Assembly: GCF_001642995.1 (NCBI RefSeq)
Contig: NZ_LOHS01000108.1
Location: 1 to 64,000, forward strand
Length of the DNA: 64,000 bases
Direction of reading: 5' to 3'
DNA from: Streptomyces jeddahensis
GTDB taxonomy: Bacteria; Actinomycetota; Actinomycetes; Streptomycetales; Streptomycetaceae
Below are positions 1 through 64,000 of this stretch, in pieces; the first letter of the stretch is position 1; every line of letters starts with the position of its first letter. The notes under the pieces were generated by a model. It was not told the DNA's origin. It made no database searches and worked only from the letters and a program-made list of their open reading frames with translations. Made by a program: the position numbers and the translations under genes.

Positions 1-160
1 GCCACGGCAGACGATCTTCGCCGTGGACACCCGCCGACGACCAGCATGAGTATCCGCTCGCCCCTCACACCAGACCCTTGACCTGCGAACTTCACGTTGC
101 ACGGACTGGAAGTTCGCAGAACTCCCAGGAGGGCATGACGGCATCATCTCCGCCCCAGGC
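1..160 (-). repeat. Copy R1 (partial, inverted) of a dispersed repeat
   Basis: Mirror of the first 160 bases of R2 (9993-10405). It is cut by the window start. It shares with R2 and R3 the stretch containing the inverted hexamers around GTTCGCAGAACTCCC and the GACGATCTTCGCCGTGG block. Confidence 0.85.
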
Positions 161-340
161 GCAGTTGCCGCACTGCTCGAGCCCCTTGTTGCCTGAGCAT
201 GCCTGAGGCGGATTCGGCCGGCCGGCGGAGGTGGTCGGCGATGCCCGGTGCGTCACCCATGCTCGACTCCGGCGGGCCGAAACGCAGGTCAGGCTTGGGC
301 ACCAGATCACCAACCGAGGAAGATCGGACTTAACGTCCAC

Positions 341-775
341 TTAGGAGTGGCAGAGCTGAAAGGCGATCTCCTGTGGCCGCGACCCGAATCCCAGCCGTAC
401 CTGGGCTCCGACCTGCGCCCTGTGCAGGGGCTCGGCACTGACCCTGGCGCGGAGGCGGAACCCTTCCCGCATTTCGATGATGGCCATAGCGCGAGGCCTG
501 CCTACGCTGCGACCAACGACGGTGACTTGACGGATGACGCCGATGCCGTCACTGCGCTCCGTGGCCAAGTCGGTGGAGCCGCAGACAGGACAATACAGGC
601 AGCGGAACGCTGACGTGTGACACCAGCGGCAGCGCTGGAAGTACAGAAGGCCGTCGCGGAGTCCGCCCGTTGGGACTGAGCTCTGGTGGTCTGAATCGGC
701 CTGTGGATCGGCAGTTGAAATGCCGTCCCTCTCAGCGGGGTCGTTGTGTGCGGTTTCAATCACTGATTGGGACAT
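341..775 (-). CDS. DUF35 zinc-ribbon/OB-fold protein (left copy)
   Basis: Mirror copy, identical to 9378-9812; the description is given there. The 144-residue protein starts at an ATG preceded by a purine-rich ribosome-binding site. It has two CxxC pairs in its rubredoxin-like zinc ribbon and an OB-fold C-terminus. Confidence 0.75.
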   Translation of the reverse strand: MSQSVIETAHNDPAERDGISTADPQADSDHQSSVPTGGLRDGLLYFQRCRWCHTSAFRCLYCPVCGSTDLATERSDGIGVIRQVTVVGRSVGRPRAMAIIEMREGFRLRARVSAEPLHRAQVGAQVRLGFGSRPQEIAFQLCHS

Positions 776-976
776 GGCGAATCTCCCTGTCCGCTGCCGG
801 GGGCGGCGGAACGGTTCCGTGGCAGGCAACGAGGCCGGCTCCGGTGATGGATGCGGCAGATCAGGGCCATTTGGACCTTCAGCTGAGTCAAGACGACTGT
901 GTCGCGAGATCACCTGCATGGCGTCAGCGGCCCCGGCCTCCGTCCCGGGACCGCCCCGGGACGGAGGGCTGAAATG

Positions 977-1207
977 TCGTCAGTCCTTGATCTCGCAGAT
1001 GGCGGCGCCGAAGGTGACGGAGGTGCCCTTCCTGGCCTTCCTCGACGAGGAACGTCCGCTTCGGACCGACGCGATCGCCCACCTTGCCGTACATCGGCAT
1101 GACCACCGTCGCCGCATAGACGTACGCCGTCGTACCCACAGCATGTCGTCCAACCCGCCCAGGTCTCCGACGATCGTCGGAAGGGCTGTGCTGAAGACCA
1201 AGCCCAC
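977..1207 (-). pseudogene. MFS transporter remnant (left copy)
   Basis: Mirror of 8946-9176. It encodes a TALPTIVGDLGGLDDMLWV-like block and, after a one-base frameshift, a TVVMPMYGKVGDRVG block. These are the first helices and the motif-A loop of a 14-TM DHA2 drug transporter; the rest of the gene is missing. Confidence 0.7.
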
Positions 1208-1286
1208 CCTGGGCGGGCCCTGACTGTCGGCGATGTCTTCGAGCGATGTCCGCGTCGGCGCGCCGTCTCACCGGGACTGTGCCGGG

Positions 1287-1700
1287 TCAGTGCTCACTGC
1301 GGCCGCCGTCCAGCGCGCCCAGCCTGTCGAGCGTTCTTTCTGCAGCCTGCATCGCGCCCCGTGCCAGGGGGACGCCGGCGTAGGCCGCGCTGTGGAGGAT
1401 CACCTCGGCGATCTCCGACGGACCCAGCCCGTTCCGGACGGCGACCTCGGTGTGCAGTTCGATCTCGTCCTGACGTCCCAGCGCCGTCAGGATCGCAAGG
1501 GTGATGCAGCTTCGAGTGCGCCGGTCGAGACCGTCTCGGCCCCAGACCTCGCTCCAGACCGATCGTGTTACGTAGTCGTAGAAGGCTGCGGCGAAGTCAC
1601 TGCGCCGGGCAAGCGAGGCGTCGACGAACTCGTCGCCGAGGACCGAGCGACGCACTCGCATTCCTGTGTCGAGTTGGCCGTCGGATGCATCGGCGGTCAC
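1287..1700 (-). CDS. Carboxymuconolactone decarboxylase-like protein (left copy)
   Basis: Mirror copy, identical to 8453-8866; see that entry. The GTG start overlaps the stop of the flavin monooxygenase by four bases (GTGA), so the two genes are translationally coupled. Confidence 0.8.
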   Translation of the reverse strand: MTADASDGQLDTGMRVRRSVLGDEFVDASLARRSDFAAAFYDYVTRSVWSEVWGRDGLDRRTRSCITLAILTALGRQDEIELHTEVAVRNGLGPSEIAEVILHSAAYAGVPLARGAMQAAERTLDRLGALDGGRSEH

Positions 1701-3337
1701 CGCGAGCTCCACGACGCGTGACCGGTGATCACGTCGAGGAGGTGTTCGACGTCCGCAGGGAGCTCGTCGCCCCGCCATACGACGTGGTGATCGGATCGGA
1801 CCAGCGCCGCATCACGCTCGTACAGAGCGCGCAAGGCCTCGCGGTCCTCGTCGACCGGGGTGAAGACCTGGAGCGGGATCCCCCGCCTCTCGGCGTGCTT
1901 GAGCAGATCACTGGTGTCGCAGTCGCCGAGATCGAGGAGAGTGAATCCGAGACCCAGATGGTCGTAGAGCGAACTTCCGTCGGCCAACCACAGGTGCGGA
2001 GCCCGGTTGCCGGGCGCTGCGCTTGGCGTGTAGTCGGCGAAAGCAGGCGGCGGCTGCTCAGTGCCGTCCCGCACGATGACGGGTGAACTCGAGTACCGAT
2101 AGCCCAGCTGGCCTCCCATCCGCTTGAACTGGACCAGCTTCCGCTCGAGGATGTCGGTCTTCACCGCCTCTCGGACGGCGTCCCCCGCCGGACCGTCCTC
2201 CTCGATGCCCGGCCGCACCAGCTCGATGGCGCCGAGCGCGTGATTCGCCTCGGATCCGAGTTGAATGAAGCGGACTGCTTCTCGCCTGTCGATGCTGTAG
2301 CTCGGGATCAGCATCGGGCCACCCCAGCCCTGCACGAGCGCCGCGAGTTTCCAGCCGAGATCGGCGGCATCGCCGATACCGCTGTTCATCCCGAAGCCGC
2401 CCTGCGGTGAGACCATGTGGGCAGCGTCGCCGGCGAGCATCACGCGGCCGTAGTCAAGGCGGGGCGCGAGCAGGGAGTTCTCGCCGAAGGCGCCGCCGCT
2501 GAGCGGCTCGACGTCGATTTCCTGGCCGACCGCTTTGAAGATGAGCTGCTTGACCTGCTCCCAGTCGTCACCGTCCACGCCCTCGGGCGCCGGCCCGGCG
2601 AAGTACTGCCATGTGTCGGGGCCTTGCGGGGTGATGAGGTCGCTACCGCGGTCCTCGTTGTAGATGTAGACCATCGACACGACGGGACCCGCGCTCCAGA
2701 CTTCCTTGAGCTGCTTGGAGCGGAAGTGCCACGACAGGCTCTTCGCCAGGGTCCGGCCTTCGTGCCGAACGTTCAGCACCCGGCGCAGATTGCCGCGGCT
2801 GCCGTCGGACACCACGAGATAGTCGCCGCGCAGCTCGTAAGTCGTGCCGTCGGCGCGCGCGACTTCGACGCTCACACCGTCGTCGTCCTGGGTGAACGTC
2901 CGGACCTCGTTCTCAAAGCGGTAGTCGATCAGCGGAAGCTGCTCGACCCGTTCCCACATCGTCTTCTCGATGCCCTCGTTGGGCGCCCACTCGGCGACCT
3001 CGGAAGCGAACGGCAGTGGCTCGCTCCACTCGTAGGTGCGGGGCAGGTTGAGGAGGAGGTGCCCGTTGAGCCGGGTCACGAAGGAGACATCCCGCTGGAT
3101 GTCGTCCGGCACTGGATCGTTCCTCCGCAGCGCATCCGCCATGCCCCAGCGTCGGAAGTGTTCCATCGAGCGCACGTTGGTCATGTTGGTCCGCAGCAGG
3201 AAGGGCTTCCCCTTCTCGCGCCGCTCGAGCACGATGCTCGGCACTCCGCGAAGTGCCAGGTCAATCGCCAGCGAGCTGCCAACGGGGCCGCCTCCCGCGA
3301 TGATCACCGGAGCATCTGCCGGCCTGTCCGTGCCCAT
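1697..3337 (-). CDS. FAD-dependent aromatic monooxygenase (left copy)
   Basis: Mirror copy, identical to 6816-8456; see that entry for domains. It is read away from the FAD oxidase at 3461, with 123 bases between the two starts that contain candidate regulator half-sites. Confidence 0.88.
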   Translation of the reverse strand: MGTDRPADAPVIIAGGGPVGSSLAIDLALRGVPSIVLERREKGKPFLLRTNMTNVRSMEHFRRWGMADALRRNDPVPDDIQRDVSFVTRLNGHLLLNLPRTYEWSEPLPFASEVAEWAPNEGIEKTMWERVEQLPLIDYRFENEVRTFTQDDDGVSVEVARADGTTYELRGDYLVVSDGSRGNLRRVLNVRHEGRTLAKSLSWHFRSKQLKEVWSAGPVVSMVYIYNEDRGSDLITPQGPDTWQYFAGPAPEGVDGDDWEQVKQLIFKAVGQEIDVEPLSGGAFGENSLLAPRLDYGRVMLAGDAAHMVSPQGGFGMNSGIGDAADLGWKLAALVQGWGGPMLIPSYSIDRREAVRFIQLGSEANHALGAIELVRPGIEEDGPAGDAVREAVKTDILERKLVQFKRMGGQLGYRYSSSPVIVRDGTEQPPPAFADYTPSAAPGNRAPHLWLADGSSLYDHLGLGFTLLDLGDCDTSDLLKHAERRGIPLQVFTPVDEDREALRALYERDAALVRSDHHVVWRGDELPADVEHLLDVITGHASWSSR

Positions 3338-3460
3338 CGTCGACCTCTTTCCTCACACCCGAGCCCTTCGGCCCATGCCTCTTCCGGGGCGATGGAACCG
3401 ACAAGGCGATGTCGGTCCTCAACCTATTCTTAGTCTGTCATGCTTTTACAGTCTAGATAA

Positions 3461-5041
3461 ATGTCAGACCGTTTGCTACAACTGCCCCGAGATCTACTCG
3501 ATGAAGAGGAGCAGTGGATGGACACGCAGTTCGTGGGGTCGGACGCAGTCGCCGACGCCCTGGAAGCCATGCGGAAGGCGCTGGGCGATGACGCCGTCCT
3601 CACTGCGCGCGCCGACCTGGACGAGTTCCGAGACCCGTTCTACGTCCTCGGCTCCGCCGAGAACGATGTCTCCGCGGCCGTCATGCCGACCTGTGTCGAG
3701 GAGGTCCAGGCGGTCGTCCGCATCGCCAGCGCGCACGGCGTGCCGCTGTGGACGGTGAGCACCGGCCGCAACTACGGCTATGGCGGGGCCGCTCCCCGCG
3801 TGCCGGGCTCGATCCTCGTCAACTTGTCGAAGATGAACCGCGTCCTCGAGATCAACGAGGAGCTCGGCTACGCCGTCGTCGAGCCCGGCGTCCGCTGGTT
3901 CGACTTGTGCGAGGCACTCGAAGCCTCGGGCGGCAAGTGGTGGTCGTCCATTCCCGATCTCGGCTGGGGCTCGGTCGTGGGCAACAGCCTCGAATACGGT
4001 CGCGGTCACACCCGGATCGGTTCGCATGCGGAGAACGTCGCGGGTATGGAGGTCGTCCTGCCCAACGGCGAGCTGATGCGAACGGGCATGGGTGCCATGA
4101 CCGGCAACAAGGCCTGGCACGCCTACCCGTTCGGCTTCGGCCCGATGGTCGACGGGCTGTTCTTCCAGTCCAACCTGGGCATCGTCACGCGGATCGGCTG
4201 GCGCCTCATGCCACGACCGGAGAAGTACGCCTCGTGCTGGGTGCACTTCGACGGCGATGACATCATCGTTCCCGTTATCGATGCGATGCGCGATCTGATG
4301 CTCGACGAGACGATCAACAACTACCCGTTCCTGGGGCGCGGGGTGGCGGCGAACACCGAGGGCCAGCCTGACCTCGACCCGAAGAGCGAGAAGTGGGCGC
4401 TCCGCTTCGCCCTGTACGGGTACGACGAGATCGTCGAGGCCAAGTGGAAGATCGTCGAGCGGGTGCTCGGCTCGATTCCGGGCGTGACCCTCGGTCGCAA
4501 GATGTTCGACGGCACCGACCGGGTCGGGCCGCAGGAGGGCATCCACGACGACAAGGTGCAAGCCGGGATCCCGGGCATGGAACTACTGGACCTCTACAAG
4601 GTGCCGTTCGGTCCCGATACGGGACATCTGGACTTCTCGCCTGTCGGGCCGCTGATCGGCAGCGAGGTGCTGAAGATGGTTCGCCTCGTCCGAGGCATGT
4701 ACGAGGAGTTCGGCGAGCCCTACGCAGCCGGCATGATGCTGCTGCCCCGGAGCATCCTGGTCGTCTCCGTGATGTTCTTCGACCCGAAAGACGCCGAGAA
4801 GACGAAGAAGATCTACGAGAACTACGACCCCATGCTTCAGCGGATCGCCGCAGAAGGTTACGGCCTGTACCGCGCGCACATCTTCAAGATGGACGCTGTC
4901 GCCGCGACGTTCGACTTCAATGACCACGCCTACCTGCGGTTCGTCGAAACGGTCAAGGATGCCGTCGACCCCAACGGAATTCTCCAGGCCGGCAAGCAGG
5001 GCATCTGGCCGAAGTCCTTGCGTGGGAAGGCCAAGTCCTGA
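3461..5041 (+). CDS. Vanillyl-alcohol-oxidase family FAD oxidase (4-alkylphenol/eugenol oxidase-like), left copy
   Basis: This 526-residue flavoprotein has the PCMH fold: an N-terminal FAD-binding half with STGRNYGYGGAAPR (about residues 100-113) and PDLGWGSVVGN (165-175), then a cap/substrate domain. The C-terminal GYGLYRAH keeps the Tyr-Arg pair that stabilises phenolate in vanillyl-alcohol and eugenol oxidases. His389 in GHLDFSP lines up with the histidine that carries covalent 8-alpha-histidyl FAD in eugenol oxidase. Family members oxidise para-alkyl or para-allyl phenols through a quinone methide, giving alcohols, ketones or alkenes plus peroxide. The exact substrate here is not readable; 4-alkylphenols or lignin-type phenols are the natural guess given the aromatic genes around it. 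The start codon sits inside a TGTCAGAC operator-like motif. The other arm has an identical copy. Confidence 0.88.
   Translation: MSDRLLQLPRDLLDEEEQWMDTQFVGSDAVADALEAMRKALGDDAVLTARADLDEFRDPFYVLGSAENDVSAAVMPTCVEEVQAVVRIASAHGVPLWTVSTGRNYGYGGAAPRVPGSILVNLSKMNRVLEINEELGYAVVEPGVRWFDLCEALEASGGKWWSSIPDLGWGSVVGNSLEYGRGHTRIGSHAENVAGMEVVLPNGELMRTGMGAMTGNKAWHAYPFGFGPMVDGLFFQSNLGIVTRIGWRLMPRPEKYASCWVHFDGDDIIVPVIDAMRDLMLDETINNYPFLGRGVAANTEGQPDLDPKSEKWALRFALYGYDEIVEAKWKIVERVLGSIPGVTLGRKMFDGTDRVGPQEGIHDDKVQAGIPGMELLDLYKVPFGPDTGHLDFSPVGPLIGSEVLKMVRLVRGMYEEFGEPYAAGMMLLPRSILVVSVMFFDPKDAEKTKKIYENYDPMLQRIAAEGYGLYRAHIFKMDAVAATFDFNDHAYLRFVETVKDAVDPNGILQAGKQGIWPKSLRGKAKS
3462..3470 (+). promoter_or_regulatory. Candidate FadR-type operator (TGTCAGACC)
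   Basis: Eight of nine bases match the palindrome TGTCWGACA that recurs before several catabolic genes in this window (34377, 35232, 46145, 54704, 56785). The GTnnnAC core is the usual FadR-subfamily GntR recognition pattern. It overlaps the start codon of the FAD oxidase, so binding would block initiation or early elongation. The mirror copy is at 6683-6691. Confidence 0.5.
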
Positions 5042-5043
5042 GC

Positions 5044-5109
5044 GCAGGGTGAACGCGGGGCGGTGGACCGGTCGGATCCGACCGGTCCACCGCCCCGCGT
5101 TCACCCTGC
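5044..5109. terminator. Hairpin at the palindrome axis, shared bidirectional terminator
   Basis: The 70 bases between the two convergent oxidase stop codons form one perfect hairpin centred on GTCGGATCCGAC at 5071-5082. A single gene copy could end in a GC-rich stem with a GGATCC loop. Here the pairing continues through the whole arm, because this is also the axis of the 10-kb inverted repeat. No T-tract is present, as is usual in Streptomyces terminators. Confidence 0.65.
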
Positions 5110-5111
5110 GC

Positions 5112-6692
5112 TCAGGACTTGGCCTTCCCACGCAAGGACTTCGGCCAGATGCCCTGCTTGCCGGCCTGGAGAATTCCGTTGGGGTCGACGGCATCCTTGA
5201 CCGTTTCGACGAACCGCAGGTAGGCGTGGTCATTGAAGTCGAACGTCGCGGCGACAGCGTCCATCTTGAAGATGTGCGCGCGGTACAGGCCGTAACCTTC
5301 TGCGGCGATCCGCTGAAGCATGGGGTCGTAGTTCTCGTAGATCTTCTTCGTCTTCTCGGCGTCTTTCGGGTCGAAGAACATCACGGAGACGACCAGGATG
5401 CTCCGGGGCAGCAGCATCATGCCGGCTGCGTAGGGCTCGCCGAACTCCTCGTACATGCCTCGGACGAGGCGAACCATCTTCAGCACCTCGCTGCCGATCA
5501 GCGGCCCGACAGGCGAGAAGTCCAGATGTCCCGTATCGGGACCGAACGGCACCTTGTAGAGGTCCAGTAGTTCCATGCCCGGGATCCCGGCTTGCACCTT
5601 GTCGTCGTGGATGCCCTCCTGCGGCCCGACCCGGTCGGTGCCGTCGAACATCTTGCGACCGAGGGTCACGCCCGGAATCGAGCCGAGCACCCGCTCGACG
5701 ATCTTCCACTTGGCCTCGACGATCTCGTCGTACCCGTACAGGGCGAAGCGGAGCGCCCACTTCTCGCTCTTCGGGTCGAGGTCAGGCTGGCCCTCGGTGT
5801 TCGCCGCCACCCCGCGCCCCAGGAACGGGTAGTTGTTGATCGTCTCGTCGAGCATCAGATCGCGCATCGCATCGATAACGGGAACGATGATGTCATCGCC
5901 GTCGAAGTGCACCCAGCACGAGGCGTACTTCTCCGGTCGTGGCATGAGGCGCCAGCCGATCCGCGTGACGATGCCCAGGTTGGACTGGAAGAACAGCCCG
6001 TCGACCATCGGGCCGAAGCCGAACGGGTAGGCGTGCCAGGCCTTGTTGCCGGTCATGGCACCCATGCCCGTTCGCATCAGCTCGCCGTTGGGCAGGACGA
6101 CCTCCATACCCGCGACGTTCTCCGCATGCGAACCGATCCGGGTGTGACCGCGACCGTATTCGAGGCTGTTGCCCACGACCGAGCCCCAGCCGAGATCGGG
6201 AATGGACGACCACCACTTGCCGCCCGAGGCTTCGAGTGCCTCGCACAAGTCGAACCAGCGGACGCCGGGCTCGACGACGGCGTAGCCGAGCTCCTCGTTG
6301 ATCTCGAGGACGCGGTTCATCTTCGACAAGTTGACGAGGATCGAGCCCGGCACGCGGGGAGCGGCCCCGCCATAGCCGTAGTTGCGGCCGGTGCTCACCG
6401 TCCACAGCGGCACGCCGTGCGCGCTGGCGATGCGGACGACCGCCTGGACCTCCTCGACACAGGTCGGCATGACGGCCGCGGAGACATCGTTCTCGGCGGA
6501 GCCGAGGACGTAGAACGGGTCTCGGAACTCGTCCAGGTCGGCGCGCGCAGTGAGGACGGCGTCATCGCCCAGCGCCTTCCGCATGGCTTCCAGGGCGTCG
6601 GCGACTGCGTCCGACCCCACGAACTGCGTGTCCATCCACTGCTCCTCTTCATCGAGTAGATCTCGGGGCAGTTGTAGCAAACGGTCTGACAT
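5112..6692 (-). CDS. Vanillyl-alcohol-oxidase family FAD oxidase, right copy
   Basis: Identical 526-residue mirror of 3461-5041. It has the same covalent-FAD histidine (His389), Tyr-Arg phenolate pair and operator-like motif over the start codon. It converges on the left copy with 70 bases between stops and diverges from the monooxygenase at 6816. Confidence 0.88.
   Translation of the reverse strand: MSDRLLQLPRDLLDEEEQWMDTQFVGSDAVADALEAMRKALGDDAVLTARADLDEFRDPFYVLGSAENDVSAAVMPTCVEEVQAVVRIASAHGVPLWTVSTGRNYGYGGAAPRVPGSILVNLSKMNRVLEINEELGYAVVEPGVRWFDLCEALEASGGKWWSSIPDLGWGSVVGNSLEYGRGHTRIGSHAENVAGMEVVLPNGELMRTGMGAMTGNKAWHAYPFGFGPMVDGLFFQSNLGIVTRIGWRLMPRPEKYASCWVHFDGDDIIVPVIDAMRDLMLDETINNYPFLGRGVAANTEGQPDLDPKSEKWALRFALYGYDEIVEAKWKIVERVLGSIPGVTLGRKMFDGTDRVGPQEGIHDDKVQAGIPGMELLDLYKVPFGPDTGHLDFSPVGPLIGSEVLKMVRLVRGMYEEFGEPYAAGMMLLPRSILVVSVMFFDPKDAEKTKKIYENYDPMLQRIAAEGYGLYRAHIFKMDAVAATFDFNDHAYLRFVETVKDAVDPNGILQAGKQGIWPKSLRGKAKS
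6683..6691 (-). promoter_or_regulatory. Candidate FadR-type operator, mirror copy
   Basis: Mirror of 3462-3470, overlapping the start codon of the right-arm FAD oxidase. Reading on the minus strand gives TGTCAGACC. Confidence 0.5.
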
Positions 6693-6815
6693 TTATCTAG
6701 ACTGTAAAAGCATGACAGACTAAGAATAGGTTGAGGACCGACATCGCCTTGTCGGTTCCATCGCCCCGGAAGAGGCATGGGCCGAAGGGCTCGGGTGTGA
6801 GGAAAGAGGTCGACG

Positions 6816-8456
6816 ATGGGCACGGACAGGCCGGCAGATGCTCCGGTGATCATCGCGGGAGGCGGCCCCGTTGGCAGCTCGCTGGCGATTGACCTGGCAC
6901 TTCGCGGAGTGCCGAGCATCGTGCTCGAGCGGCGCGAGAAGGGGAAGCCCTTCCTGCTGCGGACCAACATGACCAACGTGCGCTCGATGGAACACTTCCG
7001 ACGCTGGGGCATGGCGGATGCGCTGCGGAGGAACGATCCAGTGCCGGACGACATCCAGCGGGATGTCTCCTTCGTGACCCGGCTCAACGGGCACCTCCTC
7101 CTCAACCTGCCCCGCACCTACGAGTGGAGCGAGCCACTGCCGTTCGCTTCCGAGGTCGCCGAGTGGGCGCCCAACGAGGGCATCGAGAAGACGATGTGGG
7201 AACGGGTCGAGCAGCTTCCGCTGATCGACTACCGCTTTGAGAACGAGGTCCGGACGTTCACCCAGGACGACGACGGTGTGAGCGTCGAAGTCGCGCGCGC
7301 CGACGGCACGACTTACGAGCTGCGCGGCGACTATCTCGTGGTGTCCGACGGCAGCCGCGGCAATCTGCGCCGGGTGCTGAACGTTCGGCACGAAGGCCGG
7401 ACCCTGGCGAAGAGCCTGTCGTGGCACTTCCGCTCCAAGCAGCTCAAGGAAGTCTGGAGCGCGGGTCCCGTCGTGTCGATGGTCTACATCTACAACGAGG
7501 ACCGCGGTAGCGACCTCATCACCCCGCAAGGCCCCGACACATGGCAGTACTTCGCCGGGCCGGCGCCCGAGGGCGTGGACGGTGACGACTGGGAGCAGGT
7601 CAAGCAGCTCATCTTCAAAGCGGTCGGCCAGGAAATCGACGTCGAGCCGCTCAGCGGCGGCGCCTTCGGCGAGAACTCCCTGCTCGCGCCCCGCCTTGAC
7701 TACGGCCGCGTGATGCTCGCCGGCGACGCTGCCCACATGGTCTCACCGCAGGGCGGCTTCGGGATGAACAGCGGTATCGGCGATGCCGCCGATCTCGGCT
7801 GGAAACTCGCGGCGCTCGTGCAGGGCTGGGGTGGCCCGATGCTGATCCCGAGCTACAGCATCGACAGGCGAGAAGCAGTCCGCTTCATTCAACTCGGATC
7901 CGAGGCGAATCACGCGCTCGGCGCCATCGAGCTGGTGCGGCCGGGCATCGAGGAGGACGGTCCGGCGGGGGACGCCGTCCGAGAGGCGGTGAAGACCGAC
8001 ATCCTCGAGCGGAAGCTGGTCCAGTTCAAGCGGATGGGAGGCCAGCTGGGCTATCGGTACTCGAGTTCACCCGTCATCGTGCGGGACGGCACTGAGCAGC
8101 CGCCGCCTGCTTTCGCCGACTACACGCCAAGCGCAGCGCCCGGCAACCGGGCTCCGCACCTGTGGTTGGCCGACGGAAGTTCGCTCTACGACCATCTGGG
8201 TCTCGGATTCACTCTCCTCGATCTCGGCGACTGCGACACCAGTGATCTGCTCAAGCACGCCGAGAGGCGGGGGATCCCGCTCCAGGTCTTCACCCCGGTC
8301 GACGAGGACCGCGAGGCCTTGCGCGCTCTGTACGAGCGTGATGCGGCGCTGGTCCGATCCGATCACCACGTCGTATGGCGGGGCGACGAGCTCCCTGCGG
8401 ACGTCGAACACCTCCTCGACGTGATCACCGGTCACGCGTCGTGGAGCTCGCGGTGA
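6816..8456 (+). CDS. FAD-dependent aromatic monooxygenase (MhpA/PheA-type, class A)
   Basis: This 546-residue class A flavoprotein monooxygenase would use NAD(P)H and O2 to hydroxylate a phenolic ring. The dinucleotide fold IIAGGGPVGSSLAIDLALRG lies at residues 12-31, the DG motif (VVSDGSRGNLRR) near 185-196, and the GD motif (MLAGDAAHMVSPQGGFGMNS) near 300-319. A thioredoxin-like C-terminal domain follows. Length and layout match 3-(3-hydroxyphenyl)propionate or phenol hydroxylases of PF01494. It diverges from the VAO-type oxidase and is coupled by a GTGA overlap to the decarboxylase-like gene. A reasonable reading is that the oxidase trims a para-alkyl phenol and this enzyme hydroxylates the product, but the substrate is inference. 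The left arm has an identical copy. Confidence 0.88.
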   Translation: MGTDRPADAPVIIAGGGPVGSSLAIDLALRGVPSIVLERREKGKPFLLRTNMTNVRSMEHFRRWGMADALRRNDPVPDDIQRDVSFVTRLNGHLLLNLPRTYEWSEPLPFASEVAEWAPNEGIEKTMWERVEQLPLIDYRFENEVRTFTQDDDGVSVEVARADGTTYELRGDYLVVSDGSRGNLRRVLNVRHEGRTLAKSLSWHFRSKQLKEVWSAGPVVSMVYIYNEDRGSDLITPQGPDTWQYFAGPAPEGVDGDDWEQVKQLIFKAVGQEIDVEPLSGGAFGENSLLAPRLDYGRVMLAGDAAHMVSPQGGFGMNSGIGDAADLGWKLAALVQGWGGPMLIPSYSIDRREAVRFIQLGSEANHALGAIELVRPGIEEDGPAGDAVREAVKTDILERKLVQFKRMGGQLGYRYSSSPVIVRDGTEQPPPAFADYTPSAAPGNRAPHLWLADGSSLYDHLGLGFTLLDLGDCDTSDLLKHAERRGIPLQVFTPVDEDREALRALYERDAALVRSDHHVVWRGDELPADVEHLLDVITGHASWSSR

Positions 8457-8866
8457 CCGCCGATGCATCCGACGGCCAACTCGACACAGGAATGCGAGTG
8501 CGTCGCTCGGTCCTCGGCGACGAGTTCGTCGACGCCTCGCTTGCCCGGCGCAGTGACTTCGCCGCAGCCTTCTACGACTACGTAACACGATCGGTCTGGA
8601 GCGAGGTCTGGGGCCGAGACGGTCTCGACCGGCGCACTCGAAGCTGCATCACCCTTGCGATCCTGACGGCGCTGGGACGTCAGGACGAGATCGAACTGCA
8701 CACCGAGGTCGCCGTCCGGAACGGGCTGGGTCCGTCGGAGATCGCCGAGGTGATCCTCCACAGCGCGGCCTACGCCGGCGTCCCCCTGGCACGGGGCGCG
8801 ATGCAGGCTGCAGAAAGAACGCTCGACAGGCTGGGCGCGCTGGACGGCGGCCGCAGTGAGCACTGA
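8453..8866 (+). CDS. Carboxymuconolactone decarboxylase-like protein
   Basis: This 137-residue all-helical protein belongs to the PcaC/AhpD superfamily. The family core is visible as RTRSCITLAILTALGRQDEI, then LHTEVAVRNG and EIAEVILHSAAYAGVP. It strongly resembles the PcaC half of the PcaL fusion at 59742-61037, including the R-RR-VLGD-HVD-like N-terminus and the SEVWGRDGLDRR segment. Gamma-carboxymuconolactone decarboxylation in the protocatechuate branch is therefore plausible. No separate PcaD lies next to it, so another small-molecule decarboxylase role is possible. I chose the GTG at 8453 because it overlaps the preceding stop (GTGA); an in-frame GTG at 8441 is the alternative. Confidence 0.8.
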   Translation: MTADASDGQLDTGMRVRRSVLGDEFVDASLARRSDFAAAFYDYVTRSVWSEVWGRDGLDRRTRSCITLAILTALGRQDEIELHTEVAVRNGLGPSEIAEVILHSAAYAGVPLARGAMQAAERTLDRLGALDGGRSEH

Positions 8867-8945
8867 CCCGGCACAGTCCCGGTGAGACGGCGCGCCGACG
8901 CGGACATCGCTCGAAGACATCGCCGACAGTCAGGGCCCGCCCAGG

Positions 8946-9176
8946 GTGGGCTTGGTCTTCAGCACAGCCCTTCCGACGATCGTCGGAGACCTGGGCGGGT
9001 TGGACGACATGCTGTGGGTACGACGGCGTACGTCTATGCGGCGACGGTGGTCATGCCGATGTACGGCAAGGTGGGCGATCGCGTCGGTCCGAAGCGGACG
9101 TTCCTCGTCGAGGAAGGCCAGGAAGGGCACCTCCGTCACCTTCGGCGCCGCCATCTGCGAGATCAAGGACTGACGA
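8946..9176 (+). pseudogene. MFS (DHA2-type) transporter remnant
   Basis: Residues STALPTIVGDLGGLDDMLWV are read in one frame up to about 9018. One base is then missing and the neighbouring frame continues TTAYVYAATVVMPMYGKVGD. These two blocks are the first two helices and the conserved GKxGDxxGRK loop of 14-TM drug exporters. After about 9106 the similarity ends and a short unrelated 3' end (RKGTSVTFGAAICEIKD, stop at 9171-9173) follows. It is a decayed fragment, duplicated in both arms. Confidence 0.7.
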
Positions 9177-9377
9177 CATTTCAGCCCTCCGTCCCGGGGC
9201 GGTCCCGGGACGGAGGCCGGGGCCGCTGACGCCATGCAGGTGATCTCGCGACACAGTCGTCTTGACTCAGCTGAAGGTCCAAATGGCCCTGATCTGCCGC
9301 ATCCATCACCGGAGCCGGCCTCGTTGCCTGCCACGGAACCGTTCCGCCGCCCCCGGCAGCGGACAGGGAGATTCGCC

Positions 9378-9812
9378 ATGTCCCAATCAGTGATTGAAAC
9401 CGCACACAACGACCCCGCTGAGAGGGACGGCATTTCAACTGCCGATCCACAGGCCGATTCAGACCACCAGAGCTCAGTCCCAACGGGCGGACTCCGCGAC
9501 GGCCTTCTGTACTTCCAGCGCTGCCGCTGGTGTCACACGTCAGCGTTCCGCTGCCTGTATTGTCCTGTCTGCGGCTCCACCGACTTGGCCACGGAGCGCA
9601 GTGACGGCATCGGCGTCATCCGTCAAGTCACCGTCGTTGGTCGCAGCGTAGGCAGGCCTCGCGCTATGGCCATCATCGAAATGCGGGAAGGGTTCCGCCT
9701 CCGCGCCAGGGTCAGTGCCGAGCCCCTGCACAGGGCGCAGGTCGGAGCCCAGGTACGGCTGGGATTCGGGTCGCGGCCACAGGAGATCGCCTTTCAGCTC
9801 TGCCACTCCTAA
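9378..9812 (+). CDS. DUF35 zinc-ribbon/OB-fold acyl-CoA-associated protein
   Basis: This 144-residue protein has the two-part DUF35 layout. A rubredoxin-like zinc ribbon has Cys49-x2-Cys52 and Cys62-x2-Cys65 (RCRWCHTSAF... YCPVCGSTDL). An OB-fold follows, ending in VRLGFGSRPQEIAFQL. DUF35 proteins normally partner thiolase-like or HMG-CoA-synthase-like enzymes, or act in acyl-CoA channelling. No thiolase is adjacent, so it is probably orphaned from a larger operon. I chose the ATG at 9378, which follows GGACAGGGAG, over an ATG 144 bases upstream whose extra residues look non-coding. The left arm has an identical copy. Confidence 0.75.
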   Translation: MSQSVIETAHNDPAERDGISTADPQADSDHQSSVPTGGLRDGLLYFQRCRWCHTSAFRCLYCPVCGSTDLATERSDGIGVIRQVTVVGRSVGRPRAMAIIEMREGFRLRARVSAEPLHRAQVGAQVRLGFGSRPQEIAFQLCHS

Positions 9813-9992
9813 GTGGACGTTAAGTCCGATCTTCCTCGGTTGGTGATCTGGTGCCCAAGCCTGACCTGCGTTTCGGCCCGCCGGAGTCGAGCATGGGTGA
9901 CGCACCGGGCATCGCCGACCACCTCCGCCGGCCGGCCGAATCCGCCTCAGGCATGCTCAGGCAACAAGGGGCTCGAGCAGTGCGGCAACTGC

Positions 9993-10405
9993 GCCTGGGG
10001 CGGAGATGATGCCGTCATGCCCTCCTGGGAGTTCTGCGAACTTCCAGTCCGTGCAACGTGAAGTTCGCAGGTCAAGGGTCTGGTGTGAGGGGCGAGCGGA
10101 TACTCATGCTGGTCGTCGGCGGGTGTCCACGGCGAAGATCGTCTGCCGTGGCGGCCGTTGCCGTTGCCGTTGTCGGGTTCTGCCGTACCGAGGACCGTGC
10201 CGCTCTTACCATCCGTCACCGGGGCGGTAGGGGGAGGGAGTTGGTATGCCGGAGCTGGAGCGGATTACAAGCTCGCCGCTGAACTGGACGTGTTGGCCGA
10301 GGAGTTGGCCGAGCAGCCGCAGGAGGTCCAGGCCGCGGCGGAAACCGCCCTCGCCCCGGCCCTCGCCCCGGCTCTCGCCCGGGTGGCGGGGCGCGCGGTC
10401 CTATC
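9993..10405 (+). repeat. Copy R2 of a dispersed repeat with an embedded 5' gene end
   Basis: Nearly identical to R3 (26333-26709), apart from a few substitutions and indels. It contains the sequence shared from GCCTGGGGCGGAGATGATGC through CGTCACCGGGGCGGTAGGGG, a purine-rich ribosome-binding site and an ATG (10245). A short reading frame follows, rich in Ala/Glu and ending in a shared ARVAGRAVLS. Both copies lose similarity just after that motif, so each is the 5' end of a truncated gene of unknown function. R2 and R3 bracket about 16 kb as direct repeats; R1 is the inverted part of the palindrome. Confidence 0.85.
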
Positions 10406-10675
10406 CGCTCACCGGCGACCGGGGCCGACTGCTCTGGGTCTCGGCGGCCCGGCCCGACACCGGGGGCGGGCCTCTGCGCGTTGGAAGGGGAATCCGCTGC
10501 GGACAGGGTTCGAGGCCCACTCGCGAGCTGGAGTGACCGTCCACCCTTGCCTTCGTTCCGGGCGTAATGGGCCTCATTGAGGCCGTGTTGAGGCCACAAG
10601 GAAAGGAACAGACTGGCAAGGGCCGCGAAGCAGGTCATGTCCCCTGTAGGACACCGTTGGCGAATTCGGCGTTGT
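10406..10675. other. Intergenic, no recognisable gene
   Basis: Several overlapping frames are open because of high GC, but none shows a family motif. The GGCCTCATTGAGGCCGTGTTGAGGCC stretch near 10568-10593 contains short inverted GGCCTCA/TGAGGCC units that could form a hairpin. Nothing else is supportable. Confidence 0.5.
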
Positions 10676-10935
10676 CTATCCGGGGCTCAGGCGGCTGAAG
10701 CGGGAGGTGCGGGTGCTCGCGAGTGGCGTCCCGGTCAGCCAGGCATCGGTGCGGATGATGTCGAGGGCCGGAGTGATCATGTAGACGCCCTCGACGTCCT
10801 GCATCGCCGCCCGGAGTTGGTCGAGGTCGTAGTAGCTGCTTACCACCACTTCGGCGTCCGGGCCTGTCGCCTGAAAGTTGCTCCGCGTTCGAGTCGCGAT
10901 GAGCGCGTGGAGCGGAGCAGACGGCACTGCACGGC
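10676..10935 (-). pseudogene. NmrA-like NAD(P)-binding protein fragment
   Basis: The minus-strand frame contains a typical piece of an NmrA/SDR-a protein. TGPDAEVVVSSYYDLDQLR corresponds to the acidic residue/VVxGDLxD loop after the second strand, and AAMQDVEGVYMITPALD to the helix and strand that follow. The N-terminal GATGxxG motif and the entire C-terminus are absent, so this is a remnant of about 60 residues. Confidence 0.55.
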
Positions 10936-11149
10936 AAGCACGTCGAAGCAGAGCCGATCACTTTCTCCTTCACGGTCCGCACCGACAAGAGCTGTCCCGG
11001 ACTGTGACGACGCCGCGTCAACGCGCGCAGTTCATCTATTAGACATCTTAGGTACTCCTGGAATTACCCCACAATTCTCAGCTGCTTCTCACATCCCACT
11101 GGTTTCGTGTCCTGCGTCGCCCGATCGGGCCGTACGACGAAGGAGGCGC

Positions 11150-12055
11150 ATGGTGGCACTACCGGTGACCACGTGGCGGAAATCCGAGAGCCGGGAGGAG
11201 GAGCAGAGCCAGGCAGAGGAACATCCGTTGCACGTGGCCAGCAGGCTGCACTCGTTCAACCGGTTCGAGCTCAAGTACCTCGTACCGGTCGAGGAGGCGG
11301 CCGAGATCCGGGACGAGCTGGCCGAGCGGATGGACCGCGATCTGAACAGCCCGGTCGGCGGGTACGGCGTGTGGAGCCTGTACTACGACACCCCGCAGCT
11401 GCGGTTCTACTGGGAGAAGATCGAGGGCCTGAAGTTCCGGCGAAAGCTGCGCATCCGCCACTACGGCAACCTGGACGGGGTCACCGACGAGGCCCCTGTG
11501 TGCGTGGAGATCAAGCAGCGCGTCAACCGGGTCACACAGAAGCGCCGCATCACCCTTCCGTACGGCGTCGCCCGCCGGCTGTGCGACGGCCGGGAGATGG
11601 TGGAGCACTCCGCGAAGGAGAGCGCCTTCATCCAGGAGGTGCTCGAACTCGTCGTACGGCTGAATCTCCAACCCACCGCGATCACCGGCTACCAGCGCGA
11701 GGCCCTGGTCGGCCGAGACGCGGACACCGGACTGCGGGTGACCTTCGACCGGCGTATCCGTGGCCGGGACCGGGACTTCCACTTCGGGACACCGACCCCC
11801 GAGAACCGGTTCACCATCCCGCCGCACCTGTCGGTGATGGAGATCAAGGTCAACGAGCGCACGCCGTACTGGATCACGGACCTCGCGGCGCGTCGGAACC
11901 TCAATCTGATCCGGGTCTCCAAGTACGTGCAGTCCATCGAGGCGTTCGGCCTGGCACCCCGGTCCGTGTTCCACATCCACGAGGCGGACCACCAGCCGCC
12001 GCACACCCGTACGTATTTGGCGCACGAAGCGCCCTTGAAAGCAGGAGCACAGTGA
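11150..12055 (+). CDS. VTC-domain (polyphosphate polymerase-fold) protein
   Basis: A 301-residue protein with a VTC/triphosphate-tunnel domain. It opens with FNRFELKYLVPVEEAAEIRDEL and shows the alternating basic/acidic tunnel strands: GVWSLYYDT, KFRRKLRIRHYG, VCVEIKQRVNRVTQKRRI and SVMEIKVNE. In yeast Vtc4 this tunnel makes polyphosphate from ATP; in bacteria the activity of stand-alone homologues is mostly unproven. The ATG at 11150 follows AAGGAGG by three bases. The stop overlaps the GTG of the DUF4956 gene (GTGA), and CotH follows, giving the conserved trio VTC-DUF4956-CotH. It is likely cytoplasmic, acting at the membrane with DUF4956. Confidence 0.85.
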   Translation: MVALPVTTWRKSESREEEQSQAEEHPLHVASRLHSFNRFELKYLVPVEEAAEIRDELAERMDRDLNSPVGGYGVWSLYYDTPQLRFYWEKIEGLKFRRKLRIRHYGNLDGVTDEAPVCVEIKQRVNRVTQKRRITLPYGVARRLCDGREMVEHSAKESAFIQEVLELVVRLNLQPTAITGYQREALVGRDADTGLRVTFDRRIRGRDRDFHFGTPTPENRFTIPPHLSVMEIKVNERTPYWITDLAARRNLNLIRVSKYVQSIEAFGLAPRSVFHIHEADHQPPHTRTYLAHEAPLKAGAQ

Positions 12056-12729
12056 ACTTCGATCTGCAGGAACTCAGCGGTACGTTCAGCGTCACCGACG
12101 TCGTCGTCGCCATGGCGCTGTCGTTCATTCTGAGCACGTTGATCGGCCACGTGTACCGGTACACGCACCGCAACGTCTCCTACAGCCAGTCCTACGTCCA
12201 GACGCTCATCATCGTCGGGATGGTTGTCGCCCTGATCATGCTGGTGGTTGGATCGAACCTGGCCCGGGCCTTCTCGTTGGTCGGCGCGTTGTCGGTGATC
12301 CGGTTCCGGAATGCCATCAAGGAGACCAGGGACGTCGGCTTCGTCTTCCTGGCCATGGCCATCGGCATGGCCTGCGGTGCCCGCTTCTACACCCTCGCCG
12401 CCGTCGCGGCCGTGGTGATCTCCGTGGTCGTCGTCGTGATGTTCAAGTTCAACTGGTTCGCCCTGAGCGTCCAGCGCCAGGTCGTCAAGGTCCAGGTTCC
12501 CGCGGGCGAGGACTACACCTCGGCCATCCGTGACGTCCTCATCCGGTACACCACGGAGTTCGAGCTGGTGAGCACCGAGACGATCCGCGGCGGCGCGCTG
12601 ACCGAGGTGTTCTACACGGTGCGCATGAAGAAGGGCACCGAGCCCGGCGACCTGGTGGCCGCGCTGCAGGAGCGGACATCGGGCCAGCGGGTGACCGTGC
12701 TGACCGGTTACGACTCGACCGACCTGTGA
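12052..12729 (+). CDS. DUF4956 membrane protein
   Basis: A 225-residue protein. The N-terminal half has about four hydrophobic helices ([59 protein letters not shown]) with the family hallmark [17 protein letters not shown] between helices 2 and 3. A cytosolic ferredoxin-like domain (about 140-225) follows. DUF4956 proteins are consistently found with VTC-fold proteins and CotH; a channel or transporter role for the polymer or phosphate is a guess. The start is the GTG overlapping the VTC stop. Confidence 0.85.
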
Positions 12730-14468
12730 TGGCCGGCGGCAGCGAGGCGGCTCCCCGGCGCAGGCCGCGGCGGCTCCGCGACCGGATCCCCGTACGGCTG
12801 CGGCACCACTGGAAGCCGGCCGGCGCCCTCTGCGCGGGACTGGTGGTGATGGTCTATTTCTTCGGCGACGCCCGAGTCTCGCCGTACGTCACCTCCTCCT
12901 CCCGCGTGGAGGCGGACGCCATCACGCAGAACGTCGAGGGCATGGTCGACCTGTACGAGACCTCGGTCTCCCACTCCATCCAACTGGAGTACGACCAGAC
13001 CGACTTCACCAAGATGATGAAGGAGTTCCGCGAGGACGGGACCAAGGACTACATCGAGGCCGACCTCACCATCGACGGGGTGTACCTCAAGGACGTCGGA
13101 ATTCGTCTCAAGGGCAACTCCACACTGTCGTCCCTGCGCGGAAGCGGCCAGGGCAGGCCCGGTGGCGGCCGGACCATGCCCGAAGGCGCCGAGCAGGGCG
13201 CCCCGGAGGCGCAGCAGGACGGCGCGACCGGGGGCCGGGACCGCGGCCAGGCCAATGGCGGCGGTCCCGGCGGGGCCGGTGGCATCGGGGGCGGGATCAC
13301 GCAGTACAACCTGTCCGAGAAGAAGCCCGAGGAACTGCCCTGGCTCATCAAGATCGACGAGTTCATCGAGGGCCGCGCCTATCAGGGCGAGCGTGAGATC
13401 TCGCTGCGCCCCGGAAGCAACGGCCAGGTTCCGGTGAACGAGGCCCTCGCGCTGAGCCTGACGGACACCACCGGTCAGAAGAATGAGCGGTACGCCTTCA
13501 CGTCGGTAAAGGTCAACACCCGCCCGGTCGCCACCCGGTTGATGGTCGAGAGCCCGGACACGGAGTACGCGGAGTCCATCGCTGACGGCAACGGCGTGCT
13601 CTACAAGGCGCGGGCCGGCGGCAGCTTCGAGTACAAGGGCGACGACCCGACCGACTACGAGGAGTCGTTCGAGCAGCTCAACAAGGTGGGCAGTCAGGAT
13701 CTGGAGCCGGTCATGAAGCTCATCAAGTGGGCAAACGAGGCGTCGGACGAGGAGTTCGAGAAGGAACTCGACCAGTACGTGGACGTCGAGTCCCTGGCGA
13801 CGTACCTCGCCGCGCAGAACCTGCTCATGAACTTCGACGACATGGCCGGACCCGGCAAGAACTATCTGCTGTGGTACGACCTGGACACCAAGAAGTTCTC
13901 GGTCCTGGGATGGGACTACAACTTCACCTTCACCGGCGATGCGACCTCGGGCCCGGACGACGACACGGGCATGGGTGGTGCCTTCGGCGGTGGCACTGGA
14001 GGTGCCACTGGGCAGAGCAGCCAGGGCGGCCAGGGCACAGGTGGCCAAGCCGCGCAGAACATGCCCTCCGGGATGCCGTCAGGAATGCCCGAAGGAATGC
14101 CTTCGGGGATGCCCGAGAATCTGCCGGAAGGCATGCCGTCCGGGATGCCTTCCGGTCTGCCGGGCGGTCAGAACGGCCAAGGCGGTGAGGGCGAAGGCGG
14201 TGGGTTCGCCGGCATGAGGGGCCACCCGCTGAAGGAGCGCTTCCTGGACTCGGACACCTTCGATCCCGTCTACAAGAAGGCGTACAAGGAGCTGTACCAG
14301 AAGTTCTACGGCTCCGGGACCGCACTGAAGGCGCTGAACGCCATCGCCGAACAGGCGGGGAAGGCCGGTGCCGACGGCAAGGAGCTGGACTCCGCCGTCG
14401 AGAAGCTGCGCAAGACGGTCACCGAGCGTACCGCGGCGCTGGCCAAGAACAAGGAGGTGACCGGCTGA
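12729..14468 (+). CDS. CotH-family protein kinase, exported/membrane-anchored
   Basis: A 579-residue protein. A basic N-terminus and one hydrophobic segment ([17 protein letters not shown], about residues 30-46) act as signal anchor. The CotH domain follows: Ile-rich [14 protein letters not shown] near 120, [13 protein letters not shown]-like middle part, the [14 protein letters not shown] motif near 360-373, then KNYLLWYDL and [12 protein letters not shown]. Two glycine-rich insertions are present. The second carries tandem MPSG/MPEG units (about residues 445-480). CotH proteins phosphorylate secreted proteins in Bacillus spore coats; the substrate here is unknown. The ATG sits in a TGATG overlap with DUF4956. 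Confidence 0.85.
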
Positions 14469-14475
14469 TCACCGG

Positions 14476-14514
14476 CGCCCGGACGGCAGTCCCCCGTGGG
14501 GCGCCGTCCGGGCG
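14476..14514 (+). terminator. Hairpin terminator after CotH
   Basis: CGCCCGGACGGC at 14476-14487 pairs perfectly with GCCGTCCGGGCG at 14503-14514 across a 15-base loop. It lies between the CotH stop and the response-regulator start, separating the VTC-DUF4956-CotH operon from the two-component pair. Confidence 0.75.
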
Positions 14515-14554
14515 TTCGGCGCACCGCGAACGCCTCACCAGCAAAGGAAGGTCC

Positions 14555-15301
14555 ATGCCTGTCGCGCCGTCGGCGCCCGCGCCACCCCAACACAATGTGC
14601 TCGTCGTCGAGGACGACCCCAGCATCCGCACCTTGCTCACTTCCGCCCTGCACGCCGCCGGCTACTCCGTGAGCACCGCCGACACAGGCCAGACCGCCAT
14701 GTTCGAGGCCGGTCGCAGCCAGCCCGACCTGATCGTGCTGGACGTCGGCCTTCCGGACATCGACGGCTTCGCGGTGACCCGTCATCTGCGGGCTGAGGGC
14801 GTCTATACGCCGGTGCTGTTCCTGACGGCGCGTACGGACGTCGAGGACCGCATCATCGGCCTCAGCTCCGGCGGCGACGACTACGTCACCAAGCCGTTCC
14901 ACGTGCAGGAGGTGCTGCTGCGCATCCGTGCCATCCTGCGGCGCAGTGACATGCCATCGGGCGGAGGGACCAGGAGGCCGCCGCTGCGGTACGCGGATCT
15001 GGTGCTGGACCAGCAGACCCACGAGGTGCGCAGGGCCGGTCTGCCCATCCAGCTGTCGCCCACCGAGTTCCGGCTCCTGGTCTGCCTGCTTGCGCAGCCG
15101 GAACGCGTGGTGGGCAAGAAGGAGATCCTGTCCGAGGTCTGGCACTACGACTTCGCCGGTGACGCCCGCATCGTCGACACCTACGTACGCAACCTGCGGC
15201 GCAAGATAGACCGGTTCGAGCCCCAGCTCATCCAGACGGTCCGCGGTGTCGGCTACTGCCTGCGGGCCGCGCGCCCTGGACCGGGGGCGGCGGCGCTGTG
15301 A
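14555..15301 (+). CDS. OmpR-family response regulator
   Basis: A 248-residue regulator with a receiver domain (VLVVEDDPS near 15-23, phosphoacceptor Asp63 in VLDVGLPDIDG, Lys of TKPF near 113) and an OmpR winged-helix domain. The winged helix is visible in LSPTEFRLLVCLLAQPERVV and the RIVDTYVRNLRRKID recognition helix. It sits after a terminator and is coupled by GTGA to its kinase. The RR/HK pair at 21496-23771 is close enough in sequence and layout to be a duplication. It probably controls the flanking envelope operons. Confidence 0.93.
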   Translation: MPVAPSAPAPPQHNVLVVEDDPSIRTLLTSALHAAGYSVSTADTGQTAMFEAGRSQPDLIVLDVGLPDIDGFAVTRHLRAEGVYTPVLFLTARTDVEDRIIGLSSGGDDYVTKPFHVQEVLLRIRAILRRSDMPSGGGTRRPPLRYADLVLDQQTHEVRRAGLPIQLSPTEFRLLVCLLAQPERVVGKKEILSEVWHYDFAGDARIVDTYVRNLRRKIDRFEPQLIQTVRGVGYCLRAARPGPGAAAL

Positions 15302-16869
15302 GGCGGTGGCTGCGCCGGCTGAAACCGCGCTCGCTGCGCGCCCGCCTGGTGCTTGGCGTCACGCTGCTGGCCACCTCGGCGGTTCTGCTCTGTCAGGCGG
15401 CAGGGCTCGCCCTGCTCCACTCCTGGCTGACGGACCAGGTCGACGGGCGACTGACCCGTTTCCAGCCGGTGCCCCAGCTGTATCAGGACGTGGCCGACGG
15501 CCGGACGGCGTCAGGGGAGGCCGGCAGGACGAGCGGCCTCCCCTCGGACTACCGGGTGTACTTCTACGACAGAGGCGGCCACCGGCTTGCCATGTCGCTG
15601 AGCGGCGACGGGGGCAGTGCCGGGCCGCGACTCCCGAAGTCGGAGGCGGAACTCGGCCTCAAGAACGGCCGACCCGCCACGGTCGCCGCGACCGACGGCG
15701 GCAGCACCTGGCGGGTGATCGCCAGGTCCGGCACCGACGGCACCCGGGTCGTGGTGGCGCTGCCTCTGAAGGAGGTGGACGAGGCGACCTCCCGGATGCT
15801 GTGGTTCAGCCTCGCTATAGGGGTGGCCGTCGCAGCGGGGGTCGTCCTCTTCGGCACCCTCGCTGTGCGGCTGGGACTGCGGCCGTTGGTCGGAGTCGAG
15901 CGCACTGCAAGGCGCATCGCCGAAGGTGAGTTGGAACTGAGCGTTCCGGACCGGCATGCGGTCACCGAGGTCGGCCACCTCAGCCGTGCCCTGAACACGA
16001 TGCTCGACCGGCTGCGTACCGCGTTGCGTCGCACCGAGGCGTCGGAGCAACGGCTGCGCCACTTCCTGGCGGACGCCGGCCATGAACTGCGAACTCCCCT
16101 CACGTCTCTGCAGGGCTTCGCCGAACTCCTGGTGCAGGAGCCGGAGATGAGCCTGGAACGACGCCAGGAGGCACAGCAGCTGATCGTGCGGAACGCCGAC
16201 CGGATGAGCCGTCTCATCGAGAGCCTGTCCCAACTGGCCAGGCTCGGTGAGGTACCCGCGACGCGGTGGCAACCAGTCGACCTCCTCTCTCTCGTGGCCG
16301 ACGGTATCGCTGCCGTCGCCGTGCGACACCCCGGGCGCAGCATAGGCCTTGGCACTCTCGCCGACCCCGAGGACGACGCCCGCGTGAACGAGCTGGACGT
16401 CGTCGAGGCCGTCGGCGACCCGCATCAGCTGGCGCAGATCCTGTCGAATCTGCTCACCAACGCGTGCGTCCACACTCCGACCGGAACACACATCCAGGTG
16501 CGCGTCGGCACCTTCCGAGTCCGCCCACACGGGCCGGGCACGACTGGACCGGGCCGTACCAGCGCCAACGCTCCGCTCATACCCGGCACTCGGGTCTGTG
16601 CCGTCGAGGTCGCCGATGACGGGGCCGGCCTTGCCGAGTCGCACGCGCGGCGGGTGTTCGAGCGGTTCTACCGTGCCGATGCCGCCGAGCGGGCCGCGGC
16701 AGCGGGGTCCGGCCTGGGGCTTGCGATCGCCGCCGGCGCCGCGGAGGCCAACGGCGGCCGTCTGGAACTCGAGGCCAGGCCAGGTGAAGGCTGCACATTC
16801 CGTCTGCTCCTGCCGTATCAGCCCGCCGCTGCAGCGACGGCTGCCCCGGCTCCCCACACCTGCGTATAG
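15298..16869 (+). CDS. Sensor histidine kinase
   Basis: A 523-residue membrane kinase. It has TM1 (about residues 17-40), an extracytoplasmic sensor of about 125 residues, TM2 (about 168-192) and a HAMP linker. The H-box FLADAGHELRTPLTSLQGF carries phosphoacceptor His262, and the ATP-binding domain shows the N-box (LSNLLTNACVHT), G1 (EVADDGAGL) and G2 (GSGLGLAIA). Its GTG start overlaps the response-regulator stop. The sensor domain gives no ligand hint beyond a short YRVYFYDRGGHRL strand shared with the paralogue at 22236. Confidence 0.92.
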   Translation: MRRWLRRLKPRSLRARLVLGVTLLATSAVLLCQAAGLALLHSWLTDQVDGRLTRFQPVPQLYQDVADGRTASGEAGRTSGLPSDYRVYFYDRGGHRLAMSLSGDGGSAGPRLPKSEAELGLKNGRPATVAATDGGSTWRVIARSGTDGTRVVVALPLKEVDEATSRMLWFSLAIGVAVAAGVVLFGTLAVRLGLRPLVGVERTARRIAEGELELSVPDRHAVTEVGHLSRALNTMLDRLRTALRRTEASEQRLRHFLADAGHELRTPLTSLQGFAELLVQEPEMSLERRQEAQQLIVRNADRMSRLIESLSQLARLGEVPATRWQPVDLLSLVADGIAAVAVRHPGRSIGLGTLADPEDDARVNELDVVEAVGDPHQLAQILSNLLTNACVHTPTGTHIQVRVGTFRVRPHGPGTTGPGRTSANAPLIPGTRVCAVEVADDGAGLAESHARRVFERFYRADAAERAAAAGSGLGLAIAAGAAEANGGRLELEARPGEGCTFRLLLPYQPAAAATAAPAPHTCV

Positions 16870-16900
16870 GGCCGCATCGCTACCCAAAGGAGTGCCACCG

Positions 16901-17738
16901 GTGAAGCTCAGCACCGTACGACTGGGACAAGGCCGTACAGCCGCCGCACGTCTGCAGAAGAAGCACTGCGTGGTGCTGCCCTACCCGGACGTCGGGGCGC
17001 TGATCGCCTCCGGCGAGGACTGGCGGGAACGAGCCGCTGAGGAAACCGGTGAACGCCACAGGCTGGACGACATCTCCTACGCGCCCCTCATCACCCGGCC
17101 GAGCAAGATCGTTCGTGTTGGGCCCAACTACGCCGCACGGGTACAAGAGACAGGCACCTCCTTCCCCACCGTTCCGGTGTTCTCCGTGCGGCAAGGCGCC
17201 CAAGGCGTTGCCGGTGCCCGCGACGCCATCTGCCTGCCGGCCGAGGGACGGAACGTGGACTGGGGGCGTGGAGTTGGGCCTGGTGATCGGGTGCCGGACC
17301 CGGGGGGTCACGGCCCGGACGGCGCTGCGCCATGTCGCGGGCTACACCGTCGTCAACGGCGTCGCCGCGCGGAGCGACTCGGGAAGCGCCCTCGCGTCGG
17401 GACTGTCCACGGACGTCACCCTGGTGGGCCCCGCCATGGTCACCACCGACGACGTGCCGATGGGCGGCCGCGGTCTGACGATGAGCTGTGTCATCGACGG
17501 GCGGGTCCGCCAGAAGGCGAACACCTCGCAGCTGATCTTCGACGTCGCCACCGTCATCGCCCATGTCAGCACCGTGATCACGCTGCTGCCCGGAGATCTG
17601 ATCACGATGGGCAGACCGGCCGGATGCGGCACCGTTCGCGAACCCGAGGTCCTTCTGTACCCCGGTGTGGACATGGTCACCGAGATCAAGGGTGTCGGGG
17701 AACTCAGGAACTCCGTGGTGCGGTCGTGTCCGCAGTGA
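16901..17738 (+). pseudogene. Fumarylacetoacetate hydrolase family protein, frameshifted
   Basis: The N-terminal half is read from GTG 16901: VKLSTVRLGQGRTAAARL, then PSKIVRVGPNYAARVQE and RDAICLPAEGRNVDW. The C-terminal half is in the next frame from about 17271: VELGLVIGCRTRGV, then ALASGLSTDVTLVGPAMVTTDDV, RVRQKANTSQLIFD and GDLITMGRPAGCG. Joined, they give a FAH-fold hydrolase or isomerase acting on 2-oxo-type ring-cleavage products. The break is at GACTGGGGGCGTGGAG, where one extra base in a G-run shifts the frame; a sequencing error there is possible. The downstream half also deviates from the family ExE metal site, consistent with decay. Confidence 0.7.
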
Positions 17739-17890
17739 ACCGTGGGAGCACTTTCGGCCATAGATCTGACTCCCCGTCAGTTCCCAGCATTCTTTCCCCG
17801 CCTCCACAGGCAGGGCGGCAACAGTGAGGCCGCGGCCCGGACCAGGGCCTCAGAGCCGCAGTCTGCCGTCCCCTCACGCCTGAGGAAGCC

Positions 17891-19180
17891 ATGACTCCCA
17901 CCCCCCACCTCACCGAGACCACCGCCCGCCCGGAGCGCTTGGCCCCGTTCCAGCAGGTCGAGCGGTCCCTTCATCCACAGGCCGGTACCGCGACGGTCGA
18001 CATCGTCGTGCCGGTCTACAACGAGGAACGCGCCCTGCCCGGCTGTCTGCGCACACTCCACGCCCGACTGGCGGCGGACTTCCCCTTTCCGTGGCGGATC
18101 ACTGTGGCCGACAACGCCAGCACCGACGAGACCCTCGCCACCGCCCGTCGCCTCGCCGACGAACTGCCGGGCGTCGGCGTGGTCCACCTCGACCGCAAGG
18201 GCCGCGGGCTCGCTCTGCGCACCGTCTGGGGCGCCAGCGACGCGGACATCGTCGCGTACATGGACGTGGACCTGTCCACCGGCCTCGACGGGCTGCTTCC
18301 GCTGGTTGCGCCCCTGGCCAGCGGTCACTCGGACGTCGCCATCGGTTCCCGGCTGGCACCTGGGTCGCGCACGGTGCGCGGCCCGCGCCGCGAGTTCATC
18401 TCCCGCTGCTACAACGGCATCATCCGGCTCACGCACGGCGTCCGGTTCACCGACGCCCAGTGCGGATTCAAGGCGGCCCGCACCGAGGTGCTGAAGCCGT
18501 TGCTGCAGGTGACCCGCGACGACGCGTGGTTCTTCGACACGGAGCTGCTGCTGCTCGCCGAGCACAACGGACTGCGGATTCACGAGGTCCCCGTCGACTG
18601 GGTCGAGGACGTCGATACCCGGGTGGACATCGTGGGCACCGCCACGGACGACCTGCGAGGGCTGTGGCGGATGGCGCGGTTCAAGGCATCCGGCGGCGCC
18701 CGGGTCGACGTACCGTCTCGCCCCGCACCGGCCGCCGAGCACCCCGACGCAGTCCTCGCACCCGCTACCCGACGTGGCGCGTTGTCCTGGGAGGTCGGCT
18801 GCTTCCTGGCGATCGGTGTCGTCTCCACGGTCGGGCAGGCGCTGCTGTACTGGCTGCTGCGCGGTTGGTGGAGCCCGGCTGTCGCCAACCTGGTTTCGCT
18901 GTTCGTCCTCACCGTCCTCAACACGGAGGCGAACCGACGCCTCACCTTCCGGTACTCCACTGCTCCGCCCGCGCGGGCGCACCTGGGCGCCGGGGGCCTG
19001 TTCGTCCTGGGGTACCTGGTCACCTCCGGTGCGGTGCTGTGGTTCAAGTCGATCGACCCCGGGGCCTCGACAGCCGCGGAGACCGCGATCCTCGCCACGG
19101 CATCCGTCGCGGTCACCTGCGTGCGCTTCGCCGTGCTGCGGCTGGCCGTCTTCACCAGCGCCCCCCGCCGTACCCGTTGA
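17891..19180 (+). CDS. GT2 glycosyltransferase with C-terminal GtrA domain
   Basis: A 429-residue fusion. Residues 35-270 form a dolichyl-phosphate-sugar-synthase-like GT2 domain with VDIVVPVYNEERALPGCL, the donor-binding DNAS and the metal-binding DVD in YMDVDLSTG (near 123-125). RYNG/QCGFKAAR and a tail typical of DPG synthases follow. Residues 295-425 are a GtrA four-helix membrane domain with NxxxNFxLxRxWxF-like TEANRRLTFRY. Such proteins make polyprenyl-phosphate sugars and move them across the membrane. The GT39 transferase that follows (start 17 bases after the stop) would use the lipid-linked sugar on the outside. Confidence 0.88.
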   Translation: MTPTPHLTETTARPERLAPFQQVERSLHPQAGTATVDIVVPVYNEERALPGCLRTLHARLAADFPFPWRITVADNASTDETLATARRLADELPGVGVVHLDRKGRGLALRTVWGASDADIVAYMDVDLSTGLDGLLPLVAPLASGHSDVAIGSRLAPGSRTVRGPRREFISRCYNGIIRLTHGVRFTDAQCGFKAARTEVLKPLLQVTRDDAWFFDTELLLLAEHNGLRIHEVPVDWVEDVDTRVDIVGTATDDLRGLWRMARFKASGGARVDVPSRPAPAAEHPDAVLAPATRRGALSWEVGCFLAIGVVSTVGQALLYWLLRGWWSPAVANLVSLFVLTVLNTEANRRLTFRYSTAPPARAHLGAGGLFVLGYLVTSGAVLWFKSIDPGASTAAETAILATASVAVTCVRFAVLRLAVFTSAPRRTR

Positions 19181-19197
19181 CGAGAGCGACTTCCGAC

Positions 19198-21444
19198 ATG
19201 AGCAATCCCACGCACCTCAAGCCCGTACCGGCCGCCTCAACACCCGAAGATTCGCCTGCGTTCGTCCGCTCGCTGCCCGCCTGGGCGGCACCGGCCGCAC
19301 TCGGAGCGATCCTCGTGCTCGCGGCCGTCCTGTACGGCTGGGCACTGGGTTCTCTGGGATGGGCCAACAGCTACTACTCCGCGGCCGTGAAATCGATGGG
19401 GAAGAGCTGGACCAACTTCCTCTTCGGCTCCTTCGACCCGGCCGGGGTGATCACGGTCGACAAGCCGCCGGCCGCGCTGTGGCCGCAGGTGATCAGCAGC
19501 AAGATCTTCGGGCTGCACGGCTGGGCGCTGGTCCTGCCGCAGATGATCGAGGGCGTGGCCGCGGTCCTCGTCCTGCACCGCACCGTGCGGCGCTGGGCGG
19601 GGGAGGGGGCGGGGCTGGTCGCCGCACTGGTGTTCACTCTCACGCCCATCACCGTGGCCATCAACCGGGACAACAACCCCGACACGCTGCTCGTCCTGCT
19701 GCTGGTGTCCGCGGCGTACGCGCTCACCCGCGCGTTGCAGGCCGAGGGCAGGACCGCGACCTGGTGGCTGTGTGCGAGCGGCTTCCTGATCGGGTGCGGA
19801 TTCCTCACCAAAATGCTCGCCGCCTGGATGGTCATTCCCGCGTTGACTCTCGCCTGGCTCATGGGAGGAAGCGGCCCCTGGATACCGCGAGTGCGGCGTC
19901 TGTTGGGCGCCGGGGCCATCCTGGCGGCGTCCTCCTTGTGGTGGGTCGCCATGGTCGCCCTGTGGCCGGGCGACCGCCCCTACATCGGCGGCAGCAAGGA
20001 CGGTTCGGCCTGGGATCTCGTGGTCGGCTACAACGGGCTGGGCCGGGTCTTCGGCTCGAGCGACGGAATGTCCCAGAGCATGGGCGGGTTCGGCGGCGGG
20101 TTCGGTGGCGCGTCCGGCCTGGGCCGGTTGTTCAACGCGCAGGTGGGCGGCCAGATCAGCTGGCTGCTGCCGGTCAGCGCACTGGCCTTGGCCGTCGCCC
20201 TGGTCGGCGTGGTGATGCGCCGACGCGGCCTGCTGTCCGCCGACGCCCTGCTGCCGGCCTCCGGCTGGCTGCTGTGGGGGAGCTGGCTGGTGGTCTGCGC
20301 GGCCGTGTACTCGACACAGAAGGGCATCTTCCACCCCTACTACACCACTCAGCTCGCTCCGGCGATCGCCGCCCTGTGCGGCGGACTGACCGCCGCCCTG
20401 GTCCGTGTCCACCGTGCCGGCGTGCGCTGGGCGCCCCTGGTGGGCGTGGCCGCGGTCGTGGTCAGCGCGGTCTGGGCCGTGGCACTGGTCCGCCGCGACT
20501 CCGACTGGAACGGCTGGCTGGTGTGGCCGGTCCTGCTGCTCGGCTGCGCCGCGGTCGTCCTGCTGCTCCTCGCGCGGCGGCGTGGCCGGCTGCTGACGGT
20601 CGCCGTGGGTGCCGCCGTCGCGTCGGTCCTGGTGGCCCCGGGAGCGTGGGCGGTCAGCGTACCGGGCTCGACATCCGCTATGGGCGGGTCCAACCCGACG
20701 GCCGGTCCGACGACGTTCGGCTTCGGCGGGGGCGGCCGGATGCCCCGGCAGAGCGGGAACGACGGCGAACTTCCGTCGTCGGGGATGCCGTCGGGCTTCC
20801 CTGGTGGTGACACCCCTTCGGGACAGTCCGGTCAGCCCTCCTCCGGCGATGTTCCTTCGGGAATGCCGTCAGGCATGCCGTCCGGTATGCCCACAGGGGG
20901 AGCGAACGGCATGCCCGGCATGTCCGGAGGCTCGACTTCGGGAGACAGCGACATGCCGTCATTTCCCGGCGGCGGTTCCGGGAAGGCCCCGAGCGGACGC
21001 GGCGGCTTCGGCGGCGGCGCGGAACTCACCAGCGAGCAGCGCAAGATCCTCGACTACGCCGTGGAGCACGCACCTCAAGCCCGCATCAAGCTCTCCGTCG
21101 AAGGCGGTGCCATGGCCGCCAGTTCCTTCATCCTGGGCTCGGACGAGACCGTCATCGGCATGGGTGGTTTCATGGGCAGCGACAACGCGCCGTCGGTGGA
21201 CCAGTTGAAGGAGTGGACGAAGAGCGGGGAACTACGCTACGTCCTGGGCTCCGACACGAACAGCGGCGGCAGGCCGGCCATGACCGGGTCGGCCAACTAC
21301 AGCAAGCAGCGTTCCGACTGGATCGCCGACAACTGCACCAAGGTTCCGGTATCGGCGTACGGCGGCACGTCGTCGAAGAGCAGCGGTAGTGCGATGGGCT
21401 TCGGAGCAGGAGCCGACGTGCTCTACGACTGCGCCGCCAAGTAG
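19198..21444 (+). CDS. GT39-family polyprenyl-phosphate-sugar transferase (ArnT/PMT-like)
   Basis: A 748-residue polytopic protein. The first extracytoplasmic loop has SYYSAAVKSMGKSW and GVITVDKPPAALW (the acidic catalytic region), and NRDNNPDTLL lies in the second loop. About 11-12 hydrophobic helices run to residue 480. A low-complexity linker rich in [13 protein letters not shown] units (about 520-605) follows. The C-terminal domain of about 130 residues (ELTSEQRKILDYAVEHAPQ to ADVLYDCAAK) is extracytoplasmic. It is coupled in position with the GT2-GtrA gene and probably glycosylates a surface protein or polymer. The MPSG linker resembles that of CotH in the same cluster, so CotH is one conceivable partner. 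Confidence 0.87.
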   Translation: MSNPTHLKPVPAASTPEDSPAFVRSLPAWAAPAALGAILVLAAVLYGWALGSLGWANSYYSAAVKSMGKSWTNFLFGSFDPAGVITVDKPPAALWPQVISSKIFGLHGWALVLPQMIEGVAAVLVLHRTVRRWAGEGAGLVAALVFTLTPITVAINRDNNPDTLLVLLLVSAAYALTRALQAEGRTATWWLCASGFLIGCGFLTKMLAAWMVIPALTLAWLMGGSGPWIPRVRRLLGAGAILAASSLWWVAMVALWPGDRPYIGGSKDGSAWDLVVGYNGLGRVFGSSDGMSQSMGGFGGGFGGASGLGRLFNAQVGGQISWLLPVSALALAVALVGVVMRRRGLLSADALLPASGWLLWGSWLVVCAAVYSTQKGIFHPYYTTQLAPAIAALCGGLTAALVRVHRAGVRWAPLVGVAAVVVSAVWAVALVRRDSDWNGWLVWPVLLLGCAAVVLLLLARRRGRLLTVAVGAAVASVLVAPGAWAVSVPGSTSAMGGSNPTAGPTTFGFGGGGRMPRQSGNDGELPSSGMPSGFPGGDTPSGQSGQPSSGDVPSGMPSGMPSGMPTGGANGMPGMSGGSTSGDSDMPSFPGGGSGKAPSGRGGFGGGAELTSEQRKILDYAVEHAPQARIKLSVEGGAMAASSFILGSDETVIGMGGFMGSDNAPSVDQLKEWTKSGELRYVLGSDTNSGGRPAMTGSANYSKQRSDWIADNCTKVPVSAYGGTSSKSSGSAMGFGAGADVLYDCAAK

Positions 21445-21495
21445 GCGACGCCGGAGCAACGGGTACCACCCGGGAGAACGGACCAGCATCACGTC

Positions 21496-22239
21496 ATGAC
21501 CGAGCAGTCCGCAACGACTCGTCCGCGACATCGGCTTCTCGTGGTCGAGGATGAGCCCAGCATCCGCACCCTGCTGGAGGCGACGCTCCGCCTGACCGGA
21601 TACGAGGTGAGCAGCACCGACACCGGACAGTCCGCCCTCGTCGAGGTCGAACGCCTGCGACCGCACCTGGTGCTGCTCGACGTGATGCTGCCCGACCTGG
21701 ACGGCTTCGAGGTGACCCGCAGGCTGCGGGCGGCGGGGGACGAATGTCCGATCCTGTTCCTGACCGCCCGCACCGGCACCGACGACCGTATCCAGGGCCT
21801 GAGCGTCGGCGGCGACGACTACGTCTCCAAACCGTTCAGCATCGAGGAGGTGCTGCTGCGTATCGAGGCCATCCTGCGCCGCACGGCACCGGTGGACGCG
21901 GCACTCCCACCACCGAGCGTCCTGCGCTACGCCGACCTCGAACTCGACGAGGGCGCTCACGAGGTGCACCGCGCGGGACAGTACATCGCCCTGTCCCCGA
22001 CCGAGTTCAAGCTCCTGGCCTACCTCCTGTCCAACGCCGGCCAGGTGGTGAGCAAGGTCCAGATCCTCGACCACGTCTGGAGCTACGACTTCGCCGGTGA
22101 CGCCAGGATCATCGAGACGTACGTCCGCTACCTGCGCAGGAAGATCGACTCCTTCGAGCCGCCGCTCATCCAGACCGTGCGCGGCGTCGGCTACTGCCTG
22201 CGGCTGCCCCGCGACCACGAGGGGACGCCGGAGCAGTGA
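21496..22239 (+). CDS. OmpR-family response regulator (paralogue of 14555)
   Basis: A 247-residue regulator with receiver (LLVVEDEPSIRTLLEA, Asp62 in LLDVMLPDLDG, KPF near 112) and winged-helix domain (LSPTEFKLLAYLLSNAGQVV, RIIETYVRYLRRKID). It closely follows the layout of the upstream regulator, including the shared VWxYDFAGDARI segment. It is coupled to its kinase by GTGA overlap. Confidence 0.93.
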   Translation: MTEQSATTRPRHRLLVVEDEPSIRTLLEATLRLTGYEVSSTDTGQSALVEVERLRPHLVLLDVMLPDLDGFEVTRRLRAAGDECPILFLTARTGTDDRIQGLSVGGDDYVSKPFSIEEVLLRIEAILRRTAPVDAALPPPSVLRYADLELDEGAHEVHRAGQYIALSPTEFKLLAYLLSNAGQVVSKVQILDHVWSYDFAGDARIIETYVRYLRRKIDSFEPPLIQTVRGVGYCLRLPRDHEGTPEQ

Positions 22240-23771
22240 TCCCCCGCCTGCCCAGGCCACCCGGCTCACTGCGACAACGACTGATCCTCGGCGTCACCGT
22301 CCTCGCCACGGCGGCGGTACTGACCTCCCAGGCCATCGGCTACGTGGTGCTCCGCTCCTGGCTGCTCGATCGCGTCGACCAGCAGCTGGTGGAGTTCCAC
22401 CCCCCGACCCCGGCCTTCCGCGACGCCCTCCGGAATGCTTTCCCCGCGCCGACCGAACACCTGGACGCACTGCCGTCGGATTTCCACGTCTACTTCTACG
22501 ACTCCTCCGGGCAGCGCCTGAACAACTCCCTCGGCATGGAGGCAAAGCCGGGGCCTCGGCTGGCCGATCAGGCGCAGGACCTCGACCTGAGGGACGGGCA
22601 CCCGGAAACCGTGTCCGCCATCAGCGGTGACGGCCGCTGGCGGGTACTGCTCAGCCCTGGCCCGGACGGCATGAGCGCGGTGGTGACCCTGCCGCTCGAC
22701 ACCGTCGACGGCGCCACCTCGAAGCTGTTGTGGCTGAACGCCGTGCTGCTCGCTGTCACGATCGCCGGCCTGCTCGCCCTGGGCCGGTGGGTGGTGAGGC
22801 TGGGGCTGCTGCCACTGACCAGGACGGAACGAACTGCCCAGGACATCACCGCGGGCCGGCTCGACCTGCGACTGCCGGACACCGACCCGCGCACCGAGAT
22901 CGGACGACTGGGCCGGGTGTTGAACTCCATGCTCGACAGACTGCAGACCGCCCTGCTGGCCCGCGAGACCTCTGAGGCACGGCTGCGCCGGTTCGTCGCG
23001 GACGCCGGGCACGAACTGCGCACTCCGCTCACCGCCATCCAGGGGTACGCCCAGCTCGCGCTGCGTCCGGAGCGGCGCCCGGAGCGTGAGCTGCGGGAGG
23101 CCAACCGGTTCATCGCGCAGAACGCGGAGCGCATGAGCCTGCTCGTCGACGACCTCCAACTGCTCGCCACCCTGGACCGCGAACCCTCCTACCGCAGAGA
23201 ACGGGTCGACCTGCTCTCGCTCGCGGCGGACGCGGTGAGCGCGGCCGCCGTCCACAGCCACTCCCACCCCGTCGACCTCGGCCCGCTGCCCACTCCGGCA
23301 GATCCGGGCGGCACCGAGGAACTCGACGTGGCCGAGACCGTCGGCGACCCGCGCCGACTGGGCCAGATCCTGGAGAACCTGCTGTCCAACGCCCGCATCC
23401 ACACGCCGCCGGGCACCCGTGTCCACGTACGGGTGGGCACGACAGAGACCGGACCCGGAACCGGCGGCACCGACCGGCCGGGACGCACCTCCGCCTCGCC
23501 GCCGCTCCCGGAGCGCCTCCCGGTCAGCGTGATCGAGGTGGCGGACGAAGGACCGGGCCTCGCCCCCATCGACGCCGAGCACGTCTTCGAGCGCTTCTAC
23601 CGGGCCGACCCCGCCCGTTCCCGCAGCCACGGCGGGAGCGGCCTCGGCCTCGCCATCGCCGCGGCCATCGCCCAGGGCCACGGCGGCCGTCTCGAACTCG
23701 ATACCGTCCCGGGCGAGGGCTGCACCTTCCGCCTGGTCCTCCCCGCAGCCGACTTCGGGCAGGGCCGTTGA
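22236..23771 (+). CDS. Sensor histidine kinase (paralogue of 15298)
   Basis: A 511-residue kinase with TM1 (about 15-38), a sensor region of about 125 residues, TM2 (about 164-185), HAMP and H-box FVADAGHELRTPLTAIQGY with His259. The N-box is LENLLSNARIHTP and the ATP lid contains GSGLGLAIA. Domain order and many residues match the kinase at 15298, including VYFYDSSGQRLNNSLG in the sensor. The two pairs probably arose by duplication and may sense related envelope signals. Confidence 0.92.
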   Translation: MIPRLPRPPGSLRQRLILGVTVLATAAVLTSQAIGYVVLRSWLLDRVDQQLVEFHPPTPAFRDALRNAFPAPTEHLDALPSDFHVYFYDSSGQRLNNSLGMEAKPGPRLADQAQDLDLRDGHPETVSAISGDGRWRVLLSPGPDGMSAVVTLPLDTVDGATSKLLWLNAVLLAVTIAGLLALGRWVVRLGLLPLTRTERTAQDITAGRLDLRLPDTDPRTEIGRLGRVLNSMLDRLQTALLARETSEARLRRFVADAGHELRTPLTAIQGYAQLALRPERRPERELREANRFIAQNAERMSLLVDDLQLLATLDREPSYRRERVDLLSLAADAVSAAAVHSHSHPVDLGPLPTPADPGGTEELDVAETVGDPRRLGQILENLLSNARIHTPPGTRVHVRVGTTETGPGTGGTDRPGRTSASPPLPERLPVSVIEVADEGPGLAPIDAEHVFERFYRADPARSRSHGGSGLGLAIAAAIAQGHGGRLELDTVPGEGCTFRLVLPAADFGQGR

Positions 23772-24363
23772 TGAGTCGGTGTCTTCGGATGCCAGAGGTG
23801 ATGCGCGGTGCTCGCGCCGGTACGGGCGGCCGACGTTCCGACAGACCGTCGGCCGCGCCGCGTCATGGCTGCGCCGAGGGTTGTCAGGCGCCGACGGCGG
23901 GCGGCCCGGGCGGGTCCGCCGTCGGCTGGGCTCCTGCCGCCGGGGCTGGTGCAGAGCTCTCGTCCAGGTTCGGATACGGCAGCGACGTCATGCGGGGGCT
24001 CCTTACGGGTCGAGGGAGCGGGCAGCCCAGTTCAGGCGCTGCCCGACGTTGTCGGTGATCAGTGCGGCGTCCTCGTACAGGGGGCAGGAGGTCGCCGTCG
24101 CGGTCGGATTCGATCTATTCCGTCCTGCGTGCGGCGATGCTGAGCAGCTGGGCGGTGATCTGTCAGACATTCACAAGAGATCGAATGTCCAGCACGGTCC
24201 TCCAGGTGGGCGAACAGTGTCACCTGGGCGTGGGCCTGGGCTTGATGCGCGGACCATTGACGCGGGTTGCAAGCGAGGTTACTTTGGCGATCGCTAAACC
24301 TCCAATATTAGACAGAGGTGCCGCTTGTCCGTCAAAATCACCCGGCACCGTGCGGCGTCCTCA
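23772..24363. other. Gene-poor stretch with decayed minus-strand ends
   Basis: No intact gene of recognisable family. On the minus strand a frame ends in DNVGQRLNWAARSLDP followed by a stop near 23998-24000. Immediately downstream is AAGGAG plus an ATG (23991), giving a 35-residue Pro/Ala-rich ORF to 23884. These look like the tail of one gene and the head of another, both cut. On the plus strand, similarity to an ABC ATPase begins at about 24364. Confidence 0.45.
23884..23991 (-). CDS. Small Pro/Ala-rich ORF with its own ribosome-binding site (possibly a truncated gene head)
   Basis: A 35-residue frame, MTSLPYPNLDESSAPAPAAG and onward, preceded by AAGGAGCCCCCGC. Family unknown. It may be only the N-terminus of a lost gene, because the stop comes soon after a disordered Pro/Ala run. 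Confidence 0.3.
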   Translation of the reverse strand: MTSLPYPNLDESSAPAPAAGAQPTADPPGPPAVGA

Positions 24364-24755
24364 CAGCTACTGCTTCATCGGTCACGACCTCGACGTCGTG
24401 CGCTACATGTCTGACTGGGATCGTGGTGCCCTACCGTGGCCAGGTGCTCGAGGACGGGCCCGCGCAGACGGTTGCCCGCCACCCACGCCATCCTCACACC
24501 CAAGCCCTGGTCGCGGCGTCGCCCGAGCTCGACCGGCTGGCGAAGCCAGATCAGCTGCGCCCCGCGCGCGATCCTCGCCCCGAGCCACCGCGGGGCGGAG
24601 GCTGCCCCTTCGCACCCATGTGTGGGTTCGCGGAAGACCGGTGTTGGGTCGAGCAGCCGCCGGTCCACCTCGCGGCCGACGACGGACACGTTGCATGCCA
24701 CCGCTATGACGCCGCCGCGGACACAACTGCGGGAGTCCTCGTGCCGCACCTCTGA
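24364..24755 (+). pseudogene. Dipeptide/oligopeptide ABC transporter ATPase (OppF/DppF) C-terminal fragment
   Basis: FIGHDLDVVRYMSD (the H-loop and following helix) is read to about 24412. After a frameshift, IVVPYRGQVLEDGPAQTVA and HPHTQALVAASPELDR follow. The oligo-HPY cysteine block GCPFAPMCGFAEDRCWVEQP and a tail ending in VACHRYDAA complete it. Walker A, the signature motif and Walker B are all missing, so this is a 3' remnant of an importer ATPase. Confidence 0.75.
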
Positions 24756-24778
24756 TTACGACCGGAGAATCACAGCTC

Positions 24779-25591
24779 ATGCTCGAATCCGAACGCCGAC
24801 GTCAGTCGGTACTGCGCATCTACGACGCCCTGACCGCCGGACGCCTCCACGTCGAGAGCGACGATGTCCTCGAGACGATCTTCTCGCCAGAGGCCCGCCA
24901 TCACCGCTCCTCCCAGCCGCTCAGCGACGGGCCGGCCGGAGCGCGTCAGCTCTACCTCGAGCTGCAGACTCGCCTTCCCGGAGTCGTCGCAACGGTGAAG
25001 CGAACCGTCTCTGATGATGAGTTCGTGGCCGTGCACTGGCACGCCTCAACGGATCCGCGTGACGAGTTCAGCGGCGAGTCCTGGTGTGAATTCTTCCGCT
25101 TCGTCGGCGACCAGGTCGCGGAGCACTGGCAGCTCCACGTCGCCGTGCCGTCGAGCACGGTCAGCGGAAGGTCGGTGTTCAGCGATGCCTACCAGCGCAC
25201 TCACGGTACGGGCTACGGGGAAGCCGCTATGACAGCGATCAACCGCGAGGTCGCGTCGGCGGCCTTCGCCCGATTCATCGAGTTCGACCACACCGTCGTG
25301 GCTGATCACTGGGGCGAGGTCTACCTCCAGCACAACGAGACCATCCCCGACGGTCCTGAGGCCATCCGCCGCTCCCTGGAGGAAACCGGCGGCCTTCCGG
25401 ATGAGTTCAGACCGAGCTTCACGGTGGTCGCCACTGTCGCCGAAGGCGATCTGGTGTGGTTCCTCGAGCGCGTCCGCGTCGGAAATCAGACCGGCCTCGG
25501 TGTCGACATCCTCCGACTGGTCGATCGCCGGATCGTGGAGCACTGGGACATCCCGGCGCTCAGACCCGGTTCCGTCGATGCTGGGCAGTGA
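24779..25591 (+). CDS. Tandem SnoaL-like/NTF2-fold protein
   Basis: A 270-residue protein made of two NTF2-like cone domains (about 1-125 and 150-262), each ending in the characteristic V-EHW strand (QVAEHWQLH; RIVEHWDIP). SnoaL-type domains act as polyketide cyclases, dehydratases, isomerases or simple binding proteins. Tandem forms are common among uncharacterised actinobacterial catabolic proteins. CGGAGAAT lies upstream of the ATG. It is an intact gene between two decayed fragments. Substrate unknown. Confidence 0.75.
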   Translation: MLESERRRQSVLRIYDALTAGRLHVESDDVLETIFSPEARHHRSSQPLSDGPAGARQLYLELQTRLPGVVATVKRTVSDDEFVAVHWHASTDPRDEFSGESWCEFFRFVGDQVAEHWQLHVAVPSSTVSGRSVFSDAYQRTHGTGYGEAAMTAINREVASAAFARFIEFDHTVVADHWGEVYLQHNETIPDGPEAIRRSLEETGGLPDEFRPSFTVVATVAEGDLVWFLERVRVGNQTGLGVDILRLVDRRIVEHWDIPALRPGSVDAGQ

Positions 25592-25611
25592 CGTGACGAT
25601 CACGCTCCCGT

Positions 25612-25735
25612 AGCGGCGTGCGTGACCCCGGTGGCGGCCCGTAGGGATATCGCGCCGCGCAACAGCCTCTCCACGGCGAAGTCCTGGGTGTAGCCGTATC
25701 CACCGTGCACCTGGAGCGCCTTCGCCGCCACGGCC
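25612..25735 (-). pseudogene. Acyl-CoA dehydrogenase C-terminal fragment
   Basis: The minus strand reads AQAVAAKALQVHGGYGYTQD then FAVERLLRGAISLRAATG. This is the QVHGGYGYxxxxxVERxxRD block that closes the ACAD C-terminal helical domain. Everything upstream is replaced by a histidine-kinase fragment, so only about 45 codons survive. Confidence 0.75.
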
Positions 25736-26226
25736 TGTGCAGGGCCGGCTCGTGCTCCTTGGCCTCCTCGACCTCGACAAGCCGCCGCGCCAAGTCCCGT
25801 TGCGCTTGAGGAGCTGGCCGAAGAGGACCGGGCCACGCTGGTGGCCAGGCCGTACACGAAGAAGACCAGTGTCATGGTCCGGTCGACCTCGGCCAGGGGC
25901 CACGGAGTGCTGCTCGCGAGGGCGGACAGGGCGGCGCACACCGCGAGGAGCCGACGGTCGCGGGTGCGTTCGGCCAGGGTGAACAGCGCCACGAGCACCG
26001 CGACGGCGACATCCTGCATCAGCGCGATGGGCAGGGTGAGCAGGAACACGCCGAGCGGGAACCTGCGCCGGAACGCCAACGCGGCGCAGCCGAGCGCGGC
26101 CAGCGCCACCTCGGGACGAGTGTGCTCCCACATGTTCAGCCATACGTCCACCGCCGCCACCGCCACCAGGACGATGTCTACGACCGGCGCGGGAACCCGC
26201 TGCCACACGGCACGTGAACGGCTCAT
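25736..26226 (-). pseudogene. Sensor histidine kinase N-terminal fragment (NarL-type partner)
   Basis: From ATG 26226 the minus strand encodes MSRSRAVWQRVPAPVVDIVL followed by four hydrophobic helices (VALAALGCAALAFRR, GVFLLTLPIALMQDVAVAVL, RLLAVCAALSALAS, TLVFFVYGLATSVA). This is the standard membrane sensor of actinobacterial LuxR-pair kinases. The coiled segment after it shifts frame near 25820 (LARRLVEVEEAKEHE) and runs into the ACAD remnant before any H-box. The start overlaps the upstream regulator stop (ATGA). Confidence 0.7.
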
Positions 26227-26332
26227 CGGCCGGCTTCCGACCGCGGGCGCTCGTCGAGCAGCCCGGCCTGCTGCGCCAGCAGCGCGGCCTGCACCCGGCT
26301 CGTCACCCGCAGCTTCGTCAGGATCGCGCTGG
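26223..26332 (-). pseudogene. LuxR/NarL response-regulator C-terminal fragment
   Basis: The minus strand reads AILTKLRVTSRVQAALLAQQ then AGLLDERPRSEAGR and a stop. This is the recognition helix and last helix of a LuxR-type DNA-binding domain. It is cut exactly where repeat R3 begins (26333) and is coupled to the kinase fragment by ATGA. Confidence 0.75.
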
Positions 26333-26709
26333 GCCTGGGGCGGAGATGATGCCGTCATGCCCTCCTGGGAATTCTGCGAACTTCCAGTGAGGCCCGTGCA
26401 ACGTGAAGTTCGCAGGTCAAGGGTCTGGTGTGAGGGGCGAGCGGGATACTCATGCTGGTCGTCGGCGGGTGTCCACGGCGAAGATCGTCTGCCGTGGCGG
26501 CCGTTGCCGTTGCCGTTGTCGGGTTCTGCCGTACCGAGGACCGTGCCGCCCTTACCATCCGTCACCGGGGCGGTAGGGGGATGACGCGGGGAGGGCGTTG
26601 GTATGCAGGAGCTCGCCGGACTGAACCGGCTGGCCGAGCAGGACCGGGCCGCGGCGGAAACCGCCGTCGCCCCGGCTCTCGCCCGGGTGGCGGGGCGGGC
26701 GGTCCTATC
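26333..26709 (+). repeat. Copy R3 of the dispersed repeat
   Basis: Direct copy of R2 (9993-10405) with small indels, such as an extra GAGGC after AACTTCCAGT and a GATGACGC block before the ribosome-binding site. Its ATG at 26603 starts MQELAGLNRLAEQDRAAAET; the shared ARVAGRAVLS marks the end of the repeat. Its left edge truncates a response-regulator gene, so the repeat edge is a rearrangement junction. Confidence 0.85.
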
Positions 26710-27799
26710 GCGCTATCTGGCCGTTTCACGAGTTCGCCCAGACCAGATCCGAACCATTCCGCTCAGGCGGCGTTTATTCCCGCCCGTCTCGCATGGCAGA
26801 CCAACACTCAATGGTCTATGTCACGAGCGCGGGATGTTCATTTTCCGTTCGGTTCCACTGCGGGATGTCGATGAGGTAGGTGCCCGCCTGGGTCTTGTCG
26901 AAGGCGTCCAGGGGGCCGGTGTGCAGGAGCTTGTTCGGGGCGAGGGGAACGGCCGAGCAGGCCGAGGGGTAGCTGCCGTTGCGGTCGATCAAGCACAGCA
27001 CGCCCTCACCGAAGGAGTCAGCACCTCGAGCAGGTCGCGCCGGACGCGCTTGCCGTTCGCCTTGACGCGGGGGCGCGGGTGAGGGAGACGTCGGGGTGCA
27101 CCCAGCGGGGCTCGCCGTCCATGTCCTCGCTGATCAGGGGCCACGGGCCGCTGTCACGTTCTTCGCTGCGGATGACCGGGACCGGGGGCGTCTTCGAGCG
27201 GGCGACCGCGTCCTTGAGGATCCGCAGCGCGGGGAAGACCGCTCCCTCCGGTTCGTCCTCCTCGTCCCCCGGTACCAGACCGTCCCCGTCGTCTTCTTCG
27301 TCGACGTCCGCGATGTGCCCGCGGGCAGCGGTGGGCTGGACAGCCGCTTCGTTTCGGGCAGCTCAGTGGTGCCTGCGGACGCGGCGGTGGCGTACGCCTG
27401 CAGTGCGGAGGCGGGCCGGCGTCCCTCGGCAGTGTCCGGGAATGGCGGCGGCGCCGCAGCCGTCACAACGAGGGAAAGCCCGAGTTCCGCGAGGGCTGCG
27501 GGGTCGCCGCCAGCACGTGGGTGACGGAGGCCGGCAGCCCCTGCTGGGCAACGGACGTGTAGGGAAGCGCTGCCTCGGCAAGCTCCCGCTCCACCGCACC
27601 GCCGCCCAGACCCTGTACAGGTCCTTCGGCACTCGTACGGCCGGCAGGGACGGCTCCGGCGTCAAGGAACCGGGCATGCAGCAGGTCGGGCCGCAGGTAC
27701 GCCGCGCTGATCACACCGAAGTCACGCTCCGCGACCGTCACCTGAACCTTGGCGCGGTCCTCGGTCGGTGCGAGCGTGACCAGGACGTCGGCGTCGAGG
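26710..27799. other. Gene debris, mostly minus strand, no family recognised
   Basis: No complete gene is visible. On the minus strand 26816-27001 encodes a 61-residue frame containing GTYLIDIPQWNRTENEHPAL. The stretch 27010-27460 has a protein-like acidic frame (ADVDEEDDGDGLVPGDEEDE, ISEDMDGEPRWVHPDVSL). From 27463 to about 27800 another frame reads SLLDADVLVTLAPTEDRAKV and VISAAYLRPDLLHARFLD. The last two may be one frameshifted protein of unknown function, interrupted by the IS5-type fragment on its right. Confidence 0.4.
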
Positions 27800-27926
27800 A
27801 GGGATTCCTGTGCGGATCTTGTAGACCATCCCGTTGATGACCTGCCGTTCGCCACCCGCGGCCGGCCCGTCCTGGCTCGCGGTATCAGCGGGGCAAGCAA
27901 CTGTCATTCCTGGTCAGTGAGTTCAT
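27800..27926 (-). pseudogene. IS5-family transposase N-terminal fragment
   Basis: From ATG 27926 the minus strand gives a decayed DUF4096-type transposase head. QLLAPLIPRARTGRPRVANG in one frame is followed, after a one-base shift, by RQVINGMVYKIRTGI. A stop codon (TGA) stands where the conserved Trp of the D/EW pair should be. The remainder of the transposase is gone. Confidence 0.65.
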
Positions 27927-27980
27927 GGCGGCGTATCACAGCCACCATGATCCACCATCTGACGTCCTTGAAGACGGACC

Positions 27981-28520
27981 CTAGTCGGAGACCGGATGTG
28001 TTCCGACCGACACTGCGGCGAGGACGGCGGGTTGCGAGGTGCGGTTGTGCCATGCGTGAGACGTGCCGTTCTGGATCACCACGTCGCCCTTGCGTAGCAA
28101 TGTCTGTGGGCCGTGGTCCAATTCAAGCCACAACTCGCCGTCGAGCACGATCACGTAATCGACGGTCGGCGTCGTGTGGAAGCCCGGTCGTTCCGGGTCG
28201 AACCTGTGCGCCAGACCGGGAAGTGCCTGGCGCTGTTCCGCCTCAGCCGCGGCGACGTCGGCCGAGGCGAACACCGACGACGGCGGGAACCTGACCACCG
28301 TCATCCCCGAACCGCCCGGGCCGGGGAGGAGCGACTCCGCGGTCACGCTCAGATCCGCCGGCGTGCCGCGCGGAGCCGTCACGTCTTGCATGGACCAGAC
28401 CAGGGTGTTGCTGAAGCCGGGGATGTGTACGAAGTCGTGGGTGCGAGGGGCCGGCCCGTCGGAGACGACGCAACTGCGCCCCTTCTCGTCGAACCCGGTG
28501 ACTATGCGGCGCACGTGCAT
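27981..28520 (-). CDS. Cupin-domain protein
   Basis: A 179-residue protein whose C-terminal half (about 105-175) is a single conserved cupin barrel. Motif 1 is represented by HTTPTVDYVIVLDGELWLEL and motif 2 by GDVVIQNGTSHAWHNR, keeping Glu/His positions of a metal site only in part. The family resembles cupins found beside aromatic ring-cleavage genes. It may be a small dioxygenase-like enzyme or a sensor of phenolic acids. It faces an alcohol-dehydrogenase fragment across a 93-base region with a strong palindrome (28571-28585). Confidence 0.8.
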   Translation of the reverse strand: MHVRRIVTGFDEKGRSCVVSDGPAPRTHDFVHIPGFSNTLVWSMQDVTAPRGTPADLSVTAESLLPGPGGSGMTVVRFPPSSVFASADVAAAEAEQRQALPGLAHRFDPERPGFHTTPTVDYVIVLDGELWLELDHGPQTLLRKGDVVIQNGTSHAWHNRTSQPAVLAAVSVGTHPVSD

Positions 28521-28570
28521 GACTGTGCTCCTTTCCTGTCGTTTGTTTGAAGTCAGATGTCACCCCCGCC

Positions 28571-28585
28571 CATTAGGGGCTAATG
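28571..28585. promoter_or_regulatory. Palindromic operator candidate CATTAG-GGG-CTAATG
   Basis: A perfect 6-3-6 inverted repeat in the divergent region between the cupin gene and the alcohol-dehydrogenase fragment. It is followed by TGACTGATGTCATG. The AT-rich arms stand out in this GC-rich DNA, as expected for a regulator site, but the protein is unknown. Confidence 0.45.
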
Positions 28586-28613
28586 ACTGATGTCATGCTG
28601 TATGGGAGGAAGG

Positions 28614-28853
28614 GTGCGAGCGCTGGTGATCGACGCCGAATGGGCACCTCGTCCCGGCGCGGATCTGAGCGACCCGGTACACGCCGCTTGTCCACCTGTC
28701 CCGCCAGGACGGCTATGGCACGGTTACGCGAATCGCGGCCGCACTCGTTCGGGAGCCACGTACCGGCCGGGGTGGAGAGCACTGGTGTGCCCAGGGGGCC
28801 GGGCGCACCCGCTACCGCGTCGAGGCCCGACCCCTTCAGCTTGTGACGAACAA
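28614..28853 (+). pseudogene. Zinc-type alcohol dehydrogenase 5' fragment
   Basis: GTG 28614 follows GGGAGGAAG and encodes VRALVIDAEWAPRPG, nearly the same opening as the intact dehydrogenase at 56810 (MRALVVNGEWSPRDS). Similarity stops after about 15 residues and the frame has no Cys/His zinc sites. It is a truncated paralogue running into the ring-cleavage dioxygenase 3' end. Confidence 0.5.
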
Positions 28854-29741
28854 TCAGCTACCGGCCGGTGCCAGCACGATGTCGAAGGAGACCCGTGACC
28901 ACGAGTCGTCCACCACGCGGCCGTCCGGCGTCGGGGAGCCGGGGGCCTGGCGTTCGAACTTCTTCACCAGGGACTCCTTGACCCCGAACACCGTGTCCGC
29001 GTCGAGCAGTTCGTCACCGCTGACGAAGATGTGGGTGACCAGCGTGCGCTGCCCCTCGGCACTGACCATGAAGTGCAGATGCGAGGCCCGCATGGGGGAT
29101 CGCCCAACGGCCGCGAGCATCTTGCCCACGGGGCCGTCGGAGGGGATGGGGTAGGGCGTCGGCGTGACGCCCCAGAACGAGTAGCGTCCCTCGGCGTCGG
29201 AGAACAGATGCCCGCGGGCCGCGGTCCGGCCGTCGTCGTGCTGGACGTCGTAGAGGCCCTCCTCGTCGGCCTCCCAGACCTCGATGCGCGCACCGGCGAC
29301 CGGCTGTCCTTCGCTGTCGGAGACGGTGCCCTCCACCCAGCACGGTTCCCCGGACGCGACGCCGGAGATGGAGCCGCCGAGGGGGATTTCGGGGCTGTTC
29401 TCGACGAAGAACGGGCCGAAGACGGTCGCCTCGGTCGCGTCGCCGTACGCCTCGTTGTTGATGCCGATGGTCTGCATGGAAAGGCCGAGTACGTCGGAGA
29501 GCAGGATGAATTCCTGGCGCTTGTCATCCGTTATGTGCCCGGCGGCGGTCAGGAACTCGATGCCCTTGGTCCACTCCTCCTCGGACAGACGGACCTCGCG
29601 GGCGAAGGCGTGCAGATGGTGCACCAGCGAGGTCATCAGCTGCTTGAGTCGCGGGTCGGAACAACCGTCGAACGAACGGACGACGCGCTCGACCAGGTCC
29701 GCCTCGCGACGCTCCTGTTCGGCGGAGACGGTGTAGGTCAT
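28854..29741 (-). CDS. Hydroxyquinol 1,2-dioxygenase (intradiol)
   Basis: A 295-residue non-haem Fe(III) intradiol dioxygenase opening 1,2,4-trihydroxybenzene (or a substituted catechol) to maleylacetate (or a muconate). The helical N-terminal domain (about 20-100) is the dimer/lipid-binding part. The catalytic beta-sandwich keeps all four iron ligands: Tyr164 (GLYDVQ), Tyr197 ([12 protein letters not shown]), His221 and His223 (ASHLHFMV). These fall at the same numbers as in the hydroxyquinol dioxygenase of Nocardioides simplex. [14 protein letters not shown] is typical of hydroxyquinol rather than catechol enzymes. The start overlaps the stop of maleylacetate reductase (ATGA), which takes the product. 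Confidence 0.92.
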
Positions 29742-30871
29742 CGGGGCTCTGCTCCTTCCCAGGCCGCGTGCAGCAGCCCGGTGATGTTGTCGGCGGTCAC
29801 AGGGGTCGGATTGCCCGGCGGAACAGCGGCGAGGATCGCCTCCGCGGCGGGGCCGATGCCGGACTCCGGCATGCCGTAGTCGCGAAGAGACCGGGGCGCG
29901 TCGAGCCGAGTGCGCAGCCGGGCGAGGCCGCCGGTCGCGGACTCGGCGTCGAAGGCGGCGGCGATACGTCGCTCGGCGTCCGGCGCCGCCGGCGCGTTGA
30001 AGGCGAGTACATGGGGAAGGACGACGGCATGGGTCTGGGCGTGCGGAAGGTCGAACATGCCGCCGAGTACGTGACAGATCTTGTGGTGCAGCCCTGAGCC
30101 CGCTGAGGCGAACGCCACCGCGGAGAGGTAGGCGCCGTACAAGGCGTGTTCACGCCCATCGAGGCCGTCCGGCTCGGCGGCGACCAGCGGCAGTCCGATG
30201 CGCAGGGCCCGGATGCCCTCGCCGGCCAGTGCCCGGTCGATCGGGTCGGCTCGTGGGGCCCACATCGAATCGACGCAGTGTGCCAGGGCGTTGAGTCCGG
30301 ATGCCACGCTCAGGTCGACCGGCAGGGTGAGCATGAGCGTCGCGTCGTACACGATCGTTCGCGGGAGCACCCGGGGGTCGGTGCCGGTGGTCTTGCGGGC
30401 GTGCTCGGTGAGTCCCCAGACGTTGGTGGCCTCCGAGCCCGCGTAGGTGGTCGGCACCGCGACGATGGGCAGACCGGTGGTGAGTGCCACGGCCTTGGCC
30501 AGGCCGGTCGTCGAGCCGCCGCCGATACAGACAAGGGCGTCGGCGCGATGGGCCGCGGCCTGTTCTCTGGCCCGCTCGGCGACCTCGACCGGCACATGCA
30601 TGGCCACTTCGTGGTGCCAGTGCGCCACGGGCAGCTGCGCGGCGATCCGGTGCGCCAGTTCCCGTTCGGCCTCGGCGGCGATCACCATGACCCGGGCCGC
30701 GCCGAGCTCCTTGATCTCGTCCGCGAGGATCTCCGCCGCCGAGGCCGAGGCGAACCGCACGCGCTGCGCGAGTGTGTCGTGGTCGAAGCGCACGCCCTTC
30801 ACGCCCTGCCTCTCGACCACCGACGACGCGGGCGGACGGGTCTCGGGCTGACGATCGTCGAACGCGGGCAT
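29738..30871 (-). CDS. Maleylacetate reductase
   Basis: A 377-residue iron-type alcohol dehydrogenase family protein reducing maleylacetate to 3-oxoadipate with NAD(P)H. Seen: the [14 protein letters not shown] nucleotide motif (near 95-108), [11 protein letters not shown] (near 115-125), [13 protein letters not shown] (metal-ligand region) and [20 protein letters not shown]. Maleylacetate reductases keep the fold but usually lack a tightly bound metal. It is the first gene of a two-gene unit with the intradiol dioxygenase. It would also take the product of the hydroquinone branch at 38689-41761. I chose the second ATG (MPAFDDRQ); the upstream ATG adds three residues. Confidence 0.9.
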
Positions 30872-30984
30872 GTGCCACACCTTTCTTCGTCCCGGACAAG
30901 GGCACCGGGTTGGTGCGTACGAGTGTCGGCGGTCATGCCCGGGCGGACCCAGAGATCCGGGCCGAGATGGCGGAAAGGAGGATG

Positions 30985-31125
30985 GCGGGCCGCGGCCCGG
31001 TCAGGCGGACCCGGCTCGGACCTCGCCTGCGGTGACGCCGAACCGCTCGCGGAAGGCGCGGGAGAAGTACGCGACCGACGTGAAGCTGCGGGAGGCCTGG
31101 CGGGCTGTGAATCCGTGCCGCCCCC
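30985..31125 (-). pseudogene. AraC-family regulator C-terminal fragment
   Basis: The minus strand reads SRSFTSVAYFSRAFRERFGV then TAGEVRAGS. This is the second helix-turn-helix of an AraC regulator, close to the end of the intact regulator at 33434 (YFSQTFQRRFGVTAGEVRR). Only about 35 codons survive, upstream of the maleylacetate reductase. It may be the relic of that operon's own activator. Confidence 0.65.
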
Positions 31126-31164
31126 CGCGCTACCACCCCCTTGGGCAGCCCGCCTACGGCTGCC

Positions 31165-31742
31165 AGCAGTTGCTTCATGCCCCCTCCAGCCTCGCTCCAC
31201 CTCAAGGAGCTGCTTGTACCCCAGGGCGATGCGCCGGACAGGTGTGGGTCGCTGGAGCGCAGAAGGTACTGAGGCCATCACCGGCAGCGACAAGCTGAAC
31301 GCGGCCGAACGCGCTCACCTGGCCGGGCAGTTGTCCACCAAGCCCGGCCTGAAACGGGACCAGAAGAAGTTCGCCGCAGAGGAGAAGCTGGACGGCAATG
31401 GTCGGGGTTGAAGCAGATGATGAGCCGGTCGTCGGATCCGATATTGACCTCTTTGACCTGCATGTTGTCGCGGACGACCTGGCAGCGGCCGGCGCGGGCG
31501 AGAGCGGCCTTGGCCTCGTCGGAGCCGGAGCGGAGCTTCCCGCCGATGATGTAGCCGCCTCCTCGCATGAGCGCGCGGCGGTTGGCGGCGGAGGTGAAGC
31601 CGCGGTCGGCGATCCACACCACGCGGACCACGACCACTCCCGCAGATCGCGCTTGACCTGCCGGATCAGCCCGGAATCGGCGGTCGACCCGGGCCACGAC
31701 CAGACGCGGAACGGGATGCCGTCACGCTCCGCGCGGGGTAAA
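31165..31742 (-). pseudogene. IS1634-family transposase remnant containing an internal inversion
   Basis: The minus strand reads GIPFRVWSWPGSTADSGLIR then, after a frameshift near 31635, VVWIADRGFTSAANRRALMR and LIICFNPD (to about 31405). The next part of the protein appears on the plus strand (31262-31411: AITGSDKLNAAERAHLAGQL, then STKPGLK and AAEEKLDGN). The minus strand then resumes with IALGYKQLLEVERGW (31235-31190). The order fits one inversion of about 150 bp inside the transposase gene. It is truncated at both ends and abuts the MFS stop. Confidence 0.8.
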
Positions 31743-31746
31743 CGGA

Positions 31747-33237
31747 TCAGAAGCTGGGTTGGGGTTGGGCCACGAGTTCGTTCGTCTCGGTGGCGGCTTC
31801 GGCTTCCTTTGGTTGTTTGGGGATGAGGGCGGCGATGGCGATGCCGGCGAGTGCTATCAGGGCGCCGAGGGCGCCGATAGCGAGGATCCATCCGGTGCTG
31901 CTGTAGACAGGGGCTCCGGTGGGGGCGACGGCCTTGACGTGTCCGGCGAGGATGAGGCCGCCGGCTTGGATGATGGCGCTGCCGAGGACACCTTGGACCG
32001 CGAATTGGATGCCGGCGGAGACGCCGCGGCTCTTGGCGGGGGCGAGCTGCATGATCAGGGCGGCTCCCGCGGCCATGGACATGGATGCTGCTCCGACGAG
32101 TGCGAATCCGACGATGGGCATCCACGGCTGGGTGCGCAGAAGAGCGAGGGTGACTGTGCCGGCGACGGCGAAGACGCCGGACAGGAGCAGGAAGGGGCGG
32201 AGGCCGTAGCGCTTGGAGCCGATACCGACGACCACGCCGGCCAGGACGGTGGTGATGCCGCCGGCGATGCAGTAGACGGCGACGCCGGTCGCGTCGAGGC
32301 CGAAGCCGTAGTCGCCGCCGAGGCTGCGGGATGTCTGCAGCATCGTGGGCAGATAGCTGGTGGCGAGCATCGTGGTGGAGACGATGAGGCTGGAGGACAG
32401 GACGACGGTGGCGACCGGGCGGCTGGCCATGATCCGGGTGTCGAGGAAGGGTGCCGCGGCGCGTCGTTCCCACATCCACCAGGCGAGGAGGATGACGGCG
32501 CCGCCGCCGACGTAGGTCAGGGTGCGGCCGCTGAGAAGGTGCCAGGTGCTGATGTTGGTCAGTCCGTACATGAGGGCGAGCAGTCCGACGGCGAGGCCGA
32601 TGATGCCGGGCACGTCGAATGCGGAGCGGTTGCGGATCGGGGTCTCGGGGACGAAGAGGATGGTTCCGATCGCGCCGAGCAGGGACAGGGCGGCGTAAAA
32701 CCAGAAGATGGCCTCGGGGGCGATCTGGTCGATGAGGAAGCCGGCGAGGAAGGGGCCGAGGATGGTGACCACGCCGGCGCCGTTGGTGGCGAGGCCGATG
32801 CTGAGGCTGCGGTACTTCTTGGGGAAGACGTCGCGCACCAGGGAGAAGGTCAGGGGGACGAAGGTTCCCGAGGCGCCCATCAGGGCGCGTCCCAGCAGCA
32901 TGATGCCGTAGTTGGGGGCCAGCGCGCAGACCACGGATCCCACGACGCCGGCGAAGGCGGTGGCGACCAGGATCTTCTTCTTGCCGACGCGGTCGCCGAG
33001 CTTGCCGAGCACCGGGGTGAGGACGGCGCCGACCAGCAGGAAGATCGCGATCATCCAGGAGATCTGTGTGGTGTTGTATTTCGCCGCGAATGCGCCGAGG
33101 GCGGGGGAGACGAGGGACAGGCCCAGCGCGGTCAGCTCGGTCAGGAGCACCAGGAAGCCGGTGGCGGCGATCCACTTCCCTGGGTTGCCCTGGTTCGGGC
33201 TGGATGTGTCGGTTCGGGCAGCGGGTGGGACGGACAT
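31747..33237 (-). CDS. MFS transporter (14-TM, DHA2-like)
   Basis: A 496-residue membrane transporter with about 14 hydrophobic helices. The motif-A loop GKLGDRVGKKKILVA lies near residues 77-91, RALMGASGTFVPLTF near helix 4, and a central loop ends in VPETPIRNRS. The DHA2 layout normally means proton-driven export of drugs or aromatic acids. Its position under an AraC regulator and beside ring-cleavage genes suggests export or uptake of an aromatic substrate or toxic intermediate. A GGAGTGG site precedes the ATG. Confidence 0.88.
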   Translation of the reverse strand: MSVPPAARTDTSSPNQGNPGKWIAATGFLVLLTELTALGLSLVSPALGAFAAKYNTTQISWMIAIFLLVGAVLTPVLGKLGDRVGKKKILVATAFAGVVGSVVCALAPNYGIMLLGRALMGASGTFVPLTFSLVRDVFPKKYRSLSIGLATNGAGVVTILGPFLAGFLIDQIAPEAIFWFYAALSLLGAIGTILFVPETPIRNRSAFDVPGIIGLAVGLLALMYGLTNISTWHLLSGRTLTYVGGGAVILLAWWMWERRAAAPFLDTRIMASRPVATVVLSSSLIVSTTMLATSYLPTMLQTSRSLGGDYGFGLDATGVAVYCIAGGITTVLAGVVVGIGSKRYGLRPFLLLSGVFAVAGTVTLALLRTQPWMPIVGFALVGAASMSMAAGAALIMQLAPAKSRGVSAGIQFAVQGVLGSAIIQAGGLILAGHVKAVAPTGAPVYSSTGWILAIGALGALIALAGIAIAALIPKQPKEAEAATETNELVAQPQPSF

Positions 33238-33433
33238 GGGACCACTCCTTTGAGGACCTGGATGCCGTGAACGGTGAGGCCAGCGGCCTGTGCCTCATTG
33301 GTTGAGGTCCGAGGGTGATCCCCGCACGTCCCCAAATCCAAGAGCCCCGACCCGGGTGGCGGATTTCGGAAGGTTGGTCTCCGGATCGATGCAGCCTTTC
33401 TCCGCGGGCTGCGGCCAACCGTCGGGAAGTGCC

Positions 33434-34375
33434 TCATACAGATGAACCGTGGGCCAGACGCCTGACCTCGCCGGCAGTCACACCGAAGCGCCGTTGAAAC
33501 GTCTGGCTGAAGTAACCGTACGACCAGAACCCGCACCTGGCCGCGGCCGCGGCTGTGGTGAGCTCAGGTCGTGCCCTCAGCAGGGCGTAGGCAACGTCGA
33601 GCCGGCGGCCCAATATCTGTTGCGGCACGCTCATCCCGCTGGCCGCGAAGACGCGGGAAAGTGTTCGTTCGCTCAGCCCGACTGCGGCAGCCACACCGGC
33701 AGCAGAGAGCGACGGATCGTGGAGGCGTTGCGCGATGTAAGTGCGTGCGGCCACCCGATGGCGCAGGGCGCTGCTGGTCCGGGGGCCTGCGGCCAGCACG
33801 GAGACGAGCTCGATCAATCCCTGCTCGTCCGGCGGGACAGGAATCCCGGCATCGAGCGCGGTCCCGAGCATGTGCATGAGTGCTCGAGCGTGACCGTCCG
33901 CGCGGGCGTCGAAGATGAGAGGCTCGGCGAGGAGATCCAGCCCGGTGGTTGTGTGGATGAGTTCCTTCGGGACCCTGATCGCCAGTTCCTCCAACCCATG
34001 GGCGAAGCCGCGAGCGATCGGCAGATCCGCGTCGCACACCATCACCTGACCGGGATGGAGGACACGTGTGTGTCCGGAGTACTCCAACGTCGCGTTGCCA
34101 CGCAGGGTCGCATATACCGCGTAAGCGTGAGCCGGGTCGGACTCGATCAGATCGCGTGTGCGGATCACCTTGTGCTTGGACCCGCTCACACGGGCGAGGT
34201 GGGCCTTTGTCAACTCCAGGTTGACCTCGGCGGCCTCGAACTCCGCATTGCATGGGACATCACAGCTCAGGGCGATGAGCTGAGCCGCATTGTGGGCCTC
34301 CCACGCTTTGACGCGCTCGGGGCCAGCCGCTTCTGTGGAGAAGACCTCAGGACGGGGAAGGGTGGCTGCCGTCAT
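33434..34375 (-). CDS. AraC-family transcriptional regulator
   Basis: A 313-residue regulator. The N-terminal AraC-binding-like domain (residues 20-195; ALSCDVPCNAEFEAAEVNLE, HPGQVMVCDADLPIARGF) is of the type found in regulators of aromatic catabolism. The C-terminal domain has two helix-turn-helices (LSAAGVAAAVGLSERTLSRV and AARCGFWSYGYFSQTFQRRF). It lies upstream of and in line with the MFS gene and divergent from the FadR-type gene at 34485. The region between them carries a TGTCWGACA-like site. Confidence 0.9.
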   Translation of the reverse strand: MTAATLPRPEVFSTEAAGPERVKAWEAHNAAQLIALSCDVPCNAEFEAAEVNLELTKAHLARVSGSKHKVIRTRDLIESDPAHAYAVYATLRGNATLEYSGHTRVLHPGQVMVCDADLPIARGFAHGLEELAIRVPKELIHTTTGLDLLAEPLIFDARADGHARALMHMLGTALDAGIPVPPDEQGLIELVSVLAAGPRTSSALRHRVAARTYIAQRLHDPSLSAAGVAAAVGLSERTLSRVFAASGMSVPQQILGRRLDVAYALLRARPELTTAAAAARCGFWSYGYFSQTFQRRFGVTAGEVRRLAHGSSV

Positions 34376-34376
34376 A

Positions 34377-34385
34377 CGTCAGACA
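34377..34385. promoter_or_regulatory. Candidate FadR-type operator (CGTCAGACA)
   Basis: Eight of nine bases match TGTCWGACA. It lies between the divergent AraC and GntR genes, directly beside the AraC start codon, so the nearby GntR regulator could control both itself and the AraC gene. Confidence 0.5.
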
Positions 34386-34484
34386 TAACACCGTAACCTG
34401 ATTCTGTCTAGCAATTGCCTGCCCGTCGAGAGGAGACTGACGCTGCACGATCAACCGCTGTGGGGCGGCAAATGCCAGATAGCC

Positions 34485-35264
34485 ATGGGCTTCAAAGCCG
34501 AGCCGCTCAGCCGTCCTCGAGGGCAGGGCGAGCAGCAACTGCGCGAGGTGATCATGTCGTCTTCGCTGAAGCCCGGTGCACGGCCTTCGAGTGAGGCGCA
34601 GCTGTCCAGCGACTCCAAGGTTGGTCGAGCCACGGTGCGTGAGGCGCTGCGCGCCCTCGGAGGCAACGGACTGATCTCGAAGCGGCGGGGGTCGAGCGGT
34701 GGCAGCTTCGTGGAGACCTTCGACCATGAGTCGCCGGCCGCAGGCCCGTCGGTGTCAATGGACGCGATCCTCCGGCTCGGAAGGATCATCGAGGCAGAGA
34801 CCGAGTACGTGCGTCAGGCCCTCGAGGTGCCAGCGGCTGAGCTGGCCGCCAAGAATCGCATGGCCGAGCAGATCGCGGGGCTGGAGTGGTTGCTCGAAGG
34901 CGAGCGGGGGCTCGACCCGGACGATCCGCATGTCGGCGCCTTCGACCTCGAGTTCCACAGCAAGATCGCGGCTGCCAGCGGAAACCGGGTTCTGCACGCC
35001 TTGTTCACGGGGCTTGCTCGCGCCCTGCGGGGAAGCGCCCCTCCGCCTCCCATCAAGTACCACGGCAGCGGGGGCGAGGTGGACACCGCAGGCACGGTGA
35101 TGGCGTCGCACATCTCCTACTTCGGAGAGATGGGGCAGACCGAGTCGTCGAGCCGTCCGATCACGGAGAGCTCCTGCCGCCCAGCCGGCGTCGCTGGCTG
35201 GGCGGCTTCTTGGTATCTCCAACTTCTTAATTGTCTGACATTGACGCATCTGCCAAAGATCTGA
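34485..35264 (+). CDS. FadR-subfamily GntR regulator (3' end probably altered)
   Basis: A 259-residue frame. The winged-helix domain (residues 10-75) includes RATVREALRALGGNGLISKR and SSGGSFVETFD. The all-helical FCD ligand domain (about 90-205) includes EVPAAELAAKN, DLEFHSKIAAASGN and VLHALFTGLARALRG. It is a paralogue of the regulator at 55965, sharing the wing GGSFV-(T/S)-DH segment. The last 35 or so residues run through a perfect terminator hairpin (35176-35206) and look non-native. The original stop was therefore probably just upstream, and a mutation extended the frame. It is a candidate repressor acting on the TGTCWGACA sites. Confidence 0.82.
   Translation: MGFKAEPLSRPRGQGEQQLREVIMSSSLKPGARPSSEAQLSSDSKVGRATVREALRALGGNGLISKRRGSSGGSFVETFDHESPAAGPSVSMDAILRLGRIIEAETEYVRQALEVPAAELAAKNRMAEQIAGLEWLLEGERGLDPDDPHVGAFDLEFHSKIAAASGNRVLHALFTGLARALRGSAPPPPIKYHGSGGEVDTAGTVMASHISYFGEMGQTESSSRPITESSCRPAGVAGWAASWYLQLLNCLTLTHLPKI
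35176..35206 (+). terminator. Hairpin terminator inside the 3' end of the GntR frame
   Basis: GCCGCCCAGCC (35176-35186) pairs perfectly with GGCTGGGCGGC (35196-35206) around a nine-base loop. It lies about 56 bases before the present stop codon of the GntR frame, so this was probably its terminator before the frame was extended. Confidence 0.7.
35232..35240. promoter_or_regulatory. FadR-type operator (TGTCTGACA, perfect)
   Basis: Exact 9-bp palindrome within AATTGTCTGACATT, upstream of the MoxR/hydroquinone operon (first gene 35618). It is one of three perfect copies in the window (also 54704 and 56785). Confidence 0.6.
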
Positions 35265-35379
35265 TTCCATGAGGTCAGGCCAGGCGTCGGCGTAGCCGGT
35301 CAGTCTGAGACAAGGAGCTGGACGATGCTCATGCCACGGTGCTGTCCTACGTGCTCTCCTTCACGCACCCGGCGCCCGC

Positions 35380-35578
35380 CGCGCTGAAGTCGTGCGGGGC
35401 GACGAGCTGCTGCGTTTCTGACGCGGTGTTCGGAGTCAAGCACTCCCTGATTCGCGACTTCGAGCGGCAGCCGGCGGGCACCCCCACTCCGGGTGGGCGG
35501 GTCGTCGACGAGAGCTGGTCACGGACGACGTTCGACATCGTGTTGGCTCCCTCGGACCACTCAGCGCCGAACCGCTGA
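35380..35578 (+). pseudogene. Intradiol dioxygenase C-terminal fragment
   Basis: The frame reads [20 protein letters not shown] then [20 protein letters not shown] and IVLAPS. This matches the last 45 residues of the hydroxyquinol dioxygenase at 28854 closely but not identically. A neighbouring-frame GDELL upstream shows a frameshift. The catalytic iron-ligand part is missing, so a second ring-cleavage gene once stood here in front of the hydroquinone operon. Confidence 0.75.
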
Positions 35579-35617
35579 GCACCCGCACCGACAGATCCCG
35601 AACAAGAGAGACATGCC

Positions 35618-36502
35618 ATGGCCTTCTTCACCTCCGTCGAGCACGCGCGAGACTCCCTGGCCGCCACTGGCTACCTCGTGGACGAGGAGCTGGCGACCGT
35701 CGTCTTCCTCGGCGACGCCCTCGGCAAGCCCCTGCTGCTCGAGGGCCCGGCTGGTACGGGCAAGACCGAACTGGCCAAGGCGGTCGCTGCCGGCACGGGT
35801 GCCAAGCTTGTGCGGTTGCAGTGCTACGAGGGACTGGACGAGGCCCGGGCCCTGTACGAGTGGAACTACCGCAAGCAGCTCCTGCGGATTCAGTCGGCAC
35901 AGGCCACCGGAGACGAAGGGCATGCCTGGAGCGACTTGCACGACGACATCTTCAGCGAGGAGTTCCTCCTTGAGCGTCCGTTGCTCGCGGCAATCCGGCA
36001 CGACGGGCCGCTGGTGCTGCTCATCGACGAGACCGACAAGGCGGACGTCGAGGTGGAGGGGCTGCTGCTGGAGCTGCTGAGCGACTACCAGGTGAGCATC
36101 CCCGAACTCGGCACGATCACCGCCGTCCAGCGACCGTTCGTCGTCCTGACCTCCAACGCCACCCGGGACTTGTCCGAAGCACTGCGCCGGCGGTGCCTGC
36201 ACGCCCAGGTGGAGTACCCGGACGCGGCCCGGGAGCGCGCTATCGTGCGCAGCCGCATACCCGAGGTCAGCGAGGAGCTTGCCGGGCAGATCGTGAAAGC
36301 CACCCGCGCCATGCGAGCGCTCGACCTGCGCAAGCCCCCCAGCGTCGCCGAGACCATCGATTGGGCGCGGGCGGTTGCGGCCCTCGGTCACCACGAACTC
36401 GGCGACACCGTGGCACGGCAGACACTCGGCGTCGTGCTCAAGAACGACCAGGACAAGGCGAAGGTCCGCGATCAGCTCCACCTCGCCGCCCGCCCGGCCT
36501 GA
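35618..36502 (+). CDS. MoxR-family AAA+ ATPase
   Basis: A 294-residue ATPase with Walker A GPAGTGKT (43-50), Walker B LLIDETD (134-140), sensor 1 in VLTSNATRDL and arginine finger/sensor 2 in ALRRRCLH. MoxR ATPases act with a VWA partner as chaperones that insert metals or activate enzymes (CoxD, NorQ, CbbQ). The VWA gene follows by 31 bases. Hydroquinone dioxygenase, a two-subunit Fe(II) enzyme, is three genes on, making it the obvious client, though this is inference. The ATG follows AAGAGAGACATGCC. Confidence 0.9.
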   Translation: MAFFTSVEHARDSLAATGYLVDEELATVVFLGDALGKPLLLEGPAGTGKTELAKAVAAGTGAKLVRLQCYEGLDEARALYEWNYRKQLLRIQSAQATGDEGHAWSDLHDDIFSEEFLLERPLLAAIRHDGPLVLLIDETDKADVEVEGLLLELLSDYQVSIPELGTITAVQRPFVVLTSNATRDLSEALRRRCLHAQVEYPDAARERAIVRSRIPEVSEELAGQIVKATRAMRALDLRKPPSVAETIDWARAVAALGHHELGDTVARQTLGVVLKNDQDKAKVRDQLHLAARPA

Positions 36503-36533
36503 GGCACTCCCCATGAAACCGGCGGAGAACCCC

Positions 36534-37907
36534 ATGCCACAGAACGACAAGCCGTCGCTGAGCGACGTCGGCCCGCTGCTCGTGGTCGCAATCGTCGCCC
36601 GGCTACGGGCGGGTGGCGTCTCGGTATCGACCAGCGAGGTGCTCGACGCACTCTCGGCCTTGGTGCACACCGATCTCACCTCACGGTCGAAGATGCGAGC
36701 GGCGCTGCGCGCAACGCTCGTCAAGGACGCCTCACACGACGTGCTGTTCCGACGGTCATTCGACGCGGTCCTCCCCCTGTTTCGCCCGCGCCCTGACGAC
36801 GCGCCGTCAGCATCGACGACCACGGCCGGCCGAGCCGATGACGAGGAGCAACTGCTCGACTCCGTCGTCCGGGCCCTACAGGCAGACGAGGCCGACGACA
36901 TCGACCACGCCCTCGACGAGGCGATCAACCGGTTCGCCGGCGACCACGACGACGGACGATCGGCGGGGCACCACGCCCAGCGGGTCCTGCGTCGCATGAA
37001 TGTGCCCGACCTGTACCGGCGCTACCTCGAAGCCGACCGCGACAGCACCGAATTCGGTCGAGGCGTCGGCGCCGCCGAAGCCCGTGCCGCCATCGAGCAG
37101 ATGAGCCGTCGGCTCACCGATATGCTGTCCGGTCGCCTGCGTGAGGGAGACGGCGTCGCGGCCCAGCAGCTTGAGGACCTGCAGGACCGTCCTTTGCTGC
37201 GGGCCGGAGCCGACGAGCTGGCAGCGATGCGAACGGCGATGCGGCCACTGGCCCGGCACTTGGCCTCGAAGCTCGGCGCGCTGCGCCGACGGGGCGGCTC
37301 GGGGGTGGACATGCGCCGGACGATCCGCGCCTCGATGGGCTACGGCGGTGTGCCAGTCACTCCAGTGGTCCGCCGCCGCCGACCGAGCAAACCGGACCTG
37401 GTGATCCTCTGCGACGTTTCGGGCTCCACCGCGCAGTTCGCGCCCTTCACCCTCACGCTGCTGCATGCACTGCACGAGGAGTTCCGCCGGGTCCGCTCGT
37501 TCGTCTTCATCGACGGCATCGTCGAGATCACTGAGCTTCTGGAGTCGAGCCCGGGGGTGATCGACGCCCATCACTTGCTTGCCAAGCGCGGGTTGGTGGC
37601 CAAGGACGGCCGTAGTGACTATGCCCGCGCACTGACGACCTTTTTGGCGACGTGGGGATCCGCGGTCACCGCGAAGACGACCGTGATCATCGCCGGGGAC
37701 GCCCGTTCGCATGACCGTGAGCCTGCCACCTCCCTCATTGCCGAACTGCGCCACCGCGCGCGACGGCTGTACTGGCTCAATCCCGAGCCCCGCGGCGAGT
37801 GGGACACCCTCGACTCGCGCGCCACGGAATACACCGCGCACTGCACCGGCGCCTTCGAGGTCTCGACGATCCGGCAGCTGACCGCCGCAGTGGCCCAGAT
37901 CCTGTGA
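36534..37907 (+). CDS. VWA-domain protein (CoxE/CbbO-like partner of MoxR)
   Basis: A 457-residue protein. A helical N-terminal region (SALVHTDLTSRSKMRAALR, like CoxE) and an acidic middle section precede a C-terminal von Willebrand A domain. The domain has the MIDAS sequence DVSGST near residue 293, a conserved Thr region and the AGDARSH loop. WLNPEPRGEWDTLDSRA near the C-terminus is typical of CoxE-type VWA proteins. It should dock on the client enzyme while MoxR supplies ATP-driven remodelling. ATG 36534 follows GGCGGAGAA; ATG 36513 is an alternative adding seven residues. Confidence 0.88.
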   Translation: MPQNDKPSLSDVGPLLVVAIVARLRAGGVSVSTSEVLDALSALVHTDLTSRSKMRAALRATLVKDASHDVLFRRSFDAVLPLFRPRPDDAPSASTTTAGRADDEEQLLDSVVRALQADEADDIDHALDEAINRFAGDHDDGRSAGHHAQRVLRRMNVPDLYRRYLEADRDSTEFGRGVGAAEARAAIEQMSRRLTDMLSGRLREGDGVAAQQLEDLQDRPLLRAGADELAAMRTAMRPLARHLASKLGALRRRGGSGVDMRRTIRASMGYGGVPVTPVVRRRRPSKPDLVILCDVSGSTAQFAPFTLTLLHALHEEFRRVRSFVFIDGIVEITELLESSPGVIDAHHLLAKRGLVAKDGRSDYARALTTFLATWGSAVTAKTTVIIAGDARSHDREPATSLIAELRHRARRLYWLNPEPRGEWDTLDSRATEYTAHCTGAFEVSTIRQLTAAVAQIL

Positions 37908-37932
37908 ACCACATACTCCCTGAGGAGGACCC

Positions 37933-38550
37933 ATGACCCGCCTGCTGCTCAGCGTGGGGATCATGCTGCCAGGCAGCTTGCCCGCCGACACCGCGATCAA
38001 TATCGCAGCCATGACCGGTCGGCTCGGGTTCGCCGCCGCGTACCTGACTGAGGTTCCGTCGCAGGATCAGCTCGAACGGCTTGTCCATGCAGCAGCCCCG
38101 GCCCAGGTCTTGGTCCCCCCGCCCAGCGGAGCCACTGGCGTCGTGTGGGTCAACAACCCCGTCACGGTTGCGGCGGCTCGGGCCGAGATGGATGCCGAGG
38201 GGGTCGAACGGCCACTGCGGGTCTGCGTTCCGATCTCGATCGGGCGGACGATGAGCGAGGCGGAGGCTCGTGCTGCACTCGAGCCGCGCTTCGAAGGAGA
38301 CCGGCACCCGCGGCATGTCGGGATCTTCGGAACCTTCGAGCAAGCTCAGGACCAGGTCCTGGCGTTGGCCCGCGCCGGAGCCGATGAGCTGCTGCTCGAG
38401 GTGCCCCTGGAGCGGGACGTCGCCGATGTCCTGGCGCAGATCCGGGCCCTGGTCGTCGGCGCCACCCCGCAGCTGGTCGACGCTCCGCTGGCCAACGGCC
38501 GGACCGCACCACCGCAGACCGTCTTCTACAGCCCCACGCACTCCCGGTAG
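37933..38550 (+). CDS. Short luciferase-like (LLM) flavin oxidoreductase-related protein
   Basis: A 205-residue protein resembling the first and last parts of an LLM-class F420/FMN enzyme. It has SVGIMLPGSLPADTAINIAA and LGFAAAYLTEV at the N-terminus. VCVPISIGRTMSEAEARAAL, VGIFGTFEQAQDQVLALARA and GADELLLEVPLERDV follow later. The middle of the barrel is missing compared with the usual 300-350 residues. It may be a shortened, perhaps non-catalytic, member or a degraded enzyme that kept its frame. GAGGAGGACC precedes the ATG. Confidence 0.6.
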   Translation: MTRLLLSVGIMLPGSLPADTAINIAAMTGRLGFAAAYLTEVPSQDQLERLVHAAAPAQVLVPPPSGATGVVWVNNPVTVAAARAEMDAEGVERPLRVCVPISIGRTMSEAEARAALEPRFEGDRHPRHVGIFGTFEQAQDQVLALARAGADELLLEVPLERDVADVLAQIRALVVGATPQLVDAPLANGRTAPPQTVFYSPTHSR

Positions 38551-38688
38551 TGAAGGCTTCGGAAATCCGCCAACTGCGGGGTGAGGCCTTCTTCGAGCGT
38601 GATCAGTACTTGAGACTCAAAGTCGCGGCCAGCCTTTACGAGCCGTCGCACTTGGCCCCCGCAATTTCGAACTCGAGGAGCAACTGAG

Positions 38689-39237
38689 ATGACCCAGACC
38701 AGTCCCGCCCAGGGCGGTGCGGTCCAGCACGCCAGCTACTCGACCACATTCGGGTCGCTGACAGCGTACGAGAAGGGCGGCGTCGAGCTGATCGCCGACG
38801 ACGCGCGCCACTACGCCTTCTCCAACATCTTCGAGGTCGCCGCGAAGATGCCTGCCTGGGACCGCGTGGCAGTGGCGAAGAACTGGGAGTACGTCCTCGA
38901 AACGGTGCGTGCCGAGGGCACTTCGCCCTGGTACACGGCCTCCCACGACGAGTTCGCCCTGTGCATGGACGACTCCGGCAGCGAGGTGCTGGTGGAACTG
39001 GTCAAGCTCGACTCGCCGGTCGTCGCCGAGGGCGACGAGGGCGCGGTCCTCCTCGAAGGCGAGCCGGCCGGTCGCCGTATGGGCCGCATCCATCTCAAGC
39101 GCGGCCACCAGGCGCTGCTGCCGAAGGGCTCGGCGTACCGCTTCGTCAAGGACGGCGCCCCCGGCGTCCTGCTGCTGCAGACCATCGGCGGCCCGCTCAG
39201 TCAGTACCGCTGGGCCGAGATCTGCCAGACCGTCTGA
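38689..39237 (+). CDS. hapC: Hydroquinone 1,2-dioxygenase small subunit
   Basis: A 182-residue protein matching the small subunit of two-component hydroquinone dioxygenases (HapC/PnpC/HdnA). It has YSTTFGSLTAYEKGGVELIA, AFSNIFEVAAKMPAWDRVAV, YVLETVRAEGTSPWYTASHD EFAL and a cupin-like C-terminus with GHQALLPKGSAYRFV. With the large subunit it opens hydroquinone with O2 to 4-hydroxymuconic semialdehyde. The small subunit has no metal ligands of its own in PnpCD. CGAGGAGCAACTGAG precedes the ATG, and the large subunit starts 54 bases after the stop. Confidence 0.88.
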   Translation: MTQTSPAQGGAVQHASYSTTFGSLTAYEKGGVELIADDARHYAFSNIFEVAAKMPAWDRVAVAKNWEYVLETVRAEGTSPWYTASHDEFALCMDDSGSEVLVELVKLDSPVVAEGDEGAVLLEGEPAGRRMGRIHLKRGHQALLPKGSAYRFVKDGAPGVLLLQTIGGPLSQYRWAEICQTV

Positions 39238-39291
39238 CCTGCTCTGCACGTCCTGCCCGACCCGACCGACTTCAGCGAAAGAAGGCCATCG

Positions 39292-40275
39292 ATGTCCACT
39301 CCGCTCGACATAGTCCGTTCCGCCGATGTGAGCGCCGACGGCTACCACGACTTCAAGCTCGGTGAGTTCTCGTTCCGCCGGGACGAGTTCTTCGTCTACA
39401 TCTCCTGGCCGACCGGCAGCCACGTGATGAGCGTGGACGCGTTCCTGCGTGCGCTGCAGCGCGATGTGGCGTGGGACTTCTTCTACGGCATCGTCAACTT
39501 CGACGGCGTCTTCGGCACCGTGAACCACTACGGCACCGTCGACATCTTCGCCGGCCGCTACAACGACTCCTACCGCAAGGCGGAACTCGACTACAGCGAG
39601 ACCGTCGAGACCCCCGCCATCCGCGAGACGTTCAAGGCGATCCTCTCGGACTGGACCAACGAGTCCTTCGACCCGTTCGCCTCGCCGCACGAGACCGGCT
39701 CGGCGTTCGGAGTCAAGAACGGCGGTAACGACGCCGCGGTGACCCGCGAGCGCGTGGCGGCCAACCGGATGGTGGGCCTGCCCGGCGACCAGCAGCCCCG
39801 CACCGACGAGTCGGGCTACCCCGTCAACCGGATGTTCGCCGACGTCGACCAGGCCGAACCGGTCATCGAGGTCGAGCCCGGCTTCGAGGACGAGGTCGCA
39901 GCCTTCAGCCTGTTCGCCTACCTCTCGCGCTCCGACGTCACGTGGAACCCCTCGGTGGTCAGTGTCTGCAAGGACTCGCTGGCCTGCCCCACGACCGAGG
40001 AGTACATCCTGCCGATCATCCACGGCAACGACCGGGTCGAATGGTTCGTCCAGCTCTCCGACCAGATCACCTGGGAGGTTGAAGACCGGGACACCGGGGC
40101 TGTGCGCTCCCGCGTCGTCATGAAGGCCGGCGACGTCTGCGCCATGCCCGCCGACATCCGCCACCAGGGCTACTCCCCGAAGCGCTCGATGCTGCTGGTC
40201 TGGGAGAACAACTCCGACAAGATCCCTGAGGCCATCGCGTCGGGTCAGGCCCCCACCTACCCGGTCGACTTCTGA
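39292..40275 (+). CDS. hapD: Hydroquinone 1,2-dioxygenase large (catalytic) subunit
   Basis: A 327-residue catalytic subunit of the HapCD/PnpCD type. The Fe(II) ligands of PnpD (His256, Asn258, Glu262, His303) are matched here by His244-x-Asn246-x3-Glu250 in IIHGNDRVEWF and His291 in ADIRHQGYSPK, with the same 47-residue gap. Other family blocks are DVAWDFFYGIVNFDGVFGTV and DWTNESFDPFASPHETGSAF. It cleaves hydroquinone or substituted hydroquinones. An AAAGAAGG ribosome-binding site precedes the ATG. Downstream lies the semialdehyde dehydrogenase that continues the pathway to maleylacetate. Confidence 0.92.
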   Translation: MSTPLDIVRSADVSADGYHDFKLGEFSFRRDEFFVYISWPTGSHVMSVDAFLRALQRDVAWDFFYGIVNFDGVFGTVNHYGTVDIFAGRYNDSYRKAELDYSETVETPAIRETFKAILSDWTNESFDPFASPHETGSAFGVKNGGNDAAVTRERVAANRMVGLPGDQQPRTDESGYPVNRMFADVDQAEPVIEVEPGFEDEVAAFSLFAYLSRSDVTWNPSVVSVCKDSLACPTTEEYILPIIHGNDRVEWFVQLSDQITWEVEDRDTGAVRSRVVMKAGDVCAMPADIRHQGYSPKRSMLLVWENNSDKIPEAIASGQAPTYPVDF

Positions 40276-40294
40276 GCAAGATTCGAGAATCACC

Positions 40295-41761
40295 GTGCAG
40301 ACCAAACTCTTTATCGGTGGCGACTTCGTCGATGCTGCCGACGGGGCAACCTTCGACACGATCGACCCCCACGACGGATCTGTCCTCGCCCACGTCGCCG
40401 AGGCCCGGCGGGAAGACGTCGACCGCGCCGTCGCCGCGGCGAGGAAGGCGTTCCCGCACTGGAGCCGCATGCCGGCTGCCGATCGTGGTCGCCTCCTGCT
40501 GAAGCTGGCCGACGCCATCGAGGCCGACGCCGAGAACCTCGCGCTGCTCGAGACCCGCGACACCGGGCACCCGCTTCGCGACACCCTCGGCCTCGACGTC
40601 CCGCGCACTGCCGCCACGTTCCGATACTTCGGTGGCATGGCCGACAAGTTCCAGGGCACGGTCGTCCCTGTCGAAGCGGGCTTCCTCGACTACGTGGTCC
40701 CCGAGCCGCTGGGAGTGATCGGGCAGATCGTCCCCTGGAACTTCCCGGTCATGTTTGTGGGCTGGAAGCTGGGGCCGGCGCTGGCTGCGGGCAACTGCGT
40801 GGTGATGAAACCGTCGGAGGTCACTCCGCTGACCGCGCTGCGGATCGCGGAGCTGGCTGCCGAGGTGGGCTTCCCCCCGGGCGTCATCAACATGGTGCCC
40901 GGCTACGGTCAAACAGCCGGCCAGCGAATCGTCGAGCACCCCGACATCACCAAGCTTTCCTTCACTGGCAGCAGCAATGTGGGCAAGCAGATCGCCATGC
41001 GCGCTGCGGACACGCTCAAGCAGGTCCACCTCGAACTGGGTGGCAAGGGCGCCAACATCGTCTTCGCCGACGCGCAGCTGGAGGCGGCTGTGAACGGCAC
41101 CGCCTTCGGCATCTTCCACAACCAAGGCCAGGCCTGCATTGCAGCCAGCCGGCTCATCGTGCACGAGTCCCTCAAGGACGAGTTCCTGGACCGCCTCGTC
41201 ACCCTGGCCGACTCGATCCGGCTGGGGGACCCGAAGGACCGGACCACCGAGATGGGGCCGCTCACCTCGAAGCTGCACTGGGACCGAGTGATCTCCTACC
41301 TCGATGTCGCGGCGCAGGAAGGCGGCACCGTCCTCGCCGGCGGCAAAGCCCCCAGCGACCCGGCTCTGGCCGACGGGTACTACATCCGACCCACCATCGT
41401 GGAGACGTCCCCTGACGCGCGCGCGGCCCGCGAAGAAGTGTTCGGTCCCTTCATGGTCGTGCACACCTTCAAGACCGACGAGGAGGCCTTGGAGATTGCC
41501 AACAGCGTCGACTACGGCCTCGGCGGCGGCCTGTGGACCTCGGATCTCGCGCGGGCTCACAAGACCGCCCGGGAGCTCCGCGCCGGTATGGTTTGGGTGA
41601 ACTCCTACAAGCGGGTCAATCCTGGTTCGCCTTTCGGCGGCGTGGGGATTTCCGGATACGGCCGCGAGATGGGCTTCGAAGCCATGCGGGAGTACACCGA
41701 ACCCAAGGCCACCTGGATCAACGTCGACGCCGAGCTGCCGCCATTCTATCCGCGCGGCTGA
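40295..41761 (+). CDS. hapE-like ALDH: 4-hydroxymuconic semialdehyde dehydrogenase (ALDH family)
   Basis: A 488-residue aldehyde dehydrogenase: GQIVPWNFPVMFVGWKLGPA (NAD fold), KPSEVTPL, FTGSSNVGKQIAM, catalytic Glu in LELGGKGANIV, nucleophile Cys281 in NQGQACIAASR and EEVFGPFMVV. Its position immediately after the hydroquinone dioxygenase subunits identifies the substrate as 4-hydroxymuconic semialdehyde, oxidised with NAD(P) to maleylacetate. That product is then reduced by the enzyme at 29738. The start is GTG 40295. The operon ends in a strong hairpin at 41777-41814. The gene symbol of this dehydrogenase differs between species, so the label here is descriptive. Confidence 0.88.
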   Translation: MQTKLFIGGDFVDAADGATFDTIDPHDGSVLAHVAEARREDVDRAVAAARKAFPHWSRMPAADRGRLLLKLADAIEADAENLALLETRDTGHPLRDTLGLDVPRTAATFRYFGGMADKFQGTVVPVEAGFLDYVVPEPLGVIGQIVPWNFPVMFVGWKLGPALAAGNCVVMKPSEVTPLTALRIAELAAEVGFPPGVINMVPGYGQTAGQRIVEHPDITKLSFTGSSNVGKQIAMRAADTLKQVHLELGGKGANIVFADAQLEAAVNGTAFGIFHNQGQACIAASRLIVHESLKDEFLDRLVTLADSIRLGDPKDRTTEMGPLTSKLHWDRVISYLDVAAQEGGTVLAGGKAPSDPALADGYYIRPTIVETSPDARAAREEVFGPFMVVHTFKTDEEALEIANSVDYGLGGGLWTSDLARAHKTARELRAGMVWVNSYKRVNPGSPFGGVGISGYGREMGFEAMREYTEPKATWINVDAELPPFYPRG

Positions 41762-41776
41762 GCGCGGTCCTAAGTG

Positions 41777-41814
41777 CCTGTACCCCGCCGAGCCGCACCT
41801 CGGCGGGGTACAGG
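41777..41814 (+). terminator. Strong hairpin terminator after the hydroquinone operon
   Basis: CCTGTACCCCGCCGAG (41777-41792) pairs perfectly with CTCGGCGGGGTACAGG (41799-41814), a 16-bp stem with a six-base loop. It lies 15 bases after the dehydrogenase stop. Confidence 0.88.
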
Positions 41815-41984
41815 CGCTGCGCGTCTTGGCCGTGTCCGGACTCAAGTGCAGCCGCTCGGGATCCGGTGATTTCGTGCGTGCTTTCAGTTCGAACCGCTCC
41901 TTCAGTTCCGCTGGATACACCCGACGGGTACGTACTGAGTCGCCCAGGCTGGTCTTGGCGCTGGAGGGTCACGTCCGCTGGAGT

Positions 41985-43140
41985 GGTGTATCGATGGCCC
42001 CTCGATCGGGTGGAGGCGGAAGCGGCCGGGGATCTCGGAGCCGATGTGCGGCGTTGTTCGGCCCATTCGTCGCTCTGCTCGGCCAGGACCGCGCCGACCA
42101 GGCGGATCACCGAGGTCCGGTCGGGGAAGATGCCGACGACTTCGGTGCGGCGCCGGATTTCCTTGTTCAGCCGTTCCTGCGGATTGTTCGACCAGATCGA
42201 CTTCCAGACCGTGCGGGGGAAGGCGGTGCACGCGAGCAGGTCCTCGAGGGCCGCGTCGAGGTGTTCGCCGGCGGCGGGGAACTTCTCGTGCAGCGAGTTG
42301 ATGACCTGCGTCATCTGGTGGCGGACTGCGTCGGCGTCGGGCTGCTCGAACACCGTACGCAGCAGGGTGGCGACCCAGGGCCGGGCCGACTTCGGCGCCT
42401 GTGAAGGCAAGTTGCGGGCGTAGTGGGTGCGGCAGCGCTGCCAGCTCGCGCCGGGGAGGACACCGGCGACGGCGTCGACCAGGCCGGTGTGGGCGTCGGA
42501 GACGACCAGCTGCACTGCGGTCAGGCCGCGGGCGACCAGGGAGCGCAGGAATGTGGTCCAGCCGGCTCCGTCCTCGACGGTGGCCAGGTCCAGACCCAGG
42601 ACCTCGCGCTGGCACTTGTTGTTGACGCCCACGGCGACCAGGCAGGCGATGTCAACGACGCGGCCGCCCTCGCGGACCTTCTGGGTCAGCGCGTCGAGCC
42701 GGACGAAGGTGTAGGGGCTGGCGTCGAGCGGCCGGTTGCGGAACTCGGCCACGCGGGCGTCCAGGTGCTTGGCCGTCTCCGAGACTCGGCACTTGGACAG
42801 TTGGGTGACGCCCAGGAACTCGGCGAGTTTCTCGACGCGTCGGGTGGAGAGGCAGAGGAGGTAGGCGGTGGCGACCACGCTGATCAGGGCCTGCTGCGCC
42901 CGGCGGCGGCGCTCGAGCGGCCAGGTGGGGAAGTAATTGCCTTGGCGCAGTTTGGGAATGGCCAGTTCCACGGTTCCCGCGCGCGTGTCCCACTCGCGCG
43001 GGCGGTAGCCGTTGCGGTGGTTGACGCGCTCGTCGCTGACCTGGCCGTACTCGGCGTTGCAGAGGGCGTCCGCCTCGGCCGACATCAGCGCGTCGGCGAG
43101 CGTCTTGACCATCGCGCGCAGCAGGTCGGGACTCGCCGAG
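41985..43140 (-). pseudogene. IS256-family transposase, damaged
   Basis: The minus strand encodes most of a mutator-type transposase: MVKTLADALMSAEADALCNA, NHRNGYRPREWDTRAGTVEL, the LDALTQKVREGGR region, VVSDAHTGLVDAVAGVLPGA SWQRCRTHYARN and SNNPQERLNKEIRRRTEVVG. The 5' end is fused to the interrupted IS630 gene at about 43140, so the native start is lost. One base is missing near 42043 (QRR then HIGSEI in the next frame), which breaks the C-terminus. It was probably inserted into the IS630 element. Confidence 0.85.
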
Positions 43141-44045
43141 GTGAGGTCACTCCGCCCGCCCAGCCGCCGGCGTTGCCGGTTGGAGGCAGCCCAGCGGTTT
43201 GCCGCCGGGGCCACCAACGGGGAGGTCGCCAAGGACATACGGGTCAGCGTGCGCTCGGTGCATCGGTGGCATCGGGTCTGGCAGGAGGCGGGCGCTGACG
43301 GGTCCGATCCACAGGGCCCGTCTCCAGGCCGAGGCTGAGTGACACCCTCTTCGCTGTGCTGGAGATCGAGCTGGCCAAGGGCGCGGTCGCGCACGGCCGG
43401 CCGGACCAGACATGGACCCTGGCCCGGATCAAGACGCTGATCGGACGGCGGTTCCACAAGCCGTTCACGGTGTCGGGCATCTCGCTGATGCTCCGCCGCC
43501 ACGGCTCAAGTCATCAGGTCCCGGCCAAAGTTGCGCGCGAGCGGGACGAGCAGGCGGTGGCCGGATGGGTGAAGGAGACCTGGCCGTCCGTGAAGCGCCG
43601 CGGCGGCGCTCGATGCCTGCCTCGTCTTCGAGGACGAGGCAGGCTTCTCGATGACGCCGCCCACCAGCCGCACCTGGTCCCTAGCGGCGTCACGCCGGTC
43701 GTTCGCGTCCGCGGTCGTTCCCAGCGACGGATCTCCATCGCGGCCCTGGCCTGCTACAAGCCTGGGGAACGCTCCCGGCTGATCTGGCGGCCGATGGTCC
43801 ACCCAGACCACAAGTCCGGCCCACGACTGGATCACCGTTCATCGTCCACTACCTGCCCTCGTACACGCCGCAGCTCAACCCGGTCGAGGGGATCTGGTCA
43901 GTGCTCCGGCGCCGTTGCCAGGCCAACACCGACTTCACTGATCCCGCCCACCTGATGCGTGCCCTCCGACGGAGCCTTCGCCAGGCTCAGTACCGACCCG
44001 ACATCATCGACGGATGCCTCGTCGGCACCGGTCTCACCCTGACGA
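43141..44045 (+). pseudogene. IS630-family transposase, truncated and frameshifted
   Basis: The plus strand reads LEAAQRFAAGATNGEVAKDI and RVSVRSVHRWHRVWQEAGAD (helix-turn-helix). WTLARIKTLIGRRFHKPFTV, SGISLMLRRHG, and in shifted frames FEDEAGFSMTPP (the first catalytic acidic residue) and QLNPVEGIWS follow. At least three frameshifts are needed to follow it. The 5' end is cut where the IS256 transposase begins. Its tail runs to the acetoacetyl-CoA-synthetase gene end. Confidence 0.8.
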
Positions 44046-44061
44046 CATCACCCCTCGAACG

Positions 44062-46050
44062 TCAGTGGTGGCCTGTCGGGACGAACTGCCTGAAGGCGTC
44101 CAACGCTGCAGGGTCGTCAACAGCGTCCCGGCTGACGACTGAGTCCGGGTCGGCACCCTGCAGGATCCGCTTGATCGGCACTTCGAGCTTCTTTCCGGTC
44201 CGGGTATGCGGAATCGCGGGCACCTGGAGGATCGCGTCGGGCACGTGCCGCTTCGAGGCCTCGGTGCGGAGACGGTCCGCGATCAGGCGGCGGAACGTGT
44301 CGTCGAGGGCGTGGCCCTCTTCGAGGGTCACGAACAGGGGCATCCAGTAGCCGCCGTCGGACAGGTCGATGCCGACCACGAGCGCCTCGTGGACACCTGG
44401 GATCTTCTCGACCACCTCGTAGATGTCGGCGCTGCCGAGCCGGACTCCATGGCGGTTGAGCGTGGCGTCGGAGCGGCCGTGGATGATGACACTGCCACGC
44501 TCGGTGATGGTCGCCCAGTCACCGTGTCGCCACACGCCCGGGAAGACGTCGAAGTAGGCGGCTTGGTACTTGGCGCCGTCGGGGTCGTTCCACAGATGCA
44601 GCGGCATGGTCGGCATGGGCTTCGTGACGACGAGCTCGCCGACACTCCCGCGGACCGGTCGACCGCTCTCGTCCCATGTGTCGACCGCGACGCCGAGCGG
44701 GCGTGCGGAGATTTCCCCTGGCCAGATCGGCTTGTTCGGGGCGCCGGTAGCCAGGGCGGACACGATGTCGGTACCTCCGGACATGGACACCAACGGCGTC
44801 CGTTCGCCCAGTTGCTCACGGATCCAGTGGAATGCGCTGGGCGGAACCGGTGACCCGGTCGCCCCTACCATCCGGAGCCGGTTGCCGGCGGGCACCTTCG
44901 TGCCGTGCCGCTCGCACGCGTGCAGGTACCCCGGGCTCGCACCCAGGATCGTGACGTCATGCTCCGCGGCGAGTTCCCAGAGCCGTGCCGGCGACGGATG
45001 GGCAGGGCTGCCGTCGTACAGGACGATCGACGCCCCGAGCAAGAGCATGTTGACCGTGAAGTTCCACATCATCCAGTTCGTCGAGGTGTACCAGAGCATC
45101 CGGTCGTGCTCAGTGACGTCGAGTTGAAGCCCGACGTGCTTCTGGTAGTCCAGCGTCACACCGCCGTGCCCATGGACGAGTCCCTTCGGAATCCCTGTGG
45201 TGCCGGAGGAGTAGAGCACCCATAGCGGGTGGTCGAACGGCACCTGGACCGGCTCGAGCATGCCGTGCTCGGTCTGCAGCAGGCGCTCCCATGCCGTCGC
45301 CGGCCGATCGATGTGCGGTGCGGGGAGCCCGACGTGGGTCACCTGGAGCACCTGCTCGACTGACGGCAGAAGGCCGAGCAGTGCCACAGCCTCCTCGCGG
45401 CGGTCGTAGGTCCTGCCGTTGAAGAAGTACCCATCTGCCGCGATCAGTACCTTGGGCTCCAACTGCGCGAGTCGCTTGGCTGCCGCCTCGGCGGCGTAGT
45501 CCGGACCGCAGCACGACCACACGGCGCCGAGACTGGCAGTCGCGAGGAAGGCAACGACCGCCGCCGCGTTGTTGGGCACATAGGCGACGACACGGTCGCC
45601 CGCCTCGACTCCCAGCGCCTTGAGGCCGGCTGCCGCGGCGGCGACCTGATCCTCCAGATCTCCCCACGTGATCGCACGGCTTACGCCGGGCTCGGTGACC
45701 TCGACGATCGCCATGCATTCCGCGTCACGTCCGCGGAAGACATGGCTGACGTAGTTGACAAGGACGTCCGGGAACCACTTGGCGCCGGGCATCTGGTCCG
45801 CGAGCAGGACGGTCGTCGGCGCGGTGGAGGAGCGCATGTCGAAGAAGGTCCAGGCCGCAGACCAGAAATCCTCCAGGTGCTCGACCGACCAGGCCCACAG
45901 ATCGTCGTACTCGGGGAGAGAGACACCGTGCGTCTTCTCGACGTACTTCGTGAACGCAGCGATCCGGCTCCGGTCGATGTCCCTCGGGTCCGGTACCCAG
46001 ACCGGCTCGATCGTGGGCTGCGGGTGGTTGCTGGTCGGGGTGTCGGACAT
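44062..46050 (-). CDS. Acetoacetyl-CoA synthetase-like acyl-CoA ligase
   Basis: A 662-residue ANL-superfamily ligase. An N-terminal AACS-type domain (AFTKYVEKTHGVSLPEYDDL WAWSVE) precedes the AMP motif YSSGTTGIPKGLVHGHGG (around residue 275), GATGSPVPPSAF, MSGGTDIVSA and GRSDATLNRHGVRLGSADIY with the C-terminal Lys region GKKLEVPIK. It would activate acetoacetate or another beta-oxo acid to its CoA ester with ATP. In this cluster it could prime a ring-derived oxo-acid for the divergent CoA operon. I chose ATG 46050 (MSDTPTSNH) because it follows CTGGAGACC; a longer upstream frame looks non-coding. Confidence 0.87.
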   Translation of the reverse strand: MSDTPTSNHPQPTIEPVWVPDPRDIDRSRIAAFTKYVEKTHGVSLPEYDDLWAWSVEHLEDFWSAAWTFFDMRSSTAPTTVLLADQMPGAKWFPDVLVNYVSHVFRGRDAECMAIVEVTEPGVSRAITWGDLEDQVAAAAAGLKALGVEAGDRVVAYVPNNAAAVVAFLATASLGAVWSCCGPDYAAEAAAKRLAQLEPKVLIAADGYFFNGRTYDRREEAVALLGLLPSVEQVLQVTHVGLPAPHIDRPATAWERLLQTEHGMLEPVQVPFDHPLWVLYSSGTTGIPKGLVHGHGGVTLDYQKHVGLQLDVTEHDRMLWYTSTNWMMWNFTVNMLLLGASIVLYDGSPAHPSPARLWELAAEHDVTILGASPGYLHACERHGTKVPAGNRLRMVGATGSPVPPSAFHWIREQLGERTPLVSMSGGTDIVSALATGAPNKPIWPGEISARPLGVAVDTWDESGRPVRGSVGELVVTKPMPTMPLHLWNDPDGAKYQAAYFDVFPGVWRHGDWATITERGSVIIHGRSDATLNRHGVRLGSADIYEVVEKIPGVHEALVVGIDLSDGGYWMPLFVTLEEGHALDDTFRRLIADRLRTEASKRHVPDAILQVPAIPHTRTGKKLEVPIKRILQGADPDSVVSRDAVDDPAALDAFRQFVPTGHH

Positions 46051-46144
46051 CAGGTCTCCAGGGCAGATGACGGATCGATGTAAAACATACGACGAGCTCC
46101 TCTTGACGCATAGCCTGATGGTAGACAAAATCAGAGCTGCTAAA

Positions 46145-46164
46145 TATCAGACAATCACGATTGT
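46145..46164. promoter_or_regulatory. Divergent operator region: TATCAGACA plus ACAATC-AC-GATTGT palindrome
   Basis: TATCAGACA (46145-46153) is a seven-of-nine match to TGTCWGACA. Directly overlapping it, ACAATCACGATTGT (46151-46164) is a perfect inverted repeat. The pair sits in the 145-base region between the ligase and the extradiol dioxygenase starts, the natural control point for both operons. Confidence 0.5.
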
Positions 46165-46195
46165 CGTTCGATGCTCGCGAAGAGAGGTGAACGCT

Positions 46196-47113
46196 GTGGC
46201 AGCACCCACCGCGCAGAAGCCTGCGCCACTTGTTTCAGCCCTGGGGTACGTGGGCGTGACGGCCGTGGACCTGGCCGCATGGGAGAAGTTCGGGACCGGT
46301 GTGCTCGGTCTTGAGGCCGTCGAGTCGACGCCCGCCCAGCTTCTGCTGCGTGCCGACGAGCGCGCTTGGCGCGTCTCGGTCAGGCCCGGAGACGGCACCT
46401 GCGACTTCATCGGCTGGGAGGTGGCGGACGCCGCGGCGCTTGACGCCGTCGTGGCTGCGCTCGAGTCGATTGGTGCGGAGCCGGCCCGTGACTCCGTCCT
46501 CGCCAAGGAGCGACGTGTGGCCGACCTCGTGCGGGTCGTGGACCCGGCCGGCATCCACCTGGAGTTCTTCCACGGCCCGGAACTGCCCGCGACGCCGTTC
46601 GAGTCGCCGACCGGAGCCACGTTCGTGACCGGGGCGCTCGGCCTCGGGCACGCCGTTCTCGTCGTGCCGGACATGGCCGAGGCTGAGCACTTCTACCTCG
46701 AGACGCTCGGCTTCCTCGAATCCGACCGTGTGCGTACGCCGCGGTTCGACGTGCTCTTCACACACTGCAATCCGCGGCACCACAGCCTTGCGATGATGCC
46801 CACGAAGACCGGTTTGGAGGCCGGCCTCCATCACTTCATGGTGGAGGTCGACGACCTCGACACGGTCGGCCACGCGCTGGACAAGGTCAATGACGGGGCG
46901 GCGAAGCTCAACAGCTCGCTGGGCAAGCACATCAATGACCTGATGGTGTCCTTCTACTGCCAGACCCCCTCGAAGTGTGAGGTCGAATACGGCGTCGGAG
47001 GAATCACCATCGACGACTCGGTCTGGGAGCCCACCGTTCACACGACCGAGAACGTGTGGGGACACCGACGGATGCCGGGTGCGCCGCCGGACGGCATGCC
47101 GGCAGGGATGTGA
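46196..47113 (+). CDS. Extradiol (type I) ring-cleavage dioxygenase
   Basis: A 305-residue two-domain vicinal-oxygen-chelate protein related to BphC/HsaC. The N-terminal half is structural. The C-terminal half holds the Fe(II) facial triad: His152 (LGLGHAVLV), His212 or His213 (GLHHFMVEV) and Glu264 (CEVEYGVGG). It would cleave a catechol next to the hydroxyls, the substrate probably carrying a bulky substituent. GTG 46196 follows AGAGGTGA. It is the first gene of a long CoA operon and is coupled by a GTGA overlap to the CaiB gene. An HsaA-like hydroxylase at 54703 could make its catechol. Confidence 0.88.
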   Translation: MAAPTAQKPAPLVSALGYVGVTAVDLAAWEKFGTGVLGLEAVESTPAQLLLRADERAWRVSVRPGDGTCDFIGWEVADAAALDAVVAALESIGAEPARDSVLAKERRVADLVRVVDPAGIHLEFFHGPELPATPFESPTGATFVTGALGLGHAVLVVPDMAEAEHFYLETLGFLESDRVRTPRFDVLFTHCNPRHHSLAMMPTKTGLEAGLHHFMVEVDDLDTVGHALDKVNDGAAKLNSSLGKHINDLMVSFYCQTPSKCEVEYGVGGITIDDSVWEPTVHTTENVWGHRRMPGAPPDGMPAGM

Positions 47114-48330
47114 GCGCGCGATCCGTCAGCCCGCTCGCAGGACTGAAAGTCGTCGACCTGACCACTTCATACGCCGGGCCGACGGCGTCGATGTACCTGG
47201 CCGACCTCGGTGCTGACGTACTCAAGATCGAGCGTCCCGGCGGCGACGACGCCCGGGCGTGGGGTCCTCCGTTCGCGAGTGGGACCTCGGCGTGGTTCGC
47301 TTCCGCCAACCGCAACAAGCGATCGATCTGTTTGGATCTGCGGCTGCCTCGGGGCCGCGAGGTGCTGACGAAGCTTCTGGACTCCGCCGACGTGTTCATC
47401 CAGAACGCCAACCCGTCGAAACTCGAGAAGCTCGGCATCGACCCCGTGAGCGTGCGGTCCCGGAATCCGCGGCTCATCTACTGCGCGTTGTCGGGCTTCG
47501 GACTGGACGGCCCTGATGCCGGCCTCCCGGGCTATGACCTCGTTGCGCAGGCCCGATCCGGACTGATGTCCGTGACCGGCGAGGCCGGCCGCACTCCTCA
47601 GCGGGTTTCAACGGCCCTCTCGGACATCGTCACCGGCATGTGTGCCGCCCTTGCGATTTCGGCGGCAGCGGTCAGACAGGCAACCACAAAGCAAGGAGAG
47701 ACGATCGACGTGTCCCTGCTCGACACGGACCTCGCCCTGATGGCACCCAGGCTTGCCGCTTTCCACGCCGGTGAGCCTGAACCGCGGCCAAGCGGAGGCA
47801 CCGATTCGGTGCTTGCCGTGTACCAGCCGTTCGAAGCTGCGGACCGTTCCATGGTTGTCGCTGTCGGAAACGACCAGATGTGGCTGCGCCTGTGTGCTGC
47901 ACTGGGTCTCGACGACCTCGCCGCCGACGAGACGCTGTCGGACAACGAGGGCCGTCGTGCCCGGCGCAGCGAGATCGCTGGCCGCATCGCCGACGTTCTG
48001 CGGACCCGTCCGGTCGAACACTGGCTGGGCGTGCTGGCCGCTGCGCAGGTGCCCGCGGCCCCTGTCCAGTCCCTCTCCTCGGTTGTGGCCGATCCCCAGG
48101 TCGCGCATCGTGGCTCCTTGCTGCCGGTCCCCGGCTCGAACGGTCAACTCGTCTCCATCCGCAGCCCGTTCCGGCTCACTTCGATTGCGGATCCGGTGAA
48201 CGTCCGGTTCCCGGACGTAGGTGAGCACACAGTCGAGATCCTGGCGGAACTCGGCTACTCCGACGACGATCGCGCCGATCTCCTCAGGACAGGCGCTGCG
48301 AGGGCCCAGCAGGACGTGGCTCATGCCTGA
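47110..48330 (+). CDS. CaiB/BaiF family III CoA-transferase
   Basis: A 406-residue transferase with the family opening LAGLKVVDLTTSYAGPTASM and YLADLGADVLKIERPGGDD. ALSGFGLDGPDAGLPGYDLV follows, with the catalytic Asp of GYD. The larger RxGGxDSVLAVYQPFEA-like domain II completes it. It moves CoA between an acyl-CoA donor and a free acid without ATP. It could charge the acid substrate of this operon. The start GTG overlaps the dioxygenase stop; the stop overlaps the next start by eight bases. Confidence 0.9.
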   Translation: MSARSVSPLAGLKVVDLTTSYAGPTASMYLADLGADVLKIERPGGDDARAWGPPFASGTSAWFASANRNKRSICLDLRLPRGREVLTKLLDSADVFIQNANPSKLEKLGIDPVSVRSRNPRLIYCALSGFGLDGPDAGLPGYDLVAQARSGLMSVTGEAGRTPQRVSTALSDIVTGMCAALAISAAAVRQATTKQGETIDVSLLDTDLALMAPRLAAFHAGEPEPRPSGGTDSVLAVYQPFEAADRSMVVAVGNDQMWLRLCAALGLDDLAADETLSDNEGRRARRSEIAGRIADVLRTRPVEHWLGVLAAAQVPAAPVQSLSSVVADPQVAHRGSLLPVPGSNGQLVSIRSPFRLTSIADPVNVRFPDVGEHTVEILAELGYSDDDRADLLRTGAARAQQDVAHA

Positions 48331-49126
48331 GACCTCCGGCTCCGGACCCGCAGTCGTCGTGGAGAACCACGGACCGCTCCGCGTCGTCCGCATCAACCGC
48401 CCCGAAGCGCACAACGCCCTCAACAGCGAAGTCCTGCGAGGGCTGCGCCAGGCGATCGTGCCTGCGGGCGACGAAGGCGTGCGGGCCGTCGTCGTCACCG
48501 GCACGGGCACGAAGGCCTTCTGCGCAGGTGCCGACCTCAAGGAGCTCGCCCGCCATGACCCTGCCGGCGCCTACGCGGCGTTGGCTGAAGGCCAGTCAGT
48601 GATGCGGTCGATCGAGACAGCCGGCGTGCCGGTGATCGCTGCGGTCAACGGACTCGCGTTGGGCGGCGGGTTCGAGCTCCTGCTGGCGTCGACCTTCAGT
48701 GTGGTTGCCGACCACGCGAGCATGGCCCTTCCTGAGGCCGGGCTCGGCCTCATTCCGGGGTACGGAGGCACGCAGCGGTTGGCACGCGTGATCGGCCGTG
48801 CTTCGGCGGCGTACCTGATGCTCACCGGAGAGCGGGTGAACGCGGTGCGAGCACACGAACTCGGCCTCACACCCGTCCCCCCGGTCCCCGGCGATCGGCT
48901 CCTCCAGGAGGCCATGGCGCTGGCCGAGCGCGTGGCCGCCCGCGGCCCGCTCGCCATCAGGTCGATCCTCACTGCGCTCGACCTGGGGCCTGACGCTCCA
49001 CTGGACTCCGCGCTCGCCATCGAGTCCGGCCTGGCGGCCATCGCCGTCACCGGGCACGAGGGAACGGAGGGTGTCGAGGCATTCCTTGCCAAGCGCCCCC
49101 CGGCTTTCGCACGGGAGGTCCTCTAA
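48323..49126 (+). CDS. Enoyl-CoA hydratase (crotonase family)
   Basis: A 267-residue crotonase. The oxyanion-hole segments are AFCAGADLKEL (near 62-72) and AAVNGLALGGGFELLLAST. The two catalytic acidic positions lie in MALPEAGLGLIPGYGGTQRL. It should hydrate an alpha,beta-unsaturated acyl-CoA. It is tightly packed with overlaps on both sides. Confidence 0.9.
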   Translation: MPETSGSGPAVVVENHGPLRVVRINRPEAHNALNSEVLRGLRQAIVPAGDEGVRAVVVTGTGTKAFCAGADLKELARHDPAGAYAALAEGQSVMRSIETAGVPVIAAVNGLALGGGFELLLASTFSVVADHASMALPEAGLGLIPGYGGTQRLARVIGRASAAYLMLTGERVNAVRAHELGLTPVPPVPGDRLLQEAMALAERVAARGPLAIRSILTALDLGPDAPLDSALAIESGLAAIAVTGHEGTEGVEAFLAKRPPAFAREVL

Positions 49127-50352
49127 TGAGCCGTGCCCTGGACCCGCTGCCTCTCGATCTCGATCCCGCCGAGTACGTCGGTCTTCACGGGCTGCTCGAT
49201 GAACAGGCCGCCGACCAGGCGCTCACGGAGCGGGAACGTGAACTCAGGGCTTACACCCGCGATGTCGTCGCCCGAGAGGTAGCGCCGGCAGCGCCGGAGC
49301 TGGATGCGAGCCACGAGTTCGCCGGGGCCGGCTACATGGCCCTCGCGTCGGCAGGACTCACGGGAATCATCTTCCCCACCGAGTTGGGAGGCAGCGCTGA
49401 CTCGCATGTGGCCTACGCCGTGGTGATGGAGGAGATCACGGCAGGTTGTGCGGCGACGAGCCTCGTCTTCATGACGCAGACGCATGCGGCATACCCGATC
49501 TACCTGGCAGGCAGTGAGGACCTCAAGCAGCGCTACATTCCGCCGTTGCTCTCGGGCAGTGCGTACGGGTCCATGGCCATCACCGAGCCGGACGCCGGCA
49601 GCGACGTGTCGAGCCTGCGCACCACGGCCGCCCCTGCCGGGGAGTTCTACCGGCTCTCCGGCAGCAAGACCTTCATCACGACCGGTGACCGGGTCGACAC
49701 GATCGTGTGCTTCGCCACCACGGACCGGACATCGAAGCGAGAGGGAGTCAGTGCCTTCGTTGTCGAGGGCAATTGGCCTGGAGTCGGACGTGGCACAGCG
49801 TTCGAGAAGCTCGGTATGCACGGCTCCTCGACAGCTGAGCTGTTCTTCGATGAGGTTGCCGTTCCCGTCGGCAACAGGGTCGGGACAGAGGGAGCTGGTT
49901 GGCCGATCGTGATGAGTTCGGTGATCAAGTCACGGATCAGCGCCGGAGCCCAGGGTGTCGGACTTGCCCGCTCGGCATACGCGCGCACACTCTCCGTGCT
50001 CCAGCGGCTCTACGGCAATCTCATCCCGGCCGAGTATCTGCAAGTACTCGCGGGATGGCGCGGCCGGATCCTCCAAGGGCGCCTGCTGCTCCACGCCGTC
50101 GCCCGGCAGGTCGACGGGGACGCCGCGGTGAGCCCGGGCCAGATCGGTCTGATGAAGCAGTCGTGCACAGATCTCGGCTGGGACATCTCCGTCGAGGCAG
50201 TGCGCCTGCTCGGTCCCTACGGAGACCTCTCGGTACTGGGCGTCGAGCGATGCATGAGGGACGCCCGGGTCACCCGAATCTATGACGGCACCAACGAGAT
50301 CCAGAGCATGCTGATCGGCCGCGAGATCAGCACTTCGTTGAAGGAGATGTGA
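49126..50352 (+). CDS. Acyl-CoA dehydrogenase
   Basis: A 408-residue FAD enzyme: AITEPDAGSDVSSLRTTA and KTFITTGDRVD (FAD/acyl-CoA binding), FEKLGMHGSSTAELFFDEV, and a C-terminal RVTRIYDGTNEIQSMLIGR. At the end, the usual catalytic Glu of YEGTNEIQ is Asp (YDG). Some alicyclic or branched-acyl dehydrogenases also vary here, so activity is likely but the substrate may be cyclic. The start overlaps the preceding stop by one base. Confidence 0.9.
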   Translation: MSRALDPLPLDLDPAEYVGLHGLLDEQAADQALTERERELRAYTRDVVAREVAPAAPELDASHEFAGAGYMALASAGLTGIIFPTELGGSADSHVAYAVVMEEITAGCAATSLVFMTQTHAAYPIYLAGSEDLKQRYIPPLLSGSAYGSMAITEPDAGSDVSSLRTTAAPAGEFYRLSGSKTFITTGDRVDTIVCFATTDRTSKREGVSAFVVEGNWPGVGRGTAFEKLGMHGSSTAELFFDEVAVPVGNRVGTEGAGWPIVMSSVIKSRISAGAQGVGLARSAYARTLSVLQRLYGNLIPAEYLQVLAGWRGRILQGRLLLHAVARQVDGDAAVSPGQIGLMKQSCTDLGWDISVEAVRLLGPYGDLSVLGVERCMRDARVTRIYDGTNEIQSMLIGREISTSLKEM

Positions 50353-51110
50353 TGTTCGAGCACCACCTCGACGGCAAGGTGGCCGTCGTGACGGGAGCGG
50401 GGCGTGGTCTGGGCCGGGCCATCGCGCTGGCACTGGCCGGAGCCGGAGCCGATGTCACGGTGGCCGGCCGTACCCGGTCAGACCTCGAAGGCGTCGCCAC
50501 TGAGGTCAAGACCGCCGGCGCACGGGCACTGGTCTGCCCGACCGACGTCACGGACGAGGCCGCCGTCGAACACATGATCACAGCCACGGTGGAGACCTTC
50601 GGCCGGATCGACATCCTGGTCAACAACTCGGGTGTGCTCACCACCACGCCGCTGCTCGATCAGCCTGCTGACGACTGGGACCGCATTCTCGACACCAACC
50701 TTCGTGGCACGTTCCTCGCCACCAAGGCCGCAGGCAAGCACTTCGTCGCGCAGCGCTCGGGAAAGGTGCTGAACGTCGCCTCGAGCTTCGCGCTCAAGGG
50801 CACCCCTCACCACGCGGCCTATTGCTCGTCGAAGGCTGCGGTCATGGCCTTCACGACGTCAGTGGCGGTGGAATGGGCGCGTTACAACGTCCAGGTCAAC
50901 GCCATCGCTCCCGGATACTTCGTCACCGACATCAACGCGGAGGTGCGAGCCAGCGACGCGTTCACAGCCAAGGTCCTCAAGACCATTCCGGCCCGACGCA
51001 TGGGCGACCCCGCGGAGCTGGCGCCGTGGGTGCTGACCCTCGTCGGACCAGGCTCTGATTACACCACCGGCTCGGTCGTCGTCATCGACGGCGGCCAGTC
51101 CATCCAGTGA
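50352..51110 (+). CDS. Short-chain dehydrogenase/reductase
   Basis: A 252-residue classical SDR: TGAGRGLGRAIALAL (near 13-27), NNSGVL, catalytic Ser in NVASSFALKG, YCSSKAAVMAF with catalytic Tyr and Lys, and the FabG-like ending GSVVVIDGGQSIQ. In this operon it would oxidise a 2-hydroxyacyl- or 3-hydroxyacyl-CoA; BadH-type 2-hydroxycyclohexanecarboxyl-CoA dehydrogenase is one possibility. The start is the ATG in a TGATG overlap. Confidence 0.9.
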   Translation: MFEHHLDGKVAVVTGAGRGLGRAIALALAGAGADVTVAGRTRSDLEGVATEVKTAGARALVCPTDVTDEAAVEHMITATVETFGRIDILVNNSGVLTTTPLLDQPADDWDRILDTNLRGTFLATKAAGKHFVAQRSGKVLNVASSFALKGTPHHAAYCSSKAAVMAFTTSVAVEWARYNVQVNAIAPGYFVTDINAEVRASDAFTAKVLKTIPARRMGDPAELAPWVLTLVGPGSDYTTGSVVVIDGGQSIQ

Positions 51111-51142
51111 TCACGACGACCGCCGCAGAAGAGAGCGCCCTC

Positions 51143-52021
51143 ATGACCACCACACCGAAGACCGTCGCCGTCCTCGGCGCCGGCACCATGGGCTCCGGTA
51201 TCGCGACCGTGATCGCCCGCGGCGGCCATCGAACCCTGCTGTTCGACGTCGACGAGGACGGCCTGTCGCGGGGCATCGCGACCGTTCACGGGTTCTTCGA
51301 CAAGAGTGTGAGCCTTGGCAAGCTCGACGCGGCCACCGCAGAGAACGCGAAGTCTCGTCTCGTCGGAGTGACCGCGCTGAGCGACCTGGCCTCGGCCGAG
51401 GTCGTGGTCGAAGCGGTCTACGAGGACCTTGCGCTCAAGAAGGATCTCTTCGGCAGACTCGACGACATCGTCTCGCCGAGCACGCTCTTCCACACCAACA
51501 CGTCCACGCTCTCGGTCACGGGCATTGCCTCGGGCTCGCGCCTCCCTGAGCGAGTCGTCGGCACGCACTACTGCAACCCGGCGCCGCTGATGAAGCTCGT
51601 CGAGGTCGCCCACGGCCGCCACACCGCCGACTGGGCGCACAAGGCAACCCTGGACTTTCTCGGATCGGTCGGTAAGACGACGGTCGTCACCAAGGACCGG
51701 CCTGGGTTCATCGTGAATCGCTTCCTCATTCCCTGGGAGAACCGGTGCATCGCGGCACTGGAATCGGGCCTCGGCACCAAGGAGTCGATCGACACCGCGG
51801 TCACCGGCGCGCTCGGCCATCCGATGGGCCCCTTCCGGCTGCTCGACGTGGTCGGCCTGGACATCCATCAGCAGGTGGCGACCCGGCTCTACGAGCAGTT
51901 GAGGGACCCACGCTTCTTTCCTCCGCCGATGGTCGAGCGGATGGTCGCCGCGGGTGACCTGGGCCGCAAAACGGGCCGGGGCTTCTACACCTACGACGAC
52001 ACCCGTCTGTTCGGCTCGTGA
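51143..52021 (+). CDS. 3-hydroxyacyl-CoA dehydrogenase (first of two)
   Basis: A 292-residue protein with the NAD fold VAVLGAGTMGSGIATVIARG and acidic loop FDVDED. The HAD signature appears as NTSTLSVTGIA, VGTHYCNPAPLMKLVEVAHG and TKDRPGFIVNRFLIPWENRC. In the usual His-Glu dyad, His of HYCNP is present. The C-terminal domain ends in GRKTGRGFYTYDD. ATG 51143 follows AGAAGAGAG; a GTG at 51107 overlapping the SDR stop would add 12 residues. Confidence 0.88.
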   Translation: MTTTPKTVAVLGAGTMGSGIATVIARGGHRTLLFDVDEDGLSRGIATVHGFFDKSVSLGKLDAATAENAKSRLVGVTALSDLASAEVVVEAVYEDLALKKDLFGRLDDIVSPSTLFHTNTSTLSVTGIASGSRLPERVVGTHYCNPAPLMKLVEVAHGRHTADWAHKATLDFLGSVGKTTVVTKDRPGFIVNRFLIPWENRCIAALESGLGTKESIDTAVTGALGHPMGPFRLLDVVGLDIHQQVATRLYEQLRDPRFFPPPMVERMVAAGDLGRKTGRGFYTYDDTRLFGS

Positions 52022-52042
52022 GCCACATGTCAGGAGAATGAG

Positions 52043-52918
52043 ATGACCAACAAGGTCGACTTCGCCCACGTCGCCGTCGTCGGTGCCGGCACGATGGGCT
52101 CAGGGATCGCGCAGGTGGCTGCACAGTCCGGTCGGCAAGTGACCGTCCTGGACGTGGACGCCGACCGAGTCGCGCGAGGGATCGGCGCCACTGCGGCATT
52201 CCTGGACGGAAGCGTCACTCGCGGCAAGATCGACACCGCCGAGCGAGACGCCATCCTCGGCAGAATCAAAGGTGTCACCGACGTCGGAGACCTCGCGGGT
52301 GCCGACCTGGTGATCGAGGCCGCTACCGAGAACCAGGCGATCAAGCGCTCGATCCTCGCCGAGGTGGCCGAAGTGGTCGGCGAAGCCGCAGTCATCGTCA
52401 CCAACACCTCGGCGCTCTCGGTCACGGATCTGGCGACCGCGGTCACCAACCCGACCCGGTTCGCCGGTCTGCACTTCTTCAACCCGGCGCAGTTGATGCG
52501 CGTGGTCGAGATCGTCGCCGCTCTGCAGACCGACGAGGCAGTGGTCGACCGGCTCGCGGGACTGGTCGCCTCCTTCGGCAAGGACCCGGTCGTCGTCAAG
52601 GACCGGCCCGGGTTCCTGGTCAACCACCTGCTGATGCCGTACCTGAATGACGTCGTCCGGGAGTACGACGATGGCCTGGCTTCGGCCGATGACATCGATA
52701 CTGCTCTCAAGCTGGGTCTCGGCTACAAGCTCGGCCCGCTCGAACTGCTCGACCTGATCGGTCTCGACGTTCACGATCACGCCACGACCTGTGCCTACGA
52801 AGCCACGCAGGACCCCTGCTACGCCTCACCGCCTTTGCTCCGGCAGATGGTCGCTGCGGGTTTCCTCGGCAACAAGAACGGCCGCGGATTCCGGGTCGGA
52901 GAGGCGGGATCTCGATGA
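52043..52918 (+). CDS. 3-hydroxyacyl-CoA dehydrogenase (second of two)
   Basis: A 291-residue paralogue of the preceding gene: VAVVGAGTMGSGIAQVAAQS, NTSALSVTDLATA, GLHFFNPAQLMRVVEIVAAL with the catalytic His, and KDRPGFLVNHLLMPYLNDVV. Two HADs in a row suggest two successive oxidations or a heteromeric pair. AGGAGAATGAG precedes the ATG. Its stop overlaps the next gene (ATGA). Confidence 0.9.
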   Translation: MTNKVDFAHVAVVGAGTMGSGIAQVAAQSGRQVTVLDVDADRVARGIGATAAFLDGSVTRGKIDTAERDAILGRIKGVTDVGDLAGADLVIEAATENQAIKRSILAEVAEVVGEAAVIVTNTSALSVTDLATAVTNPTRFAGLHFFNPAQLMRVVEIVAALQTDEAVVDRLAGLVASFGKDPVVVKDRPGFLVNHLLMPYLNDVVREYDDGLASADDIDTALKLGLGYKLGPLELLDLIGLDVHDHATTCAYEATQDPCYASPPLLRQMVAAGFLGNKNGRGFRVGEAGSR

Positions 52919-53700
52919 CGAAGATGGACTACGAGGACATTGTCGCAACGATCGACGGCCCGGTTCTCACACTGACGATCAACCGCGCTTCCTCGGGAAA
53001 CAAGCTCCGGGCTCAGACGTGTCTGGAGCTGACGGACGCTCTCCAGCGCCTTCGGCTGGATCCCGCATTGCGGGCGGCTGTGCTGACGGGCGCGGGAGAC
53101 AAGTTCTTCTGCATCGGCGGGGAGCACGAGCCGCTCAAAGGTCTCGACCAGTCTCAGGTCCTGCCCATCATCGATCTTTACCAGGCGATCGACACGACGA
53201 TGAAGCCGGTCGTGGCGGCGGTCAACGGCTTCGCCGTGGGCGGCGGCAACGTGCTCCACACTGTCTGCGACCTCACGATCGCAGGCGAGAACGCGGTCTT
53301 CCGGCAGGTCGGTCCGATGGTCGGAAGTTTCGACGCAGGCTACGGCACCTGGTACCTCGAGGACACGATCGGTCGCAAGCGGGCCAAGGAGATGTGGTAC
53401 CTCAACCGCAAGTACGACGCAGCGCAGGCCCTTGCGATGGGTCTTGTCAACGAGGTCGTCCCGAAAGACGACCTGCTTGAGGCCGCGCACGAAGTGGCTG
53501 CCGAGATCGCCAGCCGGAGCCCCATGGCGATCGCCGGGCTCAAGGCCGCCTTCTCCGGACGGCACAACGGAGTCGCCGGGCAGGCCCGCCTTGCCCACGA
53601 CCAGCTTCTGACGCTGTATCTGGGCACAGAGGAAGCCCATGAGACAGGTGCCGCATTCGCGGAGCGAAGGGCTCCGGATCCTTCGAGGTTCTGGTCATGA
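52915..53700 (+). CDS. MenB/BadI-like crotonase (ring-cleaving hydrolase candidate)
   Basis: A 261-residue crotonase much closer to MenB and to BadI (2-ketocyclohexanecarboxyl-CoA hydrolase) than to hydratases. It has FFCIGGEHEPL, VNGFAVGGGNVLHTVCDLTI, GPMVGSFDAGYGTWYLEDTI, GRKRAKEMWYLNRKYDAAQA and LGTEEAHETGAAFAERRAPD. No other menaquinone gene is present, so a BadI-like hydrolysis of a cyclic beta-keto acyl-CoA to an open dicarboxyl-CoA fits the operon better than naphthoate synthesis. The start overlaps the HAD stop and the stop overlaps the next ACAD start. Confidence 0.8.
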   Translation: MTKMDYEDIVATIDGPVLTLTINRASSGNKLRAQTCLELTDALQRLRLDPALRAAVLTGAGDKFFCIGGEHEPLKGLDQSQVLPIIDLYQAIDTTMKPVVAAVNGFAVGGGNVLHTVCDLTIAGENAVFRQVGPMVGSFDAGYGTWYLEDTIGRKRAKEMWYLNRKYDAAQALAMGLVNEVVPKDDLLEAAHEVAAEIASRSPMAIAGLKAAFSGRHNGVAGQARLAHDQLLTLYLGTEEAHETGAAFAERRAPDPSRFWS

Positions 53701-54692
53701 GCTGGCTTGGACCCCCGCTGGACCAGGACCAGCGCGACGTGGTCGAGGTAGTCGCCAGAGTGCTCGCCGACGTCTCGCCGGGGGATACGGACGCGCTGGC
53801 TCTGGCCCGCAAGAACCTGGCCGACCTGGGGCTGTGGACGGTCGGTGTCCCCGAGGAACTCGGAGGCGGCGGCGCTGGGTGGTCGACGACGGCTCTCGTC
53901 ATCGAGCGCTTGAGCCGCACCGCCCCCGAGCTGGGGATCGCCTGCGCCCACGCCCATGCTGCGGCTCTCGCGCTCGGCGGCTCAGCCCACGGCGAATTGC
54001 TCGCCGGACTGCACACAGCCGACACGGAACTCGTCATCGTGGAGTCCGCCGCTCCGCACGTAGTCCTTCGACGGCAGGCGACGCGAGTCGACGGGCGGAT
54101 CGACCGGCTCGACGCCTTCACCCTCGACGAGGCCGGTGTCGTGGTTCTGGGGGACTCCGCTGTGCTGCTGGCGCCTTCGGCGCTACGCGTCGAATCCCGG
54201 CAGCGCACCACCGGTCTCGACAGCTTCCAGACGGCGGCCGTCGCGGTCGACGGGCGCCCGGGAGACGACGTCGTGACGCTCTCAGCGCCCGCAAGCCTCG
54301 TCAGAGCGCAGATGCTCGGCGGAACTGCCGCTGTCGCAGCCGGCATCGCCGGTGCGGCCTTTGACGCAGCCGCGGCGTACGCGCGCAGCCGGCACCAGTT
54401 CGGTGGCCCGATCAGCGCGCTGCCCGCCGTACGCAGGCTGCTGGAGGACCAAGCCCTGCGAACCGCCAACCTCCTGCGAGCCCTCTTCGCCGACGCGCCC
54501 GACCCGCTCGGCGCGACAGCGATCGCCCGTGAGGGATGCGACGCGGCGCTCAGCGTCGCCGACGCTGCTCTGCAGGTCCACGGCGGCTACGGCTACCTCA
54601 AGGAGTACCCCGTCGAGCGCTTCGTCCGCGATGCGGTCTCCCTGGGCGCCTCCCTCGGCACCTCTAGCCTGGTATCGATCCTACAAATATAG
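53697..54692 (+). CDS. Short acyl-CoA dehydrogenase family protein
   Basis: A 331-residue ACAD, shorter than the usual 380-400. The N-terminal helical domain (WTVGVPEELGGGGAGWSTTA) and C-terminal helical domain (AAAYARSRHQFGGPISALPA and LQVHGGYGYLKEYPVERFVR) are clear. The middle beta domain is reduced, and the EGTxEI tail is replaced by SLGASLGTSSLVSILQI. Short partners like this form heteromeric dehydrogenases in steroid-degrading actinobacteria. Pairing with the protein at 49126 is possible. Confidence 0.83.
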   Translation: MSWLGPPLDQDQRDVVEVVARVLADVSPGDTDALALARKNLADLGLWTVGVPEELGGGGAGWSTTALVIERLSRTAPELGIACAHAHAAALALGGSAHGELLAGLHTADTELVIVESAAPHVVLRRQATRVDGRIDRLDAFTLDEAGVVVLGDSAVLLAPSALRVESRQRTTGLDSFQTAAVAVDGRPGDDVVTLSAPASLVRAQMLGGTAAVAAGIAGAAFDAAAAYARSRHQFGGPISALPAVRRLLEDQALRTANLLRALFADAPDPLGATAIAREGCDAALSVADAALQVHGGYGYLKEYPVERFVRDAVSLGASLGTSSLVSILQI

Positions 54693-54702
54693 TGAGCGCA
54701 TA

Positions 54703-55944
54703 ATGTCTGACACCACTGCCACTCTGTTGGCCTCGGCTCCCTCGACGGACCTCACCCTGGCCGAGGCGATCGATATCGCCCGCTCCTTGCGGCCGCAGCT
54801 GGTCGCCGAGCAAGCCGAGGTGGAGCGCCGCACGACGTACTCGCCGGAGTTGCACGAGACCTTCAAGGCCGCCGGCTTCTACCGTCTGCTCGTGCCTGAG
54901 ATGTACGGGGGGCTCGCATGGACGATGCCCGACTTCATCAGGCTCATGGGAGAGGTCTCGCGGGGCTGTATGTCCACCGGATGGTGCCTCACGCTGGGCG
55001 CGAGCCATGCTCTGCTGGTCAGTTCGCTGTGGCCGAAGAGCGTCCAGGACGCTGTCTTCGCCGACGGCGGGCATGTGGTGATCCCTTCGACCGCACGTCC
55101 GGGAGGGCCGGCACTTCGAGCCGACGGGGGCTGGGTTCTGAATACGACCCACCCCTACTCCTCCGGCTCGCCGTACTCCACCCACTACGTCGGGCAGGCC
55201 TTTGAGTACGGCCCCGAGGGGGGTGCCCCGCTGCAGCAGATGCTCTTCGTTGCTCCTCGCAGGGCCTACGAGATCCAGGACGACTGGGGGCACACACTCG
55301 GCCTCAAGGGCAGCGGTTCGAACACGATCGTGTTCAAGGACTCGTTCCTGCCCGCCGACCACGTCCTCGAGGGGACGATGCAGGTCGACATCCGCAGCTC
55401 CCACACCTCTCCCGGGTTCGAACTGCACGGCAACCCCATGCACCTCGCGCCAGGCCAGGGCTTCTTCGGTCTGGACCTCTCCACGGTATTCGTCGGTGGA
55501 GCCTTCGGCGCACTCGACGAGTACGAGCGCCTGATGCGTGAGCGGAAGACCGCGGGAGACGCCGGCAGTGCCCCGCGCGCACGCCTGCACGACCCGGACT
55601 ACCAGCGTTGGTTCGGTCTGGCGACGGCGCGCCTCAACGCGGCCCAAGCCATTGTCTTCGACACGGCCGAGCGCTGGATGGAGATCTGCCACCGCGTTGC
55701 CGCCGGAGGAGAGCCCTTCGGCACGGCCGACGACATGATGCTCAACATGATGTGCCGCGAGGCGACGCGTCTCGCGTGGAGCGCGGTCCAGGACATCATC
55801 TACCGAACGGCCGGCTCGTCCGCGGCGGTCAACGGGGAGCGCATGGAGCGCGCCTACCGCGACCTCTCGCAGGCGTGGGGACACGTCAACATGATCATCG
55901 AGGACTCCATGGCACGCGCGTGGTCCAGTCAGACGCTGGCATGA
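54703..55944 (+). CDS. HsaA-like flavin-dependent monooxygenase (ACAD fold, group D)
   Basis: A 413-residue acyl-CoA-dehydrogenase-fold protein lacking ACAD substrate motifs. It resembles HsaA, p-hydroxyphenylacetate hydroxylase C2 and pigment hydroxylases: FKAAGFYRLLVPEMYGGLAW, VSRGCMSTGWCLTLGASHAL, GLKGSGSNTIVFKDSFLPAD and the C-terminal IIYRTAGSSAAVNGERMERA YRDL. These use FMNH2 or FADH2 delivered by a separate reductase to hydroxylate a phenol ortho, making a catechol for an extradiol dioxygenase such as 46196. No reductase is adjacent. The ATG lies inside a perfect TGTCTGACA site, and no good ribosome-binding site is visible. Confidence 0.85.
   Translation: MSDTTATLLASAPSTDLTLAEAIDIARSLRPQLVAEQAEVERRTTYSPELHETFKAAGFYRLLVPEMYGGLAWTMPDFIRLMGEVSRGCMSTGWCLTLGASHALLVSSLWPKSVQDAVFADGGHVVIPSTARPGGPALRADGGWVLNTTHPYSSGSPYSTHYVGQAFEYGPEGGAPLQQMLFVAPRRAYEIQDDWGHTLGLKGSGSNTIVFKDSFLPADHVLEGTMQVDIRSSHTSPGFELHGNPMHLAPGQGFFGLDLSTVFVGGAFGALDEYERLMRERKTAGDAGSAPRARLHDPDYQRWFGLATARLNAAQAIVFDTAERWMEICHRVAAGGEPFGTADDMMLNMMCREATRLAWSAVQDIIYRTAGSSAAVNGERMERAYRDLSQAWGHVNMIIEDSMARAWSSQTLA
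54704..54712. promoter_or_regulatory. FadR-type operator (TGTCTGACA, perfect)
   Basis: Exact palindrome overlapping the start codon of the HsaA-like gene (ATGTCTGACACC). Only 10 bases separate this gene from the stop of the preceding ACAD, so the site could serve an internal promoter within the upstream gene. Confidence 0.5.
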
Positions 55945-55951
55945 GCCTTGC

Positions 55952-55980
55952 GTCGCCGGCCGGCCTAGCCGGCCGGCGAC
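55952..55980. terminator. Bidirectional hairpin terminator
   Basis: GTCGCCGGCCGGC (55952-55964) pairs perfectly with GCCGGCCGGCGAC (55968-55980), a 13-bp stem. The three-base loop CTA is the stop codon (TAG) of the GntR gene read on the minus strand. It serves both convergent units. Confidence 0.85.
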
Positions 55981-56687
55981 AGATGGCGCTGAACCATGTC
56001 GAGTTGGGCGGTCATGGCCGCCTCCGCACCTTCCGCATCGCGAGCGACGATCGCCGCGACGAGGGCACGCGTACCCTCGCGCGCCGCTTCGGCGTCCTCC
56101 AGCGGCAGGTCGCGCATGTAGACAGGGATCGTCACGCCGGCCATCGCCGAGACGAAAGAAGCCAGCAGGCGGTTGCCGCTCGCCTCGGCGACGAGGCTGT
56201 AGATCGACTGGCCGAGCTCGTAGAGTGCCGGATCCCTGCGGTCGGTTACAGCGCGGGCCATCTCGTCCTGCCGCTGGACGAGACGCTCCAGCTCCGCGGC
56301 CTGGGCGTCGGTGCGGTGTTCCGCAGCCTCCCGGGCCGCGGGAACCTCAAGCATGCGGCGTACGGCGTTGACCTCGTCGATCGAGATTTTGCCGAACTTC
56401 AGGATCGTCTCGAGCGACCCGGAGAGAAGGCTCTTGAGCGAGTCGTGGTCAACGCTCTGGACGAAACTGCCGCCACCCGCCCCGGGCACTTTGGAGATCA
56501 GGCCTTCCGAAACGAGGACGCGAAGTGCCTCGCGTACCGTGGAGCGGCTGACCTGGAACTCTCGTGCCAACTCGGCTTCGCTCGGAAGGCGATCGCCCCC
56601 CTTGAACGAGGAGGACACGATCGCGTCGCGGAGTTGCTTCTCGACCTGCTCGCGCGGTCGGCGCACCGGCTCAGGGGTAAACGACAT
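55965..56687 (-). CDS. FadR-subfamily GntR transcriptional regulator
   Basis: A 240-residue regulator. The winged-helix domain (residues 8-75) reads LRDAIVSSSFKGGDRLPSEA, ELAREFQVSRSTVREALRVL and GAGGGSFVQSVDH. The FCD ligand domain (about 90-235) has RRMLEVPAAREAAEH, SIYSLVAEASGNRLLASFVS and the last-helix HLSPAG. It converges on the HsaA-like gene and diverges from the alcohol dehydrogenase with two TGTCWGACA-type sites in between, as expected for an autoregulated local repressor. I chose ATG 56687 because GAGGG precedes it; ATG 56708 would add seven residues. Confidence 0.9.
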   Translation of the reverse strand: MSFTPEPVRRPREQVEKQLRDAIVSSSFKGGDRLPSEAELAREFQVSRSTVREALRVLVSEGLISKVPGAGGGSFVQSVDHDSLKSLLSGSLETILKFGKISIDEVNAVRRMLEVPAAREAAEHRTDAQAAELERLVQRQDEMARAVTDRRDPALYELGQSIYSLVAEASGNRLLASFVSAMAGVTIPVYMRDLPLEDAEAAREGTRALVAAIVARDAEGAEAAMTAQLDMVQRHLSPAG

Positions 56688-56769
56688 GGCCCTCATACTA
56701 TCCAACATCGGACTTCATGTCTGTGGATGGTCTGGTCTTCCGCCATCCAACCCCGGGCTCTCCGCATGC

Positions 56770-56793
56770 TATCAGACGGTCTTTTGTCAGACA
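56770..56793. promoter_or_regulatory. Two FadR-type operators before the alcohol dehydrogenase
   Basis: TATCAGACG (56770-56778) and the perfect TGTCAGACA (56785-56793) lie in tandem, their centres 15 bases apart, between the GntR regulator and the alcohol-dehydrogenase ribosome-binding site. Tandem spacing allows cooperative binding. Confidence 0.6.
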
Positions 56794-56809
56794 TCCAAGG
56801 AGAGGTGCG

Positions 56810-57970
56810 ATGCGTGCCCTGGTAGTGAATGGGGAGTGGTCTCCAAGGGACAGCTATCAGCTGACGCCGGAAGAGGCCGCAGGACACTGGGCGCGCGACG
56901 CCCGCCAAGTCTGGCGCCATCCCAGATGGTGCCTGGGCGAAGTACCTGACCCGGTGCTGCAATCCGACGAGGACGTCATCATCCGCGTTCGTGCCGCCGG
57001 CATTGCCGTCTCCACACTTCGCATGGCCATGACCGACGAGCTCGGCTACGTAGTCCTGCCTTACCGCATGGGAATGCCTCTTGTGCCGGGCCACGAGTTC
57101 GCGGGAGAGGTCGTGGCGGTGGGAAGATCCGTTCGATCGGTCAAAGTCGGAGACGCCGTCGCCGCCGAGACCTTGCGAGCATGCGGGCGATGCTCAGCCT
57201 GCCGACGGGGGCGGCCGAATGCGTGCCTCGACGGCGAGTTCGTGGGGTTCAACAGCAACGGCGGGCTGGCCGACTACGCGGTTGTTCCGGAGATGCACGC
57301 GCGGTCGCTTGAGCCTCTCCGCGGCCGCCTGGACGAACAGTCGATCTACGAGATGGGCGCGCTCTGCGAGCCCGCGGCTGTCGCCTACCTCGCCCTGTTC
57401 AAGGCCGATCGTCATCTCGCACCGGGGGCCGACGTGGCGATCTTCGGCTGCGGGCCGCTTGGTCTGGCGGCTGTCGCCCTGGCCCGTGGGGCAGGAGCGA
57501 ACCTTGTCGTGGCAACTGAACCCGCTGCGGACCGGGGGGCCATCGCCAGCAGAGTGGGAGCCGACCGGGTCCTGAGGGGAGAGCTCGGCCGCGAACTGGC
57601 CGACGAGCTGCGCGACGCCACCGGCGGCCGCGGTTTTGATGTGGTCGTCGACGCCACCGGCGCGGCAGCGGAAGTTCTGCCCGAGGCCGAGCGGATTGTC
57701 GCGGTCGGCGGGCACGTGGTCCATCTGGGGGTCGGCGGCCCCGCCGCGCCGATTCATCCGATCGTGACCATGGTGAACGGCACCACACACAGTTTCAGCA
57801 TGGGGCATCTGGGTGGCTTCGACCCCGTCATCGCTCTCCAGGCGGCGGGCCGAATCGACCTGACTCCGATTGTCACCGCGCGCTATCCGATCACGAGCGG
57901 GCTCGAGGCGCTGGCCCACGCGGCCACACGACACAGCGCGAAGACGTTGGTCACTGCGGGTGCCGATTAA
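56810..57970 (+). CDS. Zinc-dependent medium-chain alcohol dehydrogenase
   Basis: A 386-residue MDR protein. GHEFAGEVVAVG (catalytic zinc region with its His-Glu) lies near 92-103, and the structural-zinc lobe is CGRCSACRRGRPNAC. The Rossmann fold is VAIFGCGPLGLAAVALARG. It would oxidise a secondary or cyclic alcohol to a ketone with NAD. AAGGAGAGGTG precedes the ATG. Two FadR-type operators upstream tie it to the GntR gene. A truncated sister gene with nearly the same opening residues is at 28614. Confidence 0.9.
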   Translation: MRALVVNGEWSPRDSYQLTPEEAAGHWARDARQVWRHPRWCLGEVPDPVLQSDEDVIIRVRAAGIAVSTLRMAMTDELGYVVLPYRMGMPLVPGHEFAGEVVAVGRSVRSVKVGDAVAAETLRACGRCSACRRGRPNACLDGEFVGFNSNGGLADYAVVPEMHARSLEPLRGRLDEQSIYEMGALCEPAAVAYLALFKADRHLAPGADVAIFGCGPLGLAAVALARGAGANLVVATEPAADRGAIASRVGADRVLRGELGRELADELRDATGGRGFDVVVDATGAAAEVLPEAERIVAVGGHVVHLGVGGPAAPIHPIVTMVNGTTHSFSMGHLGGFDPVIALQAAGRIDLTPIVTARYPITSGLEALAHAATRHSAKTLVTAGAD

Positions 57971-57973
57971 TCG

Positions 57974-58944
57974 TCCGGCCTGCTCAACTGGCATGCCGGT
58001 ACTCGCGCAGCGTCCCTCCGAGTCGGTCTCGTCGGCGGACTGGCAAGCGTCGGATTTGGGCAGGCACACTGACCGTATGGGTGCCGAGTATTACGTCCAT
58101 GCAGGTCAGGCCGCGTTCCGGTACTCGTGCGGATTCTCTCAGTCTGGTCGCCACGCTTAGGGTGACCGACGAACCCTAGATTGACGGTGAGGCTGGCGTT
58201 TCGCGCGAGGCAGGGTCGACTGGGCCAGCCGCTTCGCCATACGCCGCGTATTGCCGCCTCGCCGTGTCCCGTGGGACGGCGTGGGTATCAGTCGCGGAGT
58301 CGGCGGTCTCCCGGGCTGCGGCTCTGGTGAGCACCTGCTCGGCGCGGTCCAGGGTCAGCCGCATGGCGCCGTACGGCCCCACGGCGTATGCCGTCCGAAA
58401 TCCATGCAGGCGTAGTTGCTCCACGGCCTGGACACCAGCGTCAACATCCGGTGTGTCGGCCGGTGGTCAGGGGGTCAGGACGGTCGGTGGAGGGCTTGGA
58501 TCAGTGATTCAAGGGCGCCGGTTGAGGCGGAAATCGTGACGCTCGTTTGACGCTCCGATCTTGAAAGTGCTCTGCTGACGCTCGCAAAAGGGTCTCTGAC
58601 CTGGTCTTTTCCGTCAAGGGTCGCTTCTGACGTGTTCCCGATGACGCATCATGTGCAGTGCGTCGCCATCCTTGAACCGGCCGCAAAGGGCTCCTGACCT
58701 GCGGACTTATGCGTGCGCATTATGTGCGCTTTGGGTGTTACGGACAATTCTCGACGCTGAAATGGAGCTCGTGACGCTCATTTGAACCTCGTTCTGATGG
58801 ATCATCAGGTGCCCTATGTCGCTGGTCAGACGGTCTGCTGGCTGCGTGGGCGTGGCAGGTCACCCACGCGCCGGGGGGCGCCGCGTCCCGGGCCTGGTTC
58901 GCGCGCGGACCGTGCCTCGGGCGCCGTTACACCGGCGGAACGGC
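57974..58944. other. Gene-poor junction, about 970 bases
   Basis: No recognisable complete gene. A minus-strand frame at 58176-58424 (82 residues, containing LRLHGFRTAYAVGPYGAMRL) is uncharacterised. The part 58530-58790 is less GC-rich and carries the near-identical direct repeats CGTGACGCTCGTTTGA (58535-58550) and CGTGACGCTCATTTGA (58770-58785), plus other TGACGCTC/CTGACG units. It marks the join between the catabolic island and the pca/iron region. Confidence 0.45.
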
Positions 58945-59640
58945 TCAGGTACCCCCTGGCAGTCCGCCGCCGTCGACGGACTCTCGCATCGTGGCTACGA
59001 GAGCCGTTGCCTGTTCGGTCAGCGCCTCGTCGTCAGTCTCGCCGAGCGCGGTGACCGCCGCTGTACCGAGCGAGATGGCTTCCTCTGGGTCCGTCGTCCA
59101 CAGGGCTGACGAGAGCAGGAAGAGCGCTCTCCCCGCCCCGTGGCGGTCCCGGGCCGTCCGGTAGAGCGTGATCGCCTCGCGGACCGCTTCATTGGCCCGG
59201 TCCGTGAGCCCGAGCACCCCCCACACCTTGCCCAGATTCATCAGCGCCTTGGCTTGCATGTGGGTGGCGCCGACCTCCTTGAGCAGGTCACTCGCCCTCA
59301 TCAGCATCAGGGCGGCCTCGGCTGGCGCACCCGCCTGGAGTCGGCTGGTGCCGAGGTTCGTCAGGGCGACGCCTTCGCCGCGCTTGTCCCCGAGGTCACG
59401 GCAGAGGGCGACAGCCTCCTCAAGGATGTCCGACCCGTCACCGAGTCCGCCCACACGCAGCGCCGTGCTCAGATTGGTGAGGGCCATGGCGACACCGTGG
59501 CGATCATCGGCCCTATGGAAGGCGTCCCATGAGGACGCGTGGGCGGCCGCGTCCTCACCGGCCCGCCCCAATTCCCTGAGAGCGAGGCCGAGATCCCCAC
59601 GGCCACGCGTACACGCCGGAGAACTCGTATCTGGATCCCC
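58945..59640 (-). pseudogene. TPR-rich regulator C-terminal fragment (AfsR/LuxR-type)
   Basis: The minus strand encodes at least four tetratricopeptide units: LGLALRELGRAGEDAAAHAS, GVAMALTNLSTALRVGGLGD, GVALTNLGTSRLQAGAPAEA and QAKALMNLGKVWGVLGLTDR. These are typical of the C-terminal half of AfsR/SARP or NB-ARC regulators. The frame opens abruptly at about 59640 without a start codon or upstream ATPase domain, so the 5' part has been lost. A short LuxR-like tail is absent too. Confidence 0.65.
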
Positions 59641-59741
59641 GAGGGTTCCGGCAGTGCCGGACGTGCCGCGCCGAGAGGGTCAAGAGCCGCCGGGTTCCCC
59701 CGGCCGTGTGAGATTTCGTGATACGTGAGAGGGTCTGAGGC

Positions 59742-61037
59742 GTGAGTGAGACACCGCCGAACACCCTGCAATACCGCTTTGACGGGCCAGAAGACGCCCC
59801 GGTCCTGATCTTGGGTCCCTCACTGGGTACCACATGGCACATGTGGGACCGGCAGGTCCCGGAGCTGACGCAGCAGTGGCGGGTGCTCCGGTTCGACCTG
59901 CCGGGACACGGCGGCGCCCCCGCACACCCCGCCTCCTCGGTCGGCGAGCTGACCGACCGGCTGCTCGCCACGCTCGACCAGCTCCGCGTGCAGCGGTTCG
60001 GCTACGCGGGCTGCGCATTCGGCGGTGCCATCGGCGCCGACCTCGCGCTGCGCCACCCGGAGCGGCTCGCCTCGCTCGTGCTGATCGCCGCCTCTCCCCG
60101 GTTCGGCACGGCCGACGAATTCCGGCAGCGCGGCGTGATCGTCCGCACGAACGGCCTCGACCCGATCGCCCGCACCGCGCCCGAGCGCTGGTTCACGCCC
60201 GGCTTCGCCGCGAACCAGCCCGCGATCACCGAGTGGGCCGTACAGATGGTGCGGACCACCGACCCCGGCTGCTACATCTCGGCCTGCGAGGCGCTCGCGG
60301 CCTTCGACATCCGCGCCGAGCTCGGCAGCATCGGCGTCCCCACGCTCGTCCTCGTCGGCTCCGAGGACCAGGTGACCGGGCCCGCCGAGGCGCGCACGCT
60401 GGTCGCCGGCATCCCCGACGCCCGGCTCGCCGTCGTCCCCGGTGCCTCGCACCTCGCGCCCGTCGAGCAGCCGGCGGCCGTCACCGACCTGCTGATACGT
60501 CACTTCTCGACCGCCTGGCAGACCGCCGTCGACACGTCCACGGGCCAGATGGCCATCGTGGCGGCCCCCGTGAAGCCCGTGCTCGCGCCGCCGCCGCCCG
60601 TCGCGCCCGTGGCGGAGATCGCGCCGATGGCCGAGCAGCCCGTCGCAGGGGGCCGCCCCGACCCGTACGAGGCCGGTCTGAAGGTACGCCGGGAGGTGCT
60701 CGGCGACGCGCACGTCGACCGGGCCCTGGCAGCGGCCGACGACTTCTCGGGGGAGTTCCAGGAGCTCATCACCCGGTACGCCTGGGGGGAGATCTGGAAC
60801 CGGCCGGGCCTCGACCGGCGCTCCCGCAGCTGCGTCACGCTCACGGCCCTGGTCGCGGGCGGGCACCTCGACGAACTCGCCTTCCACACCCGGGCGGCCC
60901 TGCGCAACGGGCTCACCCCGGCCGAGATCAAGGAAGTGCTGCTGCAGGCGGCCGTCTACTGCGGCGTCCCGGCGGCCAACAGCGCGTTCAAGGTGGCGCA
61001 GGCGGTCATAAGGGAGGAGACGACCCCTCAGGAGTGA
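59742..61037 (+). CDS. pcaL: Fused 3-oxoadipate enol-lactonase / 4-carboxymuconolactone decarboxylase (PcaD-PcaC)
   Basis: A 431-residue fusion. Residues 1-265 are an alpha/beta-hydrolase (3-oxoadipate enol-lactonase): ILGPSLGTTWHMWD, FDLPGHGGAPAH, LVLVGSEDQVTGP and a final His in GASHLAP. A Pro/Ala linker (about 275-305) joins residues 310-431, a carboxymuconolactone decarboxylase: VRREVLGDAHVDRALA and LDRRSRSCVTLTALVAGGHL. Together they turn 4-carboxymuconolactone into 3-oxoadipate in the protocatechuate branch. The nucleophile elbow reads AGCAFGGAIG, with Ala at the position normally occupied by the catalytic Ser (GxSxG). The other pca genes are not in this window. Confidence 0.9.
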   Translation: MSETPPNTLQYRFDGPEDAPVLILGPSLGTTWHMWDRQVPELTQQWRVLRFDLPGHGGAPAHPASSVGELTDRLLATLDQLRVQRFGYAGCAFGGAIGADLALRHPERLASLVLIAASPRFGTADEFRQRGVIVRTNGLDPIARTAPERWFTPGFAANQPAITEWAVQMVRTTDPGCYISACEALAAFDIRAELGSIGVPTLVLVGSEDQVTGPAEARTLVAGIPDARLAVVPGASHLAPVEQPAAVTDLLIRHFSTAWQTAVDTSTGQMAIVAAPVKPVLAPPPPVAPVAEIAPMAEQPVAGGRPDPYEAGLKVRREVLGDAHVDRALAAADDFSGEFQELITRYAWGEIWNRPGLDRRSRSCVTLTALVAGGHLDELAFHTRAALRNGLTPAEIKEVLLQAAVYCGVPAANSAFKVAQAVIREETTPQE

Positions 61038-61073
61038 CGGCCTGGACACACGGGACGTTGCAGGATGGGACGC

Positions 61074-61706
61074 ATGAAGCTCACGAAGAAGTCCCACGCC
61101 TGCATCAGGCTGGAGAAGGACGGACAGATCCTCGTCATCGATCCCGGTGGCTTCAGCGAGGAGGACGCCGCGGTCGGCGCCGACGCGATCCTCGTCACCC
61201 ACGAACACGGGGACCACTTCAACGAGCAGCGGCTGCGGGCCGGTCTCGAGTCCAACCCGGCCGCCGGGGTCTGGACGCTGAAGTCCGTCGCGGACAAGAT
61301 CGCGCCCGCCTTCCCGGGACGCGTGCACACCGTCGGGCACGGCGACACCTTCACGGCTGCCGGGTTCGACGTCCAGGTGCACGGTGAGCTGCACGCCGTG
61401 ATCCACCCGGACATCCCGCGCATCACCAACGTCGGCTACCTCGTCGACCGCTCGCTCTTCCACCCGGGCGACGCCCTCACGGTCCCCGACCACGCCGTCG
61501 AGACGCTGATGCTTCCGGTGATGGCCCCCTGGAACAAGATCTCCGAGGTCATCGACTACGTCCGCGAGGTCAAGCCCCAGCGGGCGTACGACATCCATGA
61601 CGCGCTGCTCACGGATCTGGCGCGGCCGATCTACGACAACCAGATCGGCGCACTGGGCGGCGCGGAGCACCTCCGCCTGACACCGGGCGCCTCAGCGGAA
61701 CTCTGA
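61074..61706 (+). CDS. Metallo-beta-lactamase-fold hydrolase
   Basis: A 210-residue MBL-fold protein similar to UlaG-like/RNase-Z-superfamily hydrolases. KSHACIRLEKDGQILVIDPG is followed by the metal motif HEHGDH at residues 43-48. The later ligands are His in HGELHAVIHPD and Asp/His in LFHPGDALTV, and His of AYDIHDAL. The substrate is unknown. ATG 61074 follows AGGATGGGA; an in-frame ATG at 61065 is possible. Confidence 0.85.
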   Translation: MKLTKKSHACIRLEKDGQILVIDPGGFSEEDAAVGADAILVTHEHGDHFNEQRLRAGLESNPAAGVWTLKSVADKIAPAFPGRVHTVGHGDTFTAAGFDVQVHGELHAVIHPDIPRITNVGYLVDRSLFHPGDALTVPDHAVETLMLPVMAPWNKISEVIDYVREVKPQRAYDIHDALLTDLARPIYDNQIGALGGAEHLRLTPGASAEL

Positions 61707-61776
61707 CGGAACACCCCTGACAGCACACCCCCCTGCACAAGCCACCCGGAGGGCGCTTTATTGTTTAACCGACTTC

Positions 61777-61795
61777 TTAGCTGAGCCTTAACTAA
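61777..61795. promoter_or_regulatory. IdeR/DmdR-type iron box
   Basis: TTAGCTGAGCCTTAACTAA matches the actinobacterial iron box TTAGGTTAGGCTAACCTAA at 14 of 19 positions with both outer tetramers intact. It lies 20 bases before the first iron-transport permease gene, where repression by iron-loaded DmdR1 would be expected. Confidence 0.75.
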
Positions 61796-61814
61796 CTTTG
61801 AGAGAGCGGAGCGC

Positions 61815-62819
61815 ATGTCCCGAACGACCTCGCGCCGCATCGGCTGGCTGGTCGCGGGCACGTTGCTGCTGCTCCTCGCGGTTCTGCTCAGCCTTGCGGT
61901 CGGGAGCCGTGCCATCGCTCCGGGCGAGGTGGTGCACGCCCTGCTGCATGGCGGTACCGACGACGACGCGCAGGTCGTACGCGCCCTGCGGGTGCCGCGG
62001 ACCATCGTCGGCGTGCTGGTCGGGATCGCGCTGGCCGTCGCCGGCACGGTGATGCAGGGCATCACGCGCAACCCGATCGCCGAGCCCGGGATCCTGGGCG
62101 TCAGCCAGGGCGCGTCGCTGGGCGTGGTCTGCGCGATCGCCTTCGCGGGCGTGCACACGCTGAGCGGCTATGTGTGGTTCGCCTTCGTGGGCGCCGGCAT
62201 CGCGGCGGTGACCGCCTATGTGATCGCCGGCAGCGGGCGCGGCGGGGCCACCCCGGTGAAGCTCGCGCTGGCCGGTGCCGCGGTGAACGCCCTGCTGGTC
62301 TCGCTGGTTTCGGGCATCGTCACCACCAACGCGGCGGCGCTGGACGAGTTCCGTTTCTGGCAGGTCGGCTCGATCAGCGGCCGGGACGCCGCCATCGTCG
62401 GCCAGGTCGCGCCGTTCCTGGTCGCGGGACTTCTGCTCGTCGCCGCGACGGCACGCGGCCTGGACGCGATGGCGCTGGGCGAGGACGTGGCCAAGAGCCT
62501 CGGCCACAATGTCGCGTTGCTGCGGATCCTCGGAGGCGTCGGCGCCACCGTCCTCACCGGCGTCGCGGTCGCCGCCGCCGGGCCCATCGCCTTCACGGGC
62601 CTGGCCGTCCCCCACATCGCACGGGCGCTGGTCGGCACAGGGCACCGCTGGGTGCTGCCCCTGGCCGCGCTGCTCGGACCGGTGATGATCCTGCTCGCGG
62701 ACGTACTCGGCCGTATCGTCTTCCCGCCGTCGGAGGTGCCGGTGGCCGTCATGACCGCACTGCTCGGCGTGCCGTTCCTGGTCGCTCTGGTACGGCGCAA
62801 GGCGGTGGTGGCGGCATGA
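61815..62819 (+). CDS. FecCD-type iron-siderophore ABC permease
   Basis: A 334-residue permease with about 9-10 hydrophobic helices: LVAGTLLLLLAVLLSLAVGS, VLVGIALAVAGTVMQGITRN and PIAEPGILGVSQGASLGVVC (the coupling region). GPIAFTGLAVPHIARALVG is the classic FecCD loop contacting the ATPase. It imports ferric siderophore across the membrane with the next permease. It lies behind the iron box, and its stop overlaps the following ATG (ATGA). Confidence 0.92.
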   Translation: MSRTTSRRIGWLVAGTLLLLLAVLLSLAVGSRAIAPGEVVHALLHGGTDDDAQVVRALRVPRTIVGVLVGIALAVAGTVMQGITRNPIAEPGILGVSQGASLGVVCAIAFAGVHTLSGYVWFAFVGAGIAAVTAYVIAGSGRGGATPVKLALAGAAVNALLVSLVSGIVTTNAAALDEFRFWQVGSISGRDAAIVGQVAPFLVAGLLLVAATARGLDAMALGEDVAKSLGHNVALLRILGGVGATVLTGVAVAAAGPIAFTGLAVPHIARALVGTGHRWVLPLAALLGPVMILLADVLGRIVFPPSEVPVAVMTALLGVPFLVALVRRKAVVAA

Positions 62820-63898
62820 CGCGGGTCGCCGAAACGGTGGGTACGGTGGCCACGGTGCGTCCGGCCGGTTACGCCGTGCTGCGTGCCGGGCAGGCCAGTT
62901 TCCTGCTGCACCGGCGCGGGAGTGTGGTCACGGCCGCGTTTGGCGTGCTGCTGGCGGTGGCGGTGGTGGCGTATCTGTGCGTCGGGCAGTCCTTCGTCTC
63001 GCCTGCCGAGGTCGTCCGCGTGCTGCTCGGGCAACCGAGTCCGGACGAACTCGTCGTGGGCACGTTGCGCATGCCGCGCCTGACCGTCGGTCTGCTGGTC
63101 GGCGCCGCGTTCGGCGTGGCCGGCGCCCTGATCCAGACCGTGGCGCGCAACCCGCTGGCCAGCCCCGATGTCATCGGCGTGACCCATGGCGCGGGTGCGG
63201 CGACGGTCGCGGCGATGACCTTCGGCGTCACGTCGTACACCGCGCTGCCGTATGTCTCCGTCGGCGGTGGCCTGGCCGCCGCACTGCTCGTGTACGTCTT
63301 CGCCTGGCGGCGCGGCCTGCACGCCTCCCGCTTCGTGCTCATCGGGATCGGTTTCTCGATCGCGCTCGGCTCGCTGACGCAGCTGTTCCTGACCAAGGGC
63401 GACTACCTCGTGGCCCAGCAGGCCAAGGTGTGGCTCACCGGCTCGCTCAACGGCCGCGGCTACGACCAGGCGGCGCCCCTCGCGGTGATCCTGCTGGTCG
63501 CCGTGCCGTTCGTGGTGTGGGCGGCCCGGGCCCAGCGGGATGTGTCCTTCGACGACGACACGGCGACGGCCCTCGGCGTCCGGCTCGGCAGGGTCCGCCT
63601 CGGCCTGGTGGGTCTCGGCGTCGTCCTGGCGTCCGTGGCGACCGCCACCGCGGGGCCGGTCGACTTCGTGGCGCTGCTCGCGCCGCAGATCGCCCGCCGG
63701 CTCACGCGCACGGCCCAGATCCCGCTGCTGTGCTCGGCGTTGACCGGCGCGCTGATCATGGTCGTGGCGGACCTGCTGGCCCGGGTTCTGTTCTCGCCGG
63801 TCGAGCTGCCGGTGGGGGTGCTCACCGCGGCCGTGGGCGCGCCGTATCTGATGTGGCTGATCGCCCGTACCTCTAGCCGTTTCGGAGGCACCGCGTGA
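62816..63898 (+). CDS. Second FecCD-type iron-siderophore ABC permease
   Basis: A 360-residue permease, the partner of 61815. A longer N-terminus precedes helices containing LLVGAAFGVAGALIQTVARN and PLASPDVIGVTHGAGAATVA. LLAPQIARRLTRTAQIPLL is the ATPase-contact loop. Start ATG overlaps the first permease stop and the stop overlaps the ATPase GTG. The two permeases plus ATPase form one operon; the lipoprotein that binds the siderophore is not in the window. Confidence 0.92.
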   Translation: MTRVAETVGTVATVRPAGYAVLRAGQASFLLHRRGSVVTAAFGVLLAVAVVAYLCVGQSFVSPAEVVRVLLGQPSPDELVVGTLRMPRLTVGLLVGAAFGVAGALIQTVARNPLASPDVIGVTHGAGAATVAAMTFGVTSYTALPYVSVGGGLAAALLVYVFAWRRGLHASRFVLIGIGFSIALGSLTQLFLTKGDYLVAQQAKVWLTGSLNGRGYDQAAPLAVILLVAVPFVVWAARAQRDVSFDDDTATALGVRLGRVRLGLVGLGVVLASVATATAGPVDFVALLAPQIARRLTRTAQIPLLCSALTGALIMVVADLLARVLFSPVELPVGVLTAAVGAPYLMWLIARTSSRFGGTA

Positions 63899-64000
63899 CC
63901 GACAACCGTGTGACCGACAACCGTCTCACGGCCCGGGGACTCACCCTCGCGTACGAGGACCGCATCGTCGTCGACGGCCTGGACCTGGAGATACCGGACG
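63895..64000 (+). CDS. FecE-type iron ABC transporter ATPase, 5' end only
   Basis: The GTG at 63895 overlaps the permease stop. The 35 visible codons contain RLTARGLTLAYEDRIVVDGL DLEIPD, the opening strands of an ABC ATPase before Walker A. A short duplication, VTDNRVTDNR, is at the very start. The gene continues beyond the window. Confidence 0.85.
   Translation, partial: MTDNRVTDNRLTARGLTLAYEDRIVVDGLDLEIPD

Follow-up and report, generated by a model that had tools for sequence, protein, structure and literature searches.

A perfect 10-kb palindrome at the start of a Streptomyces jeddahensis contig is probably an assembly fold-back at a terminator hairpin

Does the perfect inverted duplication of aromatic catabolic genes at the start of a Streptomyces jeddahensis contig represent two real gene copies, or a single copy that was written twice? 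The window (the whole stretch of DNA that was analysed, 64,000 nucleotides) starts at base 1 of contig C108 (77,715 bases) in a draft assembly of 206 contigs and 8,447,833 bases. Bases 1–5076 are the reverse complement of bases 5077–10152: all 5076 of 5076 base pairs are paired, with 0 mismatches and no spacer, and the axis lies at 5076|5077. These values bear out a preliminary description of the locus as a perfect 10-kb head-to-head palindrome without spacer or divergence. Full-length copies of the arm were found in the genome only at 1–5076 and 5077–10152. Stems were also scanned in 125 further loci of this genome (1,286,883 bases; 39 loci all N) together with the window; the longest in those loci, a second fold-back aside, are 19–26 bp, which places the palindrome far above chance. 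The left arm end coincides with base 1 of C108, and position 10152 merely mirrors that end, rather than being a breakpoint seen in the sequence.

The sequence at the outer edge of the right arm runs on into the flank. A repeat copy at 26329–26714 aligns with 9989–10409 at 83% overall, with no break at 10152, and a 106-base exact repeat spans the edge: 55 of its bases fall within the arm and 51 lie past 10152. Because the repeat copy matches unbroken across 10152, the right arm and the right flank are one native stretch, and the left arm ends only because C108 ends there, exactly 55 bases inside an exact repeat. The mirror thus reaches the contig end and halts in a repeat after one assembler overlap length (55 bases); the left arm stops at the contig end, the right edge lies inside a continuous repeat, and no outer breakpoint, as expected of a real duplication, was found at either.

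The same length recurs at other contig ends of the draft. In a sample of 107 contig ends (65 starts, including that of the window, and 42 right ends; 39 all-N starts were left out), six pairs of ends share identical terminal runs of at least 15 bases. The run is exactly 55 bases in 5 of the 6 pairs and 78 bases in 1 of 6, making 55 bases the commonest exact overlap between contig ends; three of the six pairs come from one trio of contigs, so that the pairs amount to four independent groups. For 18 of the 107 ends, the terminal 55-mer was found again elsewhere in the sampled sequence. Such 55-base ends would presumably be left by a k-mer-graph assembly whose final k was 55. A missed SMRT adapter, named in the preliminary description as a possible source of the structure, is rejected on this signature, since contig ends lying exactly 55 bases into exact repeats, together with 55-base end overlaps, point to a k-mer-graph assembly.

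An element of ~95 bases lies at the arm end (window 8–102 and 10051–10146) and is found again, at ~79–91% identity, in many of the sampled genomes of the genus. Its other copies in this genome have 95% identity at 26329 and 77–84% identity on C152, C155 and C67, and an Rfam search of 1–30000, which included the element, returned no family at gathering score. A mobile-element junction was considered for this element and rejected; because the repeat runs on across 10152, the element marks the place at which the assembly stopped.

Table 1. Positions, strands and supporting observations for features of the palindrome and its surroundings (window coordinates)
Feature	Position	Strand	Remarks
Probable false second arm, written by fold-back	1..5076	+	0 mismatches vs 5077–10152; starts at C108 base 1
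Probable native arm copy	5077..10152	-	continuous with right flank; repeat copy 26329–26714 matches 9989–10409 unbroken over 10152
Order along native arm	10152 -> 5077		repeat, OB-fold gene, decarboxylase gene, monooxygenase gene, oxidase gene, terminator
Terminal 55-mer of C108, exact repeat	1..55	.	also 26444–26498; fold-back walk would have stopped here
Probable natural terminator palindrome at axis, ~48 bp	5053..5100	.	length inferred from 8-base foot kept at C22:48–55; hairpins at same place in L045, L047
FAD oxidase gene, vanillyl-alcohol/eugenol oxidase kind	5112..6692	-	PF01565 4.2e-30, solved relatives; false mirror 3461–5041 +
Oxidase gene piece recurring at C22:1–54	6061..6114	+	53/54 bases; fused there to dehydrogenase end; mirror 4039–4092
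FAD monooxygenase gene	6816..8456	+	PF01494 1.1e-60, NF004780 above cut-off; false mirror 1697–3337 -
Carboxymuconolactone-decarboxylase-family gene	8375..8866	+	PF02627 1.8e-21, below PcaC cut-off; false mirror 1287–1778 -
Exact repeat, 106 bases, over outer edge of right arm	10098..10203	+	other copy 26444–26549

The content of the arm fits its earlier label as aromatic catabolic: it encodes an FAD-binding oxidase, an FAD monooxygenase whose best solved relative is RebC, a protein of the carboxymuconolactone-decarboxylase family and a fourth protein with a weak OB-fold match, below cut-off. In our reading, these genes are ordinary and single-copy. The genome collection holds four related oxidase loci, all in other genera and at 82–86% identity, and the stretch with 97% identity to a congener starts no earlier than window 10981; for these two reasons the arm genes may have been horizontally acquired. 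Searches for a congener with the same arm gave, among 294 other genomes of one genus sample, longest DNA matches of 69% over a single gene and, in a second genus sample, an oxidase relative (E up to 1e-150) in only 2 of 391 other genomes, at 49–55% identity; the 436 plasmid records with a match to the arm all had less than 60% identity. Since no congener with the same arm was found, synteny rests on Amycolatopsis sp. MtRt-6 (L045 and L046) and Microbacterium timonense (L047).

The Amycolatopsis cluster lies on two scaffolds of one draft that are identical over all 21,515 bases fetched, and L045 and L046 are accordingly treated as one independent case; the doubling there may reflect either a genuine duplication of large size or a further one created in assembly. 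Two pieces of the window, 24364–25568 and 28000–28541, have 91% and 72% DNA identity to the Amycolatopsis cluster and lie on the far side of the neighbourhood of the second repeat copy, and between these pieces and the arm stands the sequence with 97% identity to the congener. From these matches, the cluster seems to be split around core genes.

The axis lies 35 bases from the end of the oxidase gene. A stem-loop is found immediately 3' of the orthologous oxidase gene in both relatives, with stems of 18 pairs in Amycolatopsis and 16 pairs in Microbacterium, and 0 of 200 shuffles fold equally well in either. The placement of the axis in a terminator hairpin, already proposed from the window itself, is thus supported by stem-loops at the same place in other genera; the folding energy in the window is much larger, a value inflated by the mirror itself. 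Judging from its retained foot, the C108 axis hairpin would be ~48 bp long. A 17-base probe of the hairpin occurs in C108 only, and no contig joins the upper hairpin to contig C22.

Comparison with the relatives indicates what should follow the axis. The sequence behind the Amycolatopsis oxidase gene (L045) matches C22:84–1165, C22:6459–9801 and C22:10174–13828 at 75%, 82% and 72% DNA identity, respectively. A dehydrogenase gene lies from C22:65 onward, so that downstream sequence of the expected kind is present elsewhere than on C108; Pfam (PF00107, PF08240) assigns its product to the zinc-binding alcohol dehydrogenases, and the convergent dehydrogenase found directly behind the hairpin in the relatives has 75% (L045/L046) and 67% (L047) amino-acid identity to it. 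In Rhodococcus rhodnii (L044), the oxidase is present and the dehydrogenase lies ~2.8 kb further on. C22:48–55 is CCCCGCGT, the far foot of the terminator stem of the window, nine bases before the dehydrogenase stop codon (65–67), and none of the 19,919 other 27-base stretches in the initial 20 kb of C22 contains this 8-mer. On synteny and this 8-base foot, which carry the join, C22 is likely the true continuation of the chromosome beyond the axis. The foot is preceded by arm sequence: C22:1–47 is the reverse complement of arm 4046–4092, fused to the terminator foot, and the match of C22:1–54 to the arm reaches 53 of 54 bases when six bases shared at the joint are counted. We take this inverted piece to be a small chimeric dead end at a hairpin that is hard to sequence, and regard it as the weakest point of the account.

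A second locus of the draft shows the same anatomy. Among the 106 contig ends other than that of the window, one carries a fold-back, within a detection range of up to 20 kb for contig starts (6 kb for C67) and 10 kb for most right ends, longer ones being missed. In C36:1–19424 (L106), 9712 pairs mirror each other up to the end of the contig, with a single mismatch (8150/11275); that end lies exactly 55 bases inside an 87-base exact repeat common to C155, at a tRNA-Leu gene. The convergent gene that stands behind the axis gene in relatives is found in this genome at C113:206–1775, with a product that we take to be CorA-like. It occurs behind the axis gene in 5 of 7 relative loci (67–72% amino-acid identity); in the two others (L196 and L197) the match runs off or ends at the fetched edge, giving 5 of 5 where the flank is readable. 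C113:1–25 is the C36 axis hairpin, with six bases of its near side and nineteen of its far side, after which C113 departs from the mirror, and C113 thereby identifies the C36 axis as a short natural palindrome. On the evidence of the hairpin and the conserved gene, we conclude that C113 is the true neighbour and that the normal arrangement of the C36 locus also exists in the same assembly.

The two fold-backs have in common an axis without a loop. Of 18 stems found in the 125 loci and the window (at least 19 bp, loop of at most 12 bases), 3 are loop-free: the C108 palindrome, that of C36, and a 38-bp palindrome in C33 (L103), which was assembled through with no fold-back. The 15 looped stems have loops of 1–7 bases and none folds back; two of them are mirror images inside C36. 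In a graph test confined to the C36 locus, with C36 and C113 entered as a single copy, each of the 7 values of k tested between 21 and 39 allowed the fold-back as a walk, and none of the 3 between 41 and 55 did. Since the fold-back is a walk at small k at this locus, an assembler that proceeds upward in k can fold back without any wrong read.

A fold-back walk at a palindrome is a known kind of error in de Bruijn graph assembly. We conclude, with a probability of roughly 95%, that the 10-kb palindrome is an assembly fold-back artefact and that its catabolic genes are ordinary and probably single-copy. According to this hypothesis, the arm would be present once in the chromosome, and the stem and loop of a strong terminator behind the oxidase gene would together make a single perfect palindrome of ~48 bp. 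At any k below the length of the palindrome, the arm and its true downstream sequence would share one node of the k-mer graph, and turning back would be a legal walk. The assembler would then have walked back along the arm, halting 55 bases into the first exact repeat that it could not decide, and the true downstream sequence, comprising the convergent zinc-type dehydrogenase gene together with further parts of the cluster, would have been left behind as C22. The preliminary description had left the formation of the palindrome undecided between a very recent event, a linear-replicon end and an artefact; the artefact branch is supported, a replicon end is unlikely, and perfect identity, in this reading, requires no recent event, one copy having been written twice.

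Several observations stand against a plain fold-back. C22 opens with 47 inverted arm bases that a plain fold-back does not predict, the arms of C36 differ by one mismatch, the C33 palindrome was not folded, and the Rhodococcus dehydrogenase lies at a distance from the oxidase. In addition, a last k of 55 alone would resolve a 48-bp palindrome, and an earlier, smaller k or chimeric reads must therefore be assumed. We infer both the assembler program with its k-mer steps and the lack of a real subpopulation carrying the palindrome.

Chimeric reads would imply an artefact of chemistry rather than of the graph, in which inverted molecules made at the hairpin during library preparation, for example by whole-genome amplification, would have been followed by the assembler. 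Whole-genome amplification is reported to yield palindromic inverted chimeric reads (PMC13265396), the last k appears to be 55 and so longer than the palindromes, and the arm fragment opening C22 looks chimeric. We nevertheless consider this origin very unlikely: only two axes were found among the ends examined, both at strong hairpins, whereas random chimeras would be expected anywhere, and in the C36 test the graph by itself was sufficient at small k. There is hardly any probability, in our judgement, that a real and recent inverted duplication arose by fold-back or template switching at the hairpin, with arms of at least 5 kb and the far flank missing, or with a ~1-kb copy whose exit into C22 would lie at arm position 4046. 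Although C22 opens with 47–54 arm bases in exactly the order of such an exit, C108 is unbroken through 6107, a point at which a genuine exit would be expected to leave a branch, the C22 end matches exactly over 47 bases rather than 55, the outer edge is a contig end within a repeat, and the unrelated C36 locus has the same anatomy with its normal arrangement also assembled. Scarcely to be credited, likewise, is that the strain really carries inverted copies, formed by fold-back at perfect-palindrome terminators (C108 and C36), in at least some of its cells and alongside the normal arrangement; were the inverted copies real, the arm piece opening C22 would be the exit of a ~1-kb inverted copy.

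A linear-replicon end, be it a hairpin telomere or a fused chromosome end, that appears as a palindrome because it was read through would suit the genus, for which large terminal rearrangements and arm exchange are described (PMC5869714). This origin is exceedingly improbable, since the downstream genes expected beyond the axis sit on C22, beginning at its start, and the cluster goes on there as in the relatives; moreover, the axis is a terminator position common to two other genera, and the second axis, in C36, lies within a gene pair conserved in relatives.

Returning to assembly fold-back, this reading clears the draft of a spurious duplicate of a catabolic cluster and of a wrong gene count. 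It also provides an error test that needs nothing beyond sequence: a mirror that extends to the contig end, a halt inside a repeat after one overlap length, and an orphan contig starting at the hairpin. With 2 of the 107 contig ends examined carrying a fold-back, false duplications may also be present in other short-read drafts whose terminators lack a loop. Among the papers listed by literature searches, none was seen on exactly this artefact, and we do not claim that none exists.

The palindrome resembles three known systems to different degrees. Large palindromes in genomes, reported to give rise to hairpins, to be unstable and to cause difficulties for most sequencing methods (PMC4057610), have the same look, that of a closely spaced long inverted repeat; here, however, evidence for two real copies is lacking, and the expected neighbour is on another contig. 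Amplification chimeras (PMC13265396) likewise comprise mirror-image sequence absent from the genome, but, unlike the mirror observed here, they would not be expected to lie at terminators or to break off exactly 55 bases inside a repeat. Fold-back at a palindrome in a de Bruijn graph gives, as seen here, a perfect, loop-free mirror and a contig end one k-mer into a repeat; its axis lies in a short natural palindrome, as is probable for C108, and, in the C36 case, it is a legal walk at small k.
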